Shown here one piece after another: positions 1-64,000 of a stretch of 64,000 bases of DNA. A program made the translations under genes and the position numbers. Source of the DNA: Longibacter salinarum (GTDB lineage Bacteria > Bacteroidota > Rhodothermia > Rhodothermales > Salinibacteraceae); NCBI RefSeq assembly GCF_002554795.1, contig NZ_PDEQ01000001.1, positions 744,001 to 808,000 on the forward strand, read 5' to 3'. The notes under the pieces are model-generated. The model saw only the letters and a program-made list of their open reading frames with translations, made no database searches and was not told the DNA's origin. How positions within the stretch are numbered: position 1 is the first letter of the stretch; the number at the start of each line of letters is the position of its first letter.

Positions 1-369
<369 letters not shown>

Positions 370-410
370 CGTGAACGGTGCGGTGATCTGTGAGGGAAGC
401 CCCTCCACCG

Positions 411-875
411 CTAGATGTTGTACGACTTCTTCACTTCATCAAGTCGGCGCTGAGACTCTCGATCTTTGATCGACTGCCGCTTGTCGTGCTGCTTCTTCCC
501 CTTGCCGAGGCCGATCTTCAGCTTTGCCCAGCCGTCGCGAAAGTACAACTCGAGCGGAACGATCGTGTAGCCCTCTTGCTCGGCTTTGTCGCCCCACTTC
601 TCGATTTGACTCGACTTCAGCAGAAGCTTTCGATTCCGGCGCGGCTCGTGGTTGAAGTGGCTCGCCTGCTCGTACGGCTTGATGTATGCATCGTGCAGCA
701 GCATTTCGCCGTAGCGATCCACGCTGCAGTACGACCCGTCGAGACTCACCTTGCCTTCGCGTACGGACTTCACCTCGGAGCCTTTCAGCACAAGACCTGC
801 CTCCAGGGTTTCCTCGATGTTGTAGTTGAAGCGTGCCTTTTTATTACGCTCAACTGTTTTGATTCCGTCTCCCAT
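411..875 (-). CDS. smpB: SsrA-binding protein SmpB
   Basis: SmpB binds the tRNA-like domain of tmRNA and delivers it to stalled ribosomes for trans-translation. The 154-residue product has the usual length. It shows the conserved N-terminal core ([28 protein letters not shown]), the region [11 protein letters not shown], and the basic C-terminal tail [17 protein letters not shown] that becomes helical in the ribosomal mRNA channel. The start [11 protein letters not shown] is the only sensible one. It lies between the MqnA-family gene and tyrS on the same strand, 46 bp from the former. No tmRNA gene was recognised in this window. Confidence 0.96.
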
Positions 876-921
876 AACTCACCTTTTCCACGTCTTGTCA
901 ATCGTATCGCCGGGCCTCGCG

Positions 922-1836
922 CTAGTCGTCGCCACCCGGGTTGAGGTCCGGCAGATCCCCTTTCGGAAAGTTCGGGGGCGAGCCAGGGGGCTGATCTCCA
1001 CTGGACGGTGGGGCTTCCGGGGGCGGGCCTTCGTCATCGTCATCTTCCTTGCCCTGTCCGAGGAAAACGAACGGTAGGTCCGGCACCTCATCGGTCAGGT
1101 CATAGTAAAACATGTACTGCCGGAGCTCTGTCAGGCTCGCAATCGCGAGCCGGTCGAGCGCCGAACGCAGATCTTCGCGATAAAACTCGCCGAGCCGCTG
1201 TGACGTCTCCTGCGCCATGACCCAGACGTCGCGGTTTTCTTCCGCAGCCTTGCGTCCGTCGACGAGCGCTTCCGTCAGATCATCCGTCGCCTGGTCGCGC
1301 CGCGTGACGAAGAGGCCCCAGACCATCGGGTAGTTTGTCAGCTCGTACCATTCGCGTCCAAGGTCCATGGAGAAGGTATCGACCTCCATGGCCGGCACGT
1401 CGTTTCCAACGAGAAGGGCAGCGTCTTCCTCCGTGTCCATGAGCTGGCGCGGGGACAGGCCGTCGTACGGGACGAAGGCGGGCTCCTCACCGTAGTGCTC
1501 TTGAAGCACCACGCGAGCAATAAACCGCTCCTGTGAGACACGGCGATCGTACGCCACCGTCTTCGGGTAATCGTGCAGTCCCCCGCTCCAGGCGAGACGC
1601 GCGTACGGATACTTCCACGAGACCAGTCCCACACTGGGAATGACATCGATCGAGTCCGCAGCCTGCAATGCGAGCGTCGTCGGGAGAAGCGCAACGTCGA
1701 CTTCCCCCTGAACGAGGCGCCGCGCACACTCCTCCGGACGGAATCGCAGGATGTCAAACGGGTTGGACACCGCTCCGGACGTAAATCCGGACACGAGAAA
1801 CTCTGCCGGCGGTAAATCCCAGATGGCGAGCTTCAT
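922..1836 (-). CDS. MqnA/MqnD-family protein (menaquinone biosynthesis/solute-binding-like)
   Basis: A 304-residue protein of the periplasmic-binding-protein-II-like family that includes chorismate dehydratase MqnA and MqnD of the futalosine pathway. Family traits are the segment RLVQGEVDVALLPTTLAL near residue 45, the middle block AALLVGNDV, and the late block DLGREWYELTNYPMVWGLFVTRR. There is no signal peptide, so it is probably cytosolic like MqnA. The N-terminus lacks the YLNTLPL-type substrate-binding motif of well-characterised MqnA proteins. The last 40 residues are an acidic, proline-rich tail. The genome also carries classical menDHACE, so a role in futalosine synthesis is doubtful; it may be a divergent paralogue. 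It is preceded by the terminator of the rplS operon and precedes smpB. Confidence 0.7.
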   Translation of the reverse strand: MKLAIWDLPPAEFLVSGFTSGAVSNPFDILRFRPEECARRLVQGEVDVALLPTTLALQAADSIDVIPSVGLVSWKYPYARLAWSGGLHDYPKTVAYDRRVSQERFIARVVLQEHYGEEPAFVPYDGLSPRQLMDTEEDAALLVGNDVPAMEVDTFSMDLGREWYELTNYPMVWGLFVTRRDQATDDLTEALVDGRKAAEENRDVWVMAQETSQRLGEFYREDLRSALDRLAIASLTELRQYMFYYDLTDEVPDLPFVFLGQGKEDDDDEGPPPEAPPSSGDQPPGSPPNFPKGDLPDLNPGGDD

Positions 1837-1894
1837 TCAGACAGGCGATTCTTTTCCGAGAGACGCGAAATCAATGGCCCATAGGCGTGAAACA

Positions 1895-1928
1895 GCACGC
1901 GTCCGAGCCTTCAGACTCAGACGCGTGC
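1895..1928 (-). terminator. Terminator after rplS
   Basis: A perfect 9-bp inverted repeat (1895-1903 with 1920-1928, arms GCACGCGTC/GACGCGTGC) with a 16-nt loop sits between the rplS stop and the MqnA-family start. The minus-strand transcript continues with TGTTT. It probably ends the rpsP-rimM-trmD-rplS operon. Confidence 0.5.
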
Positions 1929-1998
1929 AGAGCCGTTGGATACTGTGCGCCTAATCGGCAATAGCCGACGCAGCCACGCATCCGCCGAAAAAACCGGC

Positions 1999-2358
1999 TT
2001 ACGCATCACGCATGCGCTCCTTGATCCGTGCGGCTTTGCCTGCACGATCGCGGAGGTAGAACAGCTTCGAACGGCGAACGCGACCACGGCGAACGACGTC
2101 AATTTTGGCGATACGCGGCGAGTGCAGCGGAAAAATACGCTCGACGCCGATTCCGCTGGAAATCTTGCGGACCGTGAAGGTCTGACTGGATCCGCTGCCG
2201 CGGCGCTGAAGCACAACGCCTTCGTACTGCTGGATCCGCTCCTTGTCACCCTCGACCACGCGGAGGTGCACGTTCACCGTGTCGCCCGGTTCAAACTCCG
2301 GCCGGTCGTCTTTGAGTTGCGTGGTTTCTATGAGGGAAATGAGGTCGGTGGTAGCCAT
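1999..2358 (-). CDS. rplS: 50S ribosomal protein L19
   Basis: L19 sits at the 30S-50S interface and helps form intersubunit bridges. The 119-residue product has the usual length and the family core: [32 protein letters not shown], then [32 protein letters not shown] and the basic end [21 protein letters not shown]. The start MATTDLISL is well placed. It is the last gene of the conserved rpsP-rimM-trmD-rplS order, 102 bp downstream of trmD, and is followed by a hairpin terminator. Confidence 0.97.
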
Positions 2359-2460
2359 AACGGGTACCTCGTAAATTTTTGGGGTTGGTGGCAGTCAACT
2401 GATCTGCCGGGAATGTCGAATAGGCTGCAGGGGAGCAGCGCGAAGGTCAAAAGCGACCCG

Positions 2461-3159
2461 TCAGCCGGTCTCGGCAGCAGGGTCTTCGAGTAAGTCCGGT
2501 CGGCGGCGCCTCGTTTTCTCAATCCGTACGGTATCTCTCCACTCGGTGATCGCGGCGTGATTCCCCGAACGAAGCACGGGAGGAACCCTGAGGCCGCGAT
2601 ACTCTGCCGGTCGCGTGTAGACCGGCGCATCGAGAAGCCCATCCTGAAACGAGTCGGTGAGTGCGGACGACGCATCACCCAGCACGCCGGGTTGGAGTCG
2701 CGCGACAGCATCAATCAGGACCAGCGCCGGCAATTCACCGCCGCTGAGCACGTAATCTCCGATGGACACTTCGAGCGTCACGAGCTCATCTCGAACCCGC
2801 TGATCGACGCCCTTGTAGTGGCCCGCGAGGAGAACCAGGTGCTCGGCCATCGACAGGCGATTCGCCATCGGCTGGTCGAACGGCTCTCCATCCGGCGTGA
2901 GGAAAATCACCTCATCCGGTTCGCCGTGCGCATCTTTGATTGCATCGATACTAGCGAATATCGGTTCCGGCTTGAGCACCATTCCGGCGCCTCCACCAAA
3001 CGGATAGTCATCGATTTGCCGATGCTTGCCTTCGGCGAACTCACGAAGGTCATGCACTTCGATCTCAACCGCCCCTTTGTCCTGAGCCCGACCGACGATG
3101 CTATGTTGGATCGGGCCACGAACGATGTCGGGCAACGCCGCTATAACGTCAATTCGCAT
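2461..3159 (-). CDS. trmD: tRNA (guanine37-N1)-methyltransferase TrmD
   Basis: TrmD uses S-adenosylmethionine to methylate G37 next to the anticodon, preventing frameshifts. The SPOUT knot region is clear: [10 protein letters not shown]-type strand (here [12 protein letters not shown]), [16 protein letters not shown] and [32 protein letters not shown] near residue 40 is another family hallmark, and the C-terminal domain ends at the stop. I chose the ATG at 3157-3159 ([12 protein letters not shown], 232 aa). An in-frame start at 3231 would overlap rimM and add non-conserved residues. It is 43 bp downstream of rimM in the ribosomal operon. Confidence 0.96.
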
Positions 3160-3202
3160 GGTACCACGTGCAGTCATCAATACGCGAGCGTTCCATGCAG
3201 GG

Positions 3203-3841
3203 CTACTCGTCCATGCCCTCGATGAGCTCAACGATCATTACGCCGCCTTCCACATCCACATCGTGAACGAAGTCGGCGACGAACGGAATCATCAGCTCCC
3301 TTCCATCGCCGCGATTGACGATGAGGGTCAGATGGGCGGGATGCTCCAGCACATTGCCAACGGAACCGAGGGTCGCCCCGTCATCCGTCCGCACCTCCAG
3401 GCCAATCAGATCGTTGATCAGCAGTTCGTCATCGTCGATGACAAGATCTTCTTCATCGACGAAAATGGACTGCTTCGTGATCTGCTCGGCGGCCGTCCGC
3501 GACTCCACCTCGTCGAGGCGGAGAATCACGGTCGTGCCTCGCTTCGTCTGCTGATAGCGGACGGAAGCAACGGTGTAGGGCTCGGCAGAATACGGGTCCG
3601 GCCCGACCAGGACGCGCTCGAAGGACTCGAACTGCTCCGGGTCGGACGTTTCCGGGTTCACCTTGAGCTCGCCATGCACGCCATGCGGGCGGAATACGAA
3701 GCCGATACGCACACGTGCGTCGGCCTCGTCCGTCGGTCCGGAATCAGATGAACCGTCGGTCGCGTCATCGGCCGAAGCCGACGTGCCACCGGTGTCATCC
3801 GGTCGGGTAAAGCATGGAGTATGGAAGCCCAGGTTCGGCAT
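3203..3841 (-). CDS. rimM: Ribosome maturation factor RimM
   Basis: RimM helps mature the 16S 3' domain and binds S19. The 212-residue product has the N-terminal beta-barrel starting [21 protein letters not shown] (about residue 43) and a PRC-barrel segment ([30 protein letters not shown]), ending with [17 protein letters not shown]. The first 42 residues are a Ser/Asp/Thr-rich, acidic extension not found in most RimM proteins. A later start inside it cannot be excluded, but no Met lies between residue 1 and the core. The gene follows rpsP by 48 bp. Confidence 0.93.
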
Positions 3842-3889
3842 TGGCGTCAGGAACGCAGGAGTGAGGCGCAGAGAGCGCCGGACGATATG

Positions 3890-4513
3890 TTACTTGTCGT
3901 CGTCGCTGTCCTCGTCGTCGGATGCGTCATCGCCCGATTCGTCGGAAGCTTCTGCAGCCTCGTCCTCCTCGGCGGCCGGCTCTTCGTCCTCCTCGTCGGC
4001 GTCGGCAGCTTCTTCAGCTTCCTTGGCCGCCGCTTCTTCTTTGGCCTTACGCTCGGCTTCTTCTTTCGCCTTGCGCTCTTCTTCAGCTTTGCGGCGAGCT
4101 TCCTCTTCGAGCTCCTTGGCACGCTGGCGCTCGGCTTCGAGGGCTTCTTTACGGCGCATTTCCGCCGTCTTCTTCAGCTCGTCGCCCGCTTCAGCCATGC
4201 GTTCGAGGTGATCGGCCACAGCGGCCTCGATCTCCTCCTCACTTTTGCCTTTGAGCTCCATGGTCCGGCGCAGTAGCACGCCACGCTTGTGGAGAAGCGA
4301 GCGGACCGTATTGCTGGGCTGTGCGCCCTGGTTGAGCCAGTAAATTGCCCGTTCCTCGTCCAACTGGACTTCGGCGGGCTGTTCTAGCGGATAGTAGCGA
4401 CCGAGGTCTTCAATGTATCGTCCGTCACGTGCGTTGCGTGAATCGGTGGCGACGATGGAGAAAACCGGGATCTTCTTGCGCCCCATACGGCGCATGCGAA
4501 GTTTAACAGACAC
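3890..4513 (-). CDS. rpsP: 30S ribosomal protein S16 with long charged C-terminal extension
   Basis: S16 binds 16S rRNA early in 30S assembly. Residues 1-85 are the complete S16 domain (VKLRMRRMGRKKIPVFSIVATDSRNARDGRYIEDLGRYYP). The family is usually 80-100 aa long, but this protein has 207. Residues 86-150 form a predicted Lys/Glu/Ala/Arg coiled-coil helix, and the last 50 or so residues are almost only Asp, Glu, Ala and Ser. Reading frame and base use are continuous, so this is not a run-on into the neighbour. Extended S16 proteins with acidic or charged tails occur in Bacteroidota-related lineages, but this one is extreme. It is the first gene of the rpsP-rimM-trmD-rplS operon. Confidence 0.95.
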   Translation of the reverse strand: MSVKLRMRRMGRKKIPVFSIVATDSRNARDGRYIEDLGRYYPLEQPAEVQLDEERAIYWLNQGAQPSNTVRSLLHKRGVLLRRTMELKGKSEEEIEAAVADHLERMAEAGDELKKTAEMRRKEALEAERQRAKELEEEARRKAEEERKAKEEAERKAKEEAAAKEAEEAADADEEDEEPAAEEDEAAEASDESGDDASDDEDSDDDK

Positions 4514-4876
4514 GTTCGTTAGCTACGGGGTTCTGTTCAAAGTAAGTTCGGCAGATCGTGACGGTCGCGATCCGGCGGGCGCTTAGGTTCGCCTTGCCGG
4601 TGCGGCGAAGAAAATCGGTACGTCTCCGTGTGGGCGATGAGGTGGATGCTCGGGTAGATAAGCCGAGCGGTCATCGCGGCCCCGGCAGGACCGGGGGCAG
4701 CCGCGGCGAGCGCGAGCAGCCGGAGAGGTCCGCTCGCGTGCCGATGTCGTTGGCGCCAAAGGAAGGCGCCGGATTGGGTACGTCTACAAAGGGTGGTAGG
4801 TGCGAGCGATACCACGTGCGTCGGACACGAACGAATCATGCCCGGACGCGATTCTCGGGTTCGCCCGCTAGTGAGC
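4514..4876. other. Intergenic region upstream of rpsP
   Basis: The 363 bp between the ffh stop and the rpsP start contain no ORF with recognisable similarity. Two small GC-rich hairpins are visible: CCCCGG/CCGGGG at 4680-4696 and GGCGCC/GGCGCC at 4752-4770. They could end ffh transcription or belong to the ribosomal operon leader. A promoter for rpsP is expected here but could not be pinned down. Confidence 0.5.
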
Positions 4877-6259
4877 TTACATTCCCGGGAACGGCGAGTT
4901 GCCGCCACCGAACTTGCTCATGAGCTTCTTGAGGTTCATCGAGCGACCCTGGCCGGTCAGCTTCGACATGGTCTTCATCATCTTCTTCATCTCGCGGAAC
5001 TGCTTGATCAACTGGTTGACGTCCCGCACTTCGACGCCACTTCCACGTGCGATCCGGCGGCGGCGCGTCCCGTTCAGAATCTCGGGGTGCGAGCGCTCCT
5101 TCGGCGTCATCGACTGAATCATCGCCTCAATATGCTTGAAGGCGTCGTCGTCGACATCCAGATCCTTGATCTGACGCCCGACGCCAGGAATCATGCCGAG
5201 AAGGTCTTTCACCGAACCCATCTTCTGGATCCGCTGAAGCTGATCGTAGAAGTCCTGCAGGTCGAAGTCCTCCGAGCGGATCTTCTCCTGCAGTTTCTCG
5301 GCCTGCTTCTCGTCGTACTGTTCTTGCGCCCGCTCAACGAACGAAACGACGTCGCCCATCCCGAGGATGCGCTGCGCCATGCGGTCGGGGTAGAACTCGG
5401 TGAGTGCGTCGAGCTTCTCTCCCGTCGAGGCAAACTTGATCGGCTTTTGCACGACCGACCGGATCGAGAGTGCTGCCCCACCGCGCGTGTCGCCATCGAG
5501 CTTGGTCAGCACGACGCCGTCGTAATCCAACTGCTCGTTGAATTCTTTCGCCGTGTTTACCGCATCCTGCCCCGTCATGGAGTCCACGACGAACAGGATC
5601 TCATTCGGATCGACCGCCGACTTGATGGTGGATACCTCCTCCATCATGGCCTCGTCAATGTGCATGCGGCCCGCCGTATCAATGATGACGACGTCGCGGG
5701 CGGTGTTACGCGCCTCTTCAACGGCTTCCTCTGCAACCCGCACAGCATCCTGCACCGGCTTCCCGTCGTCATCGCTGACGGTGTACACCGGGACGTTGAT
5801 GCCGGACGCGAGCTTTTGCAGCTGATCGACAGCCGCCGGGCGATACACGTCCGCGGCAGCCAGAAGCGGCGCACGGCCCTTGCTCCGAAGATGCTTGGCG
5901 AGCTTGGAGCAGAAGGTCGTCTTGCCGGAGCCCTGAAGCCCGGCCACGAGAATAACCGTCGGCGGATCCTCAGCGTACTCAATCTCCACATGTTCACCGC
6001 CGAGCACACGCGTCAGCTCGTCGTAAACAATCTTGGTGAGCTGTTGCCCCGGTGTCACGGACGTGAGGACGTCCTCACCGAGCGCTTTCTCCTTGACGTT
6101 GTTCGTAAACTCCTTCGCGACCTGATAATTCACGTCCGCATTGAGCAGAGCGCGGCGGATCTCGCGCATCGTCTCCGCTACATTCAGCTCATTAATCCGC
6201 CCCTGTCCGGTTACGGACTGCAGGGCACCTTCCAGCTTTTCAGAGAGGCTCTCAAACAT
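4877..6259 (-). CDS. ffh: Signal recognition particle protein Ffh
   Basis: Ffh is the SRP54 GTPase that, with 4.5S RNA, targets nascent membrane and secreted proteins to FtsY and SecYEG. In 460 residues it has the N domain, the G domain with P-loop GLQGSGKTTFCSKLA (about residue 107), DVYRPAAVDQL, DTAGR and TKLDGDTRGGAALS, and the methionine-rich M domain (GMIPGVGRQIKDLDVDDDAFKHIEAMIQSMTPKER, then GSGVEVRDVNQLIKQF and MMKTMSKL). It ends in the typical GGGNSPFPGM. Start MFESLSEKLEGALQSV is canonical. It is separated from rpsP by a long leader, so it may be transcribed independently. Confidence 0.97.
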   Translation of the reverse strand: MFESLSEKLEGALQSVTGQGRINELNVAETMREIRRALLNADVNYQVAKEFTNNVKEKALGEDVLTSVTPGQQLTKIVYDELTRVLGGEHVEIEYAEDPPTVILVAGLQGSGKTTFCSKLAKHLRSKGRAPLLAAADVYRPAAVDQLQKLASGINVPVYTVSDDDGKPVQDAVRVAEEAVEEARNTARDVVIIDTAGRMHIDEAMMEEVSTIKSAVDPNEILFVVDSMTGQDAVNTAKEFNEQLDYDGVVLTKLDGDTRGGAALSIRSVVQKPIKFASTGEKLDALTEFYPDRMAQRILGMGDVVSFVERAQEQYDEKQAEKLQEKIRSEDFDLQDFYDQLQRIQKMGSVKDLLGMIPGVGRQIKDLDVDDDAFKHIEAMIQSMTPKERSHPEILNGTRRRRIARGSGVEVRDVNQLIKQFREMKKMMKTMSKLTGQGRSMNLKKLMSKFGGGNSPFPGM

Positions 6260-6529
6260 GGGACGGAGCGCCAGATAGGGAGATTATCGAGATCGTCGTT
6301 CGCTCCCGGTGGACCGATGCCCAGGCCGGGTATTCCGTGAAATCGGCTGCCATGCACAGGCACGACAGCCGTCGCTTGCCCGAGCGCTATACTGCCACGC
6401 ACTGCGGGCACCACACAGACCAATTAATGTAGCCACCATAGGACGAAACTACAACGGATGGACGAGCGGAAGAGCAGACTTCGCACGGTTGTCACGTGGC
6501 CCTTTCTTTTCAACAGGCCGAAGGCAATG

Positions 6530-6910
6530 CTACTCGGACGCTTTCTCTTTCTCTTCCCGAAGCAGATCAATCGTTTCAACCGCGTGTCGCAAGTGCGGGA
6601 TCACGATCGAACCGCCGACGACCAAAGCCACGTTCATGGCGTCCTCCAACTCTTCGTCGGAAAACCCTTGCTCGATGCATTGCTGCAAGTGGTAGTCGAT
6701 GCAGTCGTTGCAGCGCAGCACCATGGAGGCAACAAGCCCCAACAGCTCTTTTGTACCGCCGTCGAGCGCACCATCACGGTACGCCGCAGAATCCAGATTG
6801 AAAAAGCGCTTGATCCCCAGATGGTCTTTCTCCTCGAGGATCCGCTCGTTCATCCGGTCCCTATACGCCCGAAATGCCTCCAAACGATCCGCTCCGTCAG
6901 ATGTGTTCAT
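6530..6910 (-). CDS. Carboxymuconolactone decarboxylase-family protein (AhpD-like)
   Basis: A 126-residue CMD/AhpD-like all-helical protein. The conserved redox or proton-relay motif is present as CNDCIDYHLQQC with CxxC and a following His, after KELLGLVASMVLRC. The later block FSDEELEDAMNVALVVGGSIVIPHLRHA is typical of the family. Many such proteins act as peroxiredoxin-like or thiol-disulfide proteins, but the substrate here is unknown. I chose ATG 6908-6910 (MNTSDGADRLEAFRAYR); the in-frame extension to 7084 is not conserved-looking. Divergent from the cyclo-ligase gene. Confidence 0.8.
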   Translation of the reverse strand: MNTSDGADRLEAFRAYRDRMNERILEEKDHLGIKRFFNLDSAAYRDGALDGGTKELLGLVASMVLRCNDCIDYHLQQCIEQGFSDEELEDAMNVALVVGGSIVIPHLRHAVETIDLLREEKEKASE

Positions 6911-7231
6911 TATTAATTCGCCAGAGAGTTCGATTTTTAGTGTGATAGCGATCCATTCGCCAGAGTAATCCCCGGCGAAACGACCCGATCCGGCTATGTC
7001 CGCATCAATAACAAGCCTGGATCCGGTACGCGGAGTAACAAACGACTGATCGTAATCGTTTGCATAATTGACTCCACGGTCCAACGCCTAGCGGGATGGA
7101 ATCCGCTGCTGACACACAGACTTGAAACCGGGTCGCCACGGAGGTCGGCTTCAACGTAAGCAACCCCGGATGTTTCGACTCGGTATAACCTTCACGGACG
7201 ATCTCGAGAGCCTCTCGCCGCCGCTCGGACG
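6911..7231. other. Divergent promoter region
   Basis: 321 bp between the divergent CMD-family and 5-formyl-THF cyclo-ligase genes. The long minus-strand extension of the CMD frame here shows no family similarity. I see no strong hairpin, repeat or RNA gene. It should hold both promoters. Confidence 0.4.
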
Positions 7232-7858
7232 ATGCCTTCTTCTGCTACAAAATCTGAACTCCGGCAACACTTCGATGCCACGCGTAAGGCGATGGATCGC
7301 GGTGCCATTACAGATCGCAGCAAACGAATTGCCCGGCACGTGCTGAACCTGCCCGCAATTCGAGGGGCGAGCTGCGTACATGCTTACTGGCCGATTCCTG
7401 AGCAGAATGAAGTCGATACACGCTATATTATCGATGCCCTCGTGGAGCGCGACGTAGATGTAGCTTTGCCGGTTGTCACTAGCTTCGAAGCCGGCACGCC
7501 TGAGATGGCTCACCGACGGTTCACCGGACGTTCCGACCTGCAACGCAACGAATGGAATATCGCGGAGCCGATCGATGGCCCGGAGGTTCTACTGTCTAAC
7601 ATCGATGCCGTGATCGTACCCGCTCTCGGGGCCGGACTGAATGGTCACCGGATCGGCCACGGCTGGGGGTACTACGATGCGTTCCTCAAAGACCTGGACC
7701 CCTCTATTCCGCGCATCCTCCTGGCATTTGACGACTGTGTTCGCCCTCACGTGCCGTGCGACGCACACGACATCCCTGTTCACATCATTGTGACGGAGTC
7801 TGGATTGCACAAAGTCGCTTCCCCGGATGACGCGCCTGACGCAGCAGGACAACCCTGA
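7232..7858 (+). CDS. 5-formyltetrahydrofolate cyclo-ligase
   Basis: This enzyme converts 5-formyl-THF to 5,10-methenyl-THF with ATP, recycling a folate storage form. The 208-residue product has the N-terminal basic helix KSELRQHFDATRKAMDR, the segment VHAYWPIPEQNEVDTRYIID, and the signature NIDAVIVPALGAGLNGHRIGHGWGYYDAFL, matching the GxRxGxGxGYYD substrate/ATP motif near residues 135-152. It ends with a divergent Asp/Pro-rich tail. Start MPSSATKSEL is 7 residues before the first conserved helix. The PspC-domain gene follows 67 bp downstream and may be co-transcribed. Confidence 0.92.
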   Translation: MPSSATKSELRQHFDATRKAMDRGAITDRSKRIARHVLNLPAIRGASCVHAYWPIPEQNEVDTRYIIDALVERDVDVALPVVTSFEAGTPEMAHRRFTGRSDLQRNEWNIAEPIDGPEVLLSNIDAVIVPALGAGLNGHRIGHGWGYYDAFLKDLDPSIPRILLAFDDCVRPHVPCDAHDIPVHIIVTESGLHKVASPDDAPDAAGQP

Positions 7859-7925
7859 TTCGTTCGGCCTCGCATCGCTTCTTGCTTCTGCACCCGCTCT
7901 GCCTGCACCGACGACGGAATTAAAT

Positions 7926-8777
7926 ATGACACCCTCCGGTTCTTCCAAGACTCGCTCTTCCTCCCCATCCACCCGTGATCAGTCGCGGTCATCGGACACG
8001 ACCAATGTGGACCTCTCGACGATGCGTCAGAATATGGACGCCGCCCAACGACGGTCATCTGGACCTACACCGCAGGAAGCCTTCGAGACGGGACGTACAA
8101 CGCTCAGTCTAGATCACATCAGTGACGAGGAGCTCGATGCCTTCTTCTTCGAAGAGGAAGCCGAGCAAGAAAGCTGGTTCAATGCACCCACGCTGACGGG
8201 CATTGCGCTCATCGTTATTGGTTTCGTTTACCTGATGGCCGAGATGGGCATCCTGTCGGGAATCGCACTCCCGGCCATGGTGTCACTTCTTCCATGGCTC
8301 GCCGGCGTCTTCGTCGTCGTGCTTGGGTTTGGACTCCTGTCTCGCGGTCGCACGGAGACCCGACGGGAACGGGAAGCCGTCAACCGGTCGCGCGCGTCGA
8401 AGGCGAGCACGTCCGCGGCGTCACGTTCAAAACCAAACGAGGCGACCTCGACTTCCGAATCGAAAAAAACGGAGTCGTCTAACTCGTCGACGTTTAGCAT
8501 GCCCGACATGTCCGGCTCAGACCAATCCTGGAATCCGTTTCGGAAGAAGCGCTTTCCTCTCCGGCGCTCCATGTCGGATAAGCGGATCATGGGCGTATGC
8601 TCGGGCATCGCACACTATTTCAATCTCGACCCGACCCTCGTACGAATTGCGTTCGTTATTGGCGTAATCGTGACGGGGGGCCCGTTCATCCTCGCCTACA
8701 TCGGACTCGGCTGGGCCATGCCGAAGGACACCGAGCTCACACACGAGGAACGGATGCGCATCATCCGCGACAGTTAG
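7926..8777 (+). CDS. PspC-domain membrane protein
   Basis: A 283-residue inner-membrane protein. The N-terminal 75 residues are Ser/Thr-rich and low complexity. Two hydrophobic helices follow (TLTGIALIVIGFVYLMAEM and MVSLLPWLAGVFVVVLGFGL), then a Ser/Lys-rich linker. The C-terminal PspC domain begins RRSMSDKRIMGVCSGIAHYFNLDPTLVRIAFVIGVIV and has its own membrane helix. PspC proteins act in envelope-stress sensing. No PspA or PspF is nearby, so the partner is unknown. I chose ATG 7926 (MTPSGSSK); a longer frame from 7827 overlaps the preceding gene. Confidence 0.88.
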   Translation: MTPSGSSKTRSSSPSTRDQSRSSDTTNVDLSTMRQNMDAAQRRSSGPTPQEAFETGRTTLSLDHISDEELDAFFFEEEAEQESWFNAPTLTGIALIVIGFVYLMAEMGILSGIALPAMVSLLPWLAGVFVVVLGFGLLSRGRTETRREREAVNRSRASKASTSAASRSKPNEATSTSESKKTESSNSSTFSMPDMSGSDQSWNPFRKKRFPLRRSMSDKRIMGVCSGIAHYFNLDPTLVRIAFVIGVIVTGGPFILAYIGLGWAMPKDTELTHEERMRIIRDS

Positions 8778-8821
8778 ATCCAGAATCGCGTTATCGCGCA
8801 TCGAGCCGGCAGAGCAAAAGC

Positions 8822-8864
8822 AAACGCCGCCTTTGCCCAAAAGGGCAAGGCGGCGTTTTTGTTT
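8822..8864. terminator. Bidirectional intrinsic terminator
   Basis: A very strong GC-rich hairpin (arms roughly AACGCCGCCTTTGCCC and GGGCAAGGCGGCGTT, loop AAAA, one bulge) is followed on the plus strand by TTTTTGTTT and preceded by an A-rich stretch. It sits between the convergent PspC and M16 genes and can end both transcripts. Confidence 0.9.
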
Positions 8865-8885
8865 ACGACCGTTTGCCAGGCGACC

Positions 8886-10181
8886 TCATTCCGCTCGGAC
8901 AGGTTCCGGGAGCGTTCCAGCAGCTCCCACATGAAGACGATCGGGATGCAGATGGCGCTGCGTGACCTCGGTTACTTCCTCTAGTGTTACTCCCTCGATC
9001 AGCTCCGGAAAGCGATCGATGTATTCGACATCAAAGCCCCGTTCAGCGTTTGTGAGCAGGGTCTGTGCAAGGTTTCCGGTCGTCGCAAGCCCAACGACGA
9101 ACGATCCCGTGATTGTCTCCTTGACCGTCGCAAGCTCTTCCGCGGTCGGGCCGTGCTCAACAAAATCTCGGATTACGTCAATCGTTGCCTCAATGCCCCG
9201 TTCAAGAGATTCCGAGCTGAGGGTCACGACGGTCCGCCAGGCTCCCTGGTGCGAAACCGTCACGCCGCTCATGCTGGAACCGATGTGGTACGTGAGTCCC
9301 TGCTCGTCGCGGACCTGGTTCATCAAACGCGCCGAGAAATTGCCTCCCAGGATGTAATTCGCAACGTAAAACGCCTCGTAATCGTCGGAGTCCCGGTAGA
9401 AATCGAGCGGGTGACCGATTCGAACGTCGACGTTCGAACGATCCGCCATCGGGACGAGGCTGCGACCAGGCTCCTGCGGAGATGCTTCGCGGGCATGAAC
9501 CGCCTCACTTTCGTGCGGCTCCCAGTCCGAGAAGGCAGCCAGAACGGACTCCTCCACGGACTTGTGATCAAGATCACCAACAACAGCCATCCGGAAGTCT
9601 GTGGCACCAACGTGGCGATTGTAGTAATCGCGGACCTCATCCAACGTAAGCGCCTGAGCCTGCTCGATCAGCTCTTCCGTCGGCGGTGTGTAATTCGGGT
9701 GATCCTCCGGGAAAAGTCGGCGAGACAGGGCTCCCGCAGCCTGACTGGACGTTTGCTCAAGCTGCCGCTGCAGATCGGCAATCGTAGAGGCTCGTGCTTT
9801 TTCGAACTCCTTCGGATCGAACAAGGGCTCTTGCAACATTTCCGAAAGCACGTCGAGAACGACAGCAAAGTCGTCCGTCAGCGCCTTGCCACTGATGTCA
9901 ATATAGAGCCCATCCGACGATATGCTGATTTTTGCTCCGCGATCTTCGAGGACCCGCGCAATTTCGAACCGATCACGAGAGGCGGTTCCTTTATCGAGCA
10001 GCGCGACCGCCAGGTCCTGCCGAATGTCGTCCCCGGCGGCGAAATCGGGGTTCGTTACGAACGAAGCTTTGAACGAGACGAAGTTTTCCACCGGCGTCGG
10101 CAGCGTAAGAAGCTGACACGGACCGACGTGTCGATCTTGAACGCGGTTGGCAAAAGAGGGAGAAGAACTCATAGACGACAA
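8886..10181 (-). CDS. M16-family peptidase homologue, non-catalytic
   Basis: A 431-residue M16 (pitrilysin/insulinase) family protein. It has both alpha/beta domains, for example RLFPEDHPNYTPPTEELIEQAQALTLDEVRDYY and GGNFSARLMNQVRDEQGLTYHIGSSM near residue 290. The N-terminal HxxEH zinc motif of active members is absent, so it should be the inactive partner subunit, as in heterodimeric processing peptidases. It has no evident signal peptide. It is encoded 50 bp downstream of a catalytic M16 gene on the same strand, supporting a two-subunit complex. Start among the first Met codons is uncertain by a few residues. Confidence 0.88.
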   Translation of the reverse strand: MSSMSSSPSFANRVQDRHVGPCQLLTLPTPVENFVSFKASFVTNPDFAAGDDIRQDLAVALLDKGTASRDRFEIARVLEDRGAKISISSDGLYIDISGKALTDDFAVVLDVLSEMLQEPLFDPKEFEKARASTIADLQRQLEQTSSQAAGALSRRLFPEDHPNYTPPTEELIEQAQALTLDEVRDYYNRHVGATDFRMAVVGDLDHKSVEESVLAAFSDWEPHESEAVHAREASPQEPGRSLVPMADRSNVDVRIGHPLDFYRDSDDYEAFYVANYILGGNFSARLMNQVRDEQGLTYHIGSSMSGVTVSHQGAWRTVVTLSSESLERGIEATIDVIRDFVEHGPTAEELATVKETITGSFVVGLATTGNLAQTLLTNAERGFDVEYIDRFPELIEGVTLEEVTEVTQRHLHPDRLHVGAAGTLPEPVRAE

Positions 10182-10231
10182 CGGTAAGTCGAAAGTTGGA
10201 AATCAGAAGGGATCAAGCAGGTCCGGTGGCA

Positions 10232-11602
10232 CTACGTCACGGGCCCCGCGGCTGCCTGGGCAACCTGGGCTCCGTTGGTCGCCTCTGGCGGGGCCGTCGG
10301 CACGTATCGACCCACGGTCAGGCGGTCGTCGAGCAGGTACGTTCGCGCGACACGTTGCACATCCTCCGGCGTCACCGCATCGATACGGTCCGGGTATTCG
10401 ACGTACAGGCGCCAGTCTCCCGTCGCGATGGCCTCATTAAGCTGGGAGGCCACCTTCATCGGCCCGTCCCGATCGAACGCTTCGCTTGCCCGAATCTGCG
10501 TTTGGGCGCGACGCACTTCCTCCTCCGTCACGCCATTCTCCTGCACCTCCTGCACCACTTCCTCGACAGCTTCCTCCACAACATCGTGCGTCTTGTCGGG
10601 TGCGAGGAACGTCAGAATGCAGAACAGACCCGGATCGCGAAGGCGGAAATTGATCGCGTAGGCGTCCGTGGTCAGGCCACGATCAGTGCAGCGCCGGAAC
10701 AGACGGCTGCCCTTTCCGGATGCGAGAATTCGCCCGAGAACATCGAGTGCCTCAGCGTCGTCGTCTCGACCATCGGGCGTCTTATACGCCTGAAGTACGG
10801 CTCCCAACTGTCCCTCCTGCCGCACCTCCAGCCGCCTCGGCCCGCTCTGCTCGGGTTCGCGGACGGACGGGCTCGTGATTTCGTGCTCCGAACGCGGGAT
10901 GTCGCCGAAGTGCTGGTCGACAAGGGTGAGCGCCTCCGCAGGGTCTACGTCCCCGATGATGGAGACGGTTGCGTTGTTCGGCCAGTAGTACTGGTCGTAG
11001 AAGTGCCGTAGACCGCTATCATCCACACCCTCAATATCGCTTCGCCAGCCGATGGTCGGGTGACGGTACGGATGGGCGAGAAAAGCCGTGGCCCATACCT
11101 CGTCGAAAAGACGAGAGGTCGACTCGTTACGGCCGCGGTCATACTCGTTTAGGATGACCGTTCGCTCCGACTCCACATCCTCCGGGTCGAGCAGTGCGCC
11201 GCGCATCCGATCGGCCTCGATTTCAACGGCCAGAGGCAGATGCTCGCGTGGCAGCATCTCGTAGTAGTTCGTTCGGTCGACCCACGTGCTCGCATTCACC
11301 TTCGCTCCGACGCTCTGAAGCACGTTGAAGATGGACGTTCCCTTTGACTTATGAAAACGCTCTGTTCCCTTGAACATCAGATGCTCGAGGAAATGCGTTG
11401 CGCCCGTGAGGCCCATCGGTTCGTGCCGGCTTCCAACCCGATACGTGACCATGAATGTGGCCACTGGAGCTGCCGACTCTGGCAAGATGAGAACTTCGAG
11501 CCCGTTCGTCGTGTGGCGATAAGACTGGATACCACCCAGCGTTTCTACGTGCTCGAACGATTCTGGAATGCCGGACGGGGAAGAGACTTCGGTAGACGCC
11601 AT
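10232..11602 (-). CDS. Zinc metallopeptidase, M16 family (catalytic subunit)
   Basis: A 456-residue M16 peptidase. The zinc-binding and catalytic motif HxxEH is present as THFLEHLMFKG around residue 62, with the downstream glutamate region ESERTVILNEYDRGRNE. The second domain contains GRILASGKGSRLFRRCTDRGLTTDAYAI. Members degrade peptides or act as processing enzymes, often as a pair with an inactive homologue, which follows here. I chose ATG 11600-11602 (MASTEVSSPSGIPESFEHV). An upstream in-frame ATG at 11674 adds 24 unconserved residues. No clear signal sequence is seen. Confidence 0.92.
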   Translation of the reverse strand: MASTEVSSPSGIPESFEHVETLGGIQSYRHTTNGLEVLILPESAAPVATFMVTYRVGSRHEPMGLTGATHFLEHLMFKGTERFHKSKGTSIFNVLQSVGAKVNASTWVDRTNYYEMLPREHLPLAVEIEADRMRGALLDPEDVESERTVILNEYDRGRNESTSRLFDEVWATAFLAHPYRHPTIGWRSDIEGVDDSGLRHFYDQYYWPNNATVSIIGDVDPAEALTLVDQHFGDIPRSEHEITSPSVREPEQSGPRRLEVRQEGQLGAVLQAYKTPDGRDDDAEALDVLGRILASGKGSRLFRRCTDRGLTTDAYAINFRLRDPGLFCILTFLAPDKTHDVVEEAVEEVVQEVQENGVTEEEVRRAQTQIRASEAFDRDGPMKVASQLNEAIATGDWRLYVEYPDRIDAVTPEDVQRVARTYLLDDRLTVGRYVPTAPPEATNGAQVAQAAAGPVT

Positions 11603-11820
11603 ACAATCAAGGTTCAAACTCAGGTGCAGAAAATGAAATCGGGAGGGGTTCTGAACGCGTTCGGCCACATGCAAAACGACGCTGCATGCAGGCTAGGCTC
11701 GTTCTTACACCGGCTGAAGCAAAAAGAACCGATCCATCAGCAACGGTTTCGTACAAATTGTCCGAACATGCAGTCGCGCATGACGACGGCGCGCATGCTC
11801 GGTGGATGGTGGACTACAGA

Positions 11821-14601
11821 TCAGTGCGCATCAAGCCAGTTGTCTCCGGCGTCGATATCAACCACGACGGGCACGCCGTCAAGCGGAAGGGCATCTCTCA
11901 TTTCTTCTTCTACCAGGGTCCGAAGAGCGGCCTCCTCCGCCGGCGGCATTTCAAACACCAGCTCATCGTGCACCTGGAGGAGCATGCGCGCCTCAAGCGC
12001 TTCGGACGCCAGTCGTTCGTGGACGCGGTTCATGGCGATCTTGATCATGTCCGCCTGCGTGCCCTGTATCGGCATATTCACGGCAACGCGCTCAGCCCAG
12101 GAGCGGCGGTTCGAGTTCGAGCTATCGATCTCCGGAATGTAGCGGCGACGGCCGAGCATCGTTTCTGCATAGCCATTCTGCCGTGCCTTCTCGACCAGCT
12201 GATTCAGCAGGGTCGAGACGCCGGGATATGACTTCTGGTACTGGGTAATGAGGTCTTGTGCTTCCCCGACCGGGACGCGAAGGCGCTGAGCGAGGCCCCA
12301 CGGCGATACGCCATATGGAATGCCGTAATTGACCTCCTTCGCCTTCCGGCGCTGATCGCGCGTGACGTCCGCCGGGTCGATGCCGTACACGCGAGCTGCC
12401 GCATCCGTGTGGATGTCGCCACCTGTGCGAAACGTTTCCTGCATCGCCTCATCGCCACTCATGGACGCAAGAATTCGCAATTCGATCTGCGCGTAGTCTG
12501 CGGCGAGAAGCTGCCAATCGTCCTGCGGCACGAACGCCTCCCGGATCTCACGCCCGACGGCGGTCCGAACGGGGATGTTCTGAAGGTTCGGGTCGCTCGA
12601 CGAGAGCCGACCGGTAGCTGTTCGCGTCTGATTGAAGCTGGTGTGGATGCGTCCCGTCTCCGGATGAACCAGTTCGCCGAGGCTGTCGAGGTACGTACTC
12701 TTCAGCTTGTACGTCTTTCGCCAGTCGAGGACGAGGCCGGGAATTTCATGATCCGTCGAGAGCTCTTGCAGCACGCTCTCCTTCGTGGACGGATTGCCCG
12801 TGGACGTCTTGGAGATCACCGGCATATCCAGCTTCTCAAACAGAATCTCCCCGAGTTGCTGGGGGGAGTTGATGTTAAACTCCTCCCCTGCCAGCTCATA
12901 GATGCGCCCCTCCAGCTCATCAAGCTCGCCAGCAAGCCGCTCGGAGATCCGATCCAGCACGTCGGTATCGACGCGGATGCCAACGAATTCCATGTCGGCG
13001 AGCACACGAACGAGCGGATACTCGATGTCGTCCGCCACCTCGTTTAGATCCACCTCCTGAAGCTTCTCTTCCAGCTTCTCGGCAACCTGAAGGGTGATAT
13101 CGGCATCCTCACACGCGTACCGGGCCGCCTCTTTGACCTCAACATCCCGCATTGAGACCTGACTCGCCCCCTCGCCGATCAATTCGGTGATCGGCACCAT
13201 CTTATAGTTCAGAACCGAGCGCGCGACATCATTGAGGTTATGATTCTCTTCGGGGGCAAAGAGATAGTGACCAACCATCGTGTCGAGCACCGGCCCACCG
13301 AGCTCGACGCCATGCCGACGCATCACCAGCATGTCGTACTTCATGTTGTGCGCAATTTTGGTCGTCTCGCGCTCCAGAATCGGCCCGATAAGATCGAGCA
13401 CATCATCCGTCGACGTCCCGTCCGGCATCGGCGTCGGCACGTAGACAGCCACTCCATCCTCCCATGCGAACGACATTCCGACCAGCGATGCGTAGTGAGG
13501 GTCGGTGCTTGTCGTTTCCGTGTCGAAGGCGTAGCGCTCCTGCTCCGTGAGCGTCTCTACGAACTGCTCAAGCTCGTGCCGATTTTTCAGGAACGAATAA
13601 TCGACCGCGTCCGCGTCGATCGTTTTAACCTCCTCGTACGGCCCGAAATCAAACTCAAGGTTTTCCCCTTCCTCCACCTCATCGGCTTCTTCGACCTCGA
13701 CGTCAAAGCGATCGAGAAGCGACTCGAACTCCAGCTCAGAGAACAGGACCTTCAGCTTCTCCATTTTCGGCTGGGCCGCAAGGAGAGTATGCCAGTCCAG
13801 CGCCACGTCGAGATCCGTCTTGATCCGAACGAGCTCTTTGGACATCCGAGCATCGTCGGCGAATTCGACGAGGTTCTGGCCGCGTTTGCCGCCGATCTCG
13901 TCCGCATTGTCGATGCATCCTTCGACGTCGTGGTACTTCTTGAGATACTTCATCGACGTCTTCTCCCCAATGTTGGGAACGCCGGGGACGTTGTCCGAAC
14001 TATCGCCCCATAGCGCCAGCATGTCGACAAACTGGGTGGGATCGAGACCGTACTCCTCCCGGAAATCGTCGTCTGTGATGATCTCGAAGTCCTGGTCACC
14101 TCGGGCCGGCTTGTAAATCCGAACGCGCTCCGACAGGAGCTGCTTAAAGTCCTTGTCCGGCGACACGATGACGACTTCCGCGCCGTCCTCCTCCGCATTT
14201 CGCGCCAGCGTCCCAATCACGTCGTCGGCCTCGACACCCTCCATCTCCACGACCGGGATGTCCATCGCTTGGACAATCTCCTTGATGAAAGGCAGGTTTT
14301 CTAGCAGTTCCTCTGGCGGCGGATCCCGGTGGGCTTTATAGTCCTCGTATATATCTTCCCGAAAGGTGCCACCTGCTCCTACGGCGTCGAAGACGACCGC
14401 GATATGGTCGATCTCCTGATCGTTGATTAGCTTCAGCAGCGAGTTGGTGAAGCCGTATGACGCTGACGTATTTTGCCCCTTCGAGTTGATGAGGGGACGA
14501 CTGATAAAGATATAATGCGCCCGGTAGGCGAGCGCCATTGCATCGATCAGGTACAGCGTGTTGCCGTCCCCATTGGACGACTCGTGGACGAGGTTCTCCA
14601 T
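11821..14601 (-). CDS. polA: DNA polymerase I
   Basis: Repair and Okazaki-fragment polymerase with all three domains in 926 residues. The 5'-3' exonuclease domain begins LYLIDAMALAYRAHYIF and contains VFDAVG, DVIGTLA and LWGDSSDNVPGVPNIGEKTS. The 3'-5' exonuclease keeps its metal-binding acidic motif FDTETTSTD, so proofreading is probably active. The polymerase has motif A (AADYAQIELRILA), motif B (RRKAKEVNYGIPYG) and motif C (QVHDELVFE). Motif B has Tyr where Taq and E. coli enzymes have Phe. I chose ATG 14599-14601 (MENLVHESS); a frame extending to 14679 is possible. Confidence 0.97.
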   Translation of the reverse strand: MENLVHESSNGDGNTLYLIDAMALAYRAHYIFISRPLINSKGQNTSASYGFTNSLLKLINDQEIDHIAVVFDAVGAGGTFREDIYEDYKAHRDPPPEELLENLPFIKEIVQAMDIPVVEMEGVEADDVIGTLARNAEEDGAEVVIVSPDKDFKQLLSERVRIYKPARGDQDFEIITDDDFREEYGLDPTQFVDMLALWGDSSDNVPGVPNIGEKTSMKYLKKYHDVEGCIDNADEIGGKRGQNLVEFADDARMSKELVRIKTDLDVALDWHTLLAAQPKMEKLKVLFSELEFESLLDRFDVEVEEADEVEEGENLEFDFGPYEEVKTIDADAVDYSFLKNRHELEQFVETLTEQERYAFDTETTSTDPHYASLVGMSFAWEDGVAVYVPTPMPDGTSTDDVLDLIGPILERETTKIAHNMKYDMLVMRRHGVELGGPVLDTMVGHYLFAPEENHNLNDVARSVLNYKMVPITELIGEGASQVSMRDVEVKEAARYACEDADITLQVAEKLEEKLQEVDLNEVADDIEYPLVRVLADMEFVGIRVDTDVLDRISERLAGELDELEGRIYELAGEEFNINSPQQLGEILFEKLDMPVISKTSTGNPSTKESVLQELSTDHEIPGLVLDWRKTYKLKSTYLDSLGELVHPETGRIHTSFNQTRTATGRLSSSDPNLQNIPVRTAVGREIREAFVPQDDWQLLAADYAQIELRILASMSGDEAMQETFRTGGDIHTDAAARVYGIDPADVTRDQRRKAKEVNYGIPYGVSPWGLAQRLRVPVGEAQDLITQYQKSYPGVSTLLNQLVEKARQNGYAETMLGRRRYIPEIDSSNSNRRSWAERVAVNMPIQGTQADMIKIAMNRVHERLASEALEARMLLQVHDELVFEMPPAEEAALRTLVEEEMRDALPLDGVPVVVDIDAGDNWLDAH

Positions 14602-14909
14602 GCAGGCAGTGCAGGCGGCGGTGAGAAATTGTTGGACCGTGCTATCGTATGCCGGCCAGACGGTAGGGTTCGGGGCCAAGACGAACGAGCTACGAAGATA
14701 AACAGGCCTCCGTTTGGAAGCGTTGGCCTTGGCTCATCGGAGAAAAAGATTACCGCCTCCACGCCCACCGAACATGCAGACGACTCCACTACGGCGTGCT
14801 TGACGGGCGAAAAAGATGTATCGGTTTGATGCCGCCCCTATTTTTGTCCAACGATTGGCGAAGAGGCAATCAGACGTATCCACCCTGCCTGAATTTTCGT
14901 TAGCGGAAA
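14602..14909. other. Divergent intergenic region polA/receiver gene
   Basis: 308 bp between the divergent polA and receiver genes. It contains no recognisable coding sequence or strong hairpin. It presumably holds both promoters. The polA frame stays open for 78 bp into it. Confidence 0.4.
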
Positions 14910-15302
14910 ATGATAACCAAGGTATTTTTCGTAGAAGACCATGCGGCGATGCGTCTTCTTGTCAAACAGGTTTTGTCGTCGTGTGACGACATCAACGTCC
15001 CCTGGGTTGCCGAGAGTGGCCGTTCCGCCATGCAAATGCTCCCCGATGCCGACCCGGACGTGATTGTTCTCGACGCCTCGCTGCCGGACGTGGGACGAAA
15101 ACAGCTCCTTCGGCACTTTCGAAGCGAACGGCCAGACGTGCCTGTACTCATCTGTTCAGGTCACACGGACCAGCGCATTGTCGATGAAATGATTGAGGCA
15201 GGCGCCGCAGGGTACGTCGTCAAAGGTACGACGAAGGAGATTCGAGATGCGGTTCGGGCTGTCGCAAACGGTTCATCATACGTCTCGCCCATGCTGTCGT
15301 AA
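14910..15302 (+). CDS. Single-domain response regulator, NarL-type receiver
   Basis: A 130-residue CheY-like receiver. The acidic pocket is E9-D10, the phosphoacceptor is D55 in VIVLDASLPDV, the switch Ser is in VLICSGHTD, and the Lys is in GYVVKGTTKEI. The end AVRAVANGSSYVSPMLS is the linker that precedes a LuxR-type HTH in NarL-family regulators, yet the stop follows at once. The DNA-binding domain is therefore missing. It may be a stand-alone phosphorelay protein or a truncated regulator. No histidine kinase is adjacent. Confidence 0.85.
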   Translation: MITKVFFVEDHAAMRLLVKQVLSSCDDINVPWVAESGRSAMQMLPDADPDVIVLDASLPDVGRKQLLRHFRSERPDVPVLICSGHTDQRIVDEMIEAGAAGYVVKGTTKEIRDAVRAVANGSSYVSPMLS

Positions 15303-15320
15303 CGCAACTGAGCGCGCGTT

Positions 15321-15354
15321 CTCGTGCGCACTACATGCTCGTGCGCACTACATG
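15321..15354. repeat. Tandem 17-bp duplication
   Basis: The unit CTCGTGCGCACTACATG occurs twice without a gap (15321-15337 and 15338-15354). The second unit contains the stop codon and last residues of the CaCA exchanger gene on the minus strand. It is consistent with a small replication-slippage duplication. Confidence 0.85.
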
Positions 15355-16295
15355 ACGGCCACGGAAACGAGATATACCACATAGACCGTCACGAGCGCGG
15401 CCCCTTCGCGTCGACTCAGAGAAAATCCGCTTCGCAAGAGTGGCAGCAGGGCGATCGCAAATCCCGCCATGACCAGCCCGTCGAGAGCCCGGAAGCCCGA
15501 TGTATCGAGGGGATGAACAAGCACCGTGAGCCCGAGGATTCCGAGTAGATTGAAGATGCTCGAACCGACGGCATTACCGATCGCAATATCGCCCTCTCCG
15601 CGATAGGCCGCTGTAACCGACGTCGCAAGCTCTGGAAGGCTGGTGCCAATCGCCACAACGGTCAAACCGACGACAGAGTCAGACACGCCTAGCGTTCCGG
15701 CGATCTCAATCGCCCCTTCGACGAGGCGGTCGGCCCCGAACAGAAGTGCAGCAAGGCCACCTCCCAGGTAAAGAAGATCAAGCCACAGTGCGTGCTGCTT
15801 CGCAAGTCCGCCTTCGAACTCTTTCTGCAAAAGGTCGGCCCGCGGTTCCTCTCGAGACTTTCGGATGCTGTAGACGATGTACGTCACAAGACCGATCACG
15901 AGGAGGGCGCCATCGAACCGAGATAACGTACCATCGGCGCCGATCGCCAACATCAAAGCCGAGCAACCGACCAAGATCGGCCCGTCGATTCGGATGATCT
16001 GAGCCTGCACGCCGATCGGGCCGAGGAGCGCCGCGCCCCCCAGGATTAAGCCGATGTTCGCGATATTTGAGCCCACCACGTTTCCCAGGGCAACGCCCGG
16101 ACTTCCGCGAAACGCCGCATCCAGACTCACAAGCAGCTCCGGTAGACTTGTCGCCATCGCGACCACCGTCAGGCCAATCACGAGAGGCGTGATCCCGACA
16201 CGACGCGCAACTGAAGTTGCACCACGAACAAGTACGTCCGCACCGCCGGCGAGAAACACGAGGCCCGCGCCGACAGACAAAAGCGGAAAGAGCAT
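15348..16295 (-). CDS. Calcium/sodium antiporter, CaCA family (YrbG-like)
   Basis: A 315-residue inner-membrane exchanger with about ten hydrophobic helices. Both alpha repeats are present: GLTVVAMATSLPELLVSLDAA with GNVVGSNIANIGLILGGAAL in the first half, and GLTVVAIGTSLPELATSVTAA with GNAVGSSIFNLLGILGLTVL in the second. These repeats carry the ion-binding glutamates (PEL) and Asn/Ser residues. The pair of inverted repeats and the length match the prokaryotic YrbG type. It exchanges cytosolic Ca2+ for Na+ or H+; the exact ions are inferred. The terminal codons lie in a tandem duplication. Confidence 0.93.
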   Translation of the reverse strand: MLFPLLSVGAGLVFLAGGADVLVRGATSVARRVGITPLVIGLTVVAMATSLPELLVSLDAAFRGSPGVALGNVVGSNIANIGLILGGAALLGPIGVQAQIIRIDGPILVGCSALMLAIGADGTLSRFDGALLVIGLVTYIVYSIRKSREEPRADLLQKEFEGGLAKQHALWLDLLYLGGGLAALLFGADRLVEGAIEIAGTLGVSDSVVGLTVVAIGTSLPELATSVTAAYRGEGDIAIGNAVGSSIFNLLGILGLTVLVHPLDTSGFRALDGLVMAGFAIALLPLLRSGFSLSRREGAALVTVYVVYLVSVAVM

Positions 16296-16612
16296 AGGCG
16301 ATCTGCAGATCCGGGAGAAGGGAAAAACGTTTGACTGGTCGTGACGTCGCGGGATACGTGGCCACGCGATCGGTTGTTACGCGAGCAACGGCCAATGTAA
16401 GAAACCGACTCGATTTCTCACACTCCATCGGTGGAGCTTCATCAACCGCAGCACGCGGGGCGGAAACGCCCTGCCGCCCCTACGCATCCGCCAACCGACC
16501 GGTCGACGCCGATATCGTTAGGTTCGTGTCGAAACAGAAATGCCACCTGCCCGAAATGTGCAGGTGGCATTCGTATCGACCGCAGATGGCCCCTACGTGG
16601 AGTGGATACCAA
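16296..16612. other. Intergenic region with terminator
   Basis: 317 bp between the CaCA exchanger start and the hotdog-like gene stop. It holds the terminator at 16539-16571 and presumably the exchanger promoter. No coding sequence was recognised. Confidence 0.4.
16539..16571 (-). terminator. Intrinsic terminator after the hotdog-like gene
   Basis: A perfect 12-bp stem (AATGCCACCTGC at 16539-16550 pairing with 16560-16571, loop of 9 nt). Read on the minus strand it is followed by TCTGTTTCG. It lies 41 bp beyond the stop of the hotdog-like gene. Confidence 0.75.
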
Positions 16613-17191
16613 CTAGTTGAGGCAAAGCATCCCAACAGGTGTCGGGAAGACCGGCATAAACGTCGCGGGCTGCGGCTCCGGAGTGGATCGCTCAGCCGTC
16701 GGAGCACCAGTTTCGGCATGCGTATTCGCTCTGCCAGGCATAGCGACCTCGCCCGATTCCTTAAGGTCCGGGTTCGGGTCCGGCGGCAGTTTTTGATCCG
16801 TCGGCTCGTATACACCTTGTGCTTCCGCAATCACTTCGCCTTCTGGTGTGAGGAGAGCGGCTTGCACGACGAACTTCGGCGGCTGAGCCATCACGACACG
16901 TGCTGTGGCCACCACTTCGCCGGCGTATTCGGGAAGATGCACATTCATATCGAATGATTCCGCTGAAACCGTCCGCTCTTTTTCAAGGGACCCGGCAGCA
17001 AGCGCCGCTGCATCACTCATAAGCTTCTGATGCGGCAGGTCTTTTCCACCGACCGTGCTCTCACGACGATCTGCGAGGTCTGCGTTGAGGAGCGCTCGGC
17101 CGAAGTTTACGGATACGTGGCCCGCATCCGAGCCAGGCAGTTCAGATGCGTAAATGTGCTCAAGGCGCCGGAAGTGTTCGTTCTTAATCAT
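16613..17191 (-). CDS. Hotdog-fold thioesterase-like protein
   Basis: A 192-residue protein whose first 135 residues resemble the hotdog fold of PaaI-type thioesterases: an N-terminal helix (FRRLEHIYASE), ADRRESTVGGKDLPHQKLMSDAAALAAGSLEKE, then SFDMNVHLPEYAGEVVATARVVM and KFVVQAALLTPEGEVIAEAQGVYEP. The HGG/Asp catalytic motif of PaaI is not clearly seen, so activity is uncertain. The last 55 residues are a Pro/Glu/Thr-rich tail. I chose ATG 17189-17191 (MIKNEHFRRL). Isolated between non-coding stretches. Confidence 0.6.
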   Translation of the reverse strand: MIKNEHFRRLEHIYASELPGSDAGHVSVNFGRALLNADLADRRESTVGGKDLPHQKLMSDAAALAAGSLEKERTVSAESFDMNVHLPEYAGEVVATARVVMAQPPKFVVQAALLTPEGEVIAEAQGVYEPTDQKLPPDPNPDLKESGEVAMPGRANTHAETGAPTAERSTPEPQPATFMPVFPTPVGMLCLN

Positions 17192-17532
17192 ATTTCGTCG
17201 TTGTAATGCCGGGTGACCCGAAGATGATACGTCGGACTCCATATTGGACCGGTGTCTCTGCTCGGCCCGCCGTTGGAGGGCGCGCAGAAAGATGTGACCG
17301 TGTCGTCAACAGCGCCCGCGCATGCATCCATGTGTACACTATCCATGTATCGAAATCGGTGCCAGGCCAATTTCCGTGGAGCACTGAGCTGTAATGCCTG
17401 CACATATGGCACGCATACTGACAAATGTGATACTTCGAATGTAACGCACACGAACACGTGCGACATCACGCTCACGTTCATGATATTTCGTCGCGATGTA
17501 GACGTGCTCGTTCGCACGGACCGCTAGCTCGA
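17192..17532. other. Divergent intergenic region
   Basis: 341 bp between the hotdog-like gene and the zinc-ribbon gene. The short ORFs here show no similarity I recognise and have a base pattern unlike the neighbours. It presumably contains the promoters for both. Confidence 0.4.
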
Positions 17533-17826
17533 ATGGCGCAACCATACTTCATCATTGACGATTCTAGTTCACCCTCTCCTGCCCTTCACCCGAAAAAGAT
17601 GCTCACAACCGAACAACAGAACCTCATCGCCAAGCACCTGAACACCCGCGCCCAACGACCGAAGTGCCCGGTCTGTGGCACAACGACATTGCGGGTGCAG
17701 CCACAGGTGGTCGAACTTCCAACCGCCGAGTCTGACTCCACCATTCGCCGAGTCGTTATCACGTGCACCTACTGTGGTCACGACATGTACTTCTCACCTG
17801 AGGTCATGGGGCTCACGATCTCCTGA
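17533..17826 (+). CDS. Small zinc-ribbon protein of unknown function
   Basis: A 97-residue protein with two CxxC knuckles, CPVCG (about residue 49) and CTYCGH (about residue 80), separated by LRVQPQVVELPTAESDSTIRRVVIT. This suggests one structural zinc ribbon. It ends MYFSPEVMGLTIS. The N-terminal 20 residues are Ser/Pro-rich. An internal start at 17599 (MLTTEQQNLIAKHLN) is equally possible. It precedes the sulfur-transport genes by 228 bp, without clear coupling. Function is not known; RNA, DNA or protein binding are all possible. Confidence 0.65.
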   Translation: MAQPYFIIDDSSSPSPALHPKKMLTTEQQNLIAKHLNTRAQRPKCPVCGTTTLRVQPQVVELPTAESDSTIRRVVITCTYCGHDMYFSPEVMGLTIS

Positions 17827-18015
17827 CGTTTATCACCGCGTCTAAACCCGCCCGGTCATGCTACCATTCTGCCGAAAACAAACCGAAGCCGGGATATCAC
17901 GCTCCGGAGTGCTTCGAGGAACGGCGCTTGCGACCGGAGAAACCCTTTATCGTGAAAAGACGATTAGAGGAGGAAACCTCTTTCCAATACTAGAATATAG
18001 GGCATCAGTCGATCT

Positions 18016-18027
18016 TGTTATGACAGG
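18016..18027 (+). promoter_or_regulatory. Operator-like motif TGTTATGACAGG upstream of yeeE
   Basis: The 12-mer TGTTATGACAGG lies 27 bp before the first YeeE-type start. Its exact reverse complement occurs at 19258-19269, upstream of the persulfide dioxygenase gene. The core TGT-N4-ACA is palindromic. Two exact 12-bp matches in promoter regions of a single functional cluster suggest a shared regulator, but this is unproven. Confidence 0.45.
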
Positions 18028-18053
18028 ATGCATCAACTAACCAAGGTACACTC

Positions 18054-18611
18054 ATGGATCTCTTTGCGACCGCCTGGCCGTGGTATGTGGCTGGCCCTAT
18101 CATCGGGTTAATGGTACCCACGCTACTCCTGCTGACCGGGAAAGCGTTTGGGATTTCGTCGAGCCTCAAGCATACGTGTGCTGCGACGCTCCCGACGAAA
18201 GCCGAGTATTTTCAGTATGACTGGCGCGCCAGCGGCCTATGGAATCTCGTCTTCGTCGCGGGAATCCTGGTTGGCGGCGTAATCGCCGTGCAGGTTCTTG
18301 GAGGCGGAGGCCCGACGGGCATTTCAGACGCGACGCAGACGGATTTGCGCGCGCTCGGACTGGTCGATTTCTCAGGACTCGTCCCGCCAGAGCTGTTTAG
18401 CTGGAGTTCGCTGACGACCCCCGCAGGGTTCGTTGCTATCGTCATCGGCGGATTTCTCGTCGGATTTGGGGCCCGGTATGCCGGTGGATGTACATCTGGG
18501 CATGCCATTATGGGACTGGCTTCCCTCCAGTTGCCCTCGCTCATCGCCGTCATCGGCTTCTTTATTGGTGGACTGACGACGACGTACTTCCTGCTCCCGC
18601 TAATTCTGTAG
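18054..18611 (+). CDS. YeeE/YedE-family sulfur transporter, first half
   Basis: A 185-residue inner-membrane protein with four or five hydrophobic helices (starting WYVAGPIIGLMVPTLLLLTG). The YeeE/YedE signature with conserved Cys is present as GARYAGGCTSGHAIMGLASLQ around residue 142. Family members carry thiosulfate or other reduced sulfur through conserved cysteines. A second Cys in the N-terminal half (HTCAATLP) may be functional. It is followed 49 bp later by the complementary half-protein. The preceding sequence carries an operator-like motif. Start MDLFATAWPW fits the first helix. Confidence 0.88.
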   Translation: MDLFATAWPWYVAGPIIGLMVPTLLLLTGKAFGISSSLKHTCAATLPTKAEYFQYDWRASGLWNLVFVAGILVGGVIAVQVLGGGGPTGISDATQTDLRALGLVDFSGLVPPELFSWSSLTTPAGFVAIVIGGFLVGFGARYAGGCTSGHAIMGLASLQLPSLIAVIGFFIGGLTTTYFLLPLIL

Positions 18612-18660
18612 CAGCGGCTCCCGCCCCCATCATCGCCCTACCTCCACTGCTTTTCCGACC

Positions 18661-19128
18661 ATGTCTACTTCTACACAGACGCAGTCGACCCAGGCCCCGT
18701 CCCTCCGAACGGGCGACGTAGCGATCTACTTCGCTATGGGTATCGTTTTTGGCATCGTGCTCATCTTTAGCGAGGTCGTCTCCTGGTTCCGGATCCAGGA
18801 AATGTTTCGGTTCCAGTCCTTCCACATGTACGGCATCATTGGTAGCGCTGTGGCCGTGGCAGCCGTGAGCATTCAGGTCCTCAAACGGACAAACGCTCGC
18901 ACGATCCGAGGCGAGACAATCACAATCAGCGATAAGCCCTGGAATAAGGGGACAAACCAGTTGCTCGGTGGAATCGTGTTCGGCCTCGGCTGGGGGCTCC
19001 TTGGCGCCTGCCCCGGACCGATCTACGCTCTCATCGGTGCGGGTATCACTCCGCTCATCGTCGGGCTGTTCGCTGCTCTGCTCGGTGCGCTGACGTACGG
19101 CCACCTGAAACCGAAGCTGCCTCACTAG
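18661..19128 (+). CDS. YeeE/YedE-like transporter, second half (DUF6691-type)
   Basis: A 155-residue inner-membrane protein with four helices. The N-terminal 17 residues are Ser/Thr/Gln-rich. It has FRIQEMFRFQSFHMYGIIGSA, then WNKGTNQLLGGIVFGLGWGLLGACPGPIYALIGAG, where GACPGP is the conserved Cys motif of this half. It probably pairs with the preceding protein to form a full sulfur-species channel. This split two-gene arrangement with an MBL-rhodanese gene is common in sulfide-detoxifying clusters (family knowledge). A 7-bp hairpin at 19170-19189 lies just after the stop and could be a weak terminator. Confidence 0.88.
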   Translation: MSTSTQTQSTQAPSLRTGDVAIYFAMGIVFGIVLIFSEVVSWFRIQEMFRFQSFHMYGIIGSAVAVAAVSIQVLKRTNARTIRGETITISDKPWNKGTNQLLGGIVFGLGWGLLGACPGPIYALIGAGITPLIVGLFAALLGALTYGHLKPKLPH

Positions 19129-19490
19129 CCCGCAGCATTATCCGAACGATCCGGATGTGTGCGTTGGCGGAACAACCCTCACGTTGTTCTCCCGGCGCGC
19201 ACGTCAGGGATCGCCCCGCAGATTGTTAGCGACAAATCCTTTAGTGTACCATGGCGACCTGTCATAACATGATGCGACATAGGCAACAGAAGCTGCCTGC
19301 TACCGCGATGGACGGATCCAATGCCGCCCGGTGTCTGCGCAACCATTGACGAGGCGAGATGAGAAAACTGCATCGTATATCGCCGGTTCAGACTCGGTGG
19401 TCGACGAATTAAGTTTCATCTTGTGAACGACCTTACGGCTCTCGCCCCTTTCCACTGCTCGCGTTTTCCACAACCAAACGAAATCCTATC
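19129..19490. other. Intergenic region with hairpin and operator-like motif
   Basis: 362 bp before the persulfide dioxygenase gene. It holds a GAACAAC/GTTGTTC hairpin at 19170-19189, and CCTGTCATAACA at 19258-19269, the reverse complement of the motif before the first YeeE gene. No coding sequence was recognised. Confidence 0.5.
19258..19269 (-). promoter_or_regulatory. Second copy of the operator-like motif
   Basis: Reverse-complement copy of the 12-mer at 18016-18027, situated 221 bp before the CstB-like start. Perfect identity over 12 bp. Regulator unknown; a persulfide or redox sensor would fit the gene content. Confidence 0.45.
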
Positions 19491-20942
19491 ATGCTATTCC
19501 GCCAGATTTTCGACGAGAAACTCGCCCAGTACGCCTACCTGATCGGGTGTCAGCAGACGGGAGAAGCCATCATCATCGACCCGGAGCGAGACATCGATCA
19601 GTACCTCGACCTCGCGGAAGAGGAAGGTGTTGAGATTGTTGCTGTCACGGAAACGCACATCCACGCCGACTTCCTGTCCGGAGCACGCGAATTCGCGGAG
19701 CGGCTCAATACAAAGCTGTATCTCTCGGATGAGGGTGACGAAAACTGGAAGTACGAGTGGGTCAAGCAAGACCGCGAAGCCGGCGGCTCGTATGACTACG
19801 AGCTTCTGTACGACGGTGACGTCATTACCATCGGCAATATCGAAATCCAGGCCGTCCACACGCCCGGCCACACGCCGGAGCACATGTCCTTCCTGGTAAC
19901 GGACAAAGGTGGGGGCGCAACGCAATCCATGGGAATCGTCACCGGAGACTTCGTCTTCGTTGGTGATCTCGGGCGTCCGGACCTGCTCGAGTCCGCTGCG
20001 AAAGTTGAGGGCGCGATGGACCCGTCGGCTCGAACCCTGTACGACTCCGTGCAACGCTTCATGGAGCTGCCGGACTTTCTTCAAGTCTGGCCCGCGCACG
20101 GTGCCGGCTCGGCCTGCGGTAAAGCCCTCGGGGCCGTGCCACAGTCGACCATCGGATATGAGAAGCAGTTCAACCCGATGATCGATGCCGCGAAGCGAGA
20201 TAAGGACACGTTCGTCGACGCGATTCTCGAAGGCCAGCCGGAGCCGCAGATTTACTTCGCCCGGATGAAGCGCGACAACAAGATGGGCGCACCGGTTCTC
20301 GGCAAGCTTCCGTCGCCGAAGCACATTACGGCGCGCGAGCTCAAGGAGGTCGCCGAAGATGACGACGCACTCATCATCGACACGCGCCTCGATCGCTCGG
20401 CCTTCATGAAGCGTCACATCCCGGGAGCGCTCTATGCGCCGATGAACAAAACGTTCAACACGGTCGTCGGCTCGTTGGTGGAAGACGAAACCCAGCCGAT
20501 CACGCTGATCGTGGACGAGGAAGACGTAGAGGAGGCCGTTCGAGACCTCGTCCGCATTGGCTACGACAACGTCGTTAACTTTGCCAGCACGGAAACACTG
20601 GAGCGCTACTTCGACGAAGACGGGCCGGTCGCTACGATCGATGAGATCGACTTCGACGCGGTCGACGAACTCCGCAAGCAGGACGACGTGGCGGTTCTGG
20701 ACGTGCGCTATCGTTCAGAATTCGACTCCGCCCACGTGGACGGTGCGCTGAATGCGTCATACACGCGGATGCCGGAGTACGTGACGGACCTTCCGGAAGA
20801 CAAGACGTTCCTCGTGCACTGTGCCAGCGGCGCGCGAGCGGCTGCAGCAAGTGCGTTCCTGCAGTCTGCCGGGCGCAACGTTAAGTACGTGAACGACGTG
20901 TTCGCAGACTACAATGCCCGGAAGCAGGCTGTCACGGCCTAA
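19491..20942 (+). CDS. cstB: CstB-like persulfide dioxygenase-sulfurtransferase
   Basis: A 483-residue three-domain protein. Residues 1-245 are an ETHE1-type MBL domain with the metal motif THIHADFLSGARE, HTPGHTPEHM and GDFVFVGDLGRPDL. Residues 265-355 are a rhodanese-like domain whose Cys position reads LIVDEED, so it is a pseudo-rhodanese. Residues 375-480 form a second rhodanese with catalytic Cys in FLVHCASGARAA. This MBL/pseudo-rhodanese/rhodanese order matches staphylococcal CstB, which oxidises low-molecular-weight persulfides to thiosulfate. The symbol is by architecture and not by measured activity. Surrounded by YeeE and TauE genes. Confidence 0.87.
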   Translation: MLFRQIFDEKLAQYAYLIGCQQTGEAIIIDPERDIDQYLDLAEEEGVEIVAVTETHIHADFLSGAREFAERLNTKLYLSDEGDENWKYEWVKQDREAGGSYDYELLYDGDVITIGNIEIQAVHTPGHTPEHMSFLVTDKGGGATQSMGIVTGDFVFVGDLGRPDLLESAAKVEGAMDPSARTLYDSVQRFMELPDFLQVWPAHGAGSACGKALGAVPQSTIGYEKQFNPMIDAAKRDKDTFVDAILEGQPEPQIYFARMKRDNKMGAPVLGKLPSPKHITARELKEVAEDDDALIIDTRLDRSAFMKRHIPGALYAPMNKTFNTVVGSLVEDETQPITLIVDEEDVEEAVRDLVRIGYDNVVNFASTETLERYFDEDGPVATIDEIDFDAVDELRKQDDVAVLDVRYRSEFDSAHVDGALNASYTRMPEYVTDLPEDKTFLVHCASGARAAAASAFLQSAGRNVKYVNDVFADYNARKQAVTA

Positions 20943-21065
20943 CGTCCGGTAGATCTTCCGCTTGGTCTGGTGTGGGACCCGTTGTGGTTCCAACCGCGCC
21001 ATCAGACGTGAGCGGACTGGGGGTGGCGAGATCCACATCGGGTCTGTCGCCCTCGCCCCGGGGCT

Positions 21066-21130
21066 CGGCTCCGGGGCGACAGGTCTCTTCGATGCCTCGG
21101 TGGCTCTGAGACCTGTCGCTTCGGAGCCCG
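21066..21130 (+). other. Long RNA hairpin between cstB-like and tauE genes
   Basis: An almost perfect stem of about 22 bp: 21066-21087 pairs with 21108-21130, with a small internal mismatch at GG/TT and a 20-nt loop. There is no T-run after it. It ends 48 bp before the GTG start of the TauE gene. It could be an attenuator, a processing site or a weak terminator. Confidence 0.6.
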
Positions 21131-21178
21131 CCCACAGTCGCAACCCATTTTTCTACGCTCTAAGACCATCACCCGATC

Positions 21179-21946
21179 GTGTACGCAGCCTGGTTCGGCG
21201 CTCTTCTCGTCGGTCTCGTACTGGGACTCCTCGGCTCCGGCGGATCCATTCTCACCGTCCCGGTGCTTGTTTACCTCGTCGGTGTCCCCGACAAGCTTGC
21301 TATTGCCGAATCGTTGGGGATCGTCACGCTGATTAGCCTCGTCGGTGCGATTCCGTTTGCCTACCGGAAAAAGGTGAGCTGGCGTAACGTTGGCCTATTC
21401 GGTGTGCCCGGCATGGTGGGCGCATACGGCGGCGCGTACCTCTCCAAATTCATTCCCGGTTCCGTTCAGCTTGCCATTTTCGCACTCGTCATGCTTCTGG
21501 CCGCGGTGATGATGTTTCGGCGCCCGGGCGTCGGGTCGCGTGACGATAGTTCTCCCCGGCTCTACTGGAAGATTATGCTCGACGGCCTCGTGGTCGGCGT
21601 CTTGACCGGACTTGTCGGTGTCGGCGGTGGGTTTCTCATCGTCCCTGCCCTTGTGCTGCTAGGCGGTCTGCCTATGCATCTCGCCATCGGCACCAGTCTC
21701 ATGATCATCGCGCTGAAAAGCATCAGCGGATTCGTAAAGTACATTGATGTCATGCATGAGGCCGGCTTCTCGATACATTGGGACCTTGTCCTGATCTTCG
21801 GTGCGATCGGCATCGTCGGAAGCTTCATCGGAGGGAAGATCGGCTCATACGTGCCGCAGGCTCGACTCAAGCGTGGTTTCGCAATCTTCCTCGTCCTGAT
21901 CGGGGTCGTCATCCTCTGGCAGAATGCAGCCAAGCTGTTCGGCTGA
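21179..21946 (+). CDS. Sulfite exporter TauE/SafE family protein
   Basis: A 255-residue inner-membrane protein with about eight helices and the duplicated family motif: GLVLGLLGSGGSILTVPVLVYLVG at the start and GVLTGLVGVGGGFLIVPALVLLGG in the second half. Family members export sulfite, sulfoacetate or related anions. The start is GTG at 21179 (MYAAWFGALLVG), just before the first helix. Position after the CstB-like gene suggests export of sulfite or thiosulfate formed from persulfides, as in the cst operon; this is inference. The SulP gene follows 46 bp downstream. Confidence 0.9.
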   Translation: MYAAWFGALLVGLVLGLLGSGGSILTVPVLVYLVGVPDKLAIAESLGIVTLISLVGAIPFAYRKKVSWRNVGLFGVPGMVGAYGGAYLSKFIPGSVQLAIFALVMLLAAVMMFRRPGVGSRDDSSPRLYWKIMLDGLVVGVLTGLVGVGGGFLIVPALVLLGGLPMHLAIGTSLMIIALKSISGFVKYIDVMHEAGFSIHWDLVLIFGAIGIVGSFIGGKIGSYVPQARLKRGFAIFLVLIGVVILWQNAAKLFG

Positions 21947-21992
21947 GACCTGAAGGGGCTCGAGCGGATTTATTCACCAGCCAATCCCTGCT

Positions 21993-23720
21993 ATGCCTCG
22001 CCTCGCCTCCCTCTTCCCCATCGCTGACCAGCTCAGCTCGTACAGCCGTGACGCGCTACGTGGCGATCTCTCGGCGGGCCTCACTGTTGGCGTCATGCTG
22101 ATTCCGCAGGGAATGGCCTACGCCTTGATCGCGGGGATGCCTCCGATCTACGGCCTGTACGCATCGCTTGTCCCGCTCGTCGTCTACGCGCTGTTCGGCA
22201 CGTCTCGCCAGCTTGCGGTCGGCCCGGTCGCGATGGTGTCGCTGCTCGTTGCTGCCGCCGTGGGCCCGCTCGCGAATGGAGACGTGAATGCATACATCGG
22301 ATTCGCCCTCCTCCTCTCCCTGATGGTCGGCGTCCTTCAATTTGGGCTCGGGATTACGCGCTTCGGGTTTCTCGTCAACTTTCTTTCGCACCCCGTCCTC
22401 AGCGGGTTTACCTCCGCGGCTGCGCTGATCATCGGACTCAGCCAGCTGAAGCACCTGCTCGGCGTCGATATCGAGCGATCGCACTACATCCACGAGATTT
22501 TGATTGCGGCCGGCCAACAGATCGGCGACGTGCACGTGATCACGCTCGTGATTGGCGTCGGAAGCATCCTTCTGCTTGTCGCACTCCGACGATGGCTACC
22601 GATGATTCCGGGTGCCCTGGCGGCCGTTGCTCTCTCGACCGGGGCAGTCTGGGCGTTCGGCCTCGCCGATGCCGGAGTAAACATCGTGGCGTCGGTCCCA
22701 AGCGGTCTGCCGTCCCCATCCCTCCCGCCCCTCGACTTCGCAGCGGCCGAATCCCTGATCCCGTCCGCCCTTGCCATCGGACTTGTCGGCTTCATGGAGT
22801 CGATCGCGGTCGCGAAAGTCTACGCATCACGCCACCGATACGAGGTCGACGCAAACCGCGAACTGGTCGGGCTCGGGCTCGCGAACATAGCCGGTGCGTT
22901 CTTCAGCGCGTACCCCACGACGGGAGGCTTTTCGCGAACCGCCGTCAACGACCAGGCGGGCGCGAAGACGAATCTCGCCGCCATTGTCAGCGCGGCCATT
23001 ATCGCACTCACGCTCCTGTTTCTGACGCCACTATTTTACTACCTCCCCAAAGCGGTGCTTGCGGCGATCGTGATGGTCGCCGTCTTTGGGCTCATTGACT
23101 GGGAAGAAGCCGCATTTCTCTGGCGCGTGGACCGAAAGGACTTCGCGCTCATGATTCTGACATTCTTTGCCACGCTGTCCCTGGGGATCGAGGCGGGAAT
23201 CCTCGCGGGCGTCATCGTCTCTCTGATTGTCGTGATCTACCAGAGCTCGAAGCCGCATACAGCGATGATGGGACGCCTTCCCGGCACGGAGACCTATCGC
23301 AACCTGAAGCGGAACCCGAACGCACTCACAGACTCCTCCGTCGTGATCGTCCGTATGGATGCCGGACTCTACTTCGCGAATGTGAACGCGTTCAAAGATC
23401 TCGTGGCGAAAATCGGTGTGGAGGATGAGGCGCTAGAAGCACTCGTGATCGACATGTATCCCGTCAACACGCTGGACTCGACCGGCGTCCACACGTTGGG
23501 TGAAGTCGTGGGAATGCTCCGACGGCAAGACGTAGACGTTTATTTCTCCGGCGTGAAAGGGCCCGTCATGGACGTACTGAAACGAGCGGGACTTGCCAAT
23601 ACCATCGGACACGAATACTTCTTCCACGAAGTCCACCAGGCCGTCGAGGCTGCGGAGGAGAAATCATCGACCTCGTTCGGTGAACTCAACACGTCGTCCC
23701 GTGAACCGGCAGAGGCCTAA
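21993..23720 (+). CDS. SulP-family anion permease with STAS domain
   Basis: A 575-residue SLC26/SulP transporter. The membrane domain starts with GDLSAGLTVGVMLIPQGMAYALIAGMPPIYGLYASL, the consensus SulP segment, and includes ELVGLGLANIAGAFFSAYPTTGGFSRTAVNDQAGAKT. The C-terminal STAS domain is at about 445-560 (VIVRMDAGLYFANVNAFKDLV, then LVIDMYPVNTLDSTGVHTLGEVV). Sulfate is the most likely substrate given the neighbours, but bicarbonate or other anions are possible. A long imperfect inverted repeat directly follows the stop and may end transcription. Confidence 0.93.
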   Translation: MPRLASLFPIADQLSSYSRDALRGDLSAGLTVGVMLIPQGMAYALIAGMPPIYGLYASLVPLVVYALFGTSRQLAVGPVAMVSLLVAAAVGPLANGDVNAYIGFALLLSLMVGVLQFGLGITRFGFLVNFLSHPVLSGFTSAAALIIGLSQLKHLLGVDIERSHYIHEILIAAGQQIGDVHVITLVIGVGSILLLVALRRWLPMIPGALAAVALSTGAVWAFGLADAGVNIVASVPSGLPSPSLPPLDFAAAESLIPSALAIGLVGFMESIAVAKVYASRHRYEVDANRELVGLGLANIAGAFFSAYPTTGGFSRTAVNDQAGAKTNLAAIVSAAIIALTLLFLTPLFYYLPKAVLAAIVMVAVFGLIDWEEAAFLWRVDRKDFALMILTFFATLSLGIEAGILAGVIVSLIVVIYQSSKPHTAMMGRLPGTETYRNLKRNPNALTDSSVVIVRMDAGLYFANVNAFKDLVAKIGVEDEALEALVIDMYPVNTLDSTGVHTLGEVVGMLRRQDVDVYFSGVKGPVMDVLKRAGLANTIGHEYFFHEVHQAVEAAEEKSSTSFGELNTSSREPAEA

Positions 23721-23721
23721 C

Positions 23722-23829
23722 GTTAACCATGCAGTCGCGTCAAACACCGTTTGCCCCGAGTGTTGGATGTGTCATCCGCCTCGTATGCGATGACAGCTAG
23801 CACTCGGTGAAACGGGGCTGACGGTTAAC
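23722..23829 (+). repeat. Long imperfect inverted repeat after the SulP gene
   Basis: GTTAACC at 23722-23728 pairs with GGTTAAC at 23823-23829. Further in, CCGTTTG..CCCGAGTG and GTCATC in the left arm are complementary to GATGAC, GCACTCGG and AAACGG in the right arm. The result is a roughly 40-bp imperfect stem. It starts 2 bp after the stop. It may be a terminator or a decayed mobile-element end. Confidence 0.6.
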
Positions 23830-23922
23830 TCAGTAAAGATCGGACGAACGAGTAGACAAGCGGAGCGGCGATCTGCAGATTAAGGGAGTGTTACCACCCA
23901 TTTCCTGCAGAACATCGTTCGT

Positions 23923-24987
23923 ATGCTGATGCTACTGCCCGCATCCGTGCTCCGCCGCTGTCTCTTGATCGGTCTTCTCGTTCTGCTCTCACCCATCATA
24001 AGCCAGGCACAGTCCGACGCGAAGGAGCCGGATTCCTCCGCGGCCGTGCCGCGAGGGCCCGTCTTTGCTGTAGAGGGAGCGACGATTCGGCTTGGAGCTC
24101 TGTATCAGGTGGACGCCACAGCACAGGACACCGACAACCCATCGGGCTTCGACATCCGGGCCGCGCGGTTACGGATGGCGGCAAAAAGCCACGGCGTCGA
24201 GGCGTTCTTGCAAACGGATTTTACAAAAACAACGCCGCTGTACGACGTTCGTGTCCGGTACACGCCCATCAAGCAAATCCGTCTAACCGCTGGGCTTTTC
24301 AAGTCTCCATTCTCTCGGTCTCATCTATGGTCTCGCTCCGGCATCCCCCTGGTTGAGCGTCCGGTCGCTGTCGATGCGATTGCACCTCGCAGGCAGGTCG
24401 GCTTCGAGTTGCAGGCTCGCGATGCCTCCGAACGCGTGTCTCTCCGTGCCGGCATATTCAACGGGACGGGCCGTACCCCGCGGAGCAATGACGACAACAA
24501 TTTTCTTTACGTCGGTCGCCTAAAGCTGAAGCAGGACGTGGCCCGCGCCACCTTCTCTCTTGGGGCGAATGCAGCTTACAGCATTGACAGTGACGTGAAT
24601 CTTGGAGCATTGAGCTCCTCCTTCTCCGGCACACGTGCTGTCTTCGGTGCCGATGCGTCGATCACGAGCGGACTCTGGCTCTTCGCCATCGAAGGCCTCG
24701 CAGCAAACGTGTCGCCGGATGGTGGCCTCGACCGAAGGGCAACGGGTGGCTACGTCGTTGCGGGAGCCCCACTCTTTTCTTCCTCGCTACAGATCGTCGC
24801 ACGCTATCAGCGATTCTATGCAGATATCGCTGGAGAATCTGACCAGGAATGGATCGAAGCGGGCCTCAATTACCGGCCGGCTGCTGCCGTACGATTCCAA
24901 CTCACGGGAGGCGTACCGTACGACAAATCTCCCAGCCCCGATGATGGACCGCGCGCTACACTGAGATTTCAGTTTGCGCTAAATTAG
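23923..24987 (+). CDS. Outer-membrane porin (phosphate-selective porin O/P-like)
   Basis: A 354-residue exported beta-barrel. The signal peptide is LRRCLLIGLLVLLSPIISQAQ, cleaved after about residue 30. The mature part begins with a Ser/Pro-rich stretch. Beta-strand alternation is visible, for example IRLGALYQVDATAQD and VEAFLQTDFTKTTPLYDVRVRY, then LTAGLFKSPFSRSHLWSRS and a C-terminal ATLRFQFALN ending with aromatic residues typical of outer-membrane barrels. The pattern LxAGxFKxPF is common in the OprO/P family. The position after a SulP gene suggests an anion role, but specificity is unknown. Confidence 0.82.
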   Translation: MLMLLPASVLRRCLLIGLLVLLSPIISQAQSDAKEPDSSAAVPRGPVFAVEGATIRLGALYQVDATAQDTDNPSGFDIRAARLRMAAKSHGVEAFLQTDFTKTTPLYDVRVRYTPIKQIRLTAGLFKSPFSRSHLWSRSGIPLVERPVAVDAIAPRRQVGFELQARDASERVSLRAGIFNGTGRTPRSNDDNNFLYVGRLKLKQDVARATFSLGANAAYSIDSDVNLGALSSSFSGTRAVFGADASITSGLWLFAIEGLAANVSPDGGLDRRATGGYVVAGAPLFSSSLQIVARYQRFYADIAGESDQEWIEAGLNYRPAAAVRFQLTGGVPYDKSPSPDDGPRATLRFQFALN

Positions 24988-25041
24988 CCGTGCGGATCTG
25001 CATCCGTGTTTGCCATGAAAACCGGACGATACGCGGACTGC

Positions 25042-25779
25042 TTACCCGATGAACACCTGGAATGCCATCATCGCGGCAATAGCAAGCGTGACGGTGACGG
25101 CGATATAATTCGGACTGGCCTCTTCGAGTGCCTCGGGCACGAGCTCCGAGAAGACCATCCAGATCATCGCTCCGGCCGCAATCCCAAGCCCCACAGGAAG
25201 CACCGGGCGAAACCATGCGACAAAGAGAAAGGCCGGGACAGCCATCAGCGGCTGAGGGAGACTCGAGAAGATACTCCACAGGCCCGCTCGCCAGATCGGT
25301 TCGCCGCGGGGTACCAAGACGAGCGAAATCGCTACGCCCTCCGGGATGTTGTGAACGGCAATCGCGAGACTGATGAACGCACCGAATTCAGACGTTTGGC
25401 CAAAAGAGACCCCTACTCCGATCCCTTCCGCAAAGGAATGGACTGTCATGATGCCGACGATAAGAATCGCCTTCAGGGCTCCAGCACCCGCGAGCTCGCC
25501 AACATGCGAAGTCTCTTTTTCCGGAAAAAACCGGCGGCTAACAACGATCCCAATCAATCCGGTTACCACACCGAGCATCGTGCGTGGCATACCATAACTC
25601 ACACCTTCGAAAATCAAATTGAAGCTCGCGGCCAACATTAAACCCGCGGCAGCGGCGTTCCCGAGCCCTACCCAGCGAGTCGGGACATCTCGAAGAAAAT
25701 ATAGCGGCAAGGCACCGAGCCCCGTCGCTACGGCCGTGATCGAAGCATAAAGCAGGACCGTCCAGACGGTCGCATCCAT
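25042..25779 (-). CDS. ZIP-family metal transporter
   Basis: A 245-residue inner-membrane protein with eight likely helices. The metal-binding helices are clear: VGIMTVHSFAEGIGVGVSFG (His-Ser-x-x-Glu-Gly) and ISLAIAVHNIPEGVAISLVL (HNxPEG). A further conserved segment is MIWMVFSELVPEALEE. It imports divalent metals, most often zinc. I chose ATG 25777-25779 (MDATVWTVLLYAS); the 40-residue upstream extension lacks helices. The gene follows the rhodanese lipoprotein by 56 bp and converges on the porin gene. Confidence 0.92.
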   Translation of the reverse strand: MDATVWTVLLYASITAVATGLGALPLYFLRDVPTRWVGLGNAAAAGLMLAASFNLIFEGVSYGMPRTMLGVVTGLIGIVVSRRFFPEKETSHVGELAGAGALKAILIVGIMTVHSFAEGIGVGVSFGQTSEFGAFISLAIAVHNIPEGVAISLVLVPRGEPIWRAGLWSIFSSLPQPLMAVPAFLFVAWFRPVLPVGLGIAAGAMIWMVFSELVPEALEEASPNYIAVTVTLAIAAMMAFQVFIG

Positions 25780-25835
25780 AGAGGTTAAAATGATGCGATG
25801 AGGGTGAGATCGGGGTACGAAACAGAAGGCGACGG

Positions 25836-26363
25836 CTACTTTTTGATGGACGCCCCCGGCTCGTACGCGTGCAGCGACGGATTTAGAAGGTCTCCCCACG
25901 TATCGTCGTACGGATGAACCTCTCGCACCGTTGAATCGCCGCGTACCACACGCCTCCCTTCATTCACCCACCGAAAGATCGAGCCACGCACGTTGCTGAC
26001 ATTCCGAAATCCAGCATCTTGAAGGCGGTCAGCCACGCGCGCGGATCGGTAGCCAACGGAGCAGTACACGACGATGGGAGCATCACGGCCCATCGAATCA
26101 AACTCAGAAAAATCGGTCGTCGACGGATCGATGCGGCGGGCTCCGGGGATATGACTGACTTCGTACTCTTCTAGTGTTCGGGCATCAAGGAGCACGATAG
26201 AGTCGGAGGCAGCGAGGCGCTCAGCGAGAGAGTCGGTCGTAATCTCGGACACGTCGCTAAATCGAGTCTCGATCAGCCGGTCGACAGCGCTCCACTTCGT
26301 CTCTTCACTGCAGCCGGTGTAGAGAAGCGTCAGGGACAGAACGGACAGAAGCCAAGCGCGCAT
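25836..26363 (-). CDS. Rhodanese-domain lipoprotein
   Basis: A 175-residue protein beginning MRAWLLSVLSLTLLYTGC, a lipoprotein signal with lipobox LYTG-C at residue 18. A single rhodanese domain follows (SDSIVLLDARTLEEYEVSHIPGARRI, then IVVYCSVGYRSARVADRLQDAGF) with an active-site Cys in VYCSVGYRS. It is probably anchored outside the inner membrane and transfers or binds sulfane sulfur. The frame continues upstream to 26513 but the lipoprotein start is preferred. It sits between the GntR regulator and the ZIP gene, all on the same strand. Confidence 0.87.
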   Translation of the reverse strand: MRAWLLSVLSLTLLYTGCSEETKWSAVDRLIETRFSDVSEITTDSLAERLAASDSIVLLDARTLEEYEVSHIPGARRIDPSTTDFSEFDSMGRDAPIVVYCSVGYRSARVADRLQDAGFRNVSNVRGSIFRWVNEGRRVVRGDSTVREVHPYDDTWGDLLNPSLHAYEPGASIKK

Positions 26364-26400
26364 GTGAGCCACCGTTTGTGATCCGTAACGACGGGAAGAG

Positions 26401-27225
26401 TCAGTTACTGGATGATTCATCGGATGGATCGTCCTGGACGCTGGCGTCAAAAACAGGTTCGAAGTCCCGCAGCGGCATGCCGGCGTGGGCGGTATCGTCC
26501 TCGGCACGCTCAAGCTCCAGTTCGTAGGCTACGCGGTCGCTGCGATAGTAACGGCGCTGAAAGTACACATACTTGCCGCCTCGAGAGCAGGAGGTGCGCT
26601 CAATAACGAGAACCGCGGTTCCGGGAGACACGTCGAGGTGAGACGCGACATCGTCCGGTGCGTTGGCAGCGGTAATGCGATAATGCCCCCGCGTGATTGG
26701 GATGTCGTAGTCCTGCTCCAGGATCCCGTAGATGGTTTCATGCTCGAGGTCATGTCCATCGAGAAGCGACGCGTAAAACGCCGGCATCCACGTACGGTCG
26801 AATGCGATGGGCGCTCCGTCGCCGAGACGAAGGCGGTCGAGTCGAACCAGTCGTGCGTCCAGATCCTGGTCTAGCCGTGATGCAACATACCCTGGCACCT
26901 TCTCCGGCTCGAAGTGCGTGACGCGAGACGACGCCTCCAGCCCCGCCTGCGCCATGTCCTGCGCAAAATCTGTCAGGCGAACGAGCCCCTGCGTCTCGTG
27001 ACGTTCTTCGACGAAGGATCCGAGCCCCTGCCTCCGGTAGATATATCCCTCGTGCTCCAGCGTCTGCAGGGCTCGACGAACCGTCACGCGGCTGACATCG
27101 AAGGTGGTGCCCAGTTGCTTTTCGGAGGGTAACTTCTCGTCGACCTCGTACACCCCGGTTTCGATTTGCTCGCGAAGGTAATCGCTGATTTGTTCATGGC
27201 GAGGACGTCCGGATTCAAGTTCCAT
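26401..27225 (-). CDS. GntR/HutC-family transcriptional regulator
   Basis: A 274-residue regulator. Residues 8-70 form the winged helix-turn-helix DNA-binding domain (PRHEQISDYLREQIETG, KLPSEKQLGTTFDVSRVTVRRALQTLEHEGYIYRRQGLGSFV). The C-terminal UTRA ligand-binding domain spans about 95-240, with MPAFYASLLDGHDLEHETIYGILEQDY and YRITAANAPDDVASHLDV. Ligand unknown. I chose ATG 27223-27225 (MELESGRPRHEQ), because the upstream frame extends into the dispersed repeat copy. It probably controls the rhodanese/ZIP genes 37 bp downstream, which is inference. Confidence 0.9.
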   Translation of the reverse strand: MELESGRPRHEQISDYLREQIETGVYEVDEKLPSEKQLGTTFDVSRVTVRRALQTLEHEGYIYRRQGLGSFVEERHETQGLVRLTDFAQDMAQAGLEASSRVTHFEPEKVPGYVASRLDQDLDARLVRLDRLRLGDGAPIAFDRTWMPAFYASLLDGHDLEHETIYGILEQDYDIPITRGHYRITAANAPDDVASHLDVSPGTAVLVIERTSCSRGGKYVYFQRRYYRSDRVAYELELERAEDDTAHAGMPLRDFEPVFDASVQDDPSDESSSN

Positions 27226-27383
27226 GGGGGGACCCGTTTGGGCAGAAAGAAAACGGTCTAAGAGACGACCAGCCGGAGGCACCCGACTTTGGTGGCGATA
27301 CACGTAATAACAGGTCGAAACTACTGGAAGGTTCCACACGCTCAGAACATTCTTCGTCCAGAAGCTCATCCGTCGAGATGCCG

Positions 27384-27875
27384 TACCTGACACGTTCACT
27401 CGAGCGTGGGTCATTTCAGCACTCCCCGGCGCAGCTGCTCCGAAATGTACGGGAGGATGTGGGTATGAGAGTGTGAGGGTGCGTCATGGTCGACGATCAT
27501 GCTGAATCCAAATGATCGTCTCCGGATGCCGTGCCTCGGATGTGGGGCCGACTCGATCGAAAAAAGGAAAGAGACGCAGGAATCAACGTTTTCTGCCACC
27601 TTCACAACCTGTTTGGCGGATGGATCGCGAGATCAACCAAGCCTTGTATTGCGAACGGAGCGAGGACCGACCGGCGGGAGGTCCGTACCGTTGGATCGCC
27701 GAAGGCTGTCCGCCAAACAGGTTCTCACGCCTGCGAAACGCTTACACAGACGCTCGTGACCCCGACATTGTCATTTGGATTTGGTATAACGCCTCATTTC
27801 CGAGACGCATGAGATCCGTTTTTCGATGACATATGGAGACATTCCGGTTTGATATCAAAACGGTCCGGTAGCTAG
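27384..27875. repeat. Dispersed repeat, copy 1 (about 492 bp)
   Basis: This block is closely similar to 39499-40069. Long runs are identical, such as GATCAACCAAGCCTTGTATT and GTCCGTACCGTTGGATCGCC. Each copy contains internal inverted repeats: AACCTGTTTGGCGGA (27607-27621) pairs with TCCGCCAAACAGGTT, and AATCCAAATGA pairs with TCATTTGGATT near the ends. This copy lacks an 83-bp segment that copy 2 has. Short reading frames inside are broken or without known relatives. Nature unknown: non-autonomous mobile element or structured RNA. Confidence 0.85.
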
Positions 27876-27920
27876 CCGTCGAGAATGAACATTGAGCCCA
27901 ACTATATATCGCCATAGAGA

Positions 27921-27970
27921 AAGCCGAGACGTACCATCAAAGGCGTGTGCCCACGATGGCGTCTCGGCTT
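27921..27970 (+). other. Strong hairpin after repeat copy 1
   Basis: Arms AAGCCGAGACG at 27921-27931 and CGTCTCGGCTT at 27960-27970 pair perfectly, with an inner CCATC/GATGG pair and a 16-nt loop. No T-run follows on either strand. The position 45 bp after the repeat end could mean a separate RNA element or a terminator of unusual type. Confidence 0.65.
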
Positions 27971-28038
27971 ACGATTGAACGACCGTCGGTTGGAGACGGC
28001 ATTCGAGATGTACGATAGATCTATCTTGCGGAATCCGC

Positions 28039-28383
28039 TCAGGTCACCGTCGAAGAAATTCGGTTCACCCATGAATCGCGATCCTCCCCACCCGGCCTCC
28101 CGTCCAGACTCTGTTCAGATCCGTTGGTTGAGTTTCGCATCGATCGAAGTCGGCTTTTCAACTCAGCCCAATCATTTTCCAGCTTCTCAATTAAGCGGCT
28201 GCGCGTCGCGTCCGAAAGCGTCTCGTAGGCACTCCCTCGGAGTGCACGCAGTGCTCGCGCGTGATGACGCAATGCGCGTCGAACGTCGTCTTCTCGCCAT
28301 GAATCCACCGACTGCGAGGAGCCGGAGGACCGAGAGAGCGAGAACGGCAACGATGTTCCTGAGGGCGTCGTGGAAGCGCTCAT
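28039..28383 (-). CDS. Possible small hypothetical protein
   Basis: An uncertain 114-residue reading frame. The middle part, WREDDVRRALRHHARALRAL then SDATRSRLIEKLENDWAELKSRL, looks like two amphipathic helices with plausible amino-acid use. The first 25 and last 25 residues are Ser/Gly-rich. I see no recognisable family, and the opposite strand is also open. It lies alone in a non-coding stretch. It may be a genuine small gene, a gene fragment, or noise. Confidence 0.3.
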   Translation of the reverse strand: MSASTTPSGTSLPFSLSRSSGSSQSVDSWREDDVRRALRHHARALRALRGSAYETLSDATRSRLIEKLENDWAELKSRLRSMRNSTNGSEQSLDGRPGGEDRDSWVNRISSTVT

Positions 28384-29219
28384 TCGTCGAGGGGATTTGA
28401 TGAGAAAAGGTCAATCGACTGCTTCAGGCTACGGCAAAATTACCGGTACGTGACATTAGTCCATATATGAAGTGGAAGCGGTTCCAGAAGGGTCATGTTG
28501 ATCATTGCAATCCCTGGCGCCTCGACAGCCCCAGGCCATGTTGCTGTTGCTTATGCTACGGAAGCCGTGTGTGTTGTGCTTCAGGCAATCATCAAGCCAT
28601 CGCAATGAAATGGCTAATCATGTATGCGGGGAATCCCCCACACGGGCGTCGGTCTCCGGTGCATGTCGTCAATCAGACCGTCGGGGCGCTGCGACCTCTC
28701 CTCCGCAGCCACATGAAAATGCCCCCAGGTTAAACCGGATGCATCGTTCGCTCCGCGCCGTCATCCGTTCTCGCATGGCTGGCTCGCGGTTGCACAATGC
28801 ACGGACCGATCGTCTCAAAAACGATACACGCTTTCTTCGCGACAAACCATGGAGCGTGACGATGGCGGTACGTACGCTACGTTCCGTGGCCTAAGCCATC
28901 ACGGGCGACTCAGCATCCCTCCGTCGATATCGATTACGCCCGCAGATCATGAGACGAATCACAGGTCCAACGTGTCCAGTTGTCCGTTCGCCGTGCATCA
29001 ATGGCTGCTCTCTCGAACGAACGCACACGCCCCCCATTCGAATGTATTGATTTCCTTCGTCCCCACAAAGCGAATGGCAGTGCCGAAGATCGGGGACGGT
29101 CTCCCTTCTGCCCACAATCGTTCTGTGCGATGATGCGGTATCACGAAGGGCGTTCTCGTTTTCCGCAAACGAGACACGCAGCGCGCAGTCTGTCGTTCAG
29201 CACTCCATGAGGACGTTAC
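28384..29219. other. Non-coding stretch
   Basis: About 836 bp without a convincing gene. Short ORFs are rich in Arg, His and Pro and appear in several frames at once, as expected from non-coding DNA. I see no match to the dispersed repeat and no strong long hairpin here. It probably contains the promoter of the DUF89 gene near its right end. Confidence 0.4.
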
Positions 29220-29243
29220 GTGTGTGCAGACTTCGCATTGCAC

Positions 29244-30557
29244 ATGGATCACGCGCGGATCTCGCGGGTCGTTCTTTCCCGCCGAAGCCAGACTATTCAA
29301 AACCCTCTTCGCTTTCCCTTGCCTGTGTCCGCTGACGGTCGCTCCTCTATTGCGCCTCCCGCCCCGCTCCGTGGAATTGACAACTCCTCCTTTGCCCACT
29401 TCAGCATCGTAAAGCGTCTCCCCGAGATTCTGCGGCGGGTCCTGCATGACAATACGTTTCCTCCGGGTGTGGAAGAATCGCTGATGCGCTTGCACGCCGA
29501 GATTCCCGGCACTCCGCTCCATCCAATCGACGAGAAGGGCGCCCCGGATCTCGACGCGTGGGCAGCGCACATCGACAACCTAGACGGCGAAAACTGGCTC
29601 GAGGTACCATGGTTCTTTGCGGAAACGTACTTTTATCGCCGGATCGTAGCGGCAACCGGTTACCTTACGAAGCCGCTCCACCATGTCGACCCGTTTAGCT
29701 ATCAAAAATCGGCCGGCCTGCGAACGAACAGGGCGTCTATTCGACGATTTGCGCGAGTCGTGGAAGACGCTCTACGGGAGCGGCCTCTGACTCAAGAAGC
29801 GATGGGTGCCCTCCTTGCTCAAAGCCTCTGGGGAAACCGTGCGGACCTCAGCCTATGGGCGGCCGACGACGATGATCGAGGCCCTCTGGATCAATCCGAC
29901 GACCACCTCTTCGTTGACGATCGAGATCGCACGGCACGCCTTCTCCGGAACCACGCTCCAGATGCCCGTCTCCTGTTCGTTGCGGATAACGCAGGGCTCG
30001 AACTCGTGGGAGATCTCTGCCTCATCGACGGCCTGCTCACGGGCGGCATCGCTTCACAGGTGAGAATCCATGTGAAGTCGCACCCAACGTTCGTTTCGGA
30101 CGCGGTTCACGCAGATGTAGGCGCCACGATCACGTTTCTGCGCGACTCGATCAATCGCCACGCGCAAAAGCTCGGTGGACGCCTTCAAGAGCACGTAGAC
30201 GCGGGACGCATCGCGGTTGAGGACGACTTCTACTGGACCTCTCCTCTTCCACTCTGGGAGATGCCCGCCCGTATCAGTGAGATGATGCGAGAGCACGATC
30301 TGACAATTCTGAAGGGAGACGCAAATTATCGCCGTATGCTCGGCGATCGACACTGGCCGTACACGACCCCGACCGAGGTCGCGACAAGCTATCTTCCAGC
30401 CCCAACCCTGGCGCTTCGAACCATGAAGGCAGAAGTCGCCGTCGGTTTATCTCAGAACGATATGAATCGCGCCGCCCTTTCCGGCCAAAACTGGGCGACG
30501 AGCGGCGAATGGGGATTTGTCCAGCTGTCATCGCGCGGCGGTTCATCCTCGGCGTGA
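29244..30557 (+). CDS. DUF89/ARMT1-family damage-control phosphatase-like protein
   Basis: A 437-residue cytosolic protein of the DUF89 metal-dependent phosphatase family. The signatures are LLFVADNAGLELVGDLCLIDGLL (DNxGxE-type Asp-Asn) and LTILKGDANYRRMLGDRHW (KGDANYR), which bind the metal and phosphate. A helical N-terminal region contains WAAHIDNLDGENWLEVPWFFAETYFYRRI. Members hydrolyse misplaced sugar or metabolite phosphates such as fructose-1-phosphate. Substrate here is not known. The start is unclear: an in-frame GTG at 29220 and downstream alternatives exist, and the first 50 residues are not conserved. Converges on glgX with 61 bp between the stops. Confidence 0.85.
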   Translation: MDHARISRVVLSRRSQTIQNPLRFPLPVSADGRSSIAPPAPLRGIDNSSFAHFSIVKRLPEILRRVLHDNTFPPGVEESLMRLHAEIPGTPLHPIDEKGAPDLDAWAAHIDNLDGENWLEVPWFFAETYFYRRIVAATGYLTKPLHHVDPFSYQKSAGLRTNRASIRRFARVVEDALRERPLTQEAMGALLAQSLWGNRADLSLWAADDDDRGPLDQSDDHLFVDDRDRTARLLRNHAPDARLLFVADNAGLELVGDLCLIDGLLTGGIASQVRIHVKSHPTFVSDAVHADVGATITFLRDSINRHAQKLGGRLQEHVDAGRIAVEDDFYWTSPLPLWEMPARISEMMREHDLTILKGDANYRRMLGDRHWPYTTPTEVATSYLPAPTLALRTMKAEVAVGLSQNDMNRAALSGQNWATSGEWGFVQLSSRGGSSSA

Positions 30558-30618
30558 GTGTTCAAACTGCAAGACGAAATCCACGCAGAGGGGATCACCG
30601 CGTACGGCCGTGCGACGC

Positions 30619-32823
30619 CTACGTCTCGGGTTGGGACACGAGAACGAGTGTACTTCGTCCGGCCATGGGGTAGCGACTTACCTCTTCCAGGCGAGGCGCA
30701 TCCCCGATCGCGTACAGGTCGGAGGGGCTGGGCCGGGCCGTATCCGCTACTCGGTGCCAGCATGCACCCGTCGGTGGGTGGGGCAGCAACACATTCGCCG
30801 ATTCGGGCCCGGCGTGAAATACGGCGACGAGATCCGGACCTTGGGGATCGCGGATATGCATTCCAAGCGTCCGGGCGTTTGGATCGTGCCAATTTACCGT
30901 CCGCCCGCGAGCATCAAACCACTCGACGTCTTGAGAGCTGTAGGATCGTCCGGCGCGAAGCATGGGCAGTTGCTTGCGAAGACGAATCGCTTTCCGCGTG
31001 AACTGGACGAGATCGTCGTACGCCTCGCGCCGTTGCCAATCGAACCAGCTAGTCTCGTTATCCTGGCAATATGCGTTGTTGTTTCCGCGCTGCGTCCGGC
31101 GAAATTCATCTCCCCCAAGAAGCATTGGTACCCCTCGCGAGAGTAGCAGCGTGAGAAGCATGTTGCGAACCTGCCGATTCCTCGTACGCTCGATCAGAGG
31201 GTCGTCGGAGGGGCCTTCTACACCGTAATTATTGCTGTAGTTGGCATCCGTGCCATCCCGATTGTTCTCGCCATTCGCCTCGTTGTGCTTGTGGTTGTAG
31301 CTCACGAGGTCGTTCAGCGTAAATCCGTCGTGGCTGGCGATGTAGTTGACGCTCGAATGGGGACCTCGGCCGGACGATGCATACAGGTCGGCACTACCGC
31401 CCAATCGACTTGCAAGATCGCTCACAAGGCCTGCGTCACCTCGCCAAAAGCGCCGCACGGTATCGCGATACGGCCCGTTCCACTCCGCCCACCGGTCGCG
31501 CGAGAACGAGCCGACCTGGTACGCCCCAGCCGCATCCCAGGCTTCCGCGATGATCTTCACATCGCGCAAAATGGGGTCCTCGGCGATGCGCTCCGTCAGC
31601 GGGGGATCCGCGAGGAGGCTTCCATCCTGGTCCCGGCCGAGAACGGAGGCGAGGTCAAATCGGAAGCCATCCACATGCATCTCCATGACCCAGTATCGTA
31701 GCGAATCAAGGATGAGATCACGCACGACGGGATGATCGGCTTTGACCGTGTTGCCGGTCCCCGTAAAGTCACGGTACCATTGTCGGTCCTCCTCAAGCAG
31801 ATAGTAAATCGAGTTTTCCAGCCCACGCCACGAGAACGTCGGACCGAGGTGATTCCCTTCCCCGGTATGATTAAACACGACATCCAGAATCACCTCGATA
31901 CCGGCAGCGTGCAGGGCATGAACCATCTGCTTAAACTCCAGCACCTGCTCGCCGCTCGTACCCGCACTGGAGTAGCGGCCTTCCGGCGCCATAAACGCAG
32001 CTGGATTGTATCCCCAGTAATTGGTGAGCGGCTCTCCGGTCACCGGATTCGCCCGAGTCAACTCCCGGGGGTTGAACGCCTGTACTGGAAGGAACTCGAC
32101 CGCTGTAACGCCGAGCGACTGCAGATATGGAATCTTTTCAATGATACCGCGATAGGTGCCCGGATTGGCGACCCCACTCGACGCGTGTTGCGTAAAACCA
32201 CGCACGTGGATCTCATAGATGATCGTGTCCGACCACGGGTGACGAAGTAGCGTATCACCTTGCCAGTCAAAGTGCTCTCCTGTGATGACGCACTTCGGGG
32301 TTTCGGCGGCGTTATCGTGCTCGTCTGCGTCCCATCCCCCGCCTTCGTCGGATCGGTGGAATCCGCGCGCCTTCTGAAAGTCCCAGTTTTCCGTGCCAGC
32401 GATCGCCCGCGCATATGGGTCGATGAGAAGCTTGTGCGGGTTGAACCGGTGTCCACGCCCGGGGGCCTGAGGCCCGTCCACGCGATACCCGTACAACGTT
32501 CCCGGAGCCAGCCCCTCGACCCAGACGTGCCAGATATCACCGGTCCGGTTGGCCGTTGGATCGAGCCCGATGACCTGTGACGGCTCTCCATGCAAGGGCT
32601 TCTCATAAATCTCCAGCCAGACCTGCGTAGCATGACGGCTGAAGAGAGCGAAATTGACGCCTCCATCTCGGATTTCGGTACCCAGTGGAAGTGGCACGCC
32701 GACGCGAACGCTACCGGTTTCGAGAAGTCCCTCCGCAAATGCCCGGTAGCCGTGCCCTCGCTCTTTGCGGGCACGTTCAACGGCAGCAACGAATTCAGCT
32801 GAATCGTTCGATTCGGTAGACAT
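30619..32823 (-). CDS. glgX: Glycogen debranching enzyme GlgX
   Basis: A GH13 isoamylase-type enzyme of 734 residues that cleaves alpha-1,6 branches of glycogen or limit dextrin. The N-terminal carbohydrate-binding/isoamylase domain begins at about residue 40 (PLPLGTEIRDGGVNFALFSRHATQVWLEIYEKP). The barrel contains LDVVFNHTGEGN, DGFRFDLASVLGRD with the nucleophile Asp, KIIAEAWDAAGAY with the acid Glu, and IASHDGFTLNDLV with the transition-state Asp. All catalytic residues are kept. I chose ATG 32821-32823 (MSTESNDSAEFV); 36 residues upstream are unlike the family. Confidence 0.95.
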   Translation of the reverse strand: MSTESNDSAEFVAAVERARKERGHGYRAFAEGLLETGSVRVGVPLPLGTEIRDGGVNFALFSRHATQVWLEIYEKPLHGEPSQVIGLDPTANRTGDIWHVWVEGLAPGTLYGYRVDGPQAPGRGHRFNPHKLLIDPYARAIAGTENWDFQKARGFHRSDEGGGWDADEHDNAAETPKCVITGEHFDWQGDTLLRHPWSDTIIYEIHVRGFTQHASSGVANPGTYRGIIEKIPYLQSLGVTAVEFLPVQAFNPRELTRANPVTGEPLTNYWGYNPAAFMAPEGRYSSAGTSGEQVLEFKQMVHALHAAGIEVILDVVFNHTGEGNHLGPTFSWRGLENSIYYLLEEDRQWYRDFTGTGNTVKADHPVVRDLILDSLRYWVMEMHVDGFRFDLASVLGRDQDGSLLADPPLTERIAEDPILRDVKIIAEAWDAAGAYQVGSFSRDRWAEWNGPYRDTVRRFWRGDAGLVSDLASRLGGSADLYASSGRGPHSSVNYIASHDGFTLNDLVSYNHKHNEANGENNRDGTDANYSNNYGVEGPSDDPLIERTRNRQVRNMLLTLLLSRGVPMLLGGDEFRRTQRGNNNAYCQDNETSWFDWQRREAYDDLVQFTRKAIRLRKQLPMLRAGRSYSSQDVEWFDARGRTVNWHDPNARTLGMHIRDPQGPDLVAVFHAGPESANVLLPHPPTGACWHRVADTARPSPSDLYAIGDAPRLEEVSRYPMAGRSTLVLVSQPET

Positions 32824-33082
32824 GATAGGTAAGCTATTTCCCCGTTCGCGACAACGACCACAAACAGCGGCGGCGCCCTCCGAACGACCCAGGCCCGAAA
32901 GCCAGGATCGCCACGTAGAAGGACGCCGCAATATACGCTATGTACGGGAGAAATGTGCGTTACGCCTCTCTCCAGTTACGCAACGCACGTCACCCCACGA
33001 AGGAGCGTAGACGCTGTAGCCCGCCAGGAACGGCCGGCATAGGGAGAATCAAAGTTATTCATTCGGCACACTTGGATGTCTA

Positions 33083-35458
33083 TCATGCTTCGATGATGCT
33101 GATAATCAGACGCGTTGTCCGATCAATTTCGACGATGCGTTCAACCAGTGTTTCTGCTGCTACGGGTGCAATCAATCCTTGCCGTTTGCGATAAATGATG
33201 TCCAGTCGGGCCTCCTCAAGATCCACGAGGAAACTGCGAAGGACTTCGGCTTTTGCTGTGGCCGTCGGCGCATTTTTCAAAACATCCGGGAGTGATCCTG
33301 CCGTTACCGAGTCTGTAACCGAAGCTTGACTGTCCAGCGGGGCGGACACGGAAGTGCTGCTTGACGTTGTGCTGGTTGTGTCCGGCTCCGCCTCCCCGGT
33401 GCTGTCCACCGAATCCGGTGCCTGTGACTGGATCACATCGGCAGACAACGGCGGCGCAGGTTCCGTAAGGGAGAGACGCTCAAGGTAAGATGCCAGCCCC
33501 TTCCGTTGACGCTTGTACAGCGGACGAAGCAGGCTTGACAGGGCATCTCGGTCCCGGCGAACGAACACCGGAATCTCATCGAGTGGTGCTTTCACGTCCA
33601 ACTCCATGTCGCCGGGATACACGTCCTGGCTCCACAGGTGCATCCACTCTCCCGGGGGGAGATAAACGCGTCGCGCCGTCGTACTATCCGTAATCGGTGC
33701 CACAAGTACATCGGGCCCCAGAAAATACTGATCTTCCCGATCCGTACGGTTCGCTGAACGCGGGACTTCCAGCATCAGCGGTCGCATGACGGGAGTGCCC
33801 GTTTCTTTCGCCGTCTTGTACTGATGCCAGAGATATGTGCTCAGGGACGAATGCAGTCGCGAGTAGCGGCGAATGATCGACGCCATTTCGGGGTCGGCCA
33901 ACCAGGACTCGACGCCATACGAAGCGTCGAGATGCATGGACGGCGTGAACGCCTGAAATTGAATCCATCGGGCGAGCGCGGATCGATGGACCGTCGTCGA
34001 ATCCGTCGTCGGCGTGGCGGTCCACAGGGGAACGCCAGCAAAGCCAGCGCTCTGAGCACTGATCACAGCAGCCGGTAGTCCGGTCGTCGAGTCAAAATCT
34101 GCTGTCCATCCCTTCGACTGCACTAAGCTCAACGCTCTGGATGCGCCGGCATCAACGGCACGACCGGCGATGACAGGATGCTTCATTCCGGCGTCCTTAA
34201 ATGCTTTTCTCGTACCATGGACATAGCGTTGGCGCCACGTTCGCCAGAGGCTCGACTCGGCTTCTCCGCCGTGATACAGTCCGCTGTCCGGCAATGCCAC
34301 CTCGTTGAGAATCACACCATTCACGTCTGCGCGGGCAAGTTGGGCGACGTGATTCGTCCACCAGGACTCGGACTCGGGATGCGTGAAGTCGACGAGAGCA
34401 ACACGGGCCGAGTCGCGATCGATGGTAGACGAGTCGTCACGCTGTGGTCGAGACGGCGATGGCATCATCAGGGGTGCCCCGGTGCTATCCGCCACCAGGA
34501 GTTGGCGGGCGGCCGCTTCTTCGAACGCGGACGTCCCGGATCGAACGAGCGGCCACACATCGGCCATCACGTTGAAACCCGCATCACGGAGCTCCGCTAC
34601 GGCCATAGCCGTCGAGGCACCTGTGTCCCGCGTCGACGTGAGCTGAGCGGAAGACGTCGCCCATGCTTCATCGACAACATACGCAGACGAAGCGACGTCA
34701 TACGCGCGGAGAAGCCGAGTGTCACGCTCAATTTTGTCCAGAGCGTCGAGGTTGTGGCGATGCTTCCAGACGCCGTACTGAGCCGTCGGCGGCAGCCCCA
34801 TCCGTCCGGTGGACTCCGTAAATCGAGCAATGATTTCTGCCGGCTCGGGCGCGGTGTAAAAGTGGAATGTCACCGTCGCGCCCTCCGCCCAGAAGGTGAA
34901 CAGGTCGGTCGATGTGCCGAAGTCGAGGCGGAAGTCTCCTTCGGTTGGGAGATAGACACCGTAGCCTCGACTACTGAGCGCAAACGGGACCACACTCGAA
35001 TCCCGACGGCTGTCGAGCGCCGTACCTCGTCGGTCGAGCCTCGCGGATCCTGTAGCATGGCTGTAAAACCGCTCGTCGTCCGACGGGACGAAACCGTATC
35101 CGATTCGCTCGATGTCGGGCGGTCCTTCAATCGTAACCTTGCTCACCGTCTGGCCCGTCTCCACGCTGATGCGCAGAGGCGTGCCCCGCTCCGTCAGCGC
35201 AGCATAGACACCGGGCTTGCCATCTACAGCGTCCGCGCTTACGACGCGTTCCCAGACTCCACTGAAGTAGAGGCCAAATGAGGCAGACTTGTTTGCCCGC
35301 GGCGGGGCTCCGATAACAGACCGCGTATTGTCATCGAGCTTCAGGTTGATGCGAAATGGCTCCGGGTCGATAGAGACTGGTTGTGCAGTAACCGGCAGCA
35401 TCGCCAGAGCGAGAACGGCTGCAGCAGAAATACCAGACCGAATGAAGGCGCGAAGCAT
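33083..35458 (-). CDS. Exported glycoside hydrolase family 31-like protein, altered nucleophile motif
   Basis: A 791-residue secreted protein with signal peptide MLRAFIRSGISAAAVLALAMLPVTAQ. Family 31 features are RIGYGFVPSDDERFYSHATGSARLDRRGTALD, GLPPTAQYGVWKHRH and the end-of-barrel block MRPLMLEVPRSANRTDREDQYFLGPDVLVAPI followed by VYLPPGEWMHLWSQ. The catalytic nucleophile region (usually DMNE or similar) reads VILNE at about 382-386, so the Asp is Ile. A late WTADFDS may retain the acid/base Asp. A Ser/Thr-rich linker and a helical C-terminal region of about 60 residues follow. Probably an atypical or non-hydrolytic homologue. The two Met codons at the start differ by one residue. Confidence 0.83.
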   Translation of the reverse strand: MLRAFIRSGISAAAVLALAMLPVTAQPVSIDPEPFRINLKLDDNTRSVIGAPPRANKSASFGLYFSGVWERVVSADAVDGKPGVYAALTERGTPLRISVETGQTVSKVTIEGPPDIERIGYGFVPSDDERFYSHATGSARLDRRGTALDSRRDSSVVPFALSSRGYGVYLPTEGDFRLDFGTSTDLFTFWAEGATVTFHFYTAPEPAEIIARFTESTGRMGLPPTAQYGVWKHRHNLDALDKIERDTRLLRAYDVASSAYVVDEAWATSSAQLTSTRDTGASTAMAVAELRDAGFNVMADVWPLVRSGTSAFEEAAARQLLVADSTGAPLMMPSPSRPQRDDSSTIDRDSARVALVDFTHPESESWWTNHVAQLARADVNGVILNEVALPDSGLYHGGEAESSLWRTWRQRYVHGTRKAFKDAGMKHPVIAGRAVDAGASRALSLVQSKGWTADFDSTTGLPAAVISAQSAGFAGVPLWTATPTTDSTTVHRSALARWIQFQAFTPSMHLDASYGVESWLADPEMASIIRRYSRLHSSLSTYLWHQYKTAKETGTPVMRPLMLEVPRSANRTDREDQYFLGPDVLVAPITDSTTARRVYLPPGEWMHLWSQDVYPGDMELDVKAPLDEIPVFVRRDRDALSSLLRPLYKRQRKGLASYLERLSLTEPAPPLSADVIQSQAPDSVDSTGEAEPDTTSTTSSSTSVSAPLDSQASVTDSVTAGSLPDVLKNAPTATAKAEVLRSFLVDLEEARLDIIYRKRQGLIAPVAAETLVERIVEIDRTTRLIISIIEA

Positions 35459-35554
35459 CATCCAAGGCAACAGGCACAGGAAAGGGGAAGAGTCATTCCC
35501 CCGGCGGATAATCTCACGATCACCGATCAGATCCTGCAAGCATAGGACGGCAGA

Positions 35555-35932
35555 TCACAGAACCTCTATGCGTTTGGGGGAATGTGTTGATGTATTTTGC
35601 AAGCCCGGTGCCAACACTCTCCGCACCTCGAATCCGTCGTCTCTATCAGCTTCAATCGGTCGCAATTGAGCAGAGAATGACGACTGCGAGCCGTCTAGAT
35701 TTGAAACCCAGATATCCCGGGACAGCGGCGCCGCCGAGGCATCATTCTCGACATTCAGCGAGACATATGTCCAGCCGATCACCCCAGCGATGTAGGCCGT
35801 CGCTACGAGGACAATACCGGCGTACTGAAGCCATAAACGCAGTTTCCCCGACCCAAATGCCTCCCCCGTATATCTCTTTTCCTCCGCCTTCGGTTCTCCG
35901 TTGGCATGATCAGATACACTGCGATTGGACAT
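35555..35932 (-). CDS. Small membrane-anchored protein of unknown function
   Basis: A 125-residue protein with a hydrophilic N-terminus, one membrane helix (LRLWLQYAGIVLVATAYIAGVIGW, about 31-54) and a short extracytoplasmic tail of roughly 70 residues with no recognised domain. Its start is ATG 35930-35932 (MSNRSVSDHANG). An earlier in-frame ATG adds five residues. No similarity is evident. It lies on the same strand as the GH31-like gene, 96 bp upstream of it, but a link is speculative. Confidence 0.5.
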   Translation of the reverse strand: MSNRSVSDHANGEPKAEEKRYTGEAFGSGKLRLWLQYAGIVLVATAYIAGVIGWTYVSLNVENDASAAPLSRDIWVSNLDGSQSSFSAQLRPIEADRDDGFEVRRVLAPGLQNTSTHSPKRIEVL

Positions 35933-36275
35933 GGAAGATGAACCCATCGGACGGCCCGTTTCGGATTGCGTTTATTAACATTTGGCCAACGCGATGTTGA
36001 TGTCCAGGTTGCCGCCTCTCCTCGACTCTTCCCTACTTTGAACGACACTGTTGCATAATCGATATTCCGCGAGTCGTGATCATATGTATCACACGCCGTC
36101 TCAACGTGTATCACGCGACACAACCAGCTACATCATCATCGCACAATTAATGACACAGGAGTTTTTATTCTCGTTGGACTGCGGGCTCTACCGACTGTAT
36201 CTTGATGAATAGAGCGAGGTGAACGCTCTTATCCTGAGCCGGTTAGCGCGTTCGTCCATTCGGCGCACGTACCCT
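35933..36275. other. Divergent intergenic region
   Basis: 343 bp between the small membrane protein and the SulP-STAS-rhodanese gene. The AT content is higher than in the surroundings, as expected for divergent promoters. No strong hairpin or repeat is seen. The SulP frame stays open to an in-frame GTG at 36219, so its start could lie there. Confidence 0.4.
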
Positions 36276-38438
36276 ATGGCCTCACTTACCTCGACGCTAA
36301 CAGCCTACGCGACCGCTCCATGGCGACGGATGCGGTCGGTCGATCGCGGAATCGTGGCGCGAGATGCGGTGTCCGGTCTCACACTGGCCGTGGTGCTCCT
36401 TCCACAGGCCATTGCGTTCGCAATCCTTGCCGGACTTCCGGCCGAGACGGGCCTGGTCACGGCGGTGATCGGAGCGATCGTGGGCGCTCTCTGGGGATCC
36501 TCTGTGCTCGTGCATACGGGTCCAACATCTGCCGTCTCGCTGCTCGTTATGTCGTCAGTCGCGGCTACCGCCCCGGCAGATCCCTCGGCCATGGTCGTCG
36601 TCGCCGGACTTCTTGCCGTGATGGCCGGCACCGTACAGGTCATCCTTGGCGTCGCGAGGCTCGGTGTGCTCGTGACATTCGTCTCGGATGCCGTTATCGT
36701 TGGCTTCGCCGCCGGCGCGGGAATCCAGATTGCTGTGAGTGAGTTGCGACATGTCCTCCGCGTGGACGTCGCCGCCCGGGCGCTCTGGCCACGACTGGAG
36801 GCGATTCTGCAGCAACTACCTGACGTTCACCTTCCATCACTGGTCATCGGAACGGCGACAATAGCTCTTCTTGTCGGCATTCGTATGATTCGGCGATCAT
36901 GGCCCGCCACGCTTCTCGCCCTGCTCGCCACGTCGGCCCTAGCCGCCCTCCTCGGCCCCTCACAGCTTGGACTCAACGTCATCGGCGCCCTCCCGACGGA
37001 TCTGCCCCGACCTCAGTCCCTTCCCATCTTTGACGGGGCTCTCATCTCTTCCCTCGCCACCGGGGCACTCGCAATCGCTTCCATCGGCCTGATTCAAACG
37101 ATGGCGGTCGCCCGCTCCTTACCGAATCCCGGCGGTGAACGACTCGACGCCAACCAAGAGTTCGTGGGACAGGGGCTCGCCAATATCGTCGCCGGCTGGT
37201 TCTCCGGCTTCTCGGTTTCGGGCTCCTTCTCTCGGTCGGCCGTTGCAGCGGAGACTGGCGCCCGCACTCCCCTCGCTGCCGTCATCTCCGGTGCATTCGT
37301 GCTGGCGTTCATGCTGCTATTCGGCCCACTCGGTGCTTACCTGCCACGGGCCGCCCTTGCAGGCATCCTCATCGTCGTCGCGATCAAAATGATCGACCTC
37401 GATCGGATCCGCCAGGTCGTCCGCAGCAGCCGGGGAGAGTCCGTGGTGATGAGCGTCACGTTTCTCGGAACGCTCTTCCTTCCCATCGACGTCGCTGTGC
37501 TTGCAGGCATTCTCACGGCACTCGGCCACTACGTCTTGCGAACGAGTGCTCCCGATGTCGTACCCGTCCGGCCGGATGAATGCTTTCGCCACTTCGTTCG
37601 ACACTCGCCGCAGGATCCATGCACCCAGCTCGCGATCTTCGACATTCGCGGGGACCTGTATTTTGGCGCAACCTCACACGTAGAAGATACGCTCCTCTCG
37701 CACTGCGACGACCACCCAGACCAGCGATTTCTGCTTCTTCGAATGCAGGGGGTCAATCGAATCGACGTAAGTGGCGTGCGGATGCTGGAGCGACTGGCCG
37801 AGGATCGGCGTCGTCACGTCGGCGATCTCTACCTCACCCGTATCCAGCGCCCGGTTCTCCGCTTCATGATCAGCACGCGATTCCACGAGACGCTCGGTCG
37901 CGACCACTTCCTGAACGTAGATACAGCCGTCGACACGTTATTTCACCACGTGCTCGACCCAGCAGTCTGCGTGTACGAATGTCGCATGCGCGCCTTTCGA
38001 GAGTGTCAGACGATTCCTCGCCCGGACATCCCGCTCCATCTGCGCCCCGCTGCACACGTGCCCACCGACGATGAAGTCACCGTCGAGACCATCGACGCGG
38101 TCGATCTATGGCAGGAGTTGCATGGACATGGGATCGAGCCCCGCATCATTGATGTCCGCGAGCCGCGCGAATTTGCTCGTGGCCACATTCCTGGTTCGGA
38201 AAACATTCCGTATCTCAACCTTATTGCCGATCCCTCATGCGCAATGGACGGCACGGATCGCCCCATCGTTATCGTCTGCCGCGGTGGCCGTCGCAGTCGT
38301 AGCGCGGGCGTGCATATCGCACCGATCCACGACCGGCAGGTCCGTGTGCTGAAAGGAGGACTTCTTTCCTGGGAATCGGCGGATCTACTTACGGCCATGG
38401 GCACCCCATCACATTCAAAAACAATTGTACCGGGTTGA
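36276..38438 (+). CDS. SulP permease-STAS-rhodanese fusion protein
   Basis: A 720-residue three-part protein. Residues 1-450 form a SulP membrane domain, with DAVSGLTLAVVLLPQAIAFAILAGLPAETGL and EFVGQGLANIVAGWFSGFSVSGSFSRSAVAAETGART. Residues about 465-575 form a STAS domain (LAIFDIRGDLYFGATSHVED, then LRMQGVNRIDVSGVRMLERL). Residues about 610-715 form a rhodanese domain, RIIDVREPREFARGHIPGSENIPY, with catalytic Cys668 in IVIVCRGGRRSRS. It may couple anion import to sulfane-sulfur transfer or sensing. I chose ATG 36276 (MASLTSTLTAYATAPWRRM). Its stop lies 5 bp before the GlpX-like ATG, so the two genes are probably translated together. Confidence 0.92.
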   Translation: MASLTSTLTAYATAPWRRMRSVDRGIVARDAVSGLTLAVVLLPQAIAFAILAGLPAETGLVTAVIGAIVGALWGSSVLVHTGPTSAVSLLVMSSVAATAPADPSAMVVVAGLLAVMAGTVQVILGVARLGVLVTFVSDAVIVGFAAGAGIQIAVSELRHVLRVDVAARALWPRLEAILQQLPDVHLPSLVIGTATIALLVGIRMIRRSWPATLLALLATSALAALLGPSQLGLNVIGALPTDLPRPQSLPIFDGALISSLATGALAIASIGLIQTMAVARSLPNPGGERLDANQEFVGQGLANIVAGWFSGFSVSGSFSRSAVAAETGARTPLAAVISGAFVLAFMLLFGPLGAYLPRAALAGILIVVAIKMIDLDRIRQVVRSSRGESVVMSVTFLGTLFLPIDVAVLAGILTALGHYVLRTSAPDVVPVRPDECFRHFVRHSPQDPCTQLAIFDIRGDLYFGATSHVEDTLLSHCDDHPDQRFLLLRMQGVNRIDVSGVRMLERLAEDRRRHVGDLYLTRIQRPVLRFMISTRFHETLGRDHFLNVDTAVDTLFHHVLDPAVCVYECRMRAFRECQTIPRPDIPLHLRPAAHVPTDDEVTVETIDAVDLWQELHGHGIEPRIIDVREPREFARGHIPGSENIPYLNLIADPSCAMDGTDRPIVIVCRGGRRSRSAGVHIAPIHDRQVRVLKGGLLSWESADLLTAMGTPSHSKTIVPG

Positions 38439-38443
38439 CACGG

Positions 38444-39442
38444 ATGGATACCCGTAATCTTGGACTGGACCTCGTGCGCATCACCGAAGCGGCTGCTATC
38501 GCCGCCGGACGGCACATGGGCTTTGGGGATGCCATTCGGCCCGACGGTGACGCGACCACCGCAATGCGGCGTGAGTTGAATACGCTGCCCGTAGACGGGC
38601 GGATTGTTCTTGGAGAACATCGAGAACTCAAGTCGGATCGTATGCTCCGGCATGGCGATGCCGTCGGAACGGGTCACGGCGATGCCGTGGATCTGGTCGT
38701 CGATCCGGTGGATGGCCGCAATTTGCTTGCACGCGGACTGCCGGGGGCTATTTCCGTGATCGCAGCCGCTCCTCGCGGTTCGATGTGGGCACCGGAACGC
38801 GCCGTCTATATGGAAAAGTTGGTCGTCGATCGGCACGCTGCATCGGCCATCGTTCCGGAATGCCTGGACGCGCCGGCGGCGTGGACGCTATCCCTCCTCG
38901 CGCGGGTCAAAGAAAAAGCCGTCCGCGACCTGGTCATTTTCGTTCTCGACCGACCGCGACACGCCGACCTCATCGACGAAATTCGTGCAGCCGGTGCGCG
39001 TGTGATGCTTCAGGCGGAAGGCGATGTCGCGGGCGCTCTCCTTGCCGCGTCGCCACGTCACCCAGGCGTTGACGCGCTCATGGACATCGGCGGGATCCCG
39101 GAAGGCGTCATCGCCGCATGTGCGGTACGGGCGCTCGGTGGAGCGATGCTCGGCCGCCTCGCCCCTCAGTCGCAGAAGGAACGGAGCGACCTGCGAACGT
39201 CCGGTCTCGATGAGTCAGCTATCCTGACCGCCTCCGACCTCGTCTCCGGTACGGACCTTTACTTCAGCGCGACCGGCGTGACGGACGGCCCCGTACTCCG
39301 CGGCGTGCACTACCACGGGCAACGTGCAGAAACGCACTCGCTCGTTCTACGGGCAGAAACCCGAACGCGGCGCACAATTCAGGCAGAACACCTGCTGGAC
39401 GAGAATGCAGACCCAACGTGGCTCGGTCACGATACGAATTGA
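38444..39442 (+). CDS. Divergent GlpX-type fructose-1,6-bisphosphatase-like phosphatase
   Basis: A 332-residue protein of the GlpX (class II FBPase) family, with ITEAAAIAAGRHMGFGD, IVLGEHRELKSDRML, the metal-site motif VVDPVDGRN (D87, D90) and the late GGIPEGVIAACAVRALGGAML. Differences from typical GlpX: the lysine of GRGDK is Ala, the GEGExDEAPML block is altered, and the residue after DG, usually Thr, is Arg92. The fold family also includes sulfur-nucleotide and inositol phosphatases, so the substrate could differ from fructose-1,6-bisphosphate. ATG 38444 is preferred over an overlapping TTG at 38435. It follows the SulP-rhodanese fusion by 5 bp. Confidence 0.8.
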   Translation: MDTRNLGLDLVRITEAAAIAAGRHMGFGDAIRPDGDATTAMRRELNTLPVDGRIVLGEHRELKSDRMLRHGDAVGTGHGDAVDLVVDPVDGRNLLARGLPGAISVIAAAPRGSMWAPERAVYMEKLVVDRHAASAIVPECLDAPAAWTLSLLARVKEKAVRDLVIFVLDRPRHADLIDEIRAAGARVMLQAEGDVAGALLAASPRHPGVDALMDIGGIPEGVIAACAVRALGGAMLGRLAPQSQKERSDLRTSGLDESAILTASDLVSGTDLYFSATGVTDGPVLRGVHYHGQRAETHSLVLRAETRTRRTIQAEHLLDENADPTWLGHDTN

Positions 39443-39498
39443 CTGACCACGTCCGAAAGGCTGCACCAGAGTACAGTTGTCAACCCCCGGCTGCTACC

Positions 39499-40069
39499 TA
39501 CCGGACACGTTCATTAGAGCGTATTTCCCGGCGCTGCCGCTCCGAAATGTGCGGGAGTATGTGGGTATGGAAGTGTGAGGGTGCGTCATGTTCGACGATC
39601 ATACTGAATCCAAATGATCGTGTCCGGATGCCGTGCCTCGGCTGTGGGGTCGACTCGACCGGAAAAGGGGGAAGACACGCAGGAATCAACGTTTTCTGGC
39701 ACCTTCGCAACCTGTTTGGCGGATGGATCGCGAAAACGTGAGCGCCGTCTTTTATGGTGATTCGCAAGCTTGAATCGGGGAGCCTTTCACAATGACGTCG
39801 TCGACCCGGCTCGCGAGATCAACCAAGCCTTGTATTGCGAACGGAGCGAGGACTGACCGGCGGGAGGTCCGTACCGTTGGATCGCCGAAGGCTGTCCGCC
39901 AAACAGGTTCTCACGCCTACGAAACGCTTCCACAGACGATCGTGACCCCGACATTGTCATTTGGATTTATTATAACGCCCCGTTACTAAGACACATGAGA
40001 CGCACGAGGTCCGTTTGTCAATGACATACGGAGACATTCCGGTTTGAAATCAAGACGGTCTGATAGCTA
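39499..40069. repeat. Dispersed repeat, copy 2 (about 571 bp)
   Basis: Matches 27384-27875 along its length, apart from an extra segment 39733-39815 (83 bp). This segment is flanked by TCGCG (39728-39732 and 39811-39815). Copy 1 carries only one TCGCG at the junction, so slippage deletion there, or insertion here, is likely. The outer and inner inverted repeats described for copy 1 are present. Both copies lie between genes. No complete transposase or other enzyme is encoded. Confidence 0.87.
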
Positions 40070-40364
40070 AACCCGGCTGCTTGCGTTTTCCGAATGATAC
40101 TGTCAGGATCGTCCAAGCCGTATCATCGCAGCGGCTCCCAGTTGGGAAGAGAAACGTTTCAACGGTATACGTTCAAACGTTTTCTGTTTTCGGGATGGCG
40201 CATCCACCGAGTCAAAGCCGTTGTAGACACCAACATTTTAAAGTCAAAAGATCCTGTTTGCCGCGTCAATGCGAGCGGATCACCGTCGGCTCTATGATCG
40301 TCATGAATGGCCGTGCTGAGGTTTTTGCAACTCATCCGCGAAGCAGGTTGGAAATGGTATTAGA
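40070..40364. other. Intergenic stretch with a degenerate repeat-like block
   Basis: No gene was recognised. Around 40285-40352 the plus strand resembles the minus strand of copy 2 around 39700-39770. Translated, the two blocks read VMNGRAEVFATHPRSRLE and TIKDGAHVFAIHPPNRLR, with VFA-x-HP-x-x-RL shared. It may be a decayed third member of the repeat family or a shared remnant of one coding sequence. Similarity by eye only. Confidence 0.45.
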
Positions 40365-40375
40365 CATAGAAAAGC

Positions 40376-40400
40376 CCGTGTCCCGATGGGTCGGACACGG
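40376..40400 (-). terminator. Intrinsic terminator after the 84-residue protein gene
   Basis: Perfect 8-bp stem CCGTGTCC/GGACACGG (40376-40383 and 40393-40400) with a 9-nt loop. The minus-strand transcript then reads GGGCTTTTCTATG. It lies 32 bp downstream of the stop at 40433. Confidence 0.7.
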
Positions 40401-40432
40401 ACTAACAGGTCAACCACATGCGAACGCTTGGA

Positions 40433-40687
40433 TCAGGCGTCCTCGTGTCGGTCGATGTTTTCGTTCAGGTTCTCGTGCTCCCCTTCAATGATTCCGGTGA
40501 CGAAGAGCCCGGTTTTGTTCTCGAGTTCAGCAATCGTGTGCGTGTCCGGTGCACGCCGATACTCTCGCTTGATAAACTCATCCTGAATCGCTTTTGACGC
40601 CGCCTCTTGCTCGTCGTCGGCCTGCGTGACATTCGTAAATCGGTCGAAACCGTCTTTCGTAAAGCCGATGACAGTGTATGTGGCCAT
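40433..40687 (-). CDS. Small acidic protein of unknown function
   Basis: An 84-residue cytosolic protein, MATYTVIGFTKDGFDRFTNV, then DDEQEAASKAIQDEFIKREYRRAPDTHTIAELENKTGLF and an acidic end. The pattern of a beta strand, an alpha helix and further strands suggests one small folded domain. I do not recognise the family. It has its own terminator and 113 bp separate it from the helicase gene upstream. Coding is supported by length, terminator position and amino-acid composition. Confidence 0.6.
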   Translation of the reverse strand: MATYTVIGFTKDGFDRFTNVTQADDEQEAASKAIQDEFIKREYRRAPDTHTIAELENKTGLFVTGIIEGEHENLNENIDRHEDA

Positions 40688-40800
40688 AATCGGTGTTGGT
40701 CGGTCGAGGATTAGCGGAAAGAGTCATACGGGCTAAGGGGCTATAAGTGTTCGGAGATCAGTTCCGACCGGGACCGTGACATCCCTCGTCTTTTCGAGCG

Positions 40801-43629
40801 CTACACTTCCTCCGTCACCGAGGCGTCAAGCCGCCGGGCGACGTCATCAATCAGAGCCGATACGCGCTGCAAACCAGAAGCACACGCCTCCGACGCCAGC
40901 AGACGCGTCTCCTCGTCGGGCGCAGGCGGCGGATCGAGTTCGCGCATGATGCGTCGGCGCTCCGCCTCCAGGCGACGACGCGTCGCTCCTACGTCGATGG
41001 AAACGTACAGCGTCTCCCCCGACCGAGAGGCCCGTGTCACATCGCCACGCAGAGCGTCCAGACTCAACGGTCCGACCGCCTCTTCGGCGACACCATCCGA
41101 GTCCCGACCGAAGTCCACGCGTCCAACCGTAACGGAACCTGCTACAACAACCATGTCGCCGTCGTCCGAGTCGAACCGAACCGGCTTATCAACCCAGTGC
41201 TCTGCGCTTTCTCCGTTGTAAGCAACCGGCACCTCGACGGCTGGAAGAACGAACTTTTTCTCTCGAAGGTGGGCGAGGTCCTCATTGATTGGATCGAGTT
41301 TCTCCGTCTTTGTCGCCTCGTACGCTTCGTTCGCCCGCTCGTACGTATCGACCTCCTCTCGGGCCGAATCGATCGCGTCTTCGATCCCCTGGAGGCGCAG
41401 ATGAAACCCATCGAGCCATTCTGGCGCTGGGCTCCACCGCTCCTTCAGGTACCGATCGATTTTTAGCCGAACCACAGCCGTACAAAACCGAGCAACGGAC
41501 GGCGTGTCGAGACCAGCGTCTCCTTCGTGCAAGACACGCCGGCAGTGCTCACACGCATCCAGAACGTCGTTGGCCTCCGCGTCGGTGAGAAATGGAGAAA
41601 TTGGCTCCCCTTCGTCCCGAAACAGGTACAATTCGTTTTTCGCCCGGGTCAGCGCAACGTAAAAGAGGCGCCGCTCCCCTTCCATCAGGGTCTGCGGAGG
41701 AGCATCCGAACCGTCGTCTTCGTCCGTCTCCATCTCGACGCCCGTCAGGTTTGGAATCGTTCCATCGTTGCAGTCCGGGACGAAGACCACGGGCCACTCG
41801 CCTCCCTTTGCCCGGTGAATCGACCGTATTTCGAGGCTTTCCTCCCCGGGCCCCTGCTCCATCCGGTTGAATGAGATCTGCTTGACCCGCTCAAGCAACG
41901 CCTGCGTGGAACGTAGTCCTTTCGCAAAATGAACCAGCGACCGCGCGGTGCGGATGCGGTCATCGGCCGTTTCTTTGAAGGCGCTATGCCGCCGGATGTA
42001 TCCCTCGTACCCCATGGAATCGATGAGCCACTCGACGGTCTCGCCGGCAGGTTCATCAAGGCGCCCGCGCAGGCCATCCATGACATCGAGAAAATCATCA
42101 ACACCCTTTGCCGTCCGCGCATGCATGTCGTCGCGGAAGGAGTGCAACACATCCAGCACGGACGTCCGTTCCCGTCGCGCTCGGAGCTTGATGTTGTGGA
42201 GGACGGTGCCGGACACATATCGATTCGGCTCCAGCATCACCTTCTCGAACCGATCCAGATACTGTCGGACGCGTCGACTGTCTTGAAACCACCCCTCCTC
42301 ACGAACCCGTCGATCGAGAACGGCGAAAAACAAGTGTCGCAGGAGCGCTTGAACCTGGGTGCGCAGATAGAACGGCGGGTTGCCTACGATTCGATACGGG
42401 ATCTGCTCGCGGATCAGCTCCTGCTCGATGAATGGCGTCTGTGCGTACTGGCGCACCAGCAGAACGAGATCCCTGTGCGTCGCGCCGTCGCGAAGATGTT
42501 GTTGCACTTCCCGGACGAGCTCTCGCGCCTGCCCAACCCGTCCACGGCAGGCCCGCACATGCGTGTGGCCCTCGAACGTACGCGTCGGGTGAAGGCGCTT
42601 TGGGTGACGACGCTCGTTCTGGACAATGACAGCGTTTGCGAGACTTGTCTGCTGACCGGTCGAGCGGAAGTTGTCCGAAATCACGTATTCGTCCGCGTCG
42701 TACCGCTCCCCGAAATTGAGAATGAAGGACGGATCGGCACCCCGCCATTCGTAGATGCACTGATCGTCGTCGCCGATCACCATGTAATTTCGGTGCGGCT
42801 CCGTGAGCACATCGAGGAGCAGGGACTGCACGAGGCTCACGTCCTGAAACTCATCCACAAGAACGTAATCGAACTGGCCTTGCGCCTGCGTGCGCACGTC
42901 CTCATGGCACATAAGAACCTCCCACCCTTCCCGCAGCATATCGTCGAACGTGACCCAGCCCCGCTGCTCCCGGAGACGTTCGGCGTACCGATAGAGGGTC
43001 AGGAAGTCTTCATTATCATGCTCAGCCTGTGAGGCACGGTCGCGTGCATCCTCCGGAAGGTCGGTCTGATGCAGGTCGGCGTACGCGAGGCCTGTTTTCC
43101 ACGCCGAGATCTGGTCCTCGAGGTCGGACTGCGGAATGCCGAGAGCGGATGTGTCCATGCTCCGCTCCATCGCGAGTTGCGTGCGCGCCTTCGCAGCCAG
43201 AATCCGTGCCATCGATGCCGGGTCGACCTCGCCGTTATTCAGGCGTCGAGGTCGGTGACCGAGACGCTCCGCCTGGGCAATAAACGTGCGTCCGAGCGAA
43301 TGAAGCGTGCGGCACTGCACGCCCCTGATGCCAAGAGCTGTGAGACCCGATTCAAGATCTGACACCGTCGACCGGCTGAACGAACTTGCCAGAATCCGAT
43401 TGGCCGCTGCGCCATCTTCGACGAGACGCCGAATCCGGTGGACCATCGATGTGGTTTTGCCCGCGCCCGCGACGGCAAAAACGAGGGCAGGACCATCGTC
43501 GTGGCGAACAATGGCCTGCTGTTCCGGCGTCAGTTTCCGAGTATCAAGGGCAAGTCCCGGCGTCCGGCCGGCGGAAACGGAATTAGACATTCGGCGGGCA
43601 GGCAAAGCATCAGGAGGAGTTGGGCGCAT
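40801..43629 (-). CDS. UvrD/Rep-family ATP-dependent DNA helicase
   Basis: A 942-residue superfamily 1A helicase. All motifs are present: Walker A VFAVAGAGKTTSM (about residue 53), Walker B VLVDEFQDVS, motif III MVIGDDDQCIYEWRGADPS, motif V EIRSIHRAKGGEWPVVFVPD and motif VI FYVALTRAKNELYL. The length beyond motif VI is about 240 residues. It contains CEHC with a downstream Cys and a charged coiled segment (about 750-790), then a beta-rich C-terminal region, unlike standard UvrD ends. It probably acts in repair or restart. An internal start MSNSVSAGRTPG at 43590 is possible. Confidence 0.93.
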   Translation of the reverse strand: MRPTPPDALPARRMSNSVSAGRTPGLALDTRKLTPEQQAIVRHDDGPALVFAVAGAGKTTSMVHRIRRLVEDGAAANRILASSFSRSTVSDLESGLTALGIRGVQCRTLHSLGRTFIAQAERLGHRPRRLNNGEVDPASMARILAAKARTQLAMERSMDTSALGIPQSDLEDQISAWKTGLAYADLHQTDLPEDARDRASQAEHDNEDFLTLYRYAERLREQRGWVTFDDMLREGWEVLMCHEDVRTQAQGQFDYVLVDEFQDVSLVQSLLLDVLTEPHRNYMVIGDDDQCIYEWRGADPSFILNFGERYDADEYVISDNFRSTGQQTSLANAVIVQNERRHPKRLHPTRTFEGHTHVRACRGRVGQARELVREVQQHLRDGATHRDLVLLVRQYAQTPFIEQELIREQIPYRIVGNPPFYLRTQVQALLRHLFFAVLDRRVREEGWFQDSRRVRQYLDRFEKVMLEPNRYVSGTVLHNIKLRARRERTSVLDVLHSFRDDMHARTAKGVDDFLDVMDGLRGRLDEPAGETVEWLIDSMGYEGYIRRHSAFKETADDRIRTARSLVHFAKGLRSTQALLERVKQISFNRMEQGPGEESLEIRSIHRAKGGEWPVVFVPDCNDGTIPNLTGVEMETDEDDGSDAPPQTLMEGERRLFYVALTRAKNELYLFRDEGEPISPFLTDAEANDVLDACEHCRRVLHEGDAGLDTPSVARFCTAVVRLKIDRYLKERWSPAPEWLDGFHLRLQGIEDAIDSAREEVDTYERANEAYEATKTEKLDPINEDLAHLREKKFVLPAVEVPVAYNGESAEHWVDKPVRFDSDDGDMVVVAGSVTVGRVDFGRDSDGVAEEAVGPLSLDALRGDVTRASRSGETLYVSIDVGATRRRLEAERRRIMRELDPPPAPDEETRLLASEACASGLQRVSALIDDVARRLDASVTEEV

Positions 43630-43774
43630 CGTTTCACGAGGCGTCGATGCGCTTCGTTCGCCCTACACAATGATTCCACGATCGGGCATCATAGGGTGTC
43701 GTGACAGCGGCCTTTACATAGACAATCCCGTTCTCAAATCATGATGCCTCCGTCGACCGACAAGACATGCGAAA

Positions 43775-43803
43775 CCGGCCCCGATCGAGGTGACCGGGAC
43801 CGG
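43775..43803 (-). terminator. Probable terminator after the serine hydrolase gene
   Basis: Stem of about nine pairs including one G-U wobble (CCGGCCCCG at 43775-43783 with CGGGACCGG at 43795-43803), followed on the minus strand by TTTCGC. It lies 33 bp past the stop. Confidence 0.5.
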
Positions 43804-43836
43804 CTGGGAGACGGACAACGGTAATAGCACGAACGG

Positions 43837-45897
43837 TTATTCCATCCGCTCAAAGTGAACACCCTCCGTCCGACCGTTGCCGGCATCAAACCCGACGATG
43901 GACCCGTTGTCTCCTCGAACAAACTCAATGTTCGTCACGGGAAACGTGCCGGAGAAGCGATCTTCCTTTGTTGGGCGCAATTCGATGTCATCCAGGCGCG
44001 CATGAGTCAGAACAAGCACGCCGTCCTCGACGACCATCGTGTAGGTGGTCTGTAGTTCGTCGCTGTAATAGTTGCCCGCGTACGCAGCAAGAGAGTCGGC
44101 GGCCGGCTCCCACGGCTTCGCTTCAATCCGGGATGCCGGCTGCTCGCCGTTCTGATACAGGGTCAACGCCTGAGCTTTCCCGTCCGCCACGTCGCGGAAT
44201 TCAACGCGCGCTTCCACAGCGATAAGATCAAACTCTTTCGGGCCGACGGGAACGATTTCGAGTTTCGGCTGACCGGTTGCCTGCACGTAGAACGTCCCCT
44301 CCTCCTGGGTAAACGTGAGGACGAACCCGGACACATTGTCCAGTTCGTATCGCCCCGCAAACGTTTCGAATCGTTGGGGCGTCATCTCGGCTGGGTCGAA
44401 CGTGCTGGAATCGCTCGTAGCCTCATCAGCCGGTGCGGTGTCCGACTCCAACTCCATGGCATCCCCGAAGAAGACCTCCGCGACATCCTGAGGTAGCGAG
44501 CCCGGTACCATTGCATTATTCGACATCAGAATAAAACCGGCATCGAGATCGGGAAAGTACGTGAGTTGAGCGCGATGCGCGAGATCGGAGCCCCCGTGCT
44601 GGATGACGTTGAGGCCGTGCCTCTTCTGGACGAAGAGGCCGAGCCCATACTCCGTCGTGTCACCGCTCGCGAGCACGTACGGGGTCGTCATCTTCTCGTA
44701 AGCCTCCGATCCCCCGAGTTCATGCGTGTCGAAATTGTCGATCCATTTTGCGAGATCCCCAAGCGTGGTGTACATACCTCCGGCCCCCATCGACGCCGGC
44801 AGGTCGAATCCTTCGCGATACTCCCCATCCTCCATCACGTAGCCCTGGGCCGCATGTGGCACGATCTCCGAGCGGGGCGCCCGCACGAGCGTGTTCGTCA
44901 TACCCAGAGGCTGAAATACATTCTCATTCATGTAGGTGGGGAAAGACATGCCGGACACCTTCGCGACAATCCTGGCCAGAAGCTGGTATCCCGTGTTGTT
45001 ATAATTCCATCGCGCACCCGGCGAATTTTGGAGCTCGGGCTGACGCTGTATCACCTCGTACGTCATATCGTCGTCGATGAAGTCTCCTTTTTCGATTCGG
45101 ATACCCGACATGACGGCGGTGTTCATGATCTCACGATACCCGCTGGTGTGCGTGAGCAGATGCCGAATTCGAACCGTGTCTTCGAAGGCCTTGACCTCCG
45201 GCAAGTGCTTCGTCACAGGATCGTCCAGCGAGAGCTTTCCCTCATGCTCCAAAAGGAGGACAGCCATCGCGGTGAACTGCTTGGAGACGGAGCCGATGTT
45301 GGAGGGTGTATCGACGGTAAAAGGCGCCTCCGCTGTTAGATCGGCCATCCCGAACGCCCCGCTGTACGTGAGTTCGCCATTCCGTACAACACCGACAAGC
45401 AGCCCGGGCGCATCGCCGGTCAGCCGGTAGGCCAACTGCTCAACGCGGGCTTCAGGCGTCTCCGCAATCGGCTCGATGCCATCCAGACGCAACGTGTAAC
45501 GGCCCGTGTCCTTCTCGAACGGCGTCACCACCAGCTCATACACGCCTTTCGCCTCAGACTCGAAATTGAAAGGCTCCGGCCCCTCGCCGGACATGTCGAT
45601 CTGCACCACCGTGGAACTGTCTGGAGCGATCACTTCGATAACGACATCTACCGATTCCTGATTGGCCGTACCAAAAACGAATTGACCGGCGTCGAGAGAG
45701 ACCGAATAGCGATGCATGTCATCCTCGCCAAGCGAATCGGCCACGCTCTCCGACACAGACAGAGTGCGACCCGCCGTCTGGGCGGTAGCCTGCGGTATTC
45801 CGATCACGGAGGCAGCAAGAACGACGACGAGCAGGCAAATGATAGCCGCTCGATCATTCAATTGACGAAACATCAGACACGGAAGGATTCGATTCAC
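43837..45897 (-). CDS. Exported serine hydrolase, class C beta-lactamase-like
   Basis: A 686-residue exported protein with a signal-like hydrophobic stretch (AAIICLLVVVLAASVIGIPQATAQ). A domain of about 100 residues precedes the serine hydrolase domain (about 160-460). The catalytic motif SxxK is SVSKQFT near residue 211, the YxN motif is YNNTGYQLL, and HGGSDL corresponds to the third motif. The C-terminal 200 residues form a lipocalin-like or DUF3471-type beta region. It belongs to the beta-lactamase/D-aminopeptidase/esterase family; the substrate cannot be told. It is isolated, with its own terminator. Confidence 0.92.
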   Translation of the reverse strand: MNRILPCLMFRQLNDRAAIICLLVVVLAASVIGIPQATAQTAGRTLSVSESVADSLGEDDMHRYSVSLDAGQFVFGTANQESVDVVIEVIAPDSSTVVQIDMSGEGPEPFNFESEAKGVYELVVTPFEKDTGRYTLRLDGIEPIAETPEARVEQLAYRLTGDAPGLLVGVVRNGELTYSGAFGMADLTAEAPFTVDTPSNIGSVSKQFTAMAVLLLEHEGKLSLDDPVTKHLPEVKAFEDTVRIRHLLTHTSGYREIMNTAVMSGIRIEKGDFIDDDMTYEVIQRQPELQNSPGARWNYNNTGYQLLARIVAKVSGMSFPTYMNENVFQPLGMTNTLVRAPRSEIVPHAAQGYVMEDGEYREGFDLPASMGAGGMYTTLGDLAKWIDNFDTHELGGSEAYEKMTTPYVLASGDTTEYGLGLFVQKRHGLNVIQHGGSDLAHRAQLTYFPDLDAGFILMSNNAMVPGSLPQDVAEVFFGDAMELESDTAPADEATSDSSTFDPAEMTPQRFETFAGRYELDNVSGFVLTFTQEEGTFYVQATGQPKLEIVPVGPKEFDLIAVEARVEFRDVADGKAQALTLYQNGEQPASRIEAKPWEPAADSLAAYAGNYYSDELQTTYTMVVEDGVLVLTHARLDDIELRPTKEDRFSGTFPVTNIEFVRGDNGSIVGFDAGNGRTEGVHFERME

Positions 45898-46031
45898 GGA
45901 AAAGCGAGGCTGTCGACCGATTATACATCTAAAGCACGACGATTTCTACTAAATGGTTACACGATTGACGACTGTTTTTCGGGCGATCCGTCCGTTGAAG
46001 GTCTGCTCACGTGTCGACCGGGGCTGAATAC

Positions 46032-46070
46032 AAAAGCGCCTCTCTCCCACATCGGGACAGAGGCGCTTTT
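46032..46070. terminator. Bidirectional intrinsic terminator
   Basis: Perfect 12-bp stem AAAAGCGCCTCT/AGAGGCGCTTTT (46032-46043 and 46059-46070), loop 15 nt, flanked by T-rich ends on both strands. It lies 24 bp beyond the glmS stop and ends that transcript. Confidence 0.85.
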
Positions 46071-46094
46071 CTACTTCAATTGGACGCAGGTGGC

Positions 46095-47927
46095 CTACTC
46101 TACCGTGACGCTCTTTGCGAGGTTGCGGGGCTGATCAACGTGGCATCCGCGCATGACAGCGATATGGTAACTCAGAAGCTGTAGCGGGACGACCGTCAAC
46201 AGTGGTGAAAGGAACTCTTCCGTCTTCGGAATACGCAGCACGTACTCGCAGAGTTTGTCGAGTTCGCCATTTCCCTCGTCCGTAATCGCGATGACTGACC
46301 CGTCGCGCGCGACAACCTCCTCGATGTTCGATACCACTTTGTCGTACGTCGAGTCCTTCATCGCAATAAAGACGACCGGCATAAAGCGGTCAATGAGAGC
46401 GATCGGACCGTGCTTCATCTCCGCAGCGGGGTATCCCTCGGCGTGGATGTAGCTAATCTCTTTGAGCTTCAACGCTCCCTCGAGTGCAACCGGGAAGTTA
46501 TAGCCTCGACCGAGGTACAGGAAGTTCGACGCGTATCGGTAGACGCTCGCCATCTCCCGAATCTCGTCGTTCATGTCGAGCACCTCATCGACCTTATCCG
46601 GAATGGATGCCAGCGCGTGGAGGTTGTGCGCCATTTCTCCCGTTGACAGCGTGCGATTTTCCGCAAGCTTGAGGGCGATCATGGCGAGGACCGTGACCTG
46701 CGCGGTGAATGCCTTGGTCGATGCAACGCCGATCTCGGGACCGGCATGCAGGTAGACGCCGGCATCCGTCTCGCGTGCAATGGTGGAGCCAACGACGTTG
46801 CAGATGCCGAGGCACAGTACGCCTTTTTTGCGCGCCTCTCGAACGGCCGCCAGCGTATCGGCCGTTTCACCACTCTGGGAGATGACGACGACCACGTCGC
46901 CGTCGCGGAGAATGGGATTCCGATACCGAAACTCACTGGCGTACTCGACCTCGACCGGGATTCGCGCAAACGACTCGATGAGATATTCGCCGACGAGGGC
47001 GGAGTGCCAGGACGTGCCACAGGCCGCGATAATGATGCGATCCGCATCCACAAGCTGATCCCACACGGTGTGCAGACCGCCTAGAACCACTCGCGGGTCC
47101 TCGGGAAGCAGACGTCCACGCATCGAGTCCGACAGCGAGGTCGGCTGCTCCATGATTTCCTTCAACATGAAGTGGTCGTAGCCGCTCTTCTCGATCTCAC
47201 CGAGATCCCACTCCAGCTCATGCACCTCTTTTTCCAGCGGGACGTTCTCGACCGTCTTCACCTCGTACCCGGAGCGGCTCACCGTCACGATTTCGCCGTC
47301 GCTCAGGTAGACAACCTGGCGCGTGTGCTCGACCAACGGCGCCGCATCGGAGCCGATAAAGTACTCACCATCTCCAATGCCGAGGATGAGCGGGCTCCCC
47401 TTGCGAGCAGCAATCAGCTTGTCGTTGACACTTGAGACGACAGCAATTCCGTACGTCCCGACGACCTGTGTCAAAGCCTGACGGATGGCTTCTTCCAGCG
47501 AAAGATCGGTCTCCGCGCGGATGTCATCGATCAGGTGAACGAGAACTTCGGTGTCGGTATCGCTCTCGAACGTGTATCCCTTCTCCGATAACCGTTGACG
47601 GATGACTCCGTGATTCTCGATGATCCCGTTGTGAACCAGGGCGAACTCCCCCGTCACGCTTGTATGAGGGTGCGCGTTTTCGTCCGTGGGCGGTCCGTGG
47701 GTCGCCCAGCGCGTGTGTCCGACGCCAAGCGTTCCTCTGAGCGGTTGACCGTTGACGGCGGATCGAAGCTCATCCACCTTTCCCTTTCGCTTCTCGACGA
47801 CCAAGCCGTCATCTCCTACGATGGCAAGACCGGCCGAGTCGTATCCTCGGTATTCGAGTCTTTTGAGACCGGTCAATAAAATCGATTCGGCTTGTTGATC
47901 ACCGATGTATCCAACAATTCCACACAT
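46095..47927 (-). CDS. glmS: Glutamine--fructose-6-phosphate aminotransferase (isomerizing)
   Basis: GlmS makes glucosamine-6-phosphate for peptidoglycan and lipopolysaccharide. The 610-residue product has a class II glutamine amidotransferase domain starting with Cys2 (MCGIVGYIGDQQAESILL), followed by GLGHTRWATHG-type sequence (here GVGHTRWATHGPPTDENAHPH). The two SIS domains contain ACGTSWHSALVGEYLIE, ISQSGETADTLAA, GREYNFPVALEGALKLKE-type sequence (here GRGYNFPVALEGALKLKE) and the C-terminal DQPRNLAKSVTVE loop. All parts are intact. Its leader (47928-48212) contains no recognised glmS ribozyme; regulation is unknown. Confidence 0.98.
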   Translation of the reverse strand: MCGIVGYIGDQQAESILLTGLKRLEYRGYDSAGLAIVGDDGLVVEKRKGKVDELRSAVNGQPLRGTLGVGHTRWATHGPPTDENAHPHTSVTGEFALVHNGIIENHGVIRQRLSEKGYTFESDTDTEVLVHLIDDIRAETDLSLEEAIRQALTQVVGTYGIAVVSSVNDKLIAARKGSPLILGIGDGEYFIGSDAAPLVEHTRQVVYLSDGEIVTVSRSGYEVKTVENVPLEKEVHELEWDLGEIEKSGYDHFMLKEIMEQPTSLSDSMRGRLLPEDPRVVLGGLHTVWDQLVDADRIIIAACGTSWHSALVGEYLIESFARIPVEVEYASEFRYRNPILRDGDVVVVISQSGETADTLAAVREARKKGVLCLGICNVVGSTIARETDAGVYLHAGPEIGVASTKAFTAQVTVLAMIALKLAENRTLSTGEMAHNLHALASIPDKVDEVLDMNDEIREMASVYRYASNFLYLGRGYNFPVALEGALKLKEISYIHAEGYPAAEMKHGPIALIDRFMPVVFIAMKDSTYDKVVSNIEEVVARDGSVIAITDEGNGELDKLCEYVLRIPKTEEFLSPLLTVVPLQLLSYHIAVMRGCHVDQPRNLAKSVTVE

Positions 47928-48212
47928 GTAAGGCCAGTCGAAACGTGATCAGGACGTACTGCTCAGAGAGGTGCTCTCTCCCGATGCTGCATGACACATT
48001 TGCACGAGAACCGTGCCACGGACAGCAGAGAGAATTGCGGGAGAACGAACGATGAGAAAAGAAACGACGAGAAAGCTAAGACTGCAACCTTTGAGGATGC
48101 TTATGTCGTTAAGAAGGTGACCGTCACGATTCGTGTCCCGTTTTCCCCGAAGCCGCAATGAACTTCCCCTACCGGCTTGTTGTTCGCCGCTCGTCGTATG
48201 ACACTCAGCGTG

Positions 48213-49037
48213 CTAGTACCGGTCCAGCGTAAATTTCTCACCGAGATACCGCTTTCTGACTTCTGGATCGGCTGCAAGCTCTTCGGCGGTGCCGGCCTTT
48301 AGGATATCTCCTTCATACAACAGATACGCACGATCGGTAATTGCCAGCGTCTCGTGGACGTTGTGGTCGGTGATGAGCACGCCAATTCCTCGCTCTTTGA
48401 GTCCGGCGACGATGGACTGAATGTCTTCCACGGCAATCGGGTCGACGCCCGCGAACGGCTCATCCAAGAGAAAAAATTGGGGACGCGTCGCCAGCGCACG
48501 GGCAATCTCGGTACGGCGCCGCTCTCCGCCAGACAATGCGTAGCCTTTCGACTCCCGAACGCGGTCCAACCCAAACTCACGAATCAGAGCTTCGACGCGA
48601 GCTTTTCGCTCCTGCGCACTGATTGGCTGAAACTCGAGCACAGCATGCAGATTGTCCTCAACGGACAACTCACGAAAGACGCTGGTCTCCTGCGCAAGGT
48701 ATCCCACACCGCGGCGTGCGCGCTTGTACATGGGTAGCCGCGTCACGTCATCGCCGCCGAGAACGATGCGACCCTCATTCGGCCGAATCATGCCGACGAT
48801 CATGTGGAAGGTGGTCGTCTTCCCCGCACCGTTCGGTCCCAAAAGCCCGACAATCTCACCCTGTTGCACGCGCAGGCTCACGTCTTTGACCACAGCACGT
48901 TTCTTGTAGCGCTTGGTCAGGTGCTCGGCAGACAACACGATCGGGTCGTCCGGAATCGACCGCTGGGCGACGGTCGGCTCCGATTCGGGAGCTACCTTCG
49001 GACTCGTCTCGGTATTCGAGGGGGCGGAGTCACTCAT
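48213..49037 (-). CDS. lptB: Lipopolysaccharide export ABC transporter ATP-binding protein LptB
   Basis: LptB powers LPS extraction from the inner membrane together with LptF/G. The 274-residue product has Walker [17 protein letters not shown] (about residue 70), the LptB-type Q-loop [18 protein letters not shown], signature [14 protein letters not shown], Walker [21 protein letters not shown], and the His switch [12 protein letters not shown] Ser/Pro/Glu-rich stretch of about 35 residues precedes the ATPase core. I chose ATG 49035-49037 ([10 protein letters not shown]), which overlaps the stop of the OstA-like gene by 8 bp, so translation is probably coupled. Confidence 0.95.
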
Positions 49038-51060
49038 GCGGAACGTACACGGTCGTACTATCAGAAGGGGAAGACGGGGACCGCTGTATGTCCTCAACGT
49101 CGCGGGACGTGCGGCGTGAGGTCGTGTCCCTGGGAGCGGTTGAATCCTGCTCGGACGTCCTGGATCCGTCCCGCCCCGACGGGGATGTCGCGGGCGCTGC
49201 GTTCTCTGCAGCAACGCGTGCCGAATCTGACTCCGGGTTCGTCTCCGGGCGAAGTCGACGACGTACTCGTTCATCCGTAACGTAGTCTTTCTTTTCTGGT
49301 CGCCGGTCAGGCGTCCAGACGAACCCATCCAACTGAAAAGGGTCCGGCACGATTTCCTGCTTGTAATATGTGGTTTCCGTGCCCCCCAACACGCTAACAC
49401 GTTCGACATCACCTTTCGCAAAACGCAGGACGATGCGATCGGCACTCGTCTTCGCTGCCCCGTTCGCCTCCCCGTCACTTCCGGTCAAGAACCGAATCGC
49501 TAGGGCGTTGGGCTGGGCGACAATCTGCCGGATGGAGTCCCGCCGAAAGACCGCCGTGATCAATCGCCCTTTGAGCTGCTGCACCTTTCCGCTCACGCTG
49601 TCTTCCTGGGAGGCGAACGCATTTGAGCGGACAAAGACCGTATCGACCGACCGGTTCTTCGCCACAACGCGGATCGTATCTCCTGATACTTGCGAGCCAT
49701 CGAACCAGGCCATTGGTCCGCGATACAGCCGCGTCTCTTCCCGCGACGGCGCATCATTTTCTGCGTCATCGTCTCCGCTTGCAGAAAAGCGATCGTAGAC
49801 GACCGAATCGGCTGTGGCGGAGAGGTCCTGCTGCCAGATACGAACGGAATCAATCGCGACCATTCGGTTCAGCGTATCCGTCCGTAGCGCATTGAGTCGA
49901 TGCGACCGAACGAGCAGCGTGTCAGTGGGCTCTCCGAGACTATCTACTCGAACCTGTAGGAGGATCGCTCGACCGGTAACACGACTGGTTTTCTCCTGCT
50001 CGTCGTTCACAGCCTGATCGCCCCAGAGCAGCGTTTGCTCCCCTGCGTCGGCGGGCTCCTCTGCCTCCGTTTCATCAGGAGAAGCGTCCGGACGATCCGA
50101 CGCGGCCCGCGCTTCTAGCGAATCGTACCCGGCGCTTCGCTCTGCAAGTGCCTGCGACGTCGGGTTGCGGTCGATAAAGACGTCGCCCCGTGCCTCCGTT
50201 CGCTCCTCGTCCCGGTAGTAGACCACAGTGTCCGCCTCCATGTACGTATCCGGGTCGCGGACTTCCACCTCACCAAAAAAGTCGGCCCGCTCTTGCTCCG
50301 AGTAGTAGACGCCGGACTCGGCGCGGAGTGTCCGGTCGTCATCCACGAGCAGAACGGAGTCTGGGAAGACGGATCGCTTCTCGTCGGAATAATAAATTGC
50401 ACGTGTCGAGTACACATCGACATCACCGTCGGAGAGGTGAACACGGCCGAAAGCGCGCCCCACTTTCGAGCGTCGGTCATACCGGACGGTGGTCGACCGA
50501 AGCGTGTCTCCTCGTTCAAAAATCACCACGTCGCCGCGGAACAGAAACTCATCCTTCGACAGGTACCGGACGGCTTCGCGGGACCGGAGAATCGTGCTGT
50601 CCTGCCGGACGAAAACATTTCCGAAGAGCTCCTGGAGGCGCTCCCCTTCTTCACCATCACGAGCGGACAACGAATCCGCACGAACGCGAACCCTCTGATC
50701 ACTTCCCGCGGCCGTTTCCCCGGAGGGGATGGTGTCTTGCGGTGTCAGACGCCGAAGCGAGTCGTTGGAGGGCTCGGTCCGACGTGTCGTGTCAATTTGA
50801 ATTCGGTCGTCGCGGACGGTATCTAACGCTGCAGCCGGAAGCGAGTCCGTATCCATGATCGAATCGGCACCCGCTGCCAGAGAGTCCGCATCGAGCGTGT
50901 CGACGGACACTGAGTCTGCCATTTGATCTGAAGCATCCGAGGACGACTGAAACGCAGCACAGCCCGTGAGCACGCTCCCCCAGCAAAGGATGGCCAATCC
51001 CGCCACCACGAGTCGGTATTGGGCTTCCGATATCAGAAAAGGGCGATAAACGGGTGTCAC
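49030..51060 (-). CDS. OstA-like lipoprotein (LptA-related periplasmic LPS transport protein)
   Basis: A 676-residue protein with lipobox signal [18 protein letters not shown] and a long Asp/Ser-rich linker. The OstA/LptA-like beta-jellyroll repeats follow: [25 protein letters not shown], then [25 protein letters not shown] and [20 protein letters not shown] further repeat series runs to about residue 570, and the C-terminal 90 residues are low complexity. It should bridge the periplasm for LPS between LptC and the outer membrane. The gene lies between lptC and lptB. This size is large compared with LptA (about 180 aa), as in related bacteria. Confidence 0.88.
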
Positions 51061-51111
51061 GAATCGTAAATCGTTAATGGGTGAAAAGACAAGCAGGTGC
51101 GGACAAGGGAG

Positions 51112-51924
51112 TTATCGTTCCCTCCCGCCACCCGAAACGGAATCGGGATCTGGAGACTCTTCTACATCCACATCCGCCGTGAAGCGCCCGATCTGGTAGG
51201 TGTCAAGATCCTCGTCGGCCACGAGGCCATTGCCCTGCACATCCTCGGTCGGCGTGATGATTCGAACGAACCGTCGAGTTCGGATCTTACGTGAGTTTTG
51301 ATTCCACGTCAAGTGTTCGCTCGAAAGGCGTTTGTTGTCCACCGTGTGCACCATCACGTCACCAAACGCCTCGAAGCGGCTCTCATCGGCGAAATACAGC
51401 ATCCGTTCTGCAGTGATGACGGCTGACGAATCCCCCTCTTCGAAGACGTAGGCAATAACGCGGTCGTGAGGAATCGGCCCTCCCTGAATTCCCGTGAGCG
51501 AATCTCGTCGTCCTCTCGAAGCCGTGACGGAATCCCCGAGCGCGGAAGGGCGGTCGAGGGAATCCGACGCCGACCGTTCTGCCGTCGACGAATCGGCTAT
51601 CATCGAGAGCTCGATGTACGTACTGTCGTCAGTCTCGTAGTGCGCCATGCGATCGGCAACAAAGTGAGCGCGACGCAGCCCTTCTTCCTGTAGGCCGAAA
51701 TGGACAGACCAACTGACCTGCGTCGGGGCATTCTCCGTGGAGTCCGCCGCCATGGCTGCCGATACGTCGCGCTCGCGTCGTTCACAGCCCAGCAGGCAAA
51801 TCCCGACCAGAAGAGCAACAGCCACGAACCCGTACCGTCTGCCTCTTTGCCTACACGCCCCCCCCGATTTCCAGATGCGCCGGGTCAGCGGACGGAACGC
51901 AACGATGGTCGATATACCACGCAT
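51112..51924 (-). CDS. lptC: LPS export system protein LptC
   Basis: LptC passes lipopolysaccharide from LptBFG to LptA-type proteins. The 270-residue product has a basic N-terminus and lipobox-like signal VAVALLVGICLLGC near residue 46. The LptC fold follows, seen as TYIELSMIADSS, YVFEEGDSSAVITAERMLYFADESRFEAFGDVMVHTVDNKRL, then SSEHLTWNQNSRKIRTRRFVRIITP and GNGLVADEDLDTYQIGRF, the most conserved part. A Ser-rich insert lies at about 105-150. I chose ATG 51922-51924 (MRGISTIVAF); other starts are possible. It is first in the lptC-ostA-lptB operon. Confidence 0.87.
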   Translation of the reverse strand: MRGISTIVAFRPLTRRIWKSGGACRQRGRRYGFVAVALLVGICLLGCERRERDVSAAMAADSTENAPTQVSWSVHFGLQEEGLRRAHFVADRMAHYETDDSTYIELSMIADSSTAERSASDSLDRPSALGDSVTASRGRRDSLTGIQGGPIPHDRVIAYVFEEGDSSAVITAERMLYFADESRFEAFGDVMVHTVDNKRLSSEHLTWNQNSRKIRTRRFVRIITPTEDVQGNGLVADEDLDTYQIGRFTADVDVEESPDPDSVSGGGRER

Positions 51925-52366
51925 AACAAGAGGGATCTTCGAATCAATACAATCGGGACCAGGCCCGACGACGGACGCCATCACCGGACGTGCGTTTTCA
52001 ATACCCGATGGATTGACAACCAAAACCCTGGCGGGTGAACACACATCGCCCGGGCACGTTTGCCGAATCTACGAACAATTTTGGCTACAATCGGATCAAC
52101 GTCCACCTACCACGGTCGCAGGCGTTGCGTTCGCGCTTATTCTTTGCGACGTTGTACGTAAACGTGAGACGTATCAATGGTATTGCGTCATTGTGGTGGA
52201 ACCGGGATGGCTCACGCCACTCCCTGCGAATGAGTATGTTTGATGACCACAGCGGCTGTGTGGACCCGTGACGTGCGTTCGGAAATGCACCAATCGGCCC
52301 AATCGGTGGCATTTATGCGGCTGGTTCCCTCCTTATCACGCGTCGACCTCTATATAATCGACTCAT
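51925..52366. other. Divergent intergenic region lptC/STAS
   Basis: 442 bp between the divergent lptC and STAS genes. The lptC frame extends to 52044 without conserved residues. The nearby CCAATCGGCCCAATCGG (52289-52305) is a short direct repeat of CCAATCGG. No gene or strong terminator is seen; both promoters should be here. Confidence 0.4.
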
Positions 52367-52705
52367 ATGAGTTTTACGGTAGAATCTTTATCTCCACAGA
52401 CGGTCGTCATCCGTATGGGTGAAGCCCTCGACTTCCGGAACGCCGACGAATTCAAGTCGACGTTTCAGTCCGAAATCGACGACGGCTCCGTGAATTTCAT
52501 TCTGGACTTTTCTGACACGGCTGTGCTCGACAGCACCGGTCTAGGGTCGATCTTTTCGCTGTACCGGCAGATTTCGCCGGATGACGGTCAAGTCGCATTC
52601 GCGGATGTGTCGAGGCCCGTCCAAGTCGTCGTGCAGCTCACCCGCACGTACAAAGTATTTCGCCAGTTTCCAACGGTCGACGCCGCGCATGACGCGTTGG
52701 CCTAG
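52367..52705 (+). CDS. STAS-domain anti-sigma factor antagonist
   Basis: A 112-residue single-domain protein of the SpoIIAA/RsbV type. It has VVIRMGEALDFRNADEFKSTF and the phosphorylatable Ser region VNFILDFSDTAVLDSTGLGSIFSLYRQI, where DSTG matches the conserved D-S-x-G. The end is QVVVQLTRTYKVFRQFPTVDAAHDALA. Dephosphorylated STAS binds the HATPase kinase and frees its target. The two following genes encode the kinase-like and phosphatase partners, 54 bp apart and then overlapping. No sigma factor gene is close, so the controlled output is unknown. Confidence 0.92.
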   Translation: MSFTVESLSPQTVVIRMGEALDFRNADEFKSTFQSEIDDGSVNFILDFSDTAVLDSTGLGSIFSLYRQISPDDGQVAFADVSRPVQVVVQLTRTYKVFRQFPTVDAAHDALA

Positions 52706-52759
52706 CTATTCGTAGCACGAATCTGTTCACACGGCGGGACGCAACCGCCGGGCTGGCGT

Positions 52760-53380
52760 ATGGGCATGCACTCAATCTCACAACATTACGACGACCTCAA
52801 TCGCGCGATCGATGACGTGCGAGGTCTGCTCGACGAGTGGCTCGCTGAGTTCGGCGAGGACCCGATGTCCACGTGGGCAGCCAATACGTCGTCCGAACGA
52901 CCGGATGGTACGTCGTTTCGCAAGCACGCGAAGGATACAGGGCCCGACTCTGCGTCGTCAGAGTCCTCCTCTTCCCGTCCTATTCCTTCAGAATCATCGA
53001 ACGGCACGTCACTGCCAGACGAAGATCAAGGACGACCATCGGTTGTTCGGTATGTCCAGGTCGTTCTTCACGAGTGGCTCGCGAACCTGATTCAGCATGC
53101 CGACTTCGGATCCGAGTCCCCTACCGTTGAGATTCGCATCTACGCCCACGAGCGGTATATTTCTTGCGCTGTAGATGATAATTCGCATGGATTCGATTTG
53201 CAGGAACAGCTCGTTAAGCAGCGTCAGGAGGCCCGCGTTCTACCCGAGCGAGGCATGGGACTGCGCATCATTAACGCGTGTACTGATAGGTGCACGTATC
53301 ACTCGACCGACGCCGGGTGCCACCGTTTCGAATTTTCCATTCCCGTCGATCACGACCCATGGCTGAGCATGCTATTCTGA
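52760..53380 (+). CDS. RsbW-like HATPase kinase (anti-sigma factor type)
   Basis: A 206-residue GHKL ATPase. The N-box is HEWLANLIQHADF (Glu, Asn and His conserved), the G1 region is VDDNSHGFD and the G2 region is PERGMGLRIINACTD. Together they indicate an RsbW/SpoIIAB-like Ser kinase. An unusual Ser/Asp/Pro-rich insertion of about 45 residues lies between the N-terminal helix and the ATPase core. It should phosphorylate the STAS protein encoded just upstream. The last 22 bases overlap the phosphatase gene, which indicates coupled translation. Confidence 0.87.
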   Translation: MGMHSISQHYDDLNRAIDDVRGLLDEWLAEFGEDPMSTWAANTSSERPDGTSFRKHAKDTGPDSASSESSSSRPIPSESSNGTSLPDEDQGRPSVVRYVQVVLHEWLANLIQHADFGSESPTVEIRIYAHERYISCAVDDNSHGFDLQEQLVKQRQEARVLPERGMGLRIINACTDRCTYHSTDAGCHRFEFSIPVDHDPWLSMLF

Positions 53381-54471
53381 TCGTTGAGGACGACAGCACC
53401 GTACGTGAGTTGCTGAAGTACCGCCTCAACAAAAAGTATGACGTGGCCACAGCAGCTAACGGTGAAGAAGCCCTCGAACAGATCGAACGGAAAACGCCGC
53501 ACCTGATCATCTCGGATATTATGATGCCGAAGATGGACGGGTTTGCCCTGCAGTCCAAGCTGCAGGATGACAAAAACACGCGCGTTATCCCGTTCATTTT
53601 CCTTACTGCCCGGGCCGACGAACCAACGCGGCGGCAGGGCGCGCGCACGGGCGTAGACGATTACATTACGAAGCCGTTCGACATGGAGCAGCTGCTCACG
53701 CGTATCGAGCGGCTCCTGGAACGCATGCAGGTCTTCCAGACGCAGCTGGACGCAGAAATCGGACGCGACTTTTCCAATCGTCTATTGCCGAAAAGCCTAC
53801 CGGAGGTGGACGGATATGAGATCTTCTTCCACTCGGAAGCCCGTGAGCAGGGTGGCGGCGACCTCTTTGACTGGACAAAGGCAGACGACGGAAGCTACTT
53901 CATCACAATCGGTGATGTGATGGGGAAAGGCATCCGGGCGAAGTTTTACGCCTTCAGCTTTCTGAGCTACGTTCGAGCGACCCTTCACACGTTGCTGCAA
54001 GAATCAACCTCGCCCGCCGGCATCCTGGCGCGAATCAATGAGATGTTGCTGACCGACGAGGTGCTTGAGGAGACGTTCGCCTCGTTCCTCCTCTTCAACT
54101 GGGATCCGTCGACACACACGGTCACGTACGCCAACGCGGGTCACTGTCGCCCTGTGATTATCACACCCGACGGAGCGTCTGTAGCCGAACACAGCGATCT
54201 GATTCTCGGTCTCGAGGGAAATGCGTCCTTCAAGGATGAAACGATCCATCTCGATCCCGGCACCGCGCTCATGGCCTATACCGACGGACTTCTAGAGCAC
54301 CCCGTAAATGGACACGACGTGCTCGGCGAAGCAGGCATTCTCGACATCGCTGCACAAACGCTGGATGCAGACAAACCCATCGATGCCTTGCTGAATGAGG
54401 CGCTCTCCCGTGGAAACGACGATTCATTTCACGACGATGTGCTCGTGTACTGGATGCAACGCAACACATAG
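53359..54471 (+). CDS. Response regulator with PP2C-type phosphatase (RsbU/RsbP-like)
   Basis: A 370-residue two-domain protein. Residues 1-120 are a CheY-like receiver: ILIVEDDSTVRELL, phosphoacceptor Asp in LIISDIMMPKMDGF, FLTARAD and DYITKPF. A helical linker precedes the PP2C-like SpoIIE phosphatase (about 150-365), with metal-binding Asp in GGGDLFDW and FITIGDVMGKGIRAK, then LLFNWDPSTHTVTYANAGHCRP and MAYTDGLLE, HDDVLV. Phosphorylation of the receiver should switch on dephosphorylation of the STAS protein. Start ATG 53359 (MAEHAILIVED) overlaps the preceding gene. Confidence 0.94.
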   Translation: MAEHAILIVEDDSTVRELLKYRLNKKYDVATAANGEEALEQIERKTPHLIISDIMMPKMDGFALQSKLQDDKNTRVIPFIFLTARADEPTRRQGARTGVDDYITKPFDMEQLLTRIERLLERMQVFQTQLDAEIGRDFSNRLLPKSLPEVDGYEIFFHSEAREQGGGDLFDWTKADDGSYFITIGDVMGKGIRAKFYAFSFLSYVRATLHTLLQESTSPAGILARINEMLLTDEVLEETFASFLLFNWDPSTHTVTYANAGHCRPVIITPDGASVAEHSDLILGLEGNASFKDETIHLDPGTALMAYTDGLLEHPVNGHDVLGEAGILDIAAQTLDADKPIDALLNEALSRGNDDSFHDDVLVYWMQRNT

Positions 54472-54630
54472 GTTAGCGCAAGCCCGATTCCCGATTAGGC
54501 ACCCGACGGCGGATGCGTGTTGCACTGACGGCACGTTATCCGCCGTTTCCCTGTCCGCGCCGTCAGCTAACGGTCCGGCCGTGCATCCTGATGATCATTT
54601 ACGCCTTCTCTTCTCCGCTCCATCCGATCC

Positions 54631-55578
54631 ATGAGTCATCACTCCCGACGCTGGGGATCTGTTTTCGCGGCCCTTATCCTGACTCTATTACTTGGGGCAT
54701 GCGACACGTCGGATGTCTCCTCCATTCCGAACGAGTCGGTCCGATCGCTGATGCGTTCGCTGCAGGAAATGTCGACCTTCTCTGCGATCGTCGAAGCGGA
54801 TTCCAGTCTCGCAAATCGGCTGGACGAAGACGGCTCATTCACGGTTCTCCTCCCCCGCGATGCGGCATTTGAGGGAATACAACGGGATACGGTCGTCGGC
54901 GATATTGGCATCCGTGACCTGGTCTCTCAACATCACATCATCGAAGGAATGGCGCTTTATGCCGGTGACATCACGGATGGACTCACGGTCACAACGATGG
55001 ACGGTGCATCGATCGCGTTTTCCACGTCCGACGGACTCACCGTAGACGGTGCTCGCATCGTGACATCAGATATCACCGCGTCGAACGGGGTCATCCACGT
55101 CCTTGACGAAGCCATGCTCGGCCGCCTGAACGCGATGCAACGCGTCGTTATCCAAGAGGACCTGCTCGTTCTCGAAAACGCGGTGGACCTCGCAGGTCCT
55201 GAGATCGTGGGCCCGCTTCAAGGCTCTGGTGGATCAATCACGCTCTTTGCACCAACGAATGATGCGTTCGTCGCTAACGTTGACAGCAGTGACGATGGAT
55301 CAATCAGTGAAGATGAACTGGGACTTCTCGACCTGAATCGCGTTCTCGCCACCCATATTGTCTCCGGGACCTATCCAACGTCACAGATCCCTACCTCGCC
55401 CACCGAGCTTCAGACCCTCTCTGGCGACGCGATCGAAGCCGTGCGCGATCCTGACACGGGTGAAGTCACGATCACGCTCTCGGACGGGACGATAGCCTCC
55501 ATAGAACGCGCCGATATCACCGTTCAAAACGGAGTCGTTCATACGGTCGATAGCCTCCTCGTCCCTCGCTCCCGTTGA
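54631..55578 (+). CDS. Fasciclin-domain lipoprotein
   Basis: A 315-residue lipoprotein with signal VFAALILTLLLGAC (Cys at about residue 24). Two fasciclin (FAS1) domains follow: about 38-175 (MSTFSAIVEADSSLANRLDEDGSFTVLLPRDAAFEGI, then VSQHHIIEGMALYAGDI and ITASNGVIHVLDEAML) and about 170-310 (SITLFAPTNDAFVANV, then VLATHIVSGTYPTSQIPTSPTELQTLSGDAIEAV and DITVQNGVVHTVDSLLVP). It should be anchored to a membrane and mediate adhesion or surface contacts. No neighbours share the strand closely except the preceding signalling genes, 160 bp away. Confidence 0.93.
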   Translation: MSHHSRRWGSVFAALILTLLLGACDTSDVSSIPNESVRSLMRSLQEMSTFSAIVEADSSLANRLDEDGSFTVLLPRDAAFEGIQRDTVVGDIGIRDLVSQHHIIEGMALYAGDITDGLTVTTMDGASIAFSTSDGLTVDGARIVTSDITASNGVIHVLDEAMLGRLNAMQRVVIQEDLLVLENAVDLAGPEIVGPLQGSGGSITLFAPTNDAFVANVDSSDDGSISEDELGLLDLNRVLATHIVSGTYPTSQIPTSPTELQTLSGDAIEAVRDPDTGEVTITLSDGTIASIERADITVQNGVVHTVDSLLVPRSR

Positions 55579-55622
55579 TGTATCTCGATTACATCACACA
55601 TCACACGTTGTCTGTCAAATAG

Positions 55623-55673
55623 AAACGGACCGGCACAACCTGCGAATTTGTGGCAGGTCGATCCGGTCCGTTT
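55623..55673. terminator. Intrinsic terminator after the fasciclin gene
   Basis: An 11-bp stem AAACGGACCGG/CCGGTCCGTTT (55623-55633 and 55663-55673) with inner pairing (ACCTGC with GCAGGT). It is flanked by A- and T-rich bases, 45 bp after the fasciclin stop, and it can also end the convergent acetyltransferase transcript. Confidence 0.75.
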
Positions 55674-55726
55674 GCGTTCGTTCGTAGCACGAACGCGCCC
55701 TCGCTGAAGAGATGGCCGTCGTCGTC

Positions 55727-56323
55727 TCAGGCCGCTTCTTCGAGGGCATTGGCGTATTCCATTTCGCTGTGCTCTCCTTCGAGCATTGCAAAACTCACCT
55801 TGTCGTAGTACTCCCCCTCGCGGTATAGGTAATCACGGGCAACTCCCTCCCGTTGAAAACCCATTCCCTGTACGAGGTCGCGCCAGGCAGTGTTGTACTC
55901 GAACGTCTCCGCACTCACACGATGGAGTCCGAGGTGCTGAAAGCAGAATTCGAGGAGCAAGGCCATCGACTCGCGTCCATATCCCTCGCCCCAGTATTCG
56001 CGGTCACCGATCGTGATGCCGATCAAACCGTGCTTGTTATGCTCGCTAATTCGAGCGACATACGCGATACCGATTAACGTGCCGTTCGCATGGATCTCAA
56101 AGTCTCGATGCGAGGCGGAAGGGTTCTCACACATCTTTTCGAACCGCTTCTTGAACTGCCCGAACGTCTCCTTCTCGTACGGGATCTCACTATCGAGACG
56201 ATTGAGCTCTGGATCATTATTCCAGCGGAAGTGCGTGTAAATGTTCTCCATCTGGAGAGGCGTAAAGCGAACCCGGCCGCGTTCGAGGGGGGCGGCGTCA
56301 CGGGCTGTTACAGGTGTGCTCAT
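55727..56323 (-). CDS. GNAT-family N-acetyltransferase (RimJ/RimL-like)
   Basis: A 198-residue acetyltransferase. The core runs from RVRFTPLQMENIYTHFRWNNDPELNRLDSEIPY through DFEIHANGTLIGIAYVARISEHNKHGLIGITIGDREYWGEGYGRESMALLLEFCFQHLGLHRVSAETFEYN, with the acetyl-CoA loop G-E-G-Y-G-R. The final LVQGMGFQREGVARDYLYREGEYYDKVSFAML closes the domain. It probably acetylates an amine of a protein, aminoglycoside or amino acid; substrate unknown. I chose ATG 56321-56323 (MSTPVTARDAAPL); the next Met upstream adds eight residues. Convergent to the fasciclin gene. Confidence 0.9.
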   Translation of the reverse strand: MSTPVTARDAAPLERGRVRFTPLQMENIYTHFRWNNDPELNRLDSEIPYEKETFGQFKKRFEKMCENPSASHRDFEIHANGTLIGIAYVARISEHNKHGLIGITIGDREYWGEGYGRESMALLLEFCFQHLGLHRVSAETFEYNTAWRDLVQGMGFQREGVARDYLYREGEYYDKVSFAMLEGEHSEMEYANALEEAA

Positions 56324-56629
56324 AGACTTGGAAGCGCTTCCGATCATAGGAGTGTCGGGAATGGGGAAGCTCTCGCTTCAACTGGCAAAAACAGAGTCGC
56401 CAGCACGGATGGAGAGATCCGCGCGTAAGAAAGCTACCCACCGTGTTCATCAGACGGGTGAGGCTTTCCACAGTTCGGCGGGTCGCTTACGTTCGCGTCG
56501 GTTACGGAAGGTTAGGCGCAGAGATTTCGCCGAGAAGGGGTCTCAACAACTTCTGTTTTCTCCAACCCTAATGTCGGGAATTCTCTGAATGCAATGCGAA
56601 CACGTGAGCTTCGTCTTGTTAACTCAGTG
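56324..56629. other. Intergenic region between menE and the acetyltransferase gene
   Basis: 306 bp with no recognised gene. A short imperfect hairpin (ACCC/GGGT, 56430-56453) is the only structure seen. The promoter of the acetyltransferase should lie in its left part. Confidence 0.35.
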
Positions 56630-58105
56630 TTACCGCAACTTACGTGCCGCCGCTTCCAGAACCTCGTAGTCGACTTTCATGCGCTGTGCTACAGCAGAAT
56701 CGGGCATGACGTGAATGGCATCCGGTATTTTGTATCCGGGGAGAACCCCGCGTAACTCAGGTACAAGGTCCCTGCGATCAGCGCCTGAGTCCCACCGAAC
56801 GAACGCAACGGGACGACGACCAAATTCCTCGTCCGGTACCCCAACGACCGCAGCTCGACGAACGCCCTCCAACCGTTCGAGCTCCTTTTCGATTTCCTCC
56901 GGTTGAATGTTTTCTCCTCCGGAAATGATGAGTCGATCGGCTCGACCGGTAACACATAAACGCCCGTTGTCATCAAGGTACCCGAGATCCCCCGTTGCAA
57001 ACCAGCCACCCGTCGTGCGTGCGTCGTCAAGCTCCCCCGTGGCCCCGGCATTAGTTGCATACCCCGCAAAGAGCGTCCGACCGCGAACGTATATCGCTCC
57101 CTCCCGAATTTCTAGCTCTCGATGTGGGAGAAGAAAGCCCGACGTTGCCAACGTCTTCCGATCCGCAGCAGGAGGCGTGGTCGTGATCTGCGAACTCATC
57201 TCCGTGCTCCCGTAACTCGTGTGGACCGGCCATCCATAGGACACGGCACGATCAAGGAATTCAGCCGGGATAGCACTTCCACCGATAAGGGCAGCCGAGA
57301 CCGAACCCATCACATTACTTTCTGTCGGAGCATCCAGGAGACGACGAAGCTGGGTCGCTACCATCGATACGTGTGTAGGGCGAAAATCGATTACTGCCTG
57401 GGAAAAAGACGCTTCCGGGTTTGGCATCGCAATGGCCGCGCCGGCAAGGGCCGTCCGAAACAGAATCGCGAGTCCCCCGACGTGGTACAGCGGGAGTGAC
57501 GCCAGCCATGTGTCACCTAGACCAAGCGGTATGTTCTCTGCCGAACCTCGTGCACTATAAACGTGATTCCCGAGCGTGTGAACAGCAATCTTGGGTCGAC
57601 CGGTACTTCCCGAGGTAAATACGCCTGTAGCGCGCGCATCCAGCGGAAGGTGCGTCGGACGCATCTCGGAGGCCTCCCCGAGCGCCGGGGTCTCCCCCGG
57701 CTCCGCACTGAGAGAATCCAGAGCGACGGCGCGCATGCTCTCGTTCAATGCTTGTGTTACCACGTTCTCACTGTGCGCCACCAGTAGATCAGCTCCTACA
57801 CGTCTAGACTGAGTGAGAAGCCGTTCAGCCGGATGCCGCGTATTCAGCGGACACGCAATGCCGCCAATGCGCCAAACGGCCCAGAGTAGCGCAACGGTGT
57901 TAACCGTCTTCGGTGCTTCGATGGCGATGACTGTTTCCGGTGCACACCCGATGCCGAGAAGGCGATGTTCGATACTCGTGATCCAGCCATCAAGCTGCCG
58001 ATAGGTCCACGTCCGTTCGCCGGTAATCACAGCGGGGCGTTCCGGTGACGTCTGGGCATACCTAGCGATGGGATCATGGAGGTGAGGCACGGTTCGGTCG
58101 GTCAC
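56630..58105 (-). CDS. menE: o-Succinylbenzoate--CoA ligase MenE
   Basis: MenE is an adenylate-forming ligase that activates o-succinylbenzoate with CoA. The 491-residue product has the P-loop-like TGVFTSGSTGRPKIAVHT (about residue 164), HTSYGSTEMSSQI, GWFATGDLGYLDDNGRLCVTGRADRLIISGGENIQPEEIE and the catalytic-lysine end AQRMKVDYEVLE. Similarity to general acyl-CoA ligases is normal, but its place in the men cluster supports the role. The 122-bp gap after menC leaves room for regulation. It is last in the gene order menD-menH-menA-menC-menE. Confidence 0.9.
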   Translation of the reverse strand: MTDRTVPHLHDPIARYAQTSPERPAVITGERTWTYRQLDGWITSIEHRLLGIGCAPETVIAIEAPKTVNTVALLWAVWRIGGIACPLNTRHPAERLLTQSRRVGADLLVAHSENVVTQALNESMRAVALDSLSAEPGETPALGEASEMRPTHLPLDARATGVFTSGSTGRPKIAVHTLGNHVYSARGSAENIPLGLGDTWLASLPLYHVGGLAILFRTALAGAAIAMPNPEASFSQAVIDFRPTHVSMVATQLRRLLDAPTESNVMGSVSAALIGGSAIPAEFLDRAVSYGWPVHTSYGSTEMSSQITTTPPAADRKTLATSGFLLPHRELEIREGAIYVRGRTLFAGYATNAGATGELDDARTTGGWFATGDLGYLDDNGRLCVTGRADRLIISGGENIQPEEIEKELERLEGVRRAAVVGVPDEEFGRRPVAFVRWDSGADRRDLVPELRGVLPGYKIPDAIHVMPDSAVAQRMKVDYEVLEAAARKLR

Positions 58106-58227
58106 TCCGTCAGAGAATGATTGGAACGTCAGATTTGATCAACTCGGATGTTTCTCTTCCCCCAGCATCCATGGTCATCGAGAACACACGACGTATCGCC
58201 CCAAACATCGACACGACAAAGGCCCTG

Positions 58228-59301
58228 TCAGATCTGTGTTGGAAGGGCCTGCCAGAGTTCGTCAACGTCGATGGTAGGACCTTGAATGGGAAGCAATTCC
58301 TCGGTAACATCTGCGGCGAGACGGCGGTATGTGTCCAGGCCAGCCGGAATGTCCCTGTCCCCAAGAACTGCAGCGAGCATAGCCAGTCCGGCGAGTCCAA
58401 CCCCAGACTCGTACGAGGAGCTAATCACAACCTCTACACCGGCATCGCGAATCGCCCGCTCCAGCCGAATTGTGCCGAGGAGACCGATCAATGAGGGCTT
58501 AACAACAAACGCCGCGGCAAAACGATCTTTCGTGAGTTCATCGACTGACTTTTCGCGCGTAGACTCGTCCAGCGCCACCGGCACGCCGGTGGCCATCGAC
58601 CACCTCCGTAGATGCTTCGGCGATGAAAGCGGCTCTTCGAGATAGGAGATCGGCGTGTCTTCGAGTGCTTCCGCGAACGAAGTTGCCTCCTCGACGGTCC
58701 AGGCACGATTCGCATCCAGTCGAAGTTCAACGGTCTCTTCCCACATCGCGTATAGCCTGCGGATCGCGGCGGCTTCCGCATGGAGGTCGTGGCGCCCGAC
58801 CTTAACCTTCACGGCTCGATAGCCGCCCGGCCCGGTTTCGAGATTCGATGCCGACTCGACGATCTCATCGGGCGTCCCCATCAACAGGGCGTTGAGGGAC
58901 ACCTTCGACCGTGCGGTTGGCCGAATCCACTCGATGAGACGTTTAGACTGGCTTTTCGCGACGGCGGATGCGAGCGCCTGCTCGAGGCCGAACCGAACGG
59001 ATGGGATCGACGACGAGGGAAGCGTCTTCAGGTGCCCGAGACGTGAGTCACGAGGTAGTTCTCTTCCCTCCCAGCTCGGTATAATCGAGTGGAGAGCAGA
59101 TATCGCCTCCTCGACCGTTTCTCGGCTGAATCCTGGAAGAGGTGCGACATCGCCGACGCCAAACACTGTAACGTCCCCGGCGCGAAATACCGCCTGAACG
59201 AGGCATCCGTGTCGCTGGTCAATCTCCATGCCTCCGAGGTCAATCGGCGCCGCAAGCGGGAGCGCATACGGACGCACCTCGATTCGTTCAATCATCGGCA
59301 T
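58228..59301 (-). CDS. menC: o-Succinylbenzoate synthase MenC
   Basis: MenC dehydrates SHCHC to o-succinylbenzoate. The 357-residue enolase-superfamily protein has the N-terminal capping domain (VRPYALPLAAPIDLG) and the barrel with AVKVKVGRH (catalytic Lys), ELRLDANRAWT (metal Asp), ISYLEEPL (metal Glu), VALDESTRE (metal Asp) and FVVKPSLIGLLG (second catalytic Lys). These are the five key residues of the family. Start is ATG 59299-59301 (MPMIERIEV); a second Met two residues later is possible. It follows menA by 48 bp. Confidence 0.93.
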   Translation of the reverse strand: MPMIERIEVRPYALPLAAPIDLGGMEIDQRHGCLVQAVFRAGDVTVFGVGDVAPLPGFSRETVEEAISALHSIIPSWEGRELPRDSRLGHLKTLPSSSIPSVRFGLEQALASAVAKSQSKRLIEWIRPTARSKVSLNALLMGTPDEIVESASNLETGPGGYRAVKVKVGRHDLHAEAAAIRRLYAMWEETVELRLDANRAWTVEEATSFAEALEDTPISYLEEPLSSPKHLRRWSMATGVPVALDESTREKSVDELTKDRFAAAFVVKPSLIGLLGTIRLERAIRDAGVEVVISSSYESGVGLAGLAMLAAVLGDRDIPAGLDTYRRLAADVTEELLPIQGPTIDVDELWQALPTQI

Positions 59302-59349
59302 GCCAGACGGAGTCGAGGTCGTAGATGCGATGGGAAATCACGTTGTAAG

Positions 59350-60240
59350 CTAGATATTCCAGCCGATCGAGAAAAGAAGCGCCCAGAGCACGAGGAGTCG
59401 CCCAGTGGCTCCCAGGAGCGGGTTGAGCTTGCGTGGATCCGTCGTTGCTTGGAGGATACGGACCGGCTGAATCGCCAGCGGTAACGCAACCATAGCTACC
59501 ATGGCCCACGGATGCGCGCCGGTGACCGCGTACAGGATGGCCGGAATGCCGAACGCGAGGAGAAGGCAGATCGCGTAAAAGTAGACCCCCACACGTCGAC
59601 CGAGCCGAACCACGAGCGTTCGCTTACGAGCGTTACGGTCGCCTTCCACGTCGCGGATGTTGTTGACGAGCAAAATGGCGACGGCAAGGAGCCCCGGTCC
59701 GGCTCCAGCAAAAAGCACCTCCCAGCTTACGGACAACGCCTGAACGTAATACGTGCCTCCGACGGCCACAGGCCCGAAAAACACGAATACGAATAGATCG
59801 GCTGCGCCCATATACGCCAGTGAGTAGCGCCCCCCGGTATACCATAGCGCCGAGAGGATCGAGGCGATGCCGATTGCTAGAATGGGCCAACCGCCTCGCC
59901 AGATCAAGTAAAGCCCCGCAAGAACCGCGACGGCAAAAACAGCTATTGTCGCGAACCGCATCGTTTCTGGATCGACGAGTCCCGCCTGCGTGACGCGTTC
60001 TGGACCCACCCGCTCCTCCGTGTCCGTTCCCTTCAGGTAATCGTGATAGTCGTTATGAAAGTTGACTCCAACCTGAATGAGAATGGCACTAATCAGCGCG
60101 CATGTAGCGGAAAGGAGGTGTAGACTTCCGGCCTCGAGAGCCATGGCCGTACCGACCAGAACCGGGGCGATTGCCGCACCAAGCGTTTTCGGGCGGGCTG
60201 CCTGTATCCATACGGTGGGCCGGGCGCGGCTCGTCTGCAT
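59350..60240 (-). CDS. menA: 1,4-dihydroxy-2-naphthoate polyprenyltransferase MenA
   Basis: MenA joins a polyprenyl chain to DHNA in the inner membrane to make demethylmenaquinone. The 296-residue UbiA-superfamily protein has about nine helices. The prenyl-diphosphate motif is NFHNDYHDYLKGTDTEERVGPERVTQAG (first Asp-rich motif, about 63-90) and the second is LLVNNIRDVEGDRNARKRTL. The N-terminus WIQAARPKTLGAAIAPVLVG is typical of MenA. It lies 11 bp after menH and 48 bp before menC, so the genes probably form one transcript. Confidence 0.94.
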   Translation of the reverse strand: MQTSRARPTVWIQAARPKTLGAAIAPVLVGTAMALEAGSLHLLSATCALISAILIQVGVNFHNDYHDYLKGTDTEERVGPERVTQAGLVDPETMRFATIAVFAVAVLAGLYLIWRGGWPILAIGIASILSALWYTGGRYSLAYMGAADLFVFVFFGPVAVGGTYYVQALSVSWEVLFAGAGPGLLAVAILLVNNIRDVEGDRNARKRTLVVRLGRRVGVYFYAICLLLAFGIPAILYAVTGAHPWAMVAMVALPLAIQPVRILQATTDPRKLNPLLGATGRLLVLWALLFSIGWNI

Positions 60241-60251
60241 GTAGATCGGCG

Positions 60252-61031
60252 TCAGTTGCGGGACAAAAAGTATACGAGATGCGAGAGGAAAGCCTGCGGG
60301 CGCTCGGCGTGCACGTTGTGCCCGGCGTCCGGGACAATGACGGTTTCCATGCGGCGAGAGCCGACGGCCATATACCGCGTGGTTTTGACGTATTTATCGT
60401 CGAGTGCACCCGTGCAGGCTAGCGTTGGAATATCCATCTCCTTCAGGCGTTCCCAGAGCGACGGCTGCCCTCCTACACTCATTCCGATCAACGCACGCGC
60501 GAGGTCATCCGGGTCGTTCTTTGCCCGCTTCGTAATCATCGACTCGACCAAATCATAGCGAGCCAGTGATTTGAACAGCGGCATGCGGTACCATTCCTTC
60601 AAAAAGCCGGACAGATCGTTCTGGATCCGCGCGCTTCGCTCTTTGTCCACCGCGAGACGCGCGTCCCGATCTGCGGACGAGGTGAGACCCGGTGACGCGG
60701 ACTCCAGAACCAGCGACCGAACGCGCTCGGGGTGATTCATTGCAAAATAGAGTGCCACGCGCCCGCCCATCGAGTATCCAACCAAATGGCAATCTTGGAT
60801 CCCCGCATCATCGAGAACGTCGGCTAAGCTTTGCGTCGCTCCTTCCATCGAGTAGACGTACGAAGGCAACCCCGTAGATTGGCCGTGTCCGGGTAAATCG
60901 ACACGTATGCAGTGTGCATCGTCAGAAAGGGCATCCGTGATCTCATCCCAGTCAGATGAGTCACCCATAAATCCGTGTAGAAAGCAGACAACTGGTTTTT
61001 CCGTACAACCGGTAGTGGTGTAGTTCAGCAT
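60252..61031 (-). CDS. menH: SHCHC synthase-like alpha/beta hydrolase MenH
   Basis: A 259-residue alpha/beta-hydrolase that should eliminate pyruvate from SEPHCHC to form SHCHC. It has VCFLHGFMGDSSDWDEI, the nucleophile elbow LVGYSMGGRVALYFAM with Ser in GYSMGG, a helical lid and the C-terminal GHNVHAERPQAFLSHLV with catalytic His, plus the Asp in LACTGALDDKY. The sequence VDLPGHGQS is usual for MenH. I chose ATG 61029-61031 (MLNYTTTGCTEKP); 16 residues upstream are unlike the family. Its place in the men operon favours MenH over a generic hydrolase. Confidence 0.86.
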   Translation of the reverse strand: MLNYTTTGCTEKPVVCFLHGFMGDSSDWDEITDALSDDAHCIRVDLPGHGQSTGLPSYVYSMEGATQSLADVLDDAGIQDCHLVGYSMGGRVALYFAMNHPERVRSLVLESASPGLTSSADRDARLAVDKERSARIQNDLSGFLKEWYRMPLFKSLARYDLVESMITKRAKNDPDDLARALIGMSVGGQPSLWERLKEMDIPTLACTGALDDKYVKTTRYMAVGSRRMETVIVPDAGHNVHAERPQAFLSHLVYFLSRN

Positions 61032-61318
61032 GAACGATAAGCAATTCACAAAAGGGAGATTCGGAGACCTCGTTATCAAGCCTCCGGGACCACGACGGAA
61101 CTATGTCGAATCCGCGCGGGGCCGCATCATGGCGGTAATCCGGCAATCTGGTAGCGTCCCCTCTCAACCGAATTATACGACCCTGCGTGACCGGTGTGCG
61201 GGGACACCACAGCAAGGCACATCGTAACACGTCCGTTTCTGCCGACTTTGGTTATCAATAACGGAAGGTCATACGTTTACACCTATCTCGTCTGTTCTGC
61301 TCCCAACCTGCTCAAAAG

Positions 61319-62245
61319 ATGCTTTCTCGCCGAAGATTTATTACAATCAGTGGTGCTTTACTTGCTGCATCCGCGGTCAAATGTCCAACTTTTGCCCGCA
61401 GCAAAACATTTGTTGACAAAATAACGGAGTTGAGACGCGGTGTCGGTACCTACGTCGCTAACGGAGGCACCATCGGCTGGATGCTCCGAGAAGACCAACT
61501 CGTTATTGTCGACACCCAGTACGATCGTACCGCTGAATCAACAATAACAACGTTCGAGGACCACAGAGGTAACGCGGCCGACCCTCTCTTCAACCTCCTC
61601 ATTAACACGCATCATCATGGAGATCATACGGGCGGAAACGCGGCCATGATGCCTCACGCAGGTCGGTCCGTCGCTCACGAAGCGTGCGTCCGCCTTCAAA
61701 ACGCGTCATCTGACGCCGACGACGCTGCTATCGCCGAAACGACGTTCGCTGACGAATGGTCGACGGACGTGGCCGACGAAACGGTCTCCCTCCACCACGA
61801 CGGTCCGGCCCACACCGGAGGCGATGCGACGATCTTTTTCGAACGGGCAAACATCGTCCATACCGGCGATCTCGTGTTTAACCGTGTCGTTCCCTTCATT
61901 GACGTGGACGGCGGAGCCCACGTAGAAAACTGGATCTCGACGCTCGAAACCCTTCACGACCGCTACGATGACGATACACAGTTCATCTTCGGACACGGCC
62001 ATCCGGATCACGGCATCATCGGCTCACGCGCCGGACTGTTGCAGATGCGCGACTACTTGACGGCTCTGAGCGAGTTCGTCCAGGCAAAACGGGCCGAAGG
62101 CGTCGACCTCGGAACGCTCAAGAAGGAAACGAATCTGCCGGGATTCGAGGAGTACTCTTCGGACGACTGGCCGCTGCCACTCGCACAAAACCTGGAAGCG
62201 GTGTATCGCGAGCAGATGGGCAATACGCCCGCAACATCTTCCTAA
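61319..62245 (+). CDS. Tat-exported MBL-fold metallohydrolase
   Basis: A 308-residue protein with a twin-arginine-type signal (SRRRFITISGALLAASAV) and a metallo-beta-lactamase domain. The metal motif is NTHHHGDHTGGNAAM (HxHxDH), followed by HTGGDATIFF, VHTGDLVFN and FGHGHPDHG. It should be exported folded with bound metal; the substrate is unknown. It is read in the opposite direction to the men genes and sits between menD and menH, splitting the menaquinone cluster. The TTATTAC-rich first codons differ from GC-rich neighbours, but the rest matches. Confidence 0.88.
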   Translation: MLSRRRFITISGALLAASAVKCPTFARSKTFVDKITELRRGVGTYVANGGTIGWMLREDQLVIVDTQYDRTAESTITTFEDHRGNAADPLFNLLINTHHHGDHTGGNAAMMPHAGRSVAHEACVRLQNASSDADDAAIAETTFADEWSTDVADETVSLHHDGPAHTGGDATIFFERANIVHTGDLVFNRVVPFIDVDGGAHVENWISTLETLHDRYDDDTQFIFGHGHPDHGIIGSRAGLLQMRDYLTALSEFVQAKRAEGVDLGTLKKETNLPGFEEYSSDDWPLPLAQNLEAVYREQMGNTPATSS

Positions 62246-62286
62246 TCCGATTTCGTTAACCGTAACCGGGCGCTCATTGCACCCTG

Positions 62287-64000
62287 TTACTGCTTTGCGA
62301 GCACCTTCGCGACCGCCTCGGCGCACTGCGTGTCGAGGCGGTCGTGTATGTGGCGATTGTCGTTTCGGTCCGTCTGGACCTCGATGATTGTCGACGTACC
62401 CTCGGTTGCAGCACGCCCGCATGCCTCATCGTAGACAGACGCAAGGTCATTCAGCGTCTGCGCCTGAGCCCAGTGCAGACCGAACGCCTCCACGGCACGC
62501 GAAAAGTCAACCGACTGCGGAGTGGCGAAATATGACTCGAAGACTGTGTCGTGATCGGAGATAGGCAGAAAGTGAAAGATGCCCCCTCCCTCGTTATTGA
62601 TGAGCACGACGACGACCGGATGCTTCTGCAGAAGAGCGAGCGACGACATATCGTGAAGCGCAGCCAGATCTCCGATGACGAGTGTCGCTGGGTCTTCCGT
62701 CCCAACGGTACAGCCCGCCGCCGTCGCGATCGTCCCGTCGATCCCGCTCGCCCCCCGGTTGGCCAGCACGGACACCCTCGCTCCGTCCGTATGAGCGTAG
62801 CGGTTTGCATCCCGCACAGGCATGCTACTCGCCAGCACGAGAGCATGGGATGCAGGAATCCGTCGCGTGATCAACCGCGCAACGCCGGGCTCAGACAGTC
62901 TCGGGGTGTCATCTGCAGCCATTAGCCCATTCTGAAGGGTCTCAGCAACCGTCGTGTCCGCCTGGAGCCACCGCTGGGTCCATTTGCTCGCCCCCTGTCG
63001 CTCGCTTCGCTCAACGAGGCCTGCGCACACAGGAGCAACACGAGCCTCAATGTGGTCGGTTACGCGATGATCAGGGTCGAAGCGCGACGGGTCCGGGCGC
63101 ACGACCGCATACACGGAGGGAGCGGCATCCCGTAGAAGGAGGCGGAGCCGCTTCGAAACAGCACGACCGCCAAAATGCAACACGACCTCCGGTGCCCATG
63201 CGTCACCGGCGTCGCTGTCAGCGAGAATGCTGTCTGCATGGGCGACCCGCGGGGCTGTCCCAGCCGACCCGAGCCGCAATCCGGACGTAATGTCTGGGAT
63301 AAGCGGCCACTGCACGTGCTCGGCGAACGACCGGACCGCTTCCATTTCTTCCTTGCCATCCAGGCGTCCCGCCACGATCAATCCGCGTTCGACGCCCCGT
63401 ACGTGTTGAGCAAGCACATCCATCACCGCTGCTGTCACAGACGGCTGTGCGGTCGGGCGCCGCATCAACGGCTCTCTGGATCCAGCCCACCGCCGCAAGC
63501 GCTTCGAGAGCGTCGGGAGTGGGCCATTAGAGACCGGCTCCAACGGCTTTCGAAACCCCGCATTGAGATGAACCGGTCCCGGAGGAACGCGCATCGCGTG
63601 TGAAACGGCCTCATCTACGGTGGAGAGGACGGCTTCAAGCGGTATGTTGCCCGACGGCGGCGGAAGATCGACAAAGTGCCGCGGATACGACCCGAAAATG
63701 TCCACCTGGTCAATCGTCTGGTTCGCGCCAGATCCCCGCAGTTCCGGTGGCCGGTCGGCCGTCAGGCAGAGTAACGGGACGCCATCGACGGAGGCTTCGA
63801 CGACGGCGGGCAGACCGTTCGCCACAGCCGTTCCGCTCGTCGTGATCCACCCGGCCGGTCGCCCCGTCGCGCGACCGTATCCGAGGGCAGCGAAGGCCGT
63901 CCCCCGTTCATCGACGTGCACGACCACCTGCGTATCCGGATGCTCGGCAACGGAGACGGTCAACGGTGTCGAACGCGAGCCCGGAGCGACGAAAAACGTA
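62287..64000 (-). CDS. menD: SEPHCHC synthase MenD (5' end outside window)
   Basis: MenD is a thiamine-diphosphate enzyme that adds a 2-oxoglutarate-derived unit to isochorismate. At the window edge the frame reads TFFVAPGSRSTPLTVSVAEHP, the conserved MenD N-terminal block, so the true start lies beyond base 64000. It also shows DERGTAFAALGYGRATGRPAGWITTSGTAVANGLPAVVEAS, PLLCLTADRPPELRGSGANQTIDQ, the middle domain and the cofactor region GDLAALHDMSSLALLQKHPVVVVLINNEGGGIFHFLP. About 570 residues are seen. It is the first visible gene of the menDHACE order. Confidence 0.95.
   Translation of the reverse strand, partial: TFFVAPGSRSTPLTVSVAEHPDTQVVVHVDERGTAFAALGYGRATGRPAGWITTSGTAVANGLPAVVEASVDGVPLLCLTADRPPELRGSGANQTIDQVDIFGSYPRHFVDLPPPSGNIPLEAVLSTVDEAVSHAMRVPPGPVHLNAGFRKPLEPVSNGPLPTLSKRLRRWAGSREPLMRRPTAQPSVTAAVMDVLAQHVRGVERGLIVAGRLDGKEEMEAVRSFAEHVQWPLIPDITSGLRLGSAGTAPRVAHADSILADSDAGDAWAPEVVLHFGGRAVSKRLRLLLRDAAPSVYAVVRPDPSRFDPDHRVTDHIEARVAPVCAGLVERSERQGASKWTQRWLQADTTVAETLQNGLMAADDTPRLSEPGVARLITRRIPASHALVLASSMPVRDANRYAHTDGARVSVLANRGASGIDGTIATAAGCTVGTEDPATLVIGDLAALHDMSSLALLQKHPVVVVLINNEGGGIFHFLPISDHDTVFESYFATPQSVDFSRAVEAFGLHWAQAQTLNDLASVYDEACGRAATEGTSTIIEVQTDRNDNRHIHDRLDTQCAEAVAKVLAKQ

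Follow-up and report, generated by a model that had tools for sequence, protein, structure and literature searches.

The window, a 64,000-nucleotide stretch of the Longibacter salinarum genome, carries two consecutive genes that encode a putative anion transporter and a protein of the GlpX family (Table 1). As the initial annotation had noted, 5 bases separate the stop codon of the first gene, whose last base is 38438, from the ATG of the second at 38444. That annotation had also described the upstream product as a SulP-STAS-rhodanese fusion of 720 residues with its catalytic cysteine kept, and the domain searches confirmed this description. The SulP domain PF00916 (282 bits) is followed by STAS (45.8 bits), each above the Pfam cut-off, and the rhodanese domain PF00581 (57.8 bits) has Cys668 in its active loop. 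The assignment to the SulP family stands on Pfam; the fusion scored 315.3 against the cut-off of 380.45 for TIGR00815, a sulfate permease model that NCBIfam designates as a subfamily model, and 146.9 against 880 for the BicA model of NCBIfam, which is far below. The best PDB match was the chloroplast sulfate transporter 4.1 (AtSULTR4;1, 7lhv; 2.2e-57). The fusion shares PF00916 and STAS with the SulP/SLC26 transporters, which include BicA (6ki1) and SLC26Dg (5da0), but it differs from them in its C-terminal rhodanese domain and in four conserved cysteines around STAS.

Table 1. Features of the gene pair, in window coordinates.
Feature	Position	Strand	Basis
SulP-STAS-rhodanese fusion gene, 720 aa	36276..38438	+	ORF, ATG start, Pfam domains
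SulP membrane domain PF00916, residues 29-395, SFSRSA at 317-322	36360..37460	+	Pfam and alignment
Cys449, start of STAS region	37620..37622	+	C in 62/64 aligned fusions, 2 gaps
STAS domain PF01740, residues 453-551	37632..37928	+	Pfam
Cys linker C565-x3-C569-x7-C577, between STAS and rhodanese	37968..38006	+	C565 64/64, C569 61/64, C577 64/64
Rhodanese domain PF00581, residues 610-701	38103..38378	+	Pfam
Rhodanese catalytic Cys668, in CRGGRRS loop	38277..38279	+	C in 63/64 aligned fusions
GlpX-like protein, 332 aa, class II FBPase homologue, probably non-catalytic	38444..39442	+	PF03320, TIGR00330, alignment
Ala30 where the GDK lysine stands	38531..38533	+	K in 0/72 family members; canonical 46 K, 2 R
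GEHREL where GEGEKD stands; E51 unchanged, E53 and D55 replaced (M. tuberculosis numbering)	38612..38629	+	exact GEGEKD in 0/72 family, 46/48 canonical
Arg92 at catalytic Thr (Thr84 of M. tuberculosis GlpX)	38717..38719	+	Thr in 48/48 canonical
PEC insertion with Cys140, family-specific	38855..38863	+	C in 71/72 family, 0/48 canonical
Trp147-Thr148, family-specific	38882..38887	+	W 72/72, T 71/72

The downstream product belongs to the same family (PF03320/TIGR00330) as the class II fructose-bisphosphatase (FBPase) GlpX of M. tuberculosis (6ayy), E. coli (3d1r) and F. tularensis (7js3). Its sole Pfam match at E ≤ 0.001 was FBPase_glpX (PF03320, 369 bits), it passed the NCBIfam model TIGR00330, "class II fructose-bisphosphatase" (278.1 bits versus a cut-off of 259.3), and it shares about half of its residues with canonical relatives (49% and 50.6% identity). 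We compared it with M. tuberculosis GlpX and 48 canonical-type proteins, and with a family set of 72 proteins. One protein (L154, from G543), although 55% identical, was placed in the canonical set, as it showed all ten active-site residues known from the literature, with neither Cys140 nor a SulP neighbour; L252 and L253 were likewise moved there. The alignment upheld the changes listed in the initial annotation, namely Ala for the GDK lysine, an altered GEGE block and Arg92. In M. tuberculosis numbering, Thr84, Asp55 and Glu53 are replaced by Arg, Leu and Arg, respectively, and the site of E. coli Asp61 in GEGEKD, which is Asp in all 48 canonical proteins, is occupied by Leu62 followed by Lys63. 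Published work reports that T84A and T89A class II FBPases are inactive, that the contact between this Thr and Asp is required, and that the D61A variant of E. coli GlpX is essentially inactive. On the other hand, the carboxylates Glu51, Asp79, Asp82 and Glu208 and the substrate-pocket residues Tyr114, Arg159, Arg161 and Asp183 are all kept. Further differences from GlpX are the insertion containing Cys140 and the encoding of the protein together with a SulP-rhodanese fusion.

Protein searches covered the window's phylum (Bacteroidota), Chloroflexota and plasmids. A DNA pattern for VDP.DGRN[LF] matched 39 stretches in the species collection, one of which (L060, from a Chloroflexales MAG) encodes a GlpX relative; because the pattern demands Asn after Arg, it misses most of the family, which came to light when the phylum of L060 was searched. 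Single-protein scans of viral and genome contigs with the GlpX-like protein gave no relative, the exact 8-residue patterns being too strict, and pattern trials on viral contigs returned either nothing or four GlpX genes, all of which keep the catalytic Thr. On plasmids, all GlpX matches stayed below 60% identity, and there was no full-length fusion among the matches listed; one record covers 80% or more of the SulP query.

The GlpX-like protein was found in 85 Chloroflexota genomes across the three samples searched, and the gene pair is present in at least two orders of this phylum. Its recurrence outside the window's own phylum means that the changes in the window pair are not due to chance and that the pairing on which the initial annotation built is not a peculiarity of one strain. 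Among 400 Chloroflexota genomes, both genes were found in 32, the fusion alone in one (G515, cut by a contig end), the GlpX-like gene alone in none and neither gene in 367, and among 82 genomes of one order the corresponding counts were 43, 1, 1 and 37; most of these genomes are related, so that neither these counts nor the mirror-tree correlation represent independent observations. A 32% match in G597, covering the SulP part to residue 714 and containing two stops, was not counted as a family fusion. The genes are adjacent in 64 of the 68 Chloroflexota loci judged, and in the four non-adjacent cases the fusion sits on a different contig or at a distance of 11.7 kb. The evolutionary distances of the two proteins correlate, with r = 0.89 in a mirror-tree analysis of 64 of the 72 similarly non-independent loci, which left out the partial L251 and loci with no fusion that extends to residue 690. 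Clustering of the neighbours at 34 loci yielded no third gene that is widely conserved: everything else occurred in at most 6 loci, and the other large clusters consisted of ORFs that overlap the pair itself on the opposite strand or in a shifted frame. A scan for promoters and terminators gave counts near chance, and no report of the pair was found in the open-access literature searched.

The Thr84-Asp27 pair is broken in 71 of the 72 family proteins and intact in all 48 canonical proteins. One half of the family has lost the Thr, the other half the Asp. In subfamily I, Thr is replaced by Arg, Leu, Gln or Val in 35 of 36 proteins. All 36 proteins of subfamily II keep Thr and have His at the Asp27 site, and 32 have Gln at the Glu208 site (3 have Glu and 1 is uncovered). 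Once the second order was added, loss of Thr was no longer taken to mark every family member, and because 37 of the 72 keep this residue, the claim was recast as loss of the Thr-Asp pair. Loss of Asp55, which depends on the alignment, was not taken to mark every member either, since 14 of them, the window protein not included, carry Asp one residue later. One member, L146, retains all ten literature active-site residues. In the pocket, Tyr114 and Arg161 are present in all 72 proteins, Arg159 in 71 (with one Lys) and Asp183 in 71. Such residues may persist by fold constraint alone. The dN/dS values of 14 family pairs ranged from 0.022 to 0.224 (NG86), indicating purifying selection in Chloroflexota. 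AlphaFold2 models of five sequences had a mean pLDDT of 39 and were not used.

The sequences show that the two genes co-occur and are adjacent, that the Thr-Asp pair is lost, that the pocket, Asp79 and Asp82 are retained, that an insertion has brought in a cysteine, and that selection is purifying. The explanation that we favour, and to which we give about an even chance, is a conserved two-protein module in which a SulP-STAS-rhodanese anion transporter has a GlpX-fold pseudo-phosphatase as its cytosolic partner. The GlpX-like protein is probably such a pseudo-phosphatase, and it probably regulates the transporter as a partner that binds sugar phosphates. It may still bind, but not hydrolyze, a sugar phosphate such as fructose 1,6-bisphosphate or fructose 6-phosphate, and it may dock on the STAS/rhodanese end of the transporter. 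Docking and binding together would tie uptake of the anion, which could be a sulfur anion or another one, to central carbon status. Cys140 and the rhodanese Cys668 suggest a possible second input, by sulfane sulfur or redox state. A more specific scheme, in which Cys668 passes sulfane sulfur to Cys140 or forms a disulfide bond with it and the sugar-phosphate occupancy of the pseudo-phosphatase decides SulP activity, appears rather improbable; it would amount to a novel regulatory role for the FBPase fold and a novel kind of partner for SulP/SLC26 transporters.

It is possible, if doubtful, that the GlpX-like protein has remained a phosphatase, working by an altered mechanism on a new substrate tied to the anion, such as a sugar bisphosphate other than fructose bisphosphate or a sulfur nucleotide. 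Retention of the four carboxylates in the window protein is consistent with this reading, and in subfamily II the invariant Thr, the fixed His and the Gln look selected rather than decayed; L146, with its complete active site, and the Thr-keeping members, which belong above all to the second subfamily, fit it as well. However, Thr is replaced in nearly all of subfamily I, at the position where the alanine variants were reported to be inactive. The GEGEKD block, moreover, occurs in no family member. The CysQ and HAL2 3'(2'),5'-bisphosphate nucleotidases belong to the same wider phosphatase superfamily as GlpX, and the Thr that GlpX needs is also found in CysQ-type enzymes. The initial annotation had suggested a phosphatase step in sulfur assimilation, and this part of it was not supported: the window protein lacks the required Thr, has no match to the NCBIfam models of CysQ or HAL2 at E ≤ 0.001 (TIGR00330 alone was listed), and shares its genome with a separate HAL2-type PAP phosphatase (L211, 335.9 bits versus a cut-off of 267.05). 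A reading of the window protein as a PAP phosphatase was consequently rejected.

That the two genes form an operon of pathway members whose products make no contact, SulP as the importer of bicarbonate, sulfate or thiosulfate and the GlpX-like protein in an unrelated role, is unlikely. Adjacent genes on the same strand commonly share a pathway, BicA, a SulP member, is reported to carry bicarbonate, and sulfate assimilation features in a paper on a Chloroflexus genome; yet a pathway role requires activity, whereas catalytic residues are lost, and beside the pair no further gene is widely conserved at the 34 loci. Very unlikely is an ordinary class II FBPase that tolerates its changes, as the NCBIfam annotation would have it. 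The equivalog cut-off of TIGR00330 is passed, and at the threshold applied no canonical GlpX was listed for 33 of the 38 carriers of the GlpX-like protein in the order to which G607 belongs. In the first order, by contrast, canonical GlpX is also listed in 37 of 44 carriers (none in 7), and the window genome has two class I FBPases above the NCBIfam cut-off. With these enzymes present and the residues reported as essential gone, the earlier proposal that the protein does not act as an FBPase is very probably correct. Finally, the pair might represent decaying remnants after lateral transfer, since among 394 Bacteroidota genomes searched the altered protein occurs in the window genome only, and the fusion was not found in a genome of the same genus (G442, 83% complete). 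Purifying selection in Chloroflexota, conservation of the new residues across the family and the intact long frames in the window make this scarcely credible.

The module of transporter and pseudo-phosphatase proposed here resembles, by analogy, SbtB acting on SbtA. The likeness lies in arrangement alone, a membrane anion transporter with a soluble partner that would sense a small molecule; the transporter family and the sensor fold are different, and the GlpX-like protein has no match to a PII-like fold in Pfam at E ≤ 0.001. SbtB, the PII-like regulator of the bicarbonate transporter SbtA, is reported to have a redox-sensitive loop. If the GlpX-like protein is indeed a subunit of the transporter, it would show the FBPase fold turned into a sensor and would provide a soluble partner for STAS-bearing SulP/SLC26 transporters. 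The family splits cleanly in its tree: one side has lost Thr, and on the other Asp and mostly also Glu have changed to His and Gln. This makes it a good case for studying how catalysis can be lost while the pocket is kept. Of the four family members scored, three (the window protein and two of the three others) pass the equivalog model that names class II fructose-bisphosphatase, and metabolic reconstructions may for this reason count an enzyme that is absent.

The two-gene arrangement claimed in the initial annotation was borne out: the three domains of the fusion exceeded their Pfam cut-offs, and a GlpX-family protein was encoded downstream, with 5 bases between the stop codon of the fusion and the ATG of the GlpX-like gene. 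The closest structural match of the fusion was a sulfate transporter. The GlpX-like protein scored 278.1 against TIGR00330 (cut-off 259.3), and its best solved relative was M. tuberculosis GlpX. The two long ORFs on the opposite strand, upstream of the pair, presumably encode a glycogen debranching enzyme and a GH31-type glycosidase, judging by their translations.

Features of the window at the gene pair
Feature	Position	Strand	Evidence
SulP-STAS-rhodanese fusion ORF, 720 aa	36276-38438	+	Pfam
SulP domain of the fusion	residues 29-395		Pfam
STAS domain of the fusion	residues 453-551		Pfam
Rhodanese domain of the fusion	residues 610-701		Pfam
GlpX-family gene, 332 aa	38444-39442	+	PF03320, 369 bits
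Two long ORFs	30619-35539	-	translations

When the same pair was sought in other genomes, as the initial annotation had suggested, it was found to recur in Chloroflexota, in two orders and beyond. The family was first reached there by scanning at the DNA level for the altered motif, which gave one true relative, a 59% identical protein of a Chloroflexales MAG (L060) whose gene sits directly behind a SulP-STAS-rhodanese gene. Of the three GlpX genes in the genome of this relative (G463), one is canonical; the other two are altered, and each of them follows such a fusion. The second copy of the pair in this genome (L151, G463:C850), in which Val takes the place of the catalytic Thr and DA that of DP, lies just downstream of another SulP gene, which has no rhodanese match.

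A search of 400 Chloroflexota genomes gave 34 matches with at least 55% identity, the next ones having at most 52%; one of the 34 (L154) has canonical residues and no fusion alongside. In 29 of the other 33 loci the fusion is immediately upstream on the same strand, and, measured to the inferred start, the genes overlap by up to 26 bases or are separated by up to 204 bases, with one case of 439 bases. The fusion is on another contig in three draft genomes (G843, G758 and G804) and 11.7 kb away in G786. In a second order, reached from genome G607, a GlpX-like protein with at least 52% identity occurs in 38 of 56 genomes, in one as a partial gene. A second round comprised 38 family loci, 36 from this order and 2 from the first; the fusion was upstream in all 35 loci with upstream DNA (three of these fusions are cut by a contig end, and that of L255 reads as two ORFs), and the remaining three loci are cut off by a contig edge that lies 60 to 113 bases ahead of the gene. 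Both rounds together, the genes are adjacent in 64 of 68 judged Chloroflexota loci. In L142, L147, L149 and L140, a single GlpX-like gene is preceded by a tandem of two SulP-rhodanese fusions, the first fusion of L140 being cut by the contig start.

At the thresholds used, 32 of the 400 genomes have both genes, one has just the fusion, which a contig end truncates, none has the GlpX-like gene only, and 367 have neither. Within one order of 82 genomes, with partial genes scored as present, the corresponding counts are 43 with both, one with the fusion only (G515), one with the GlpX-like gene only (G889) and 37 with neither. Fisher p values for co-occurrence are 1.7e-46 and 4.9e-21, respectively, in which the relatedness of the genomes overstates independence. 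Because five of the 32 carriers are outside the 82-genome order (two in the second order, three in neither) and the window is from another phylum, we conclude that, over wide distances, the two genes either stayed together or were transferred as a pair. The pairwise distances of the two proteins correlate (r = 0.89 over 64 loci, uncorrected for shared descent).

The available passages on class II FBPases (PMC5892879, PMC10289334) describe the T84A and T89A enzymes as inactive, the Thr90-Asp33 (Thr84-Asp27) interaction as required, and E. coli D61A as essentially inactive. We compared 72 family proteins with 48 canonical ones at residues numbered as in M. tuberculosis GlpX and mapped on an alignment to the window protein. 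Thr84 is kept in 37 of 72 (otherwise Arg in 28, Leu in 5, Gln in 1 and Val in 1) and Asp27 in 25, whereas all 48 canonical proteins have both. The Lys of GDK, which those passages do not discuss, and the GEGEKD block are each present in 46 of 48 canonical proteins but in none of the 72. Asp55 and Glu53 are each kept once in the aligned columns of this block, which has a length change, with an Asp one residue later in 14 proteins. In subfamily I, which includes the window protein, Thr is lost in 35 of 36 and Glu208 is kept in 36 of 36; in subfamily II, Thr is kept and Asp27 is His in all 36, and Glu208 is Gln in 32 (Glu in 3, not covered in 1). Only L146, a single family member, retains both Thr and Asp. 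Conserved throughout the 72 are Asp79, Tyr114, the nearby Lys117 and Arg161, together with Asp82 (70, and Glu in 2), Arg159 (71, and Lys in 1) and Asp183 (71).

Sixteen canonical Chloroflexota GlpX proteins (L088, L155, L157, L160-L170, L172, L173) have HGD for the DGD substrate motif and keep Thr, Lys and GEGEKD. Four IMG/VR viral contigs (L045-L048) carry GlpX genes that retain the catalytic Thr and have GEGKKD as the block, those of L045 and L046 encoding identical proteins; these are possible auxiliary metabolic genes.

GlpX is present once in the window's genome. The check for another FBPase that the initial annotation proposed yielded two, both class I, with NF006778 scores of 481.2 and 466.8 (NCBIfam cut-off 368); they lie 12 kb apart, at 408.9 kb and 421.3 kb of contig G000:C1. 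The genome also encodes a HAL2-type 3'(2'),5'-bisphosphate nucleotidase (335.9, cut-off 267.05), and thus the organism need not rely on the GlpX-like protein for gluconeogenesis or for PAP removal. Any GlpX match was found in 3 of 146 genomes of the window's class and 5 of 394 of its phylum. Three of the four other phylum matches (L005, L006, L008) have no Arg at the Thr position and no SulP gene within the few flanking kilobases; the fourth is a 30% fragment. L005, from the same family as the window's genome, is a divergent GlpX on a very long branch, with DAT for DGT and GEGA for GEGE. With the transporter as query against 60 relatives, including one same-genus genome (83% complete), a SulP match running into rhodanese appeared only in the window, among the matches listed.

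In the first tree, the 34 family proteins formed one side of a branch without L154 (100/98) and with it (99/91), and the window protein fell inside the Chloroflexota sequences. The 72 proteins formed a clade in a larger quick tree (SH-aLRT 99), which left the window's place within it open. The simplest reading is lateral transfer into the window's lineage. In both trees L154 is on the branch immediately outside the family. The family has a three-residue insertion, mostly PEC (Pro 67, Glu 67, Cys 71 of 72), where 47 of 48 canonical proteins show a gap; Trp147 (72/72) and Thr148 (71/72) come after it. The insertion of L154 is equally long and lacks the Cys, and L154 has all ten literature residues, as would a transitional form. 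The family genes are constrained, somewhat less than the canonical enzyme; dN/dS (NG86) ranged from 0.022 to 0.224 across 14 pairs of close family members, and from 0.012 to 0.111 across 8 pairs of canonical genes.

Because the pocket is conserved, the catalytic pair is broken in two ways and the gene is retained with one transporter, the best reading of the GlpX-like protein is that it senses a ligand and serves that transporter as a partner. It would bind a ligand and dock on the transporter, and sulfur might be relayed between the two proteins. As far as the available excerpts describe them, the nearest known arrangement is SbtB acting on SbtA, and DauA with DctA is a case in which a SulP protein exerts its effect by way of a partner protein. 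By titles and abstract openings, we found no report of a SulP-rhodanese/GlpX pair in the open-access literature, a weak negative; for SulP together with GlpX a single paper came up, on Microcystis. The main text of the C. aurantiacus genome paper (PMC3150298) lacks the words "bisphosphatase" and "rhodanese", and its available portion calls the PAP phosphatase unidentified; a review, in the portion available, notes that SulP substrate predictions would gain from more characterised members.

The rhodanese Cys668 is present in 63 of 64 fusions; the four cysteines on the STAS side are present at 449 in 62 (2 gaps), 565 in 64, 569 in 61 and 577 in 64. These four, a possible metal or redox site, never occur together in 30 other aligned SulP sequences of the window's relatives, and all four are found in each of the 4 plasmid-borne SulP proteins that lack rhodanese (L040-L043). 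The plasmids are from Paracoccus, Leisingera, Sulfitobacter and Cupriavidus, and their Cys pattern around STAS is CPQ[LI] ... C-x2-C-x7-C.
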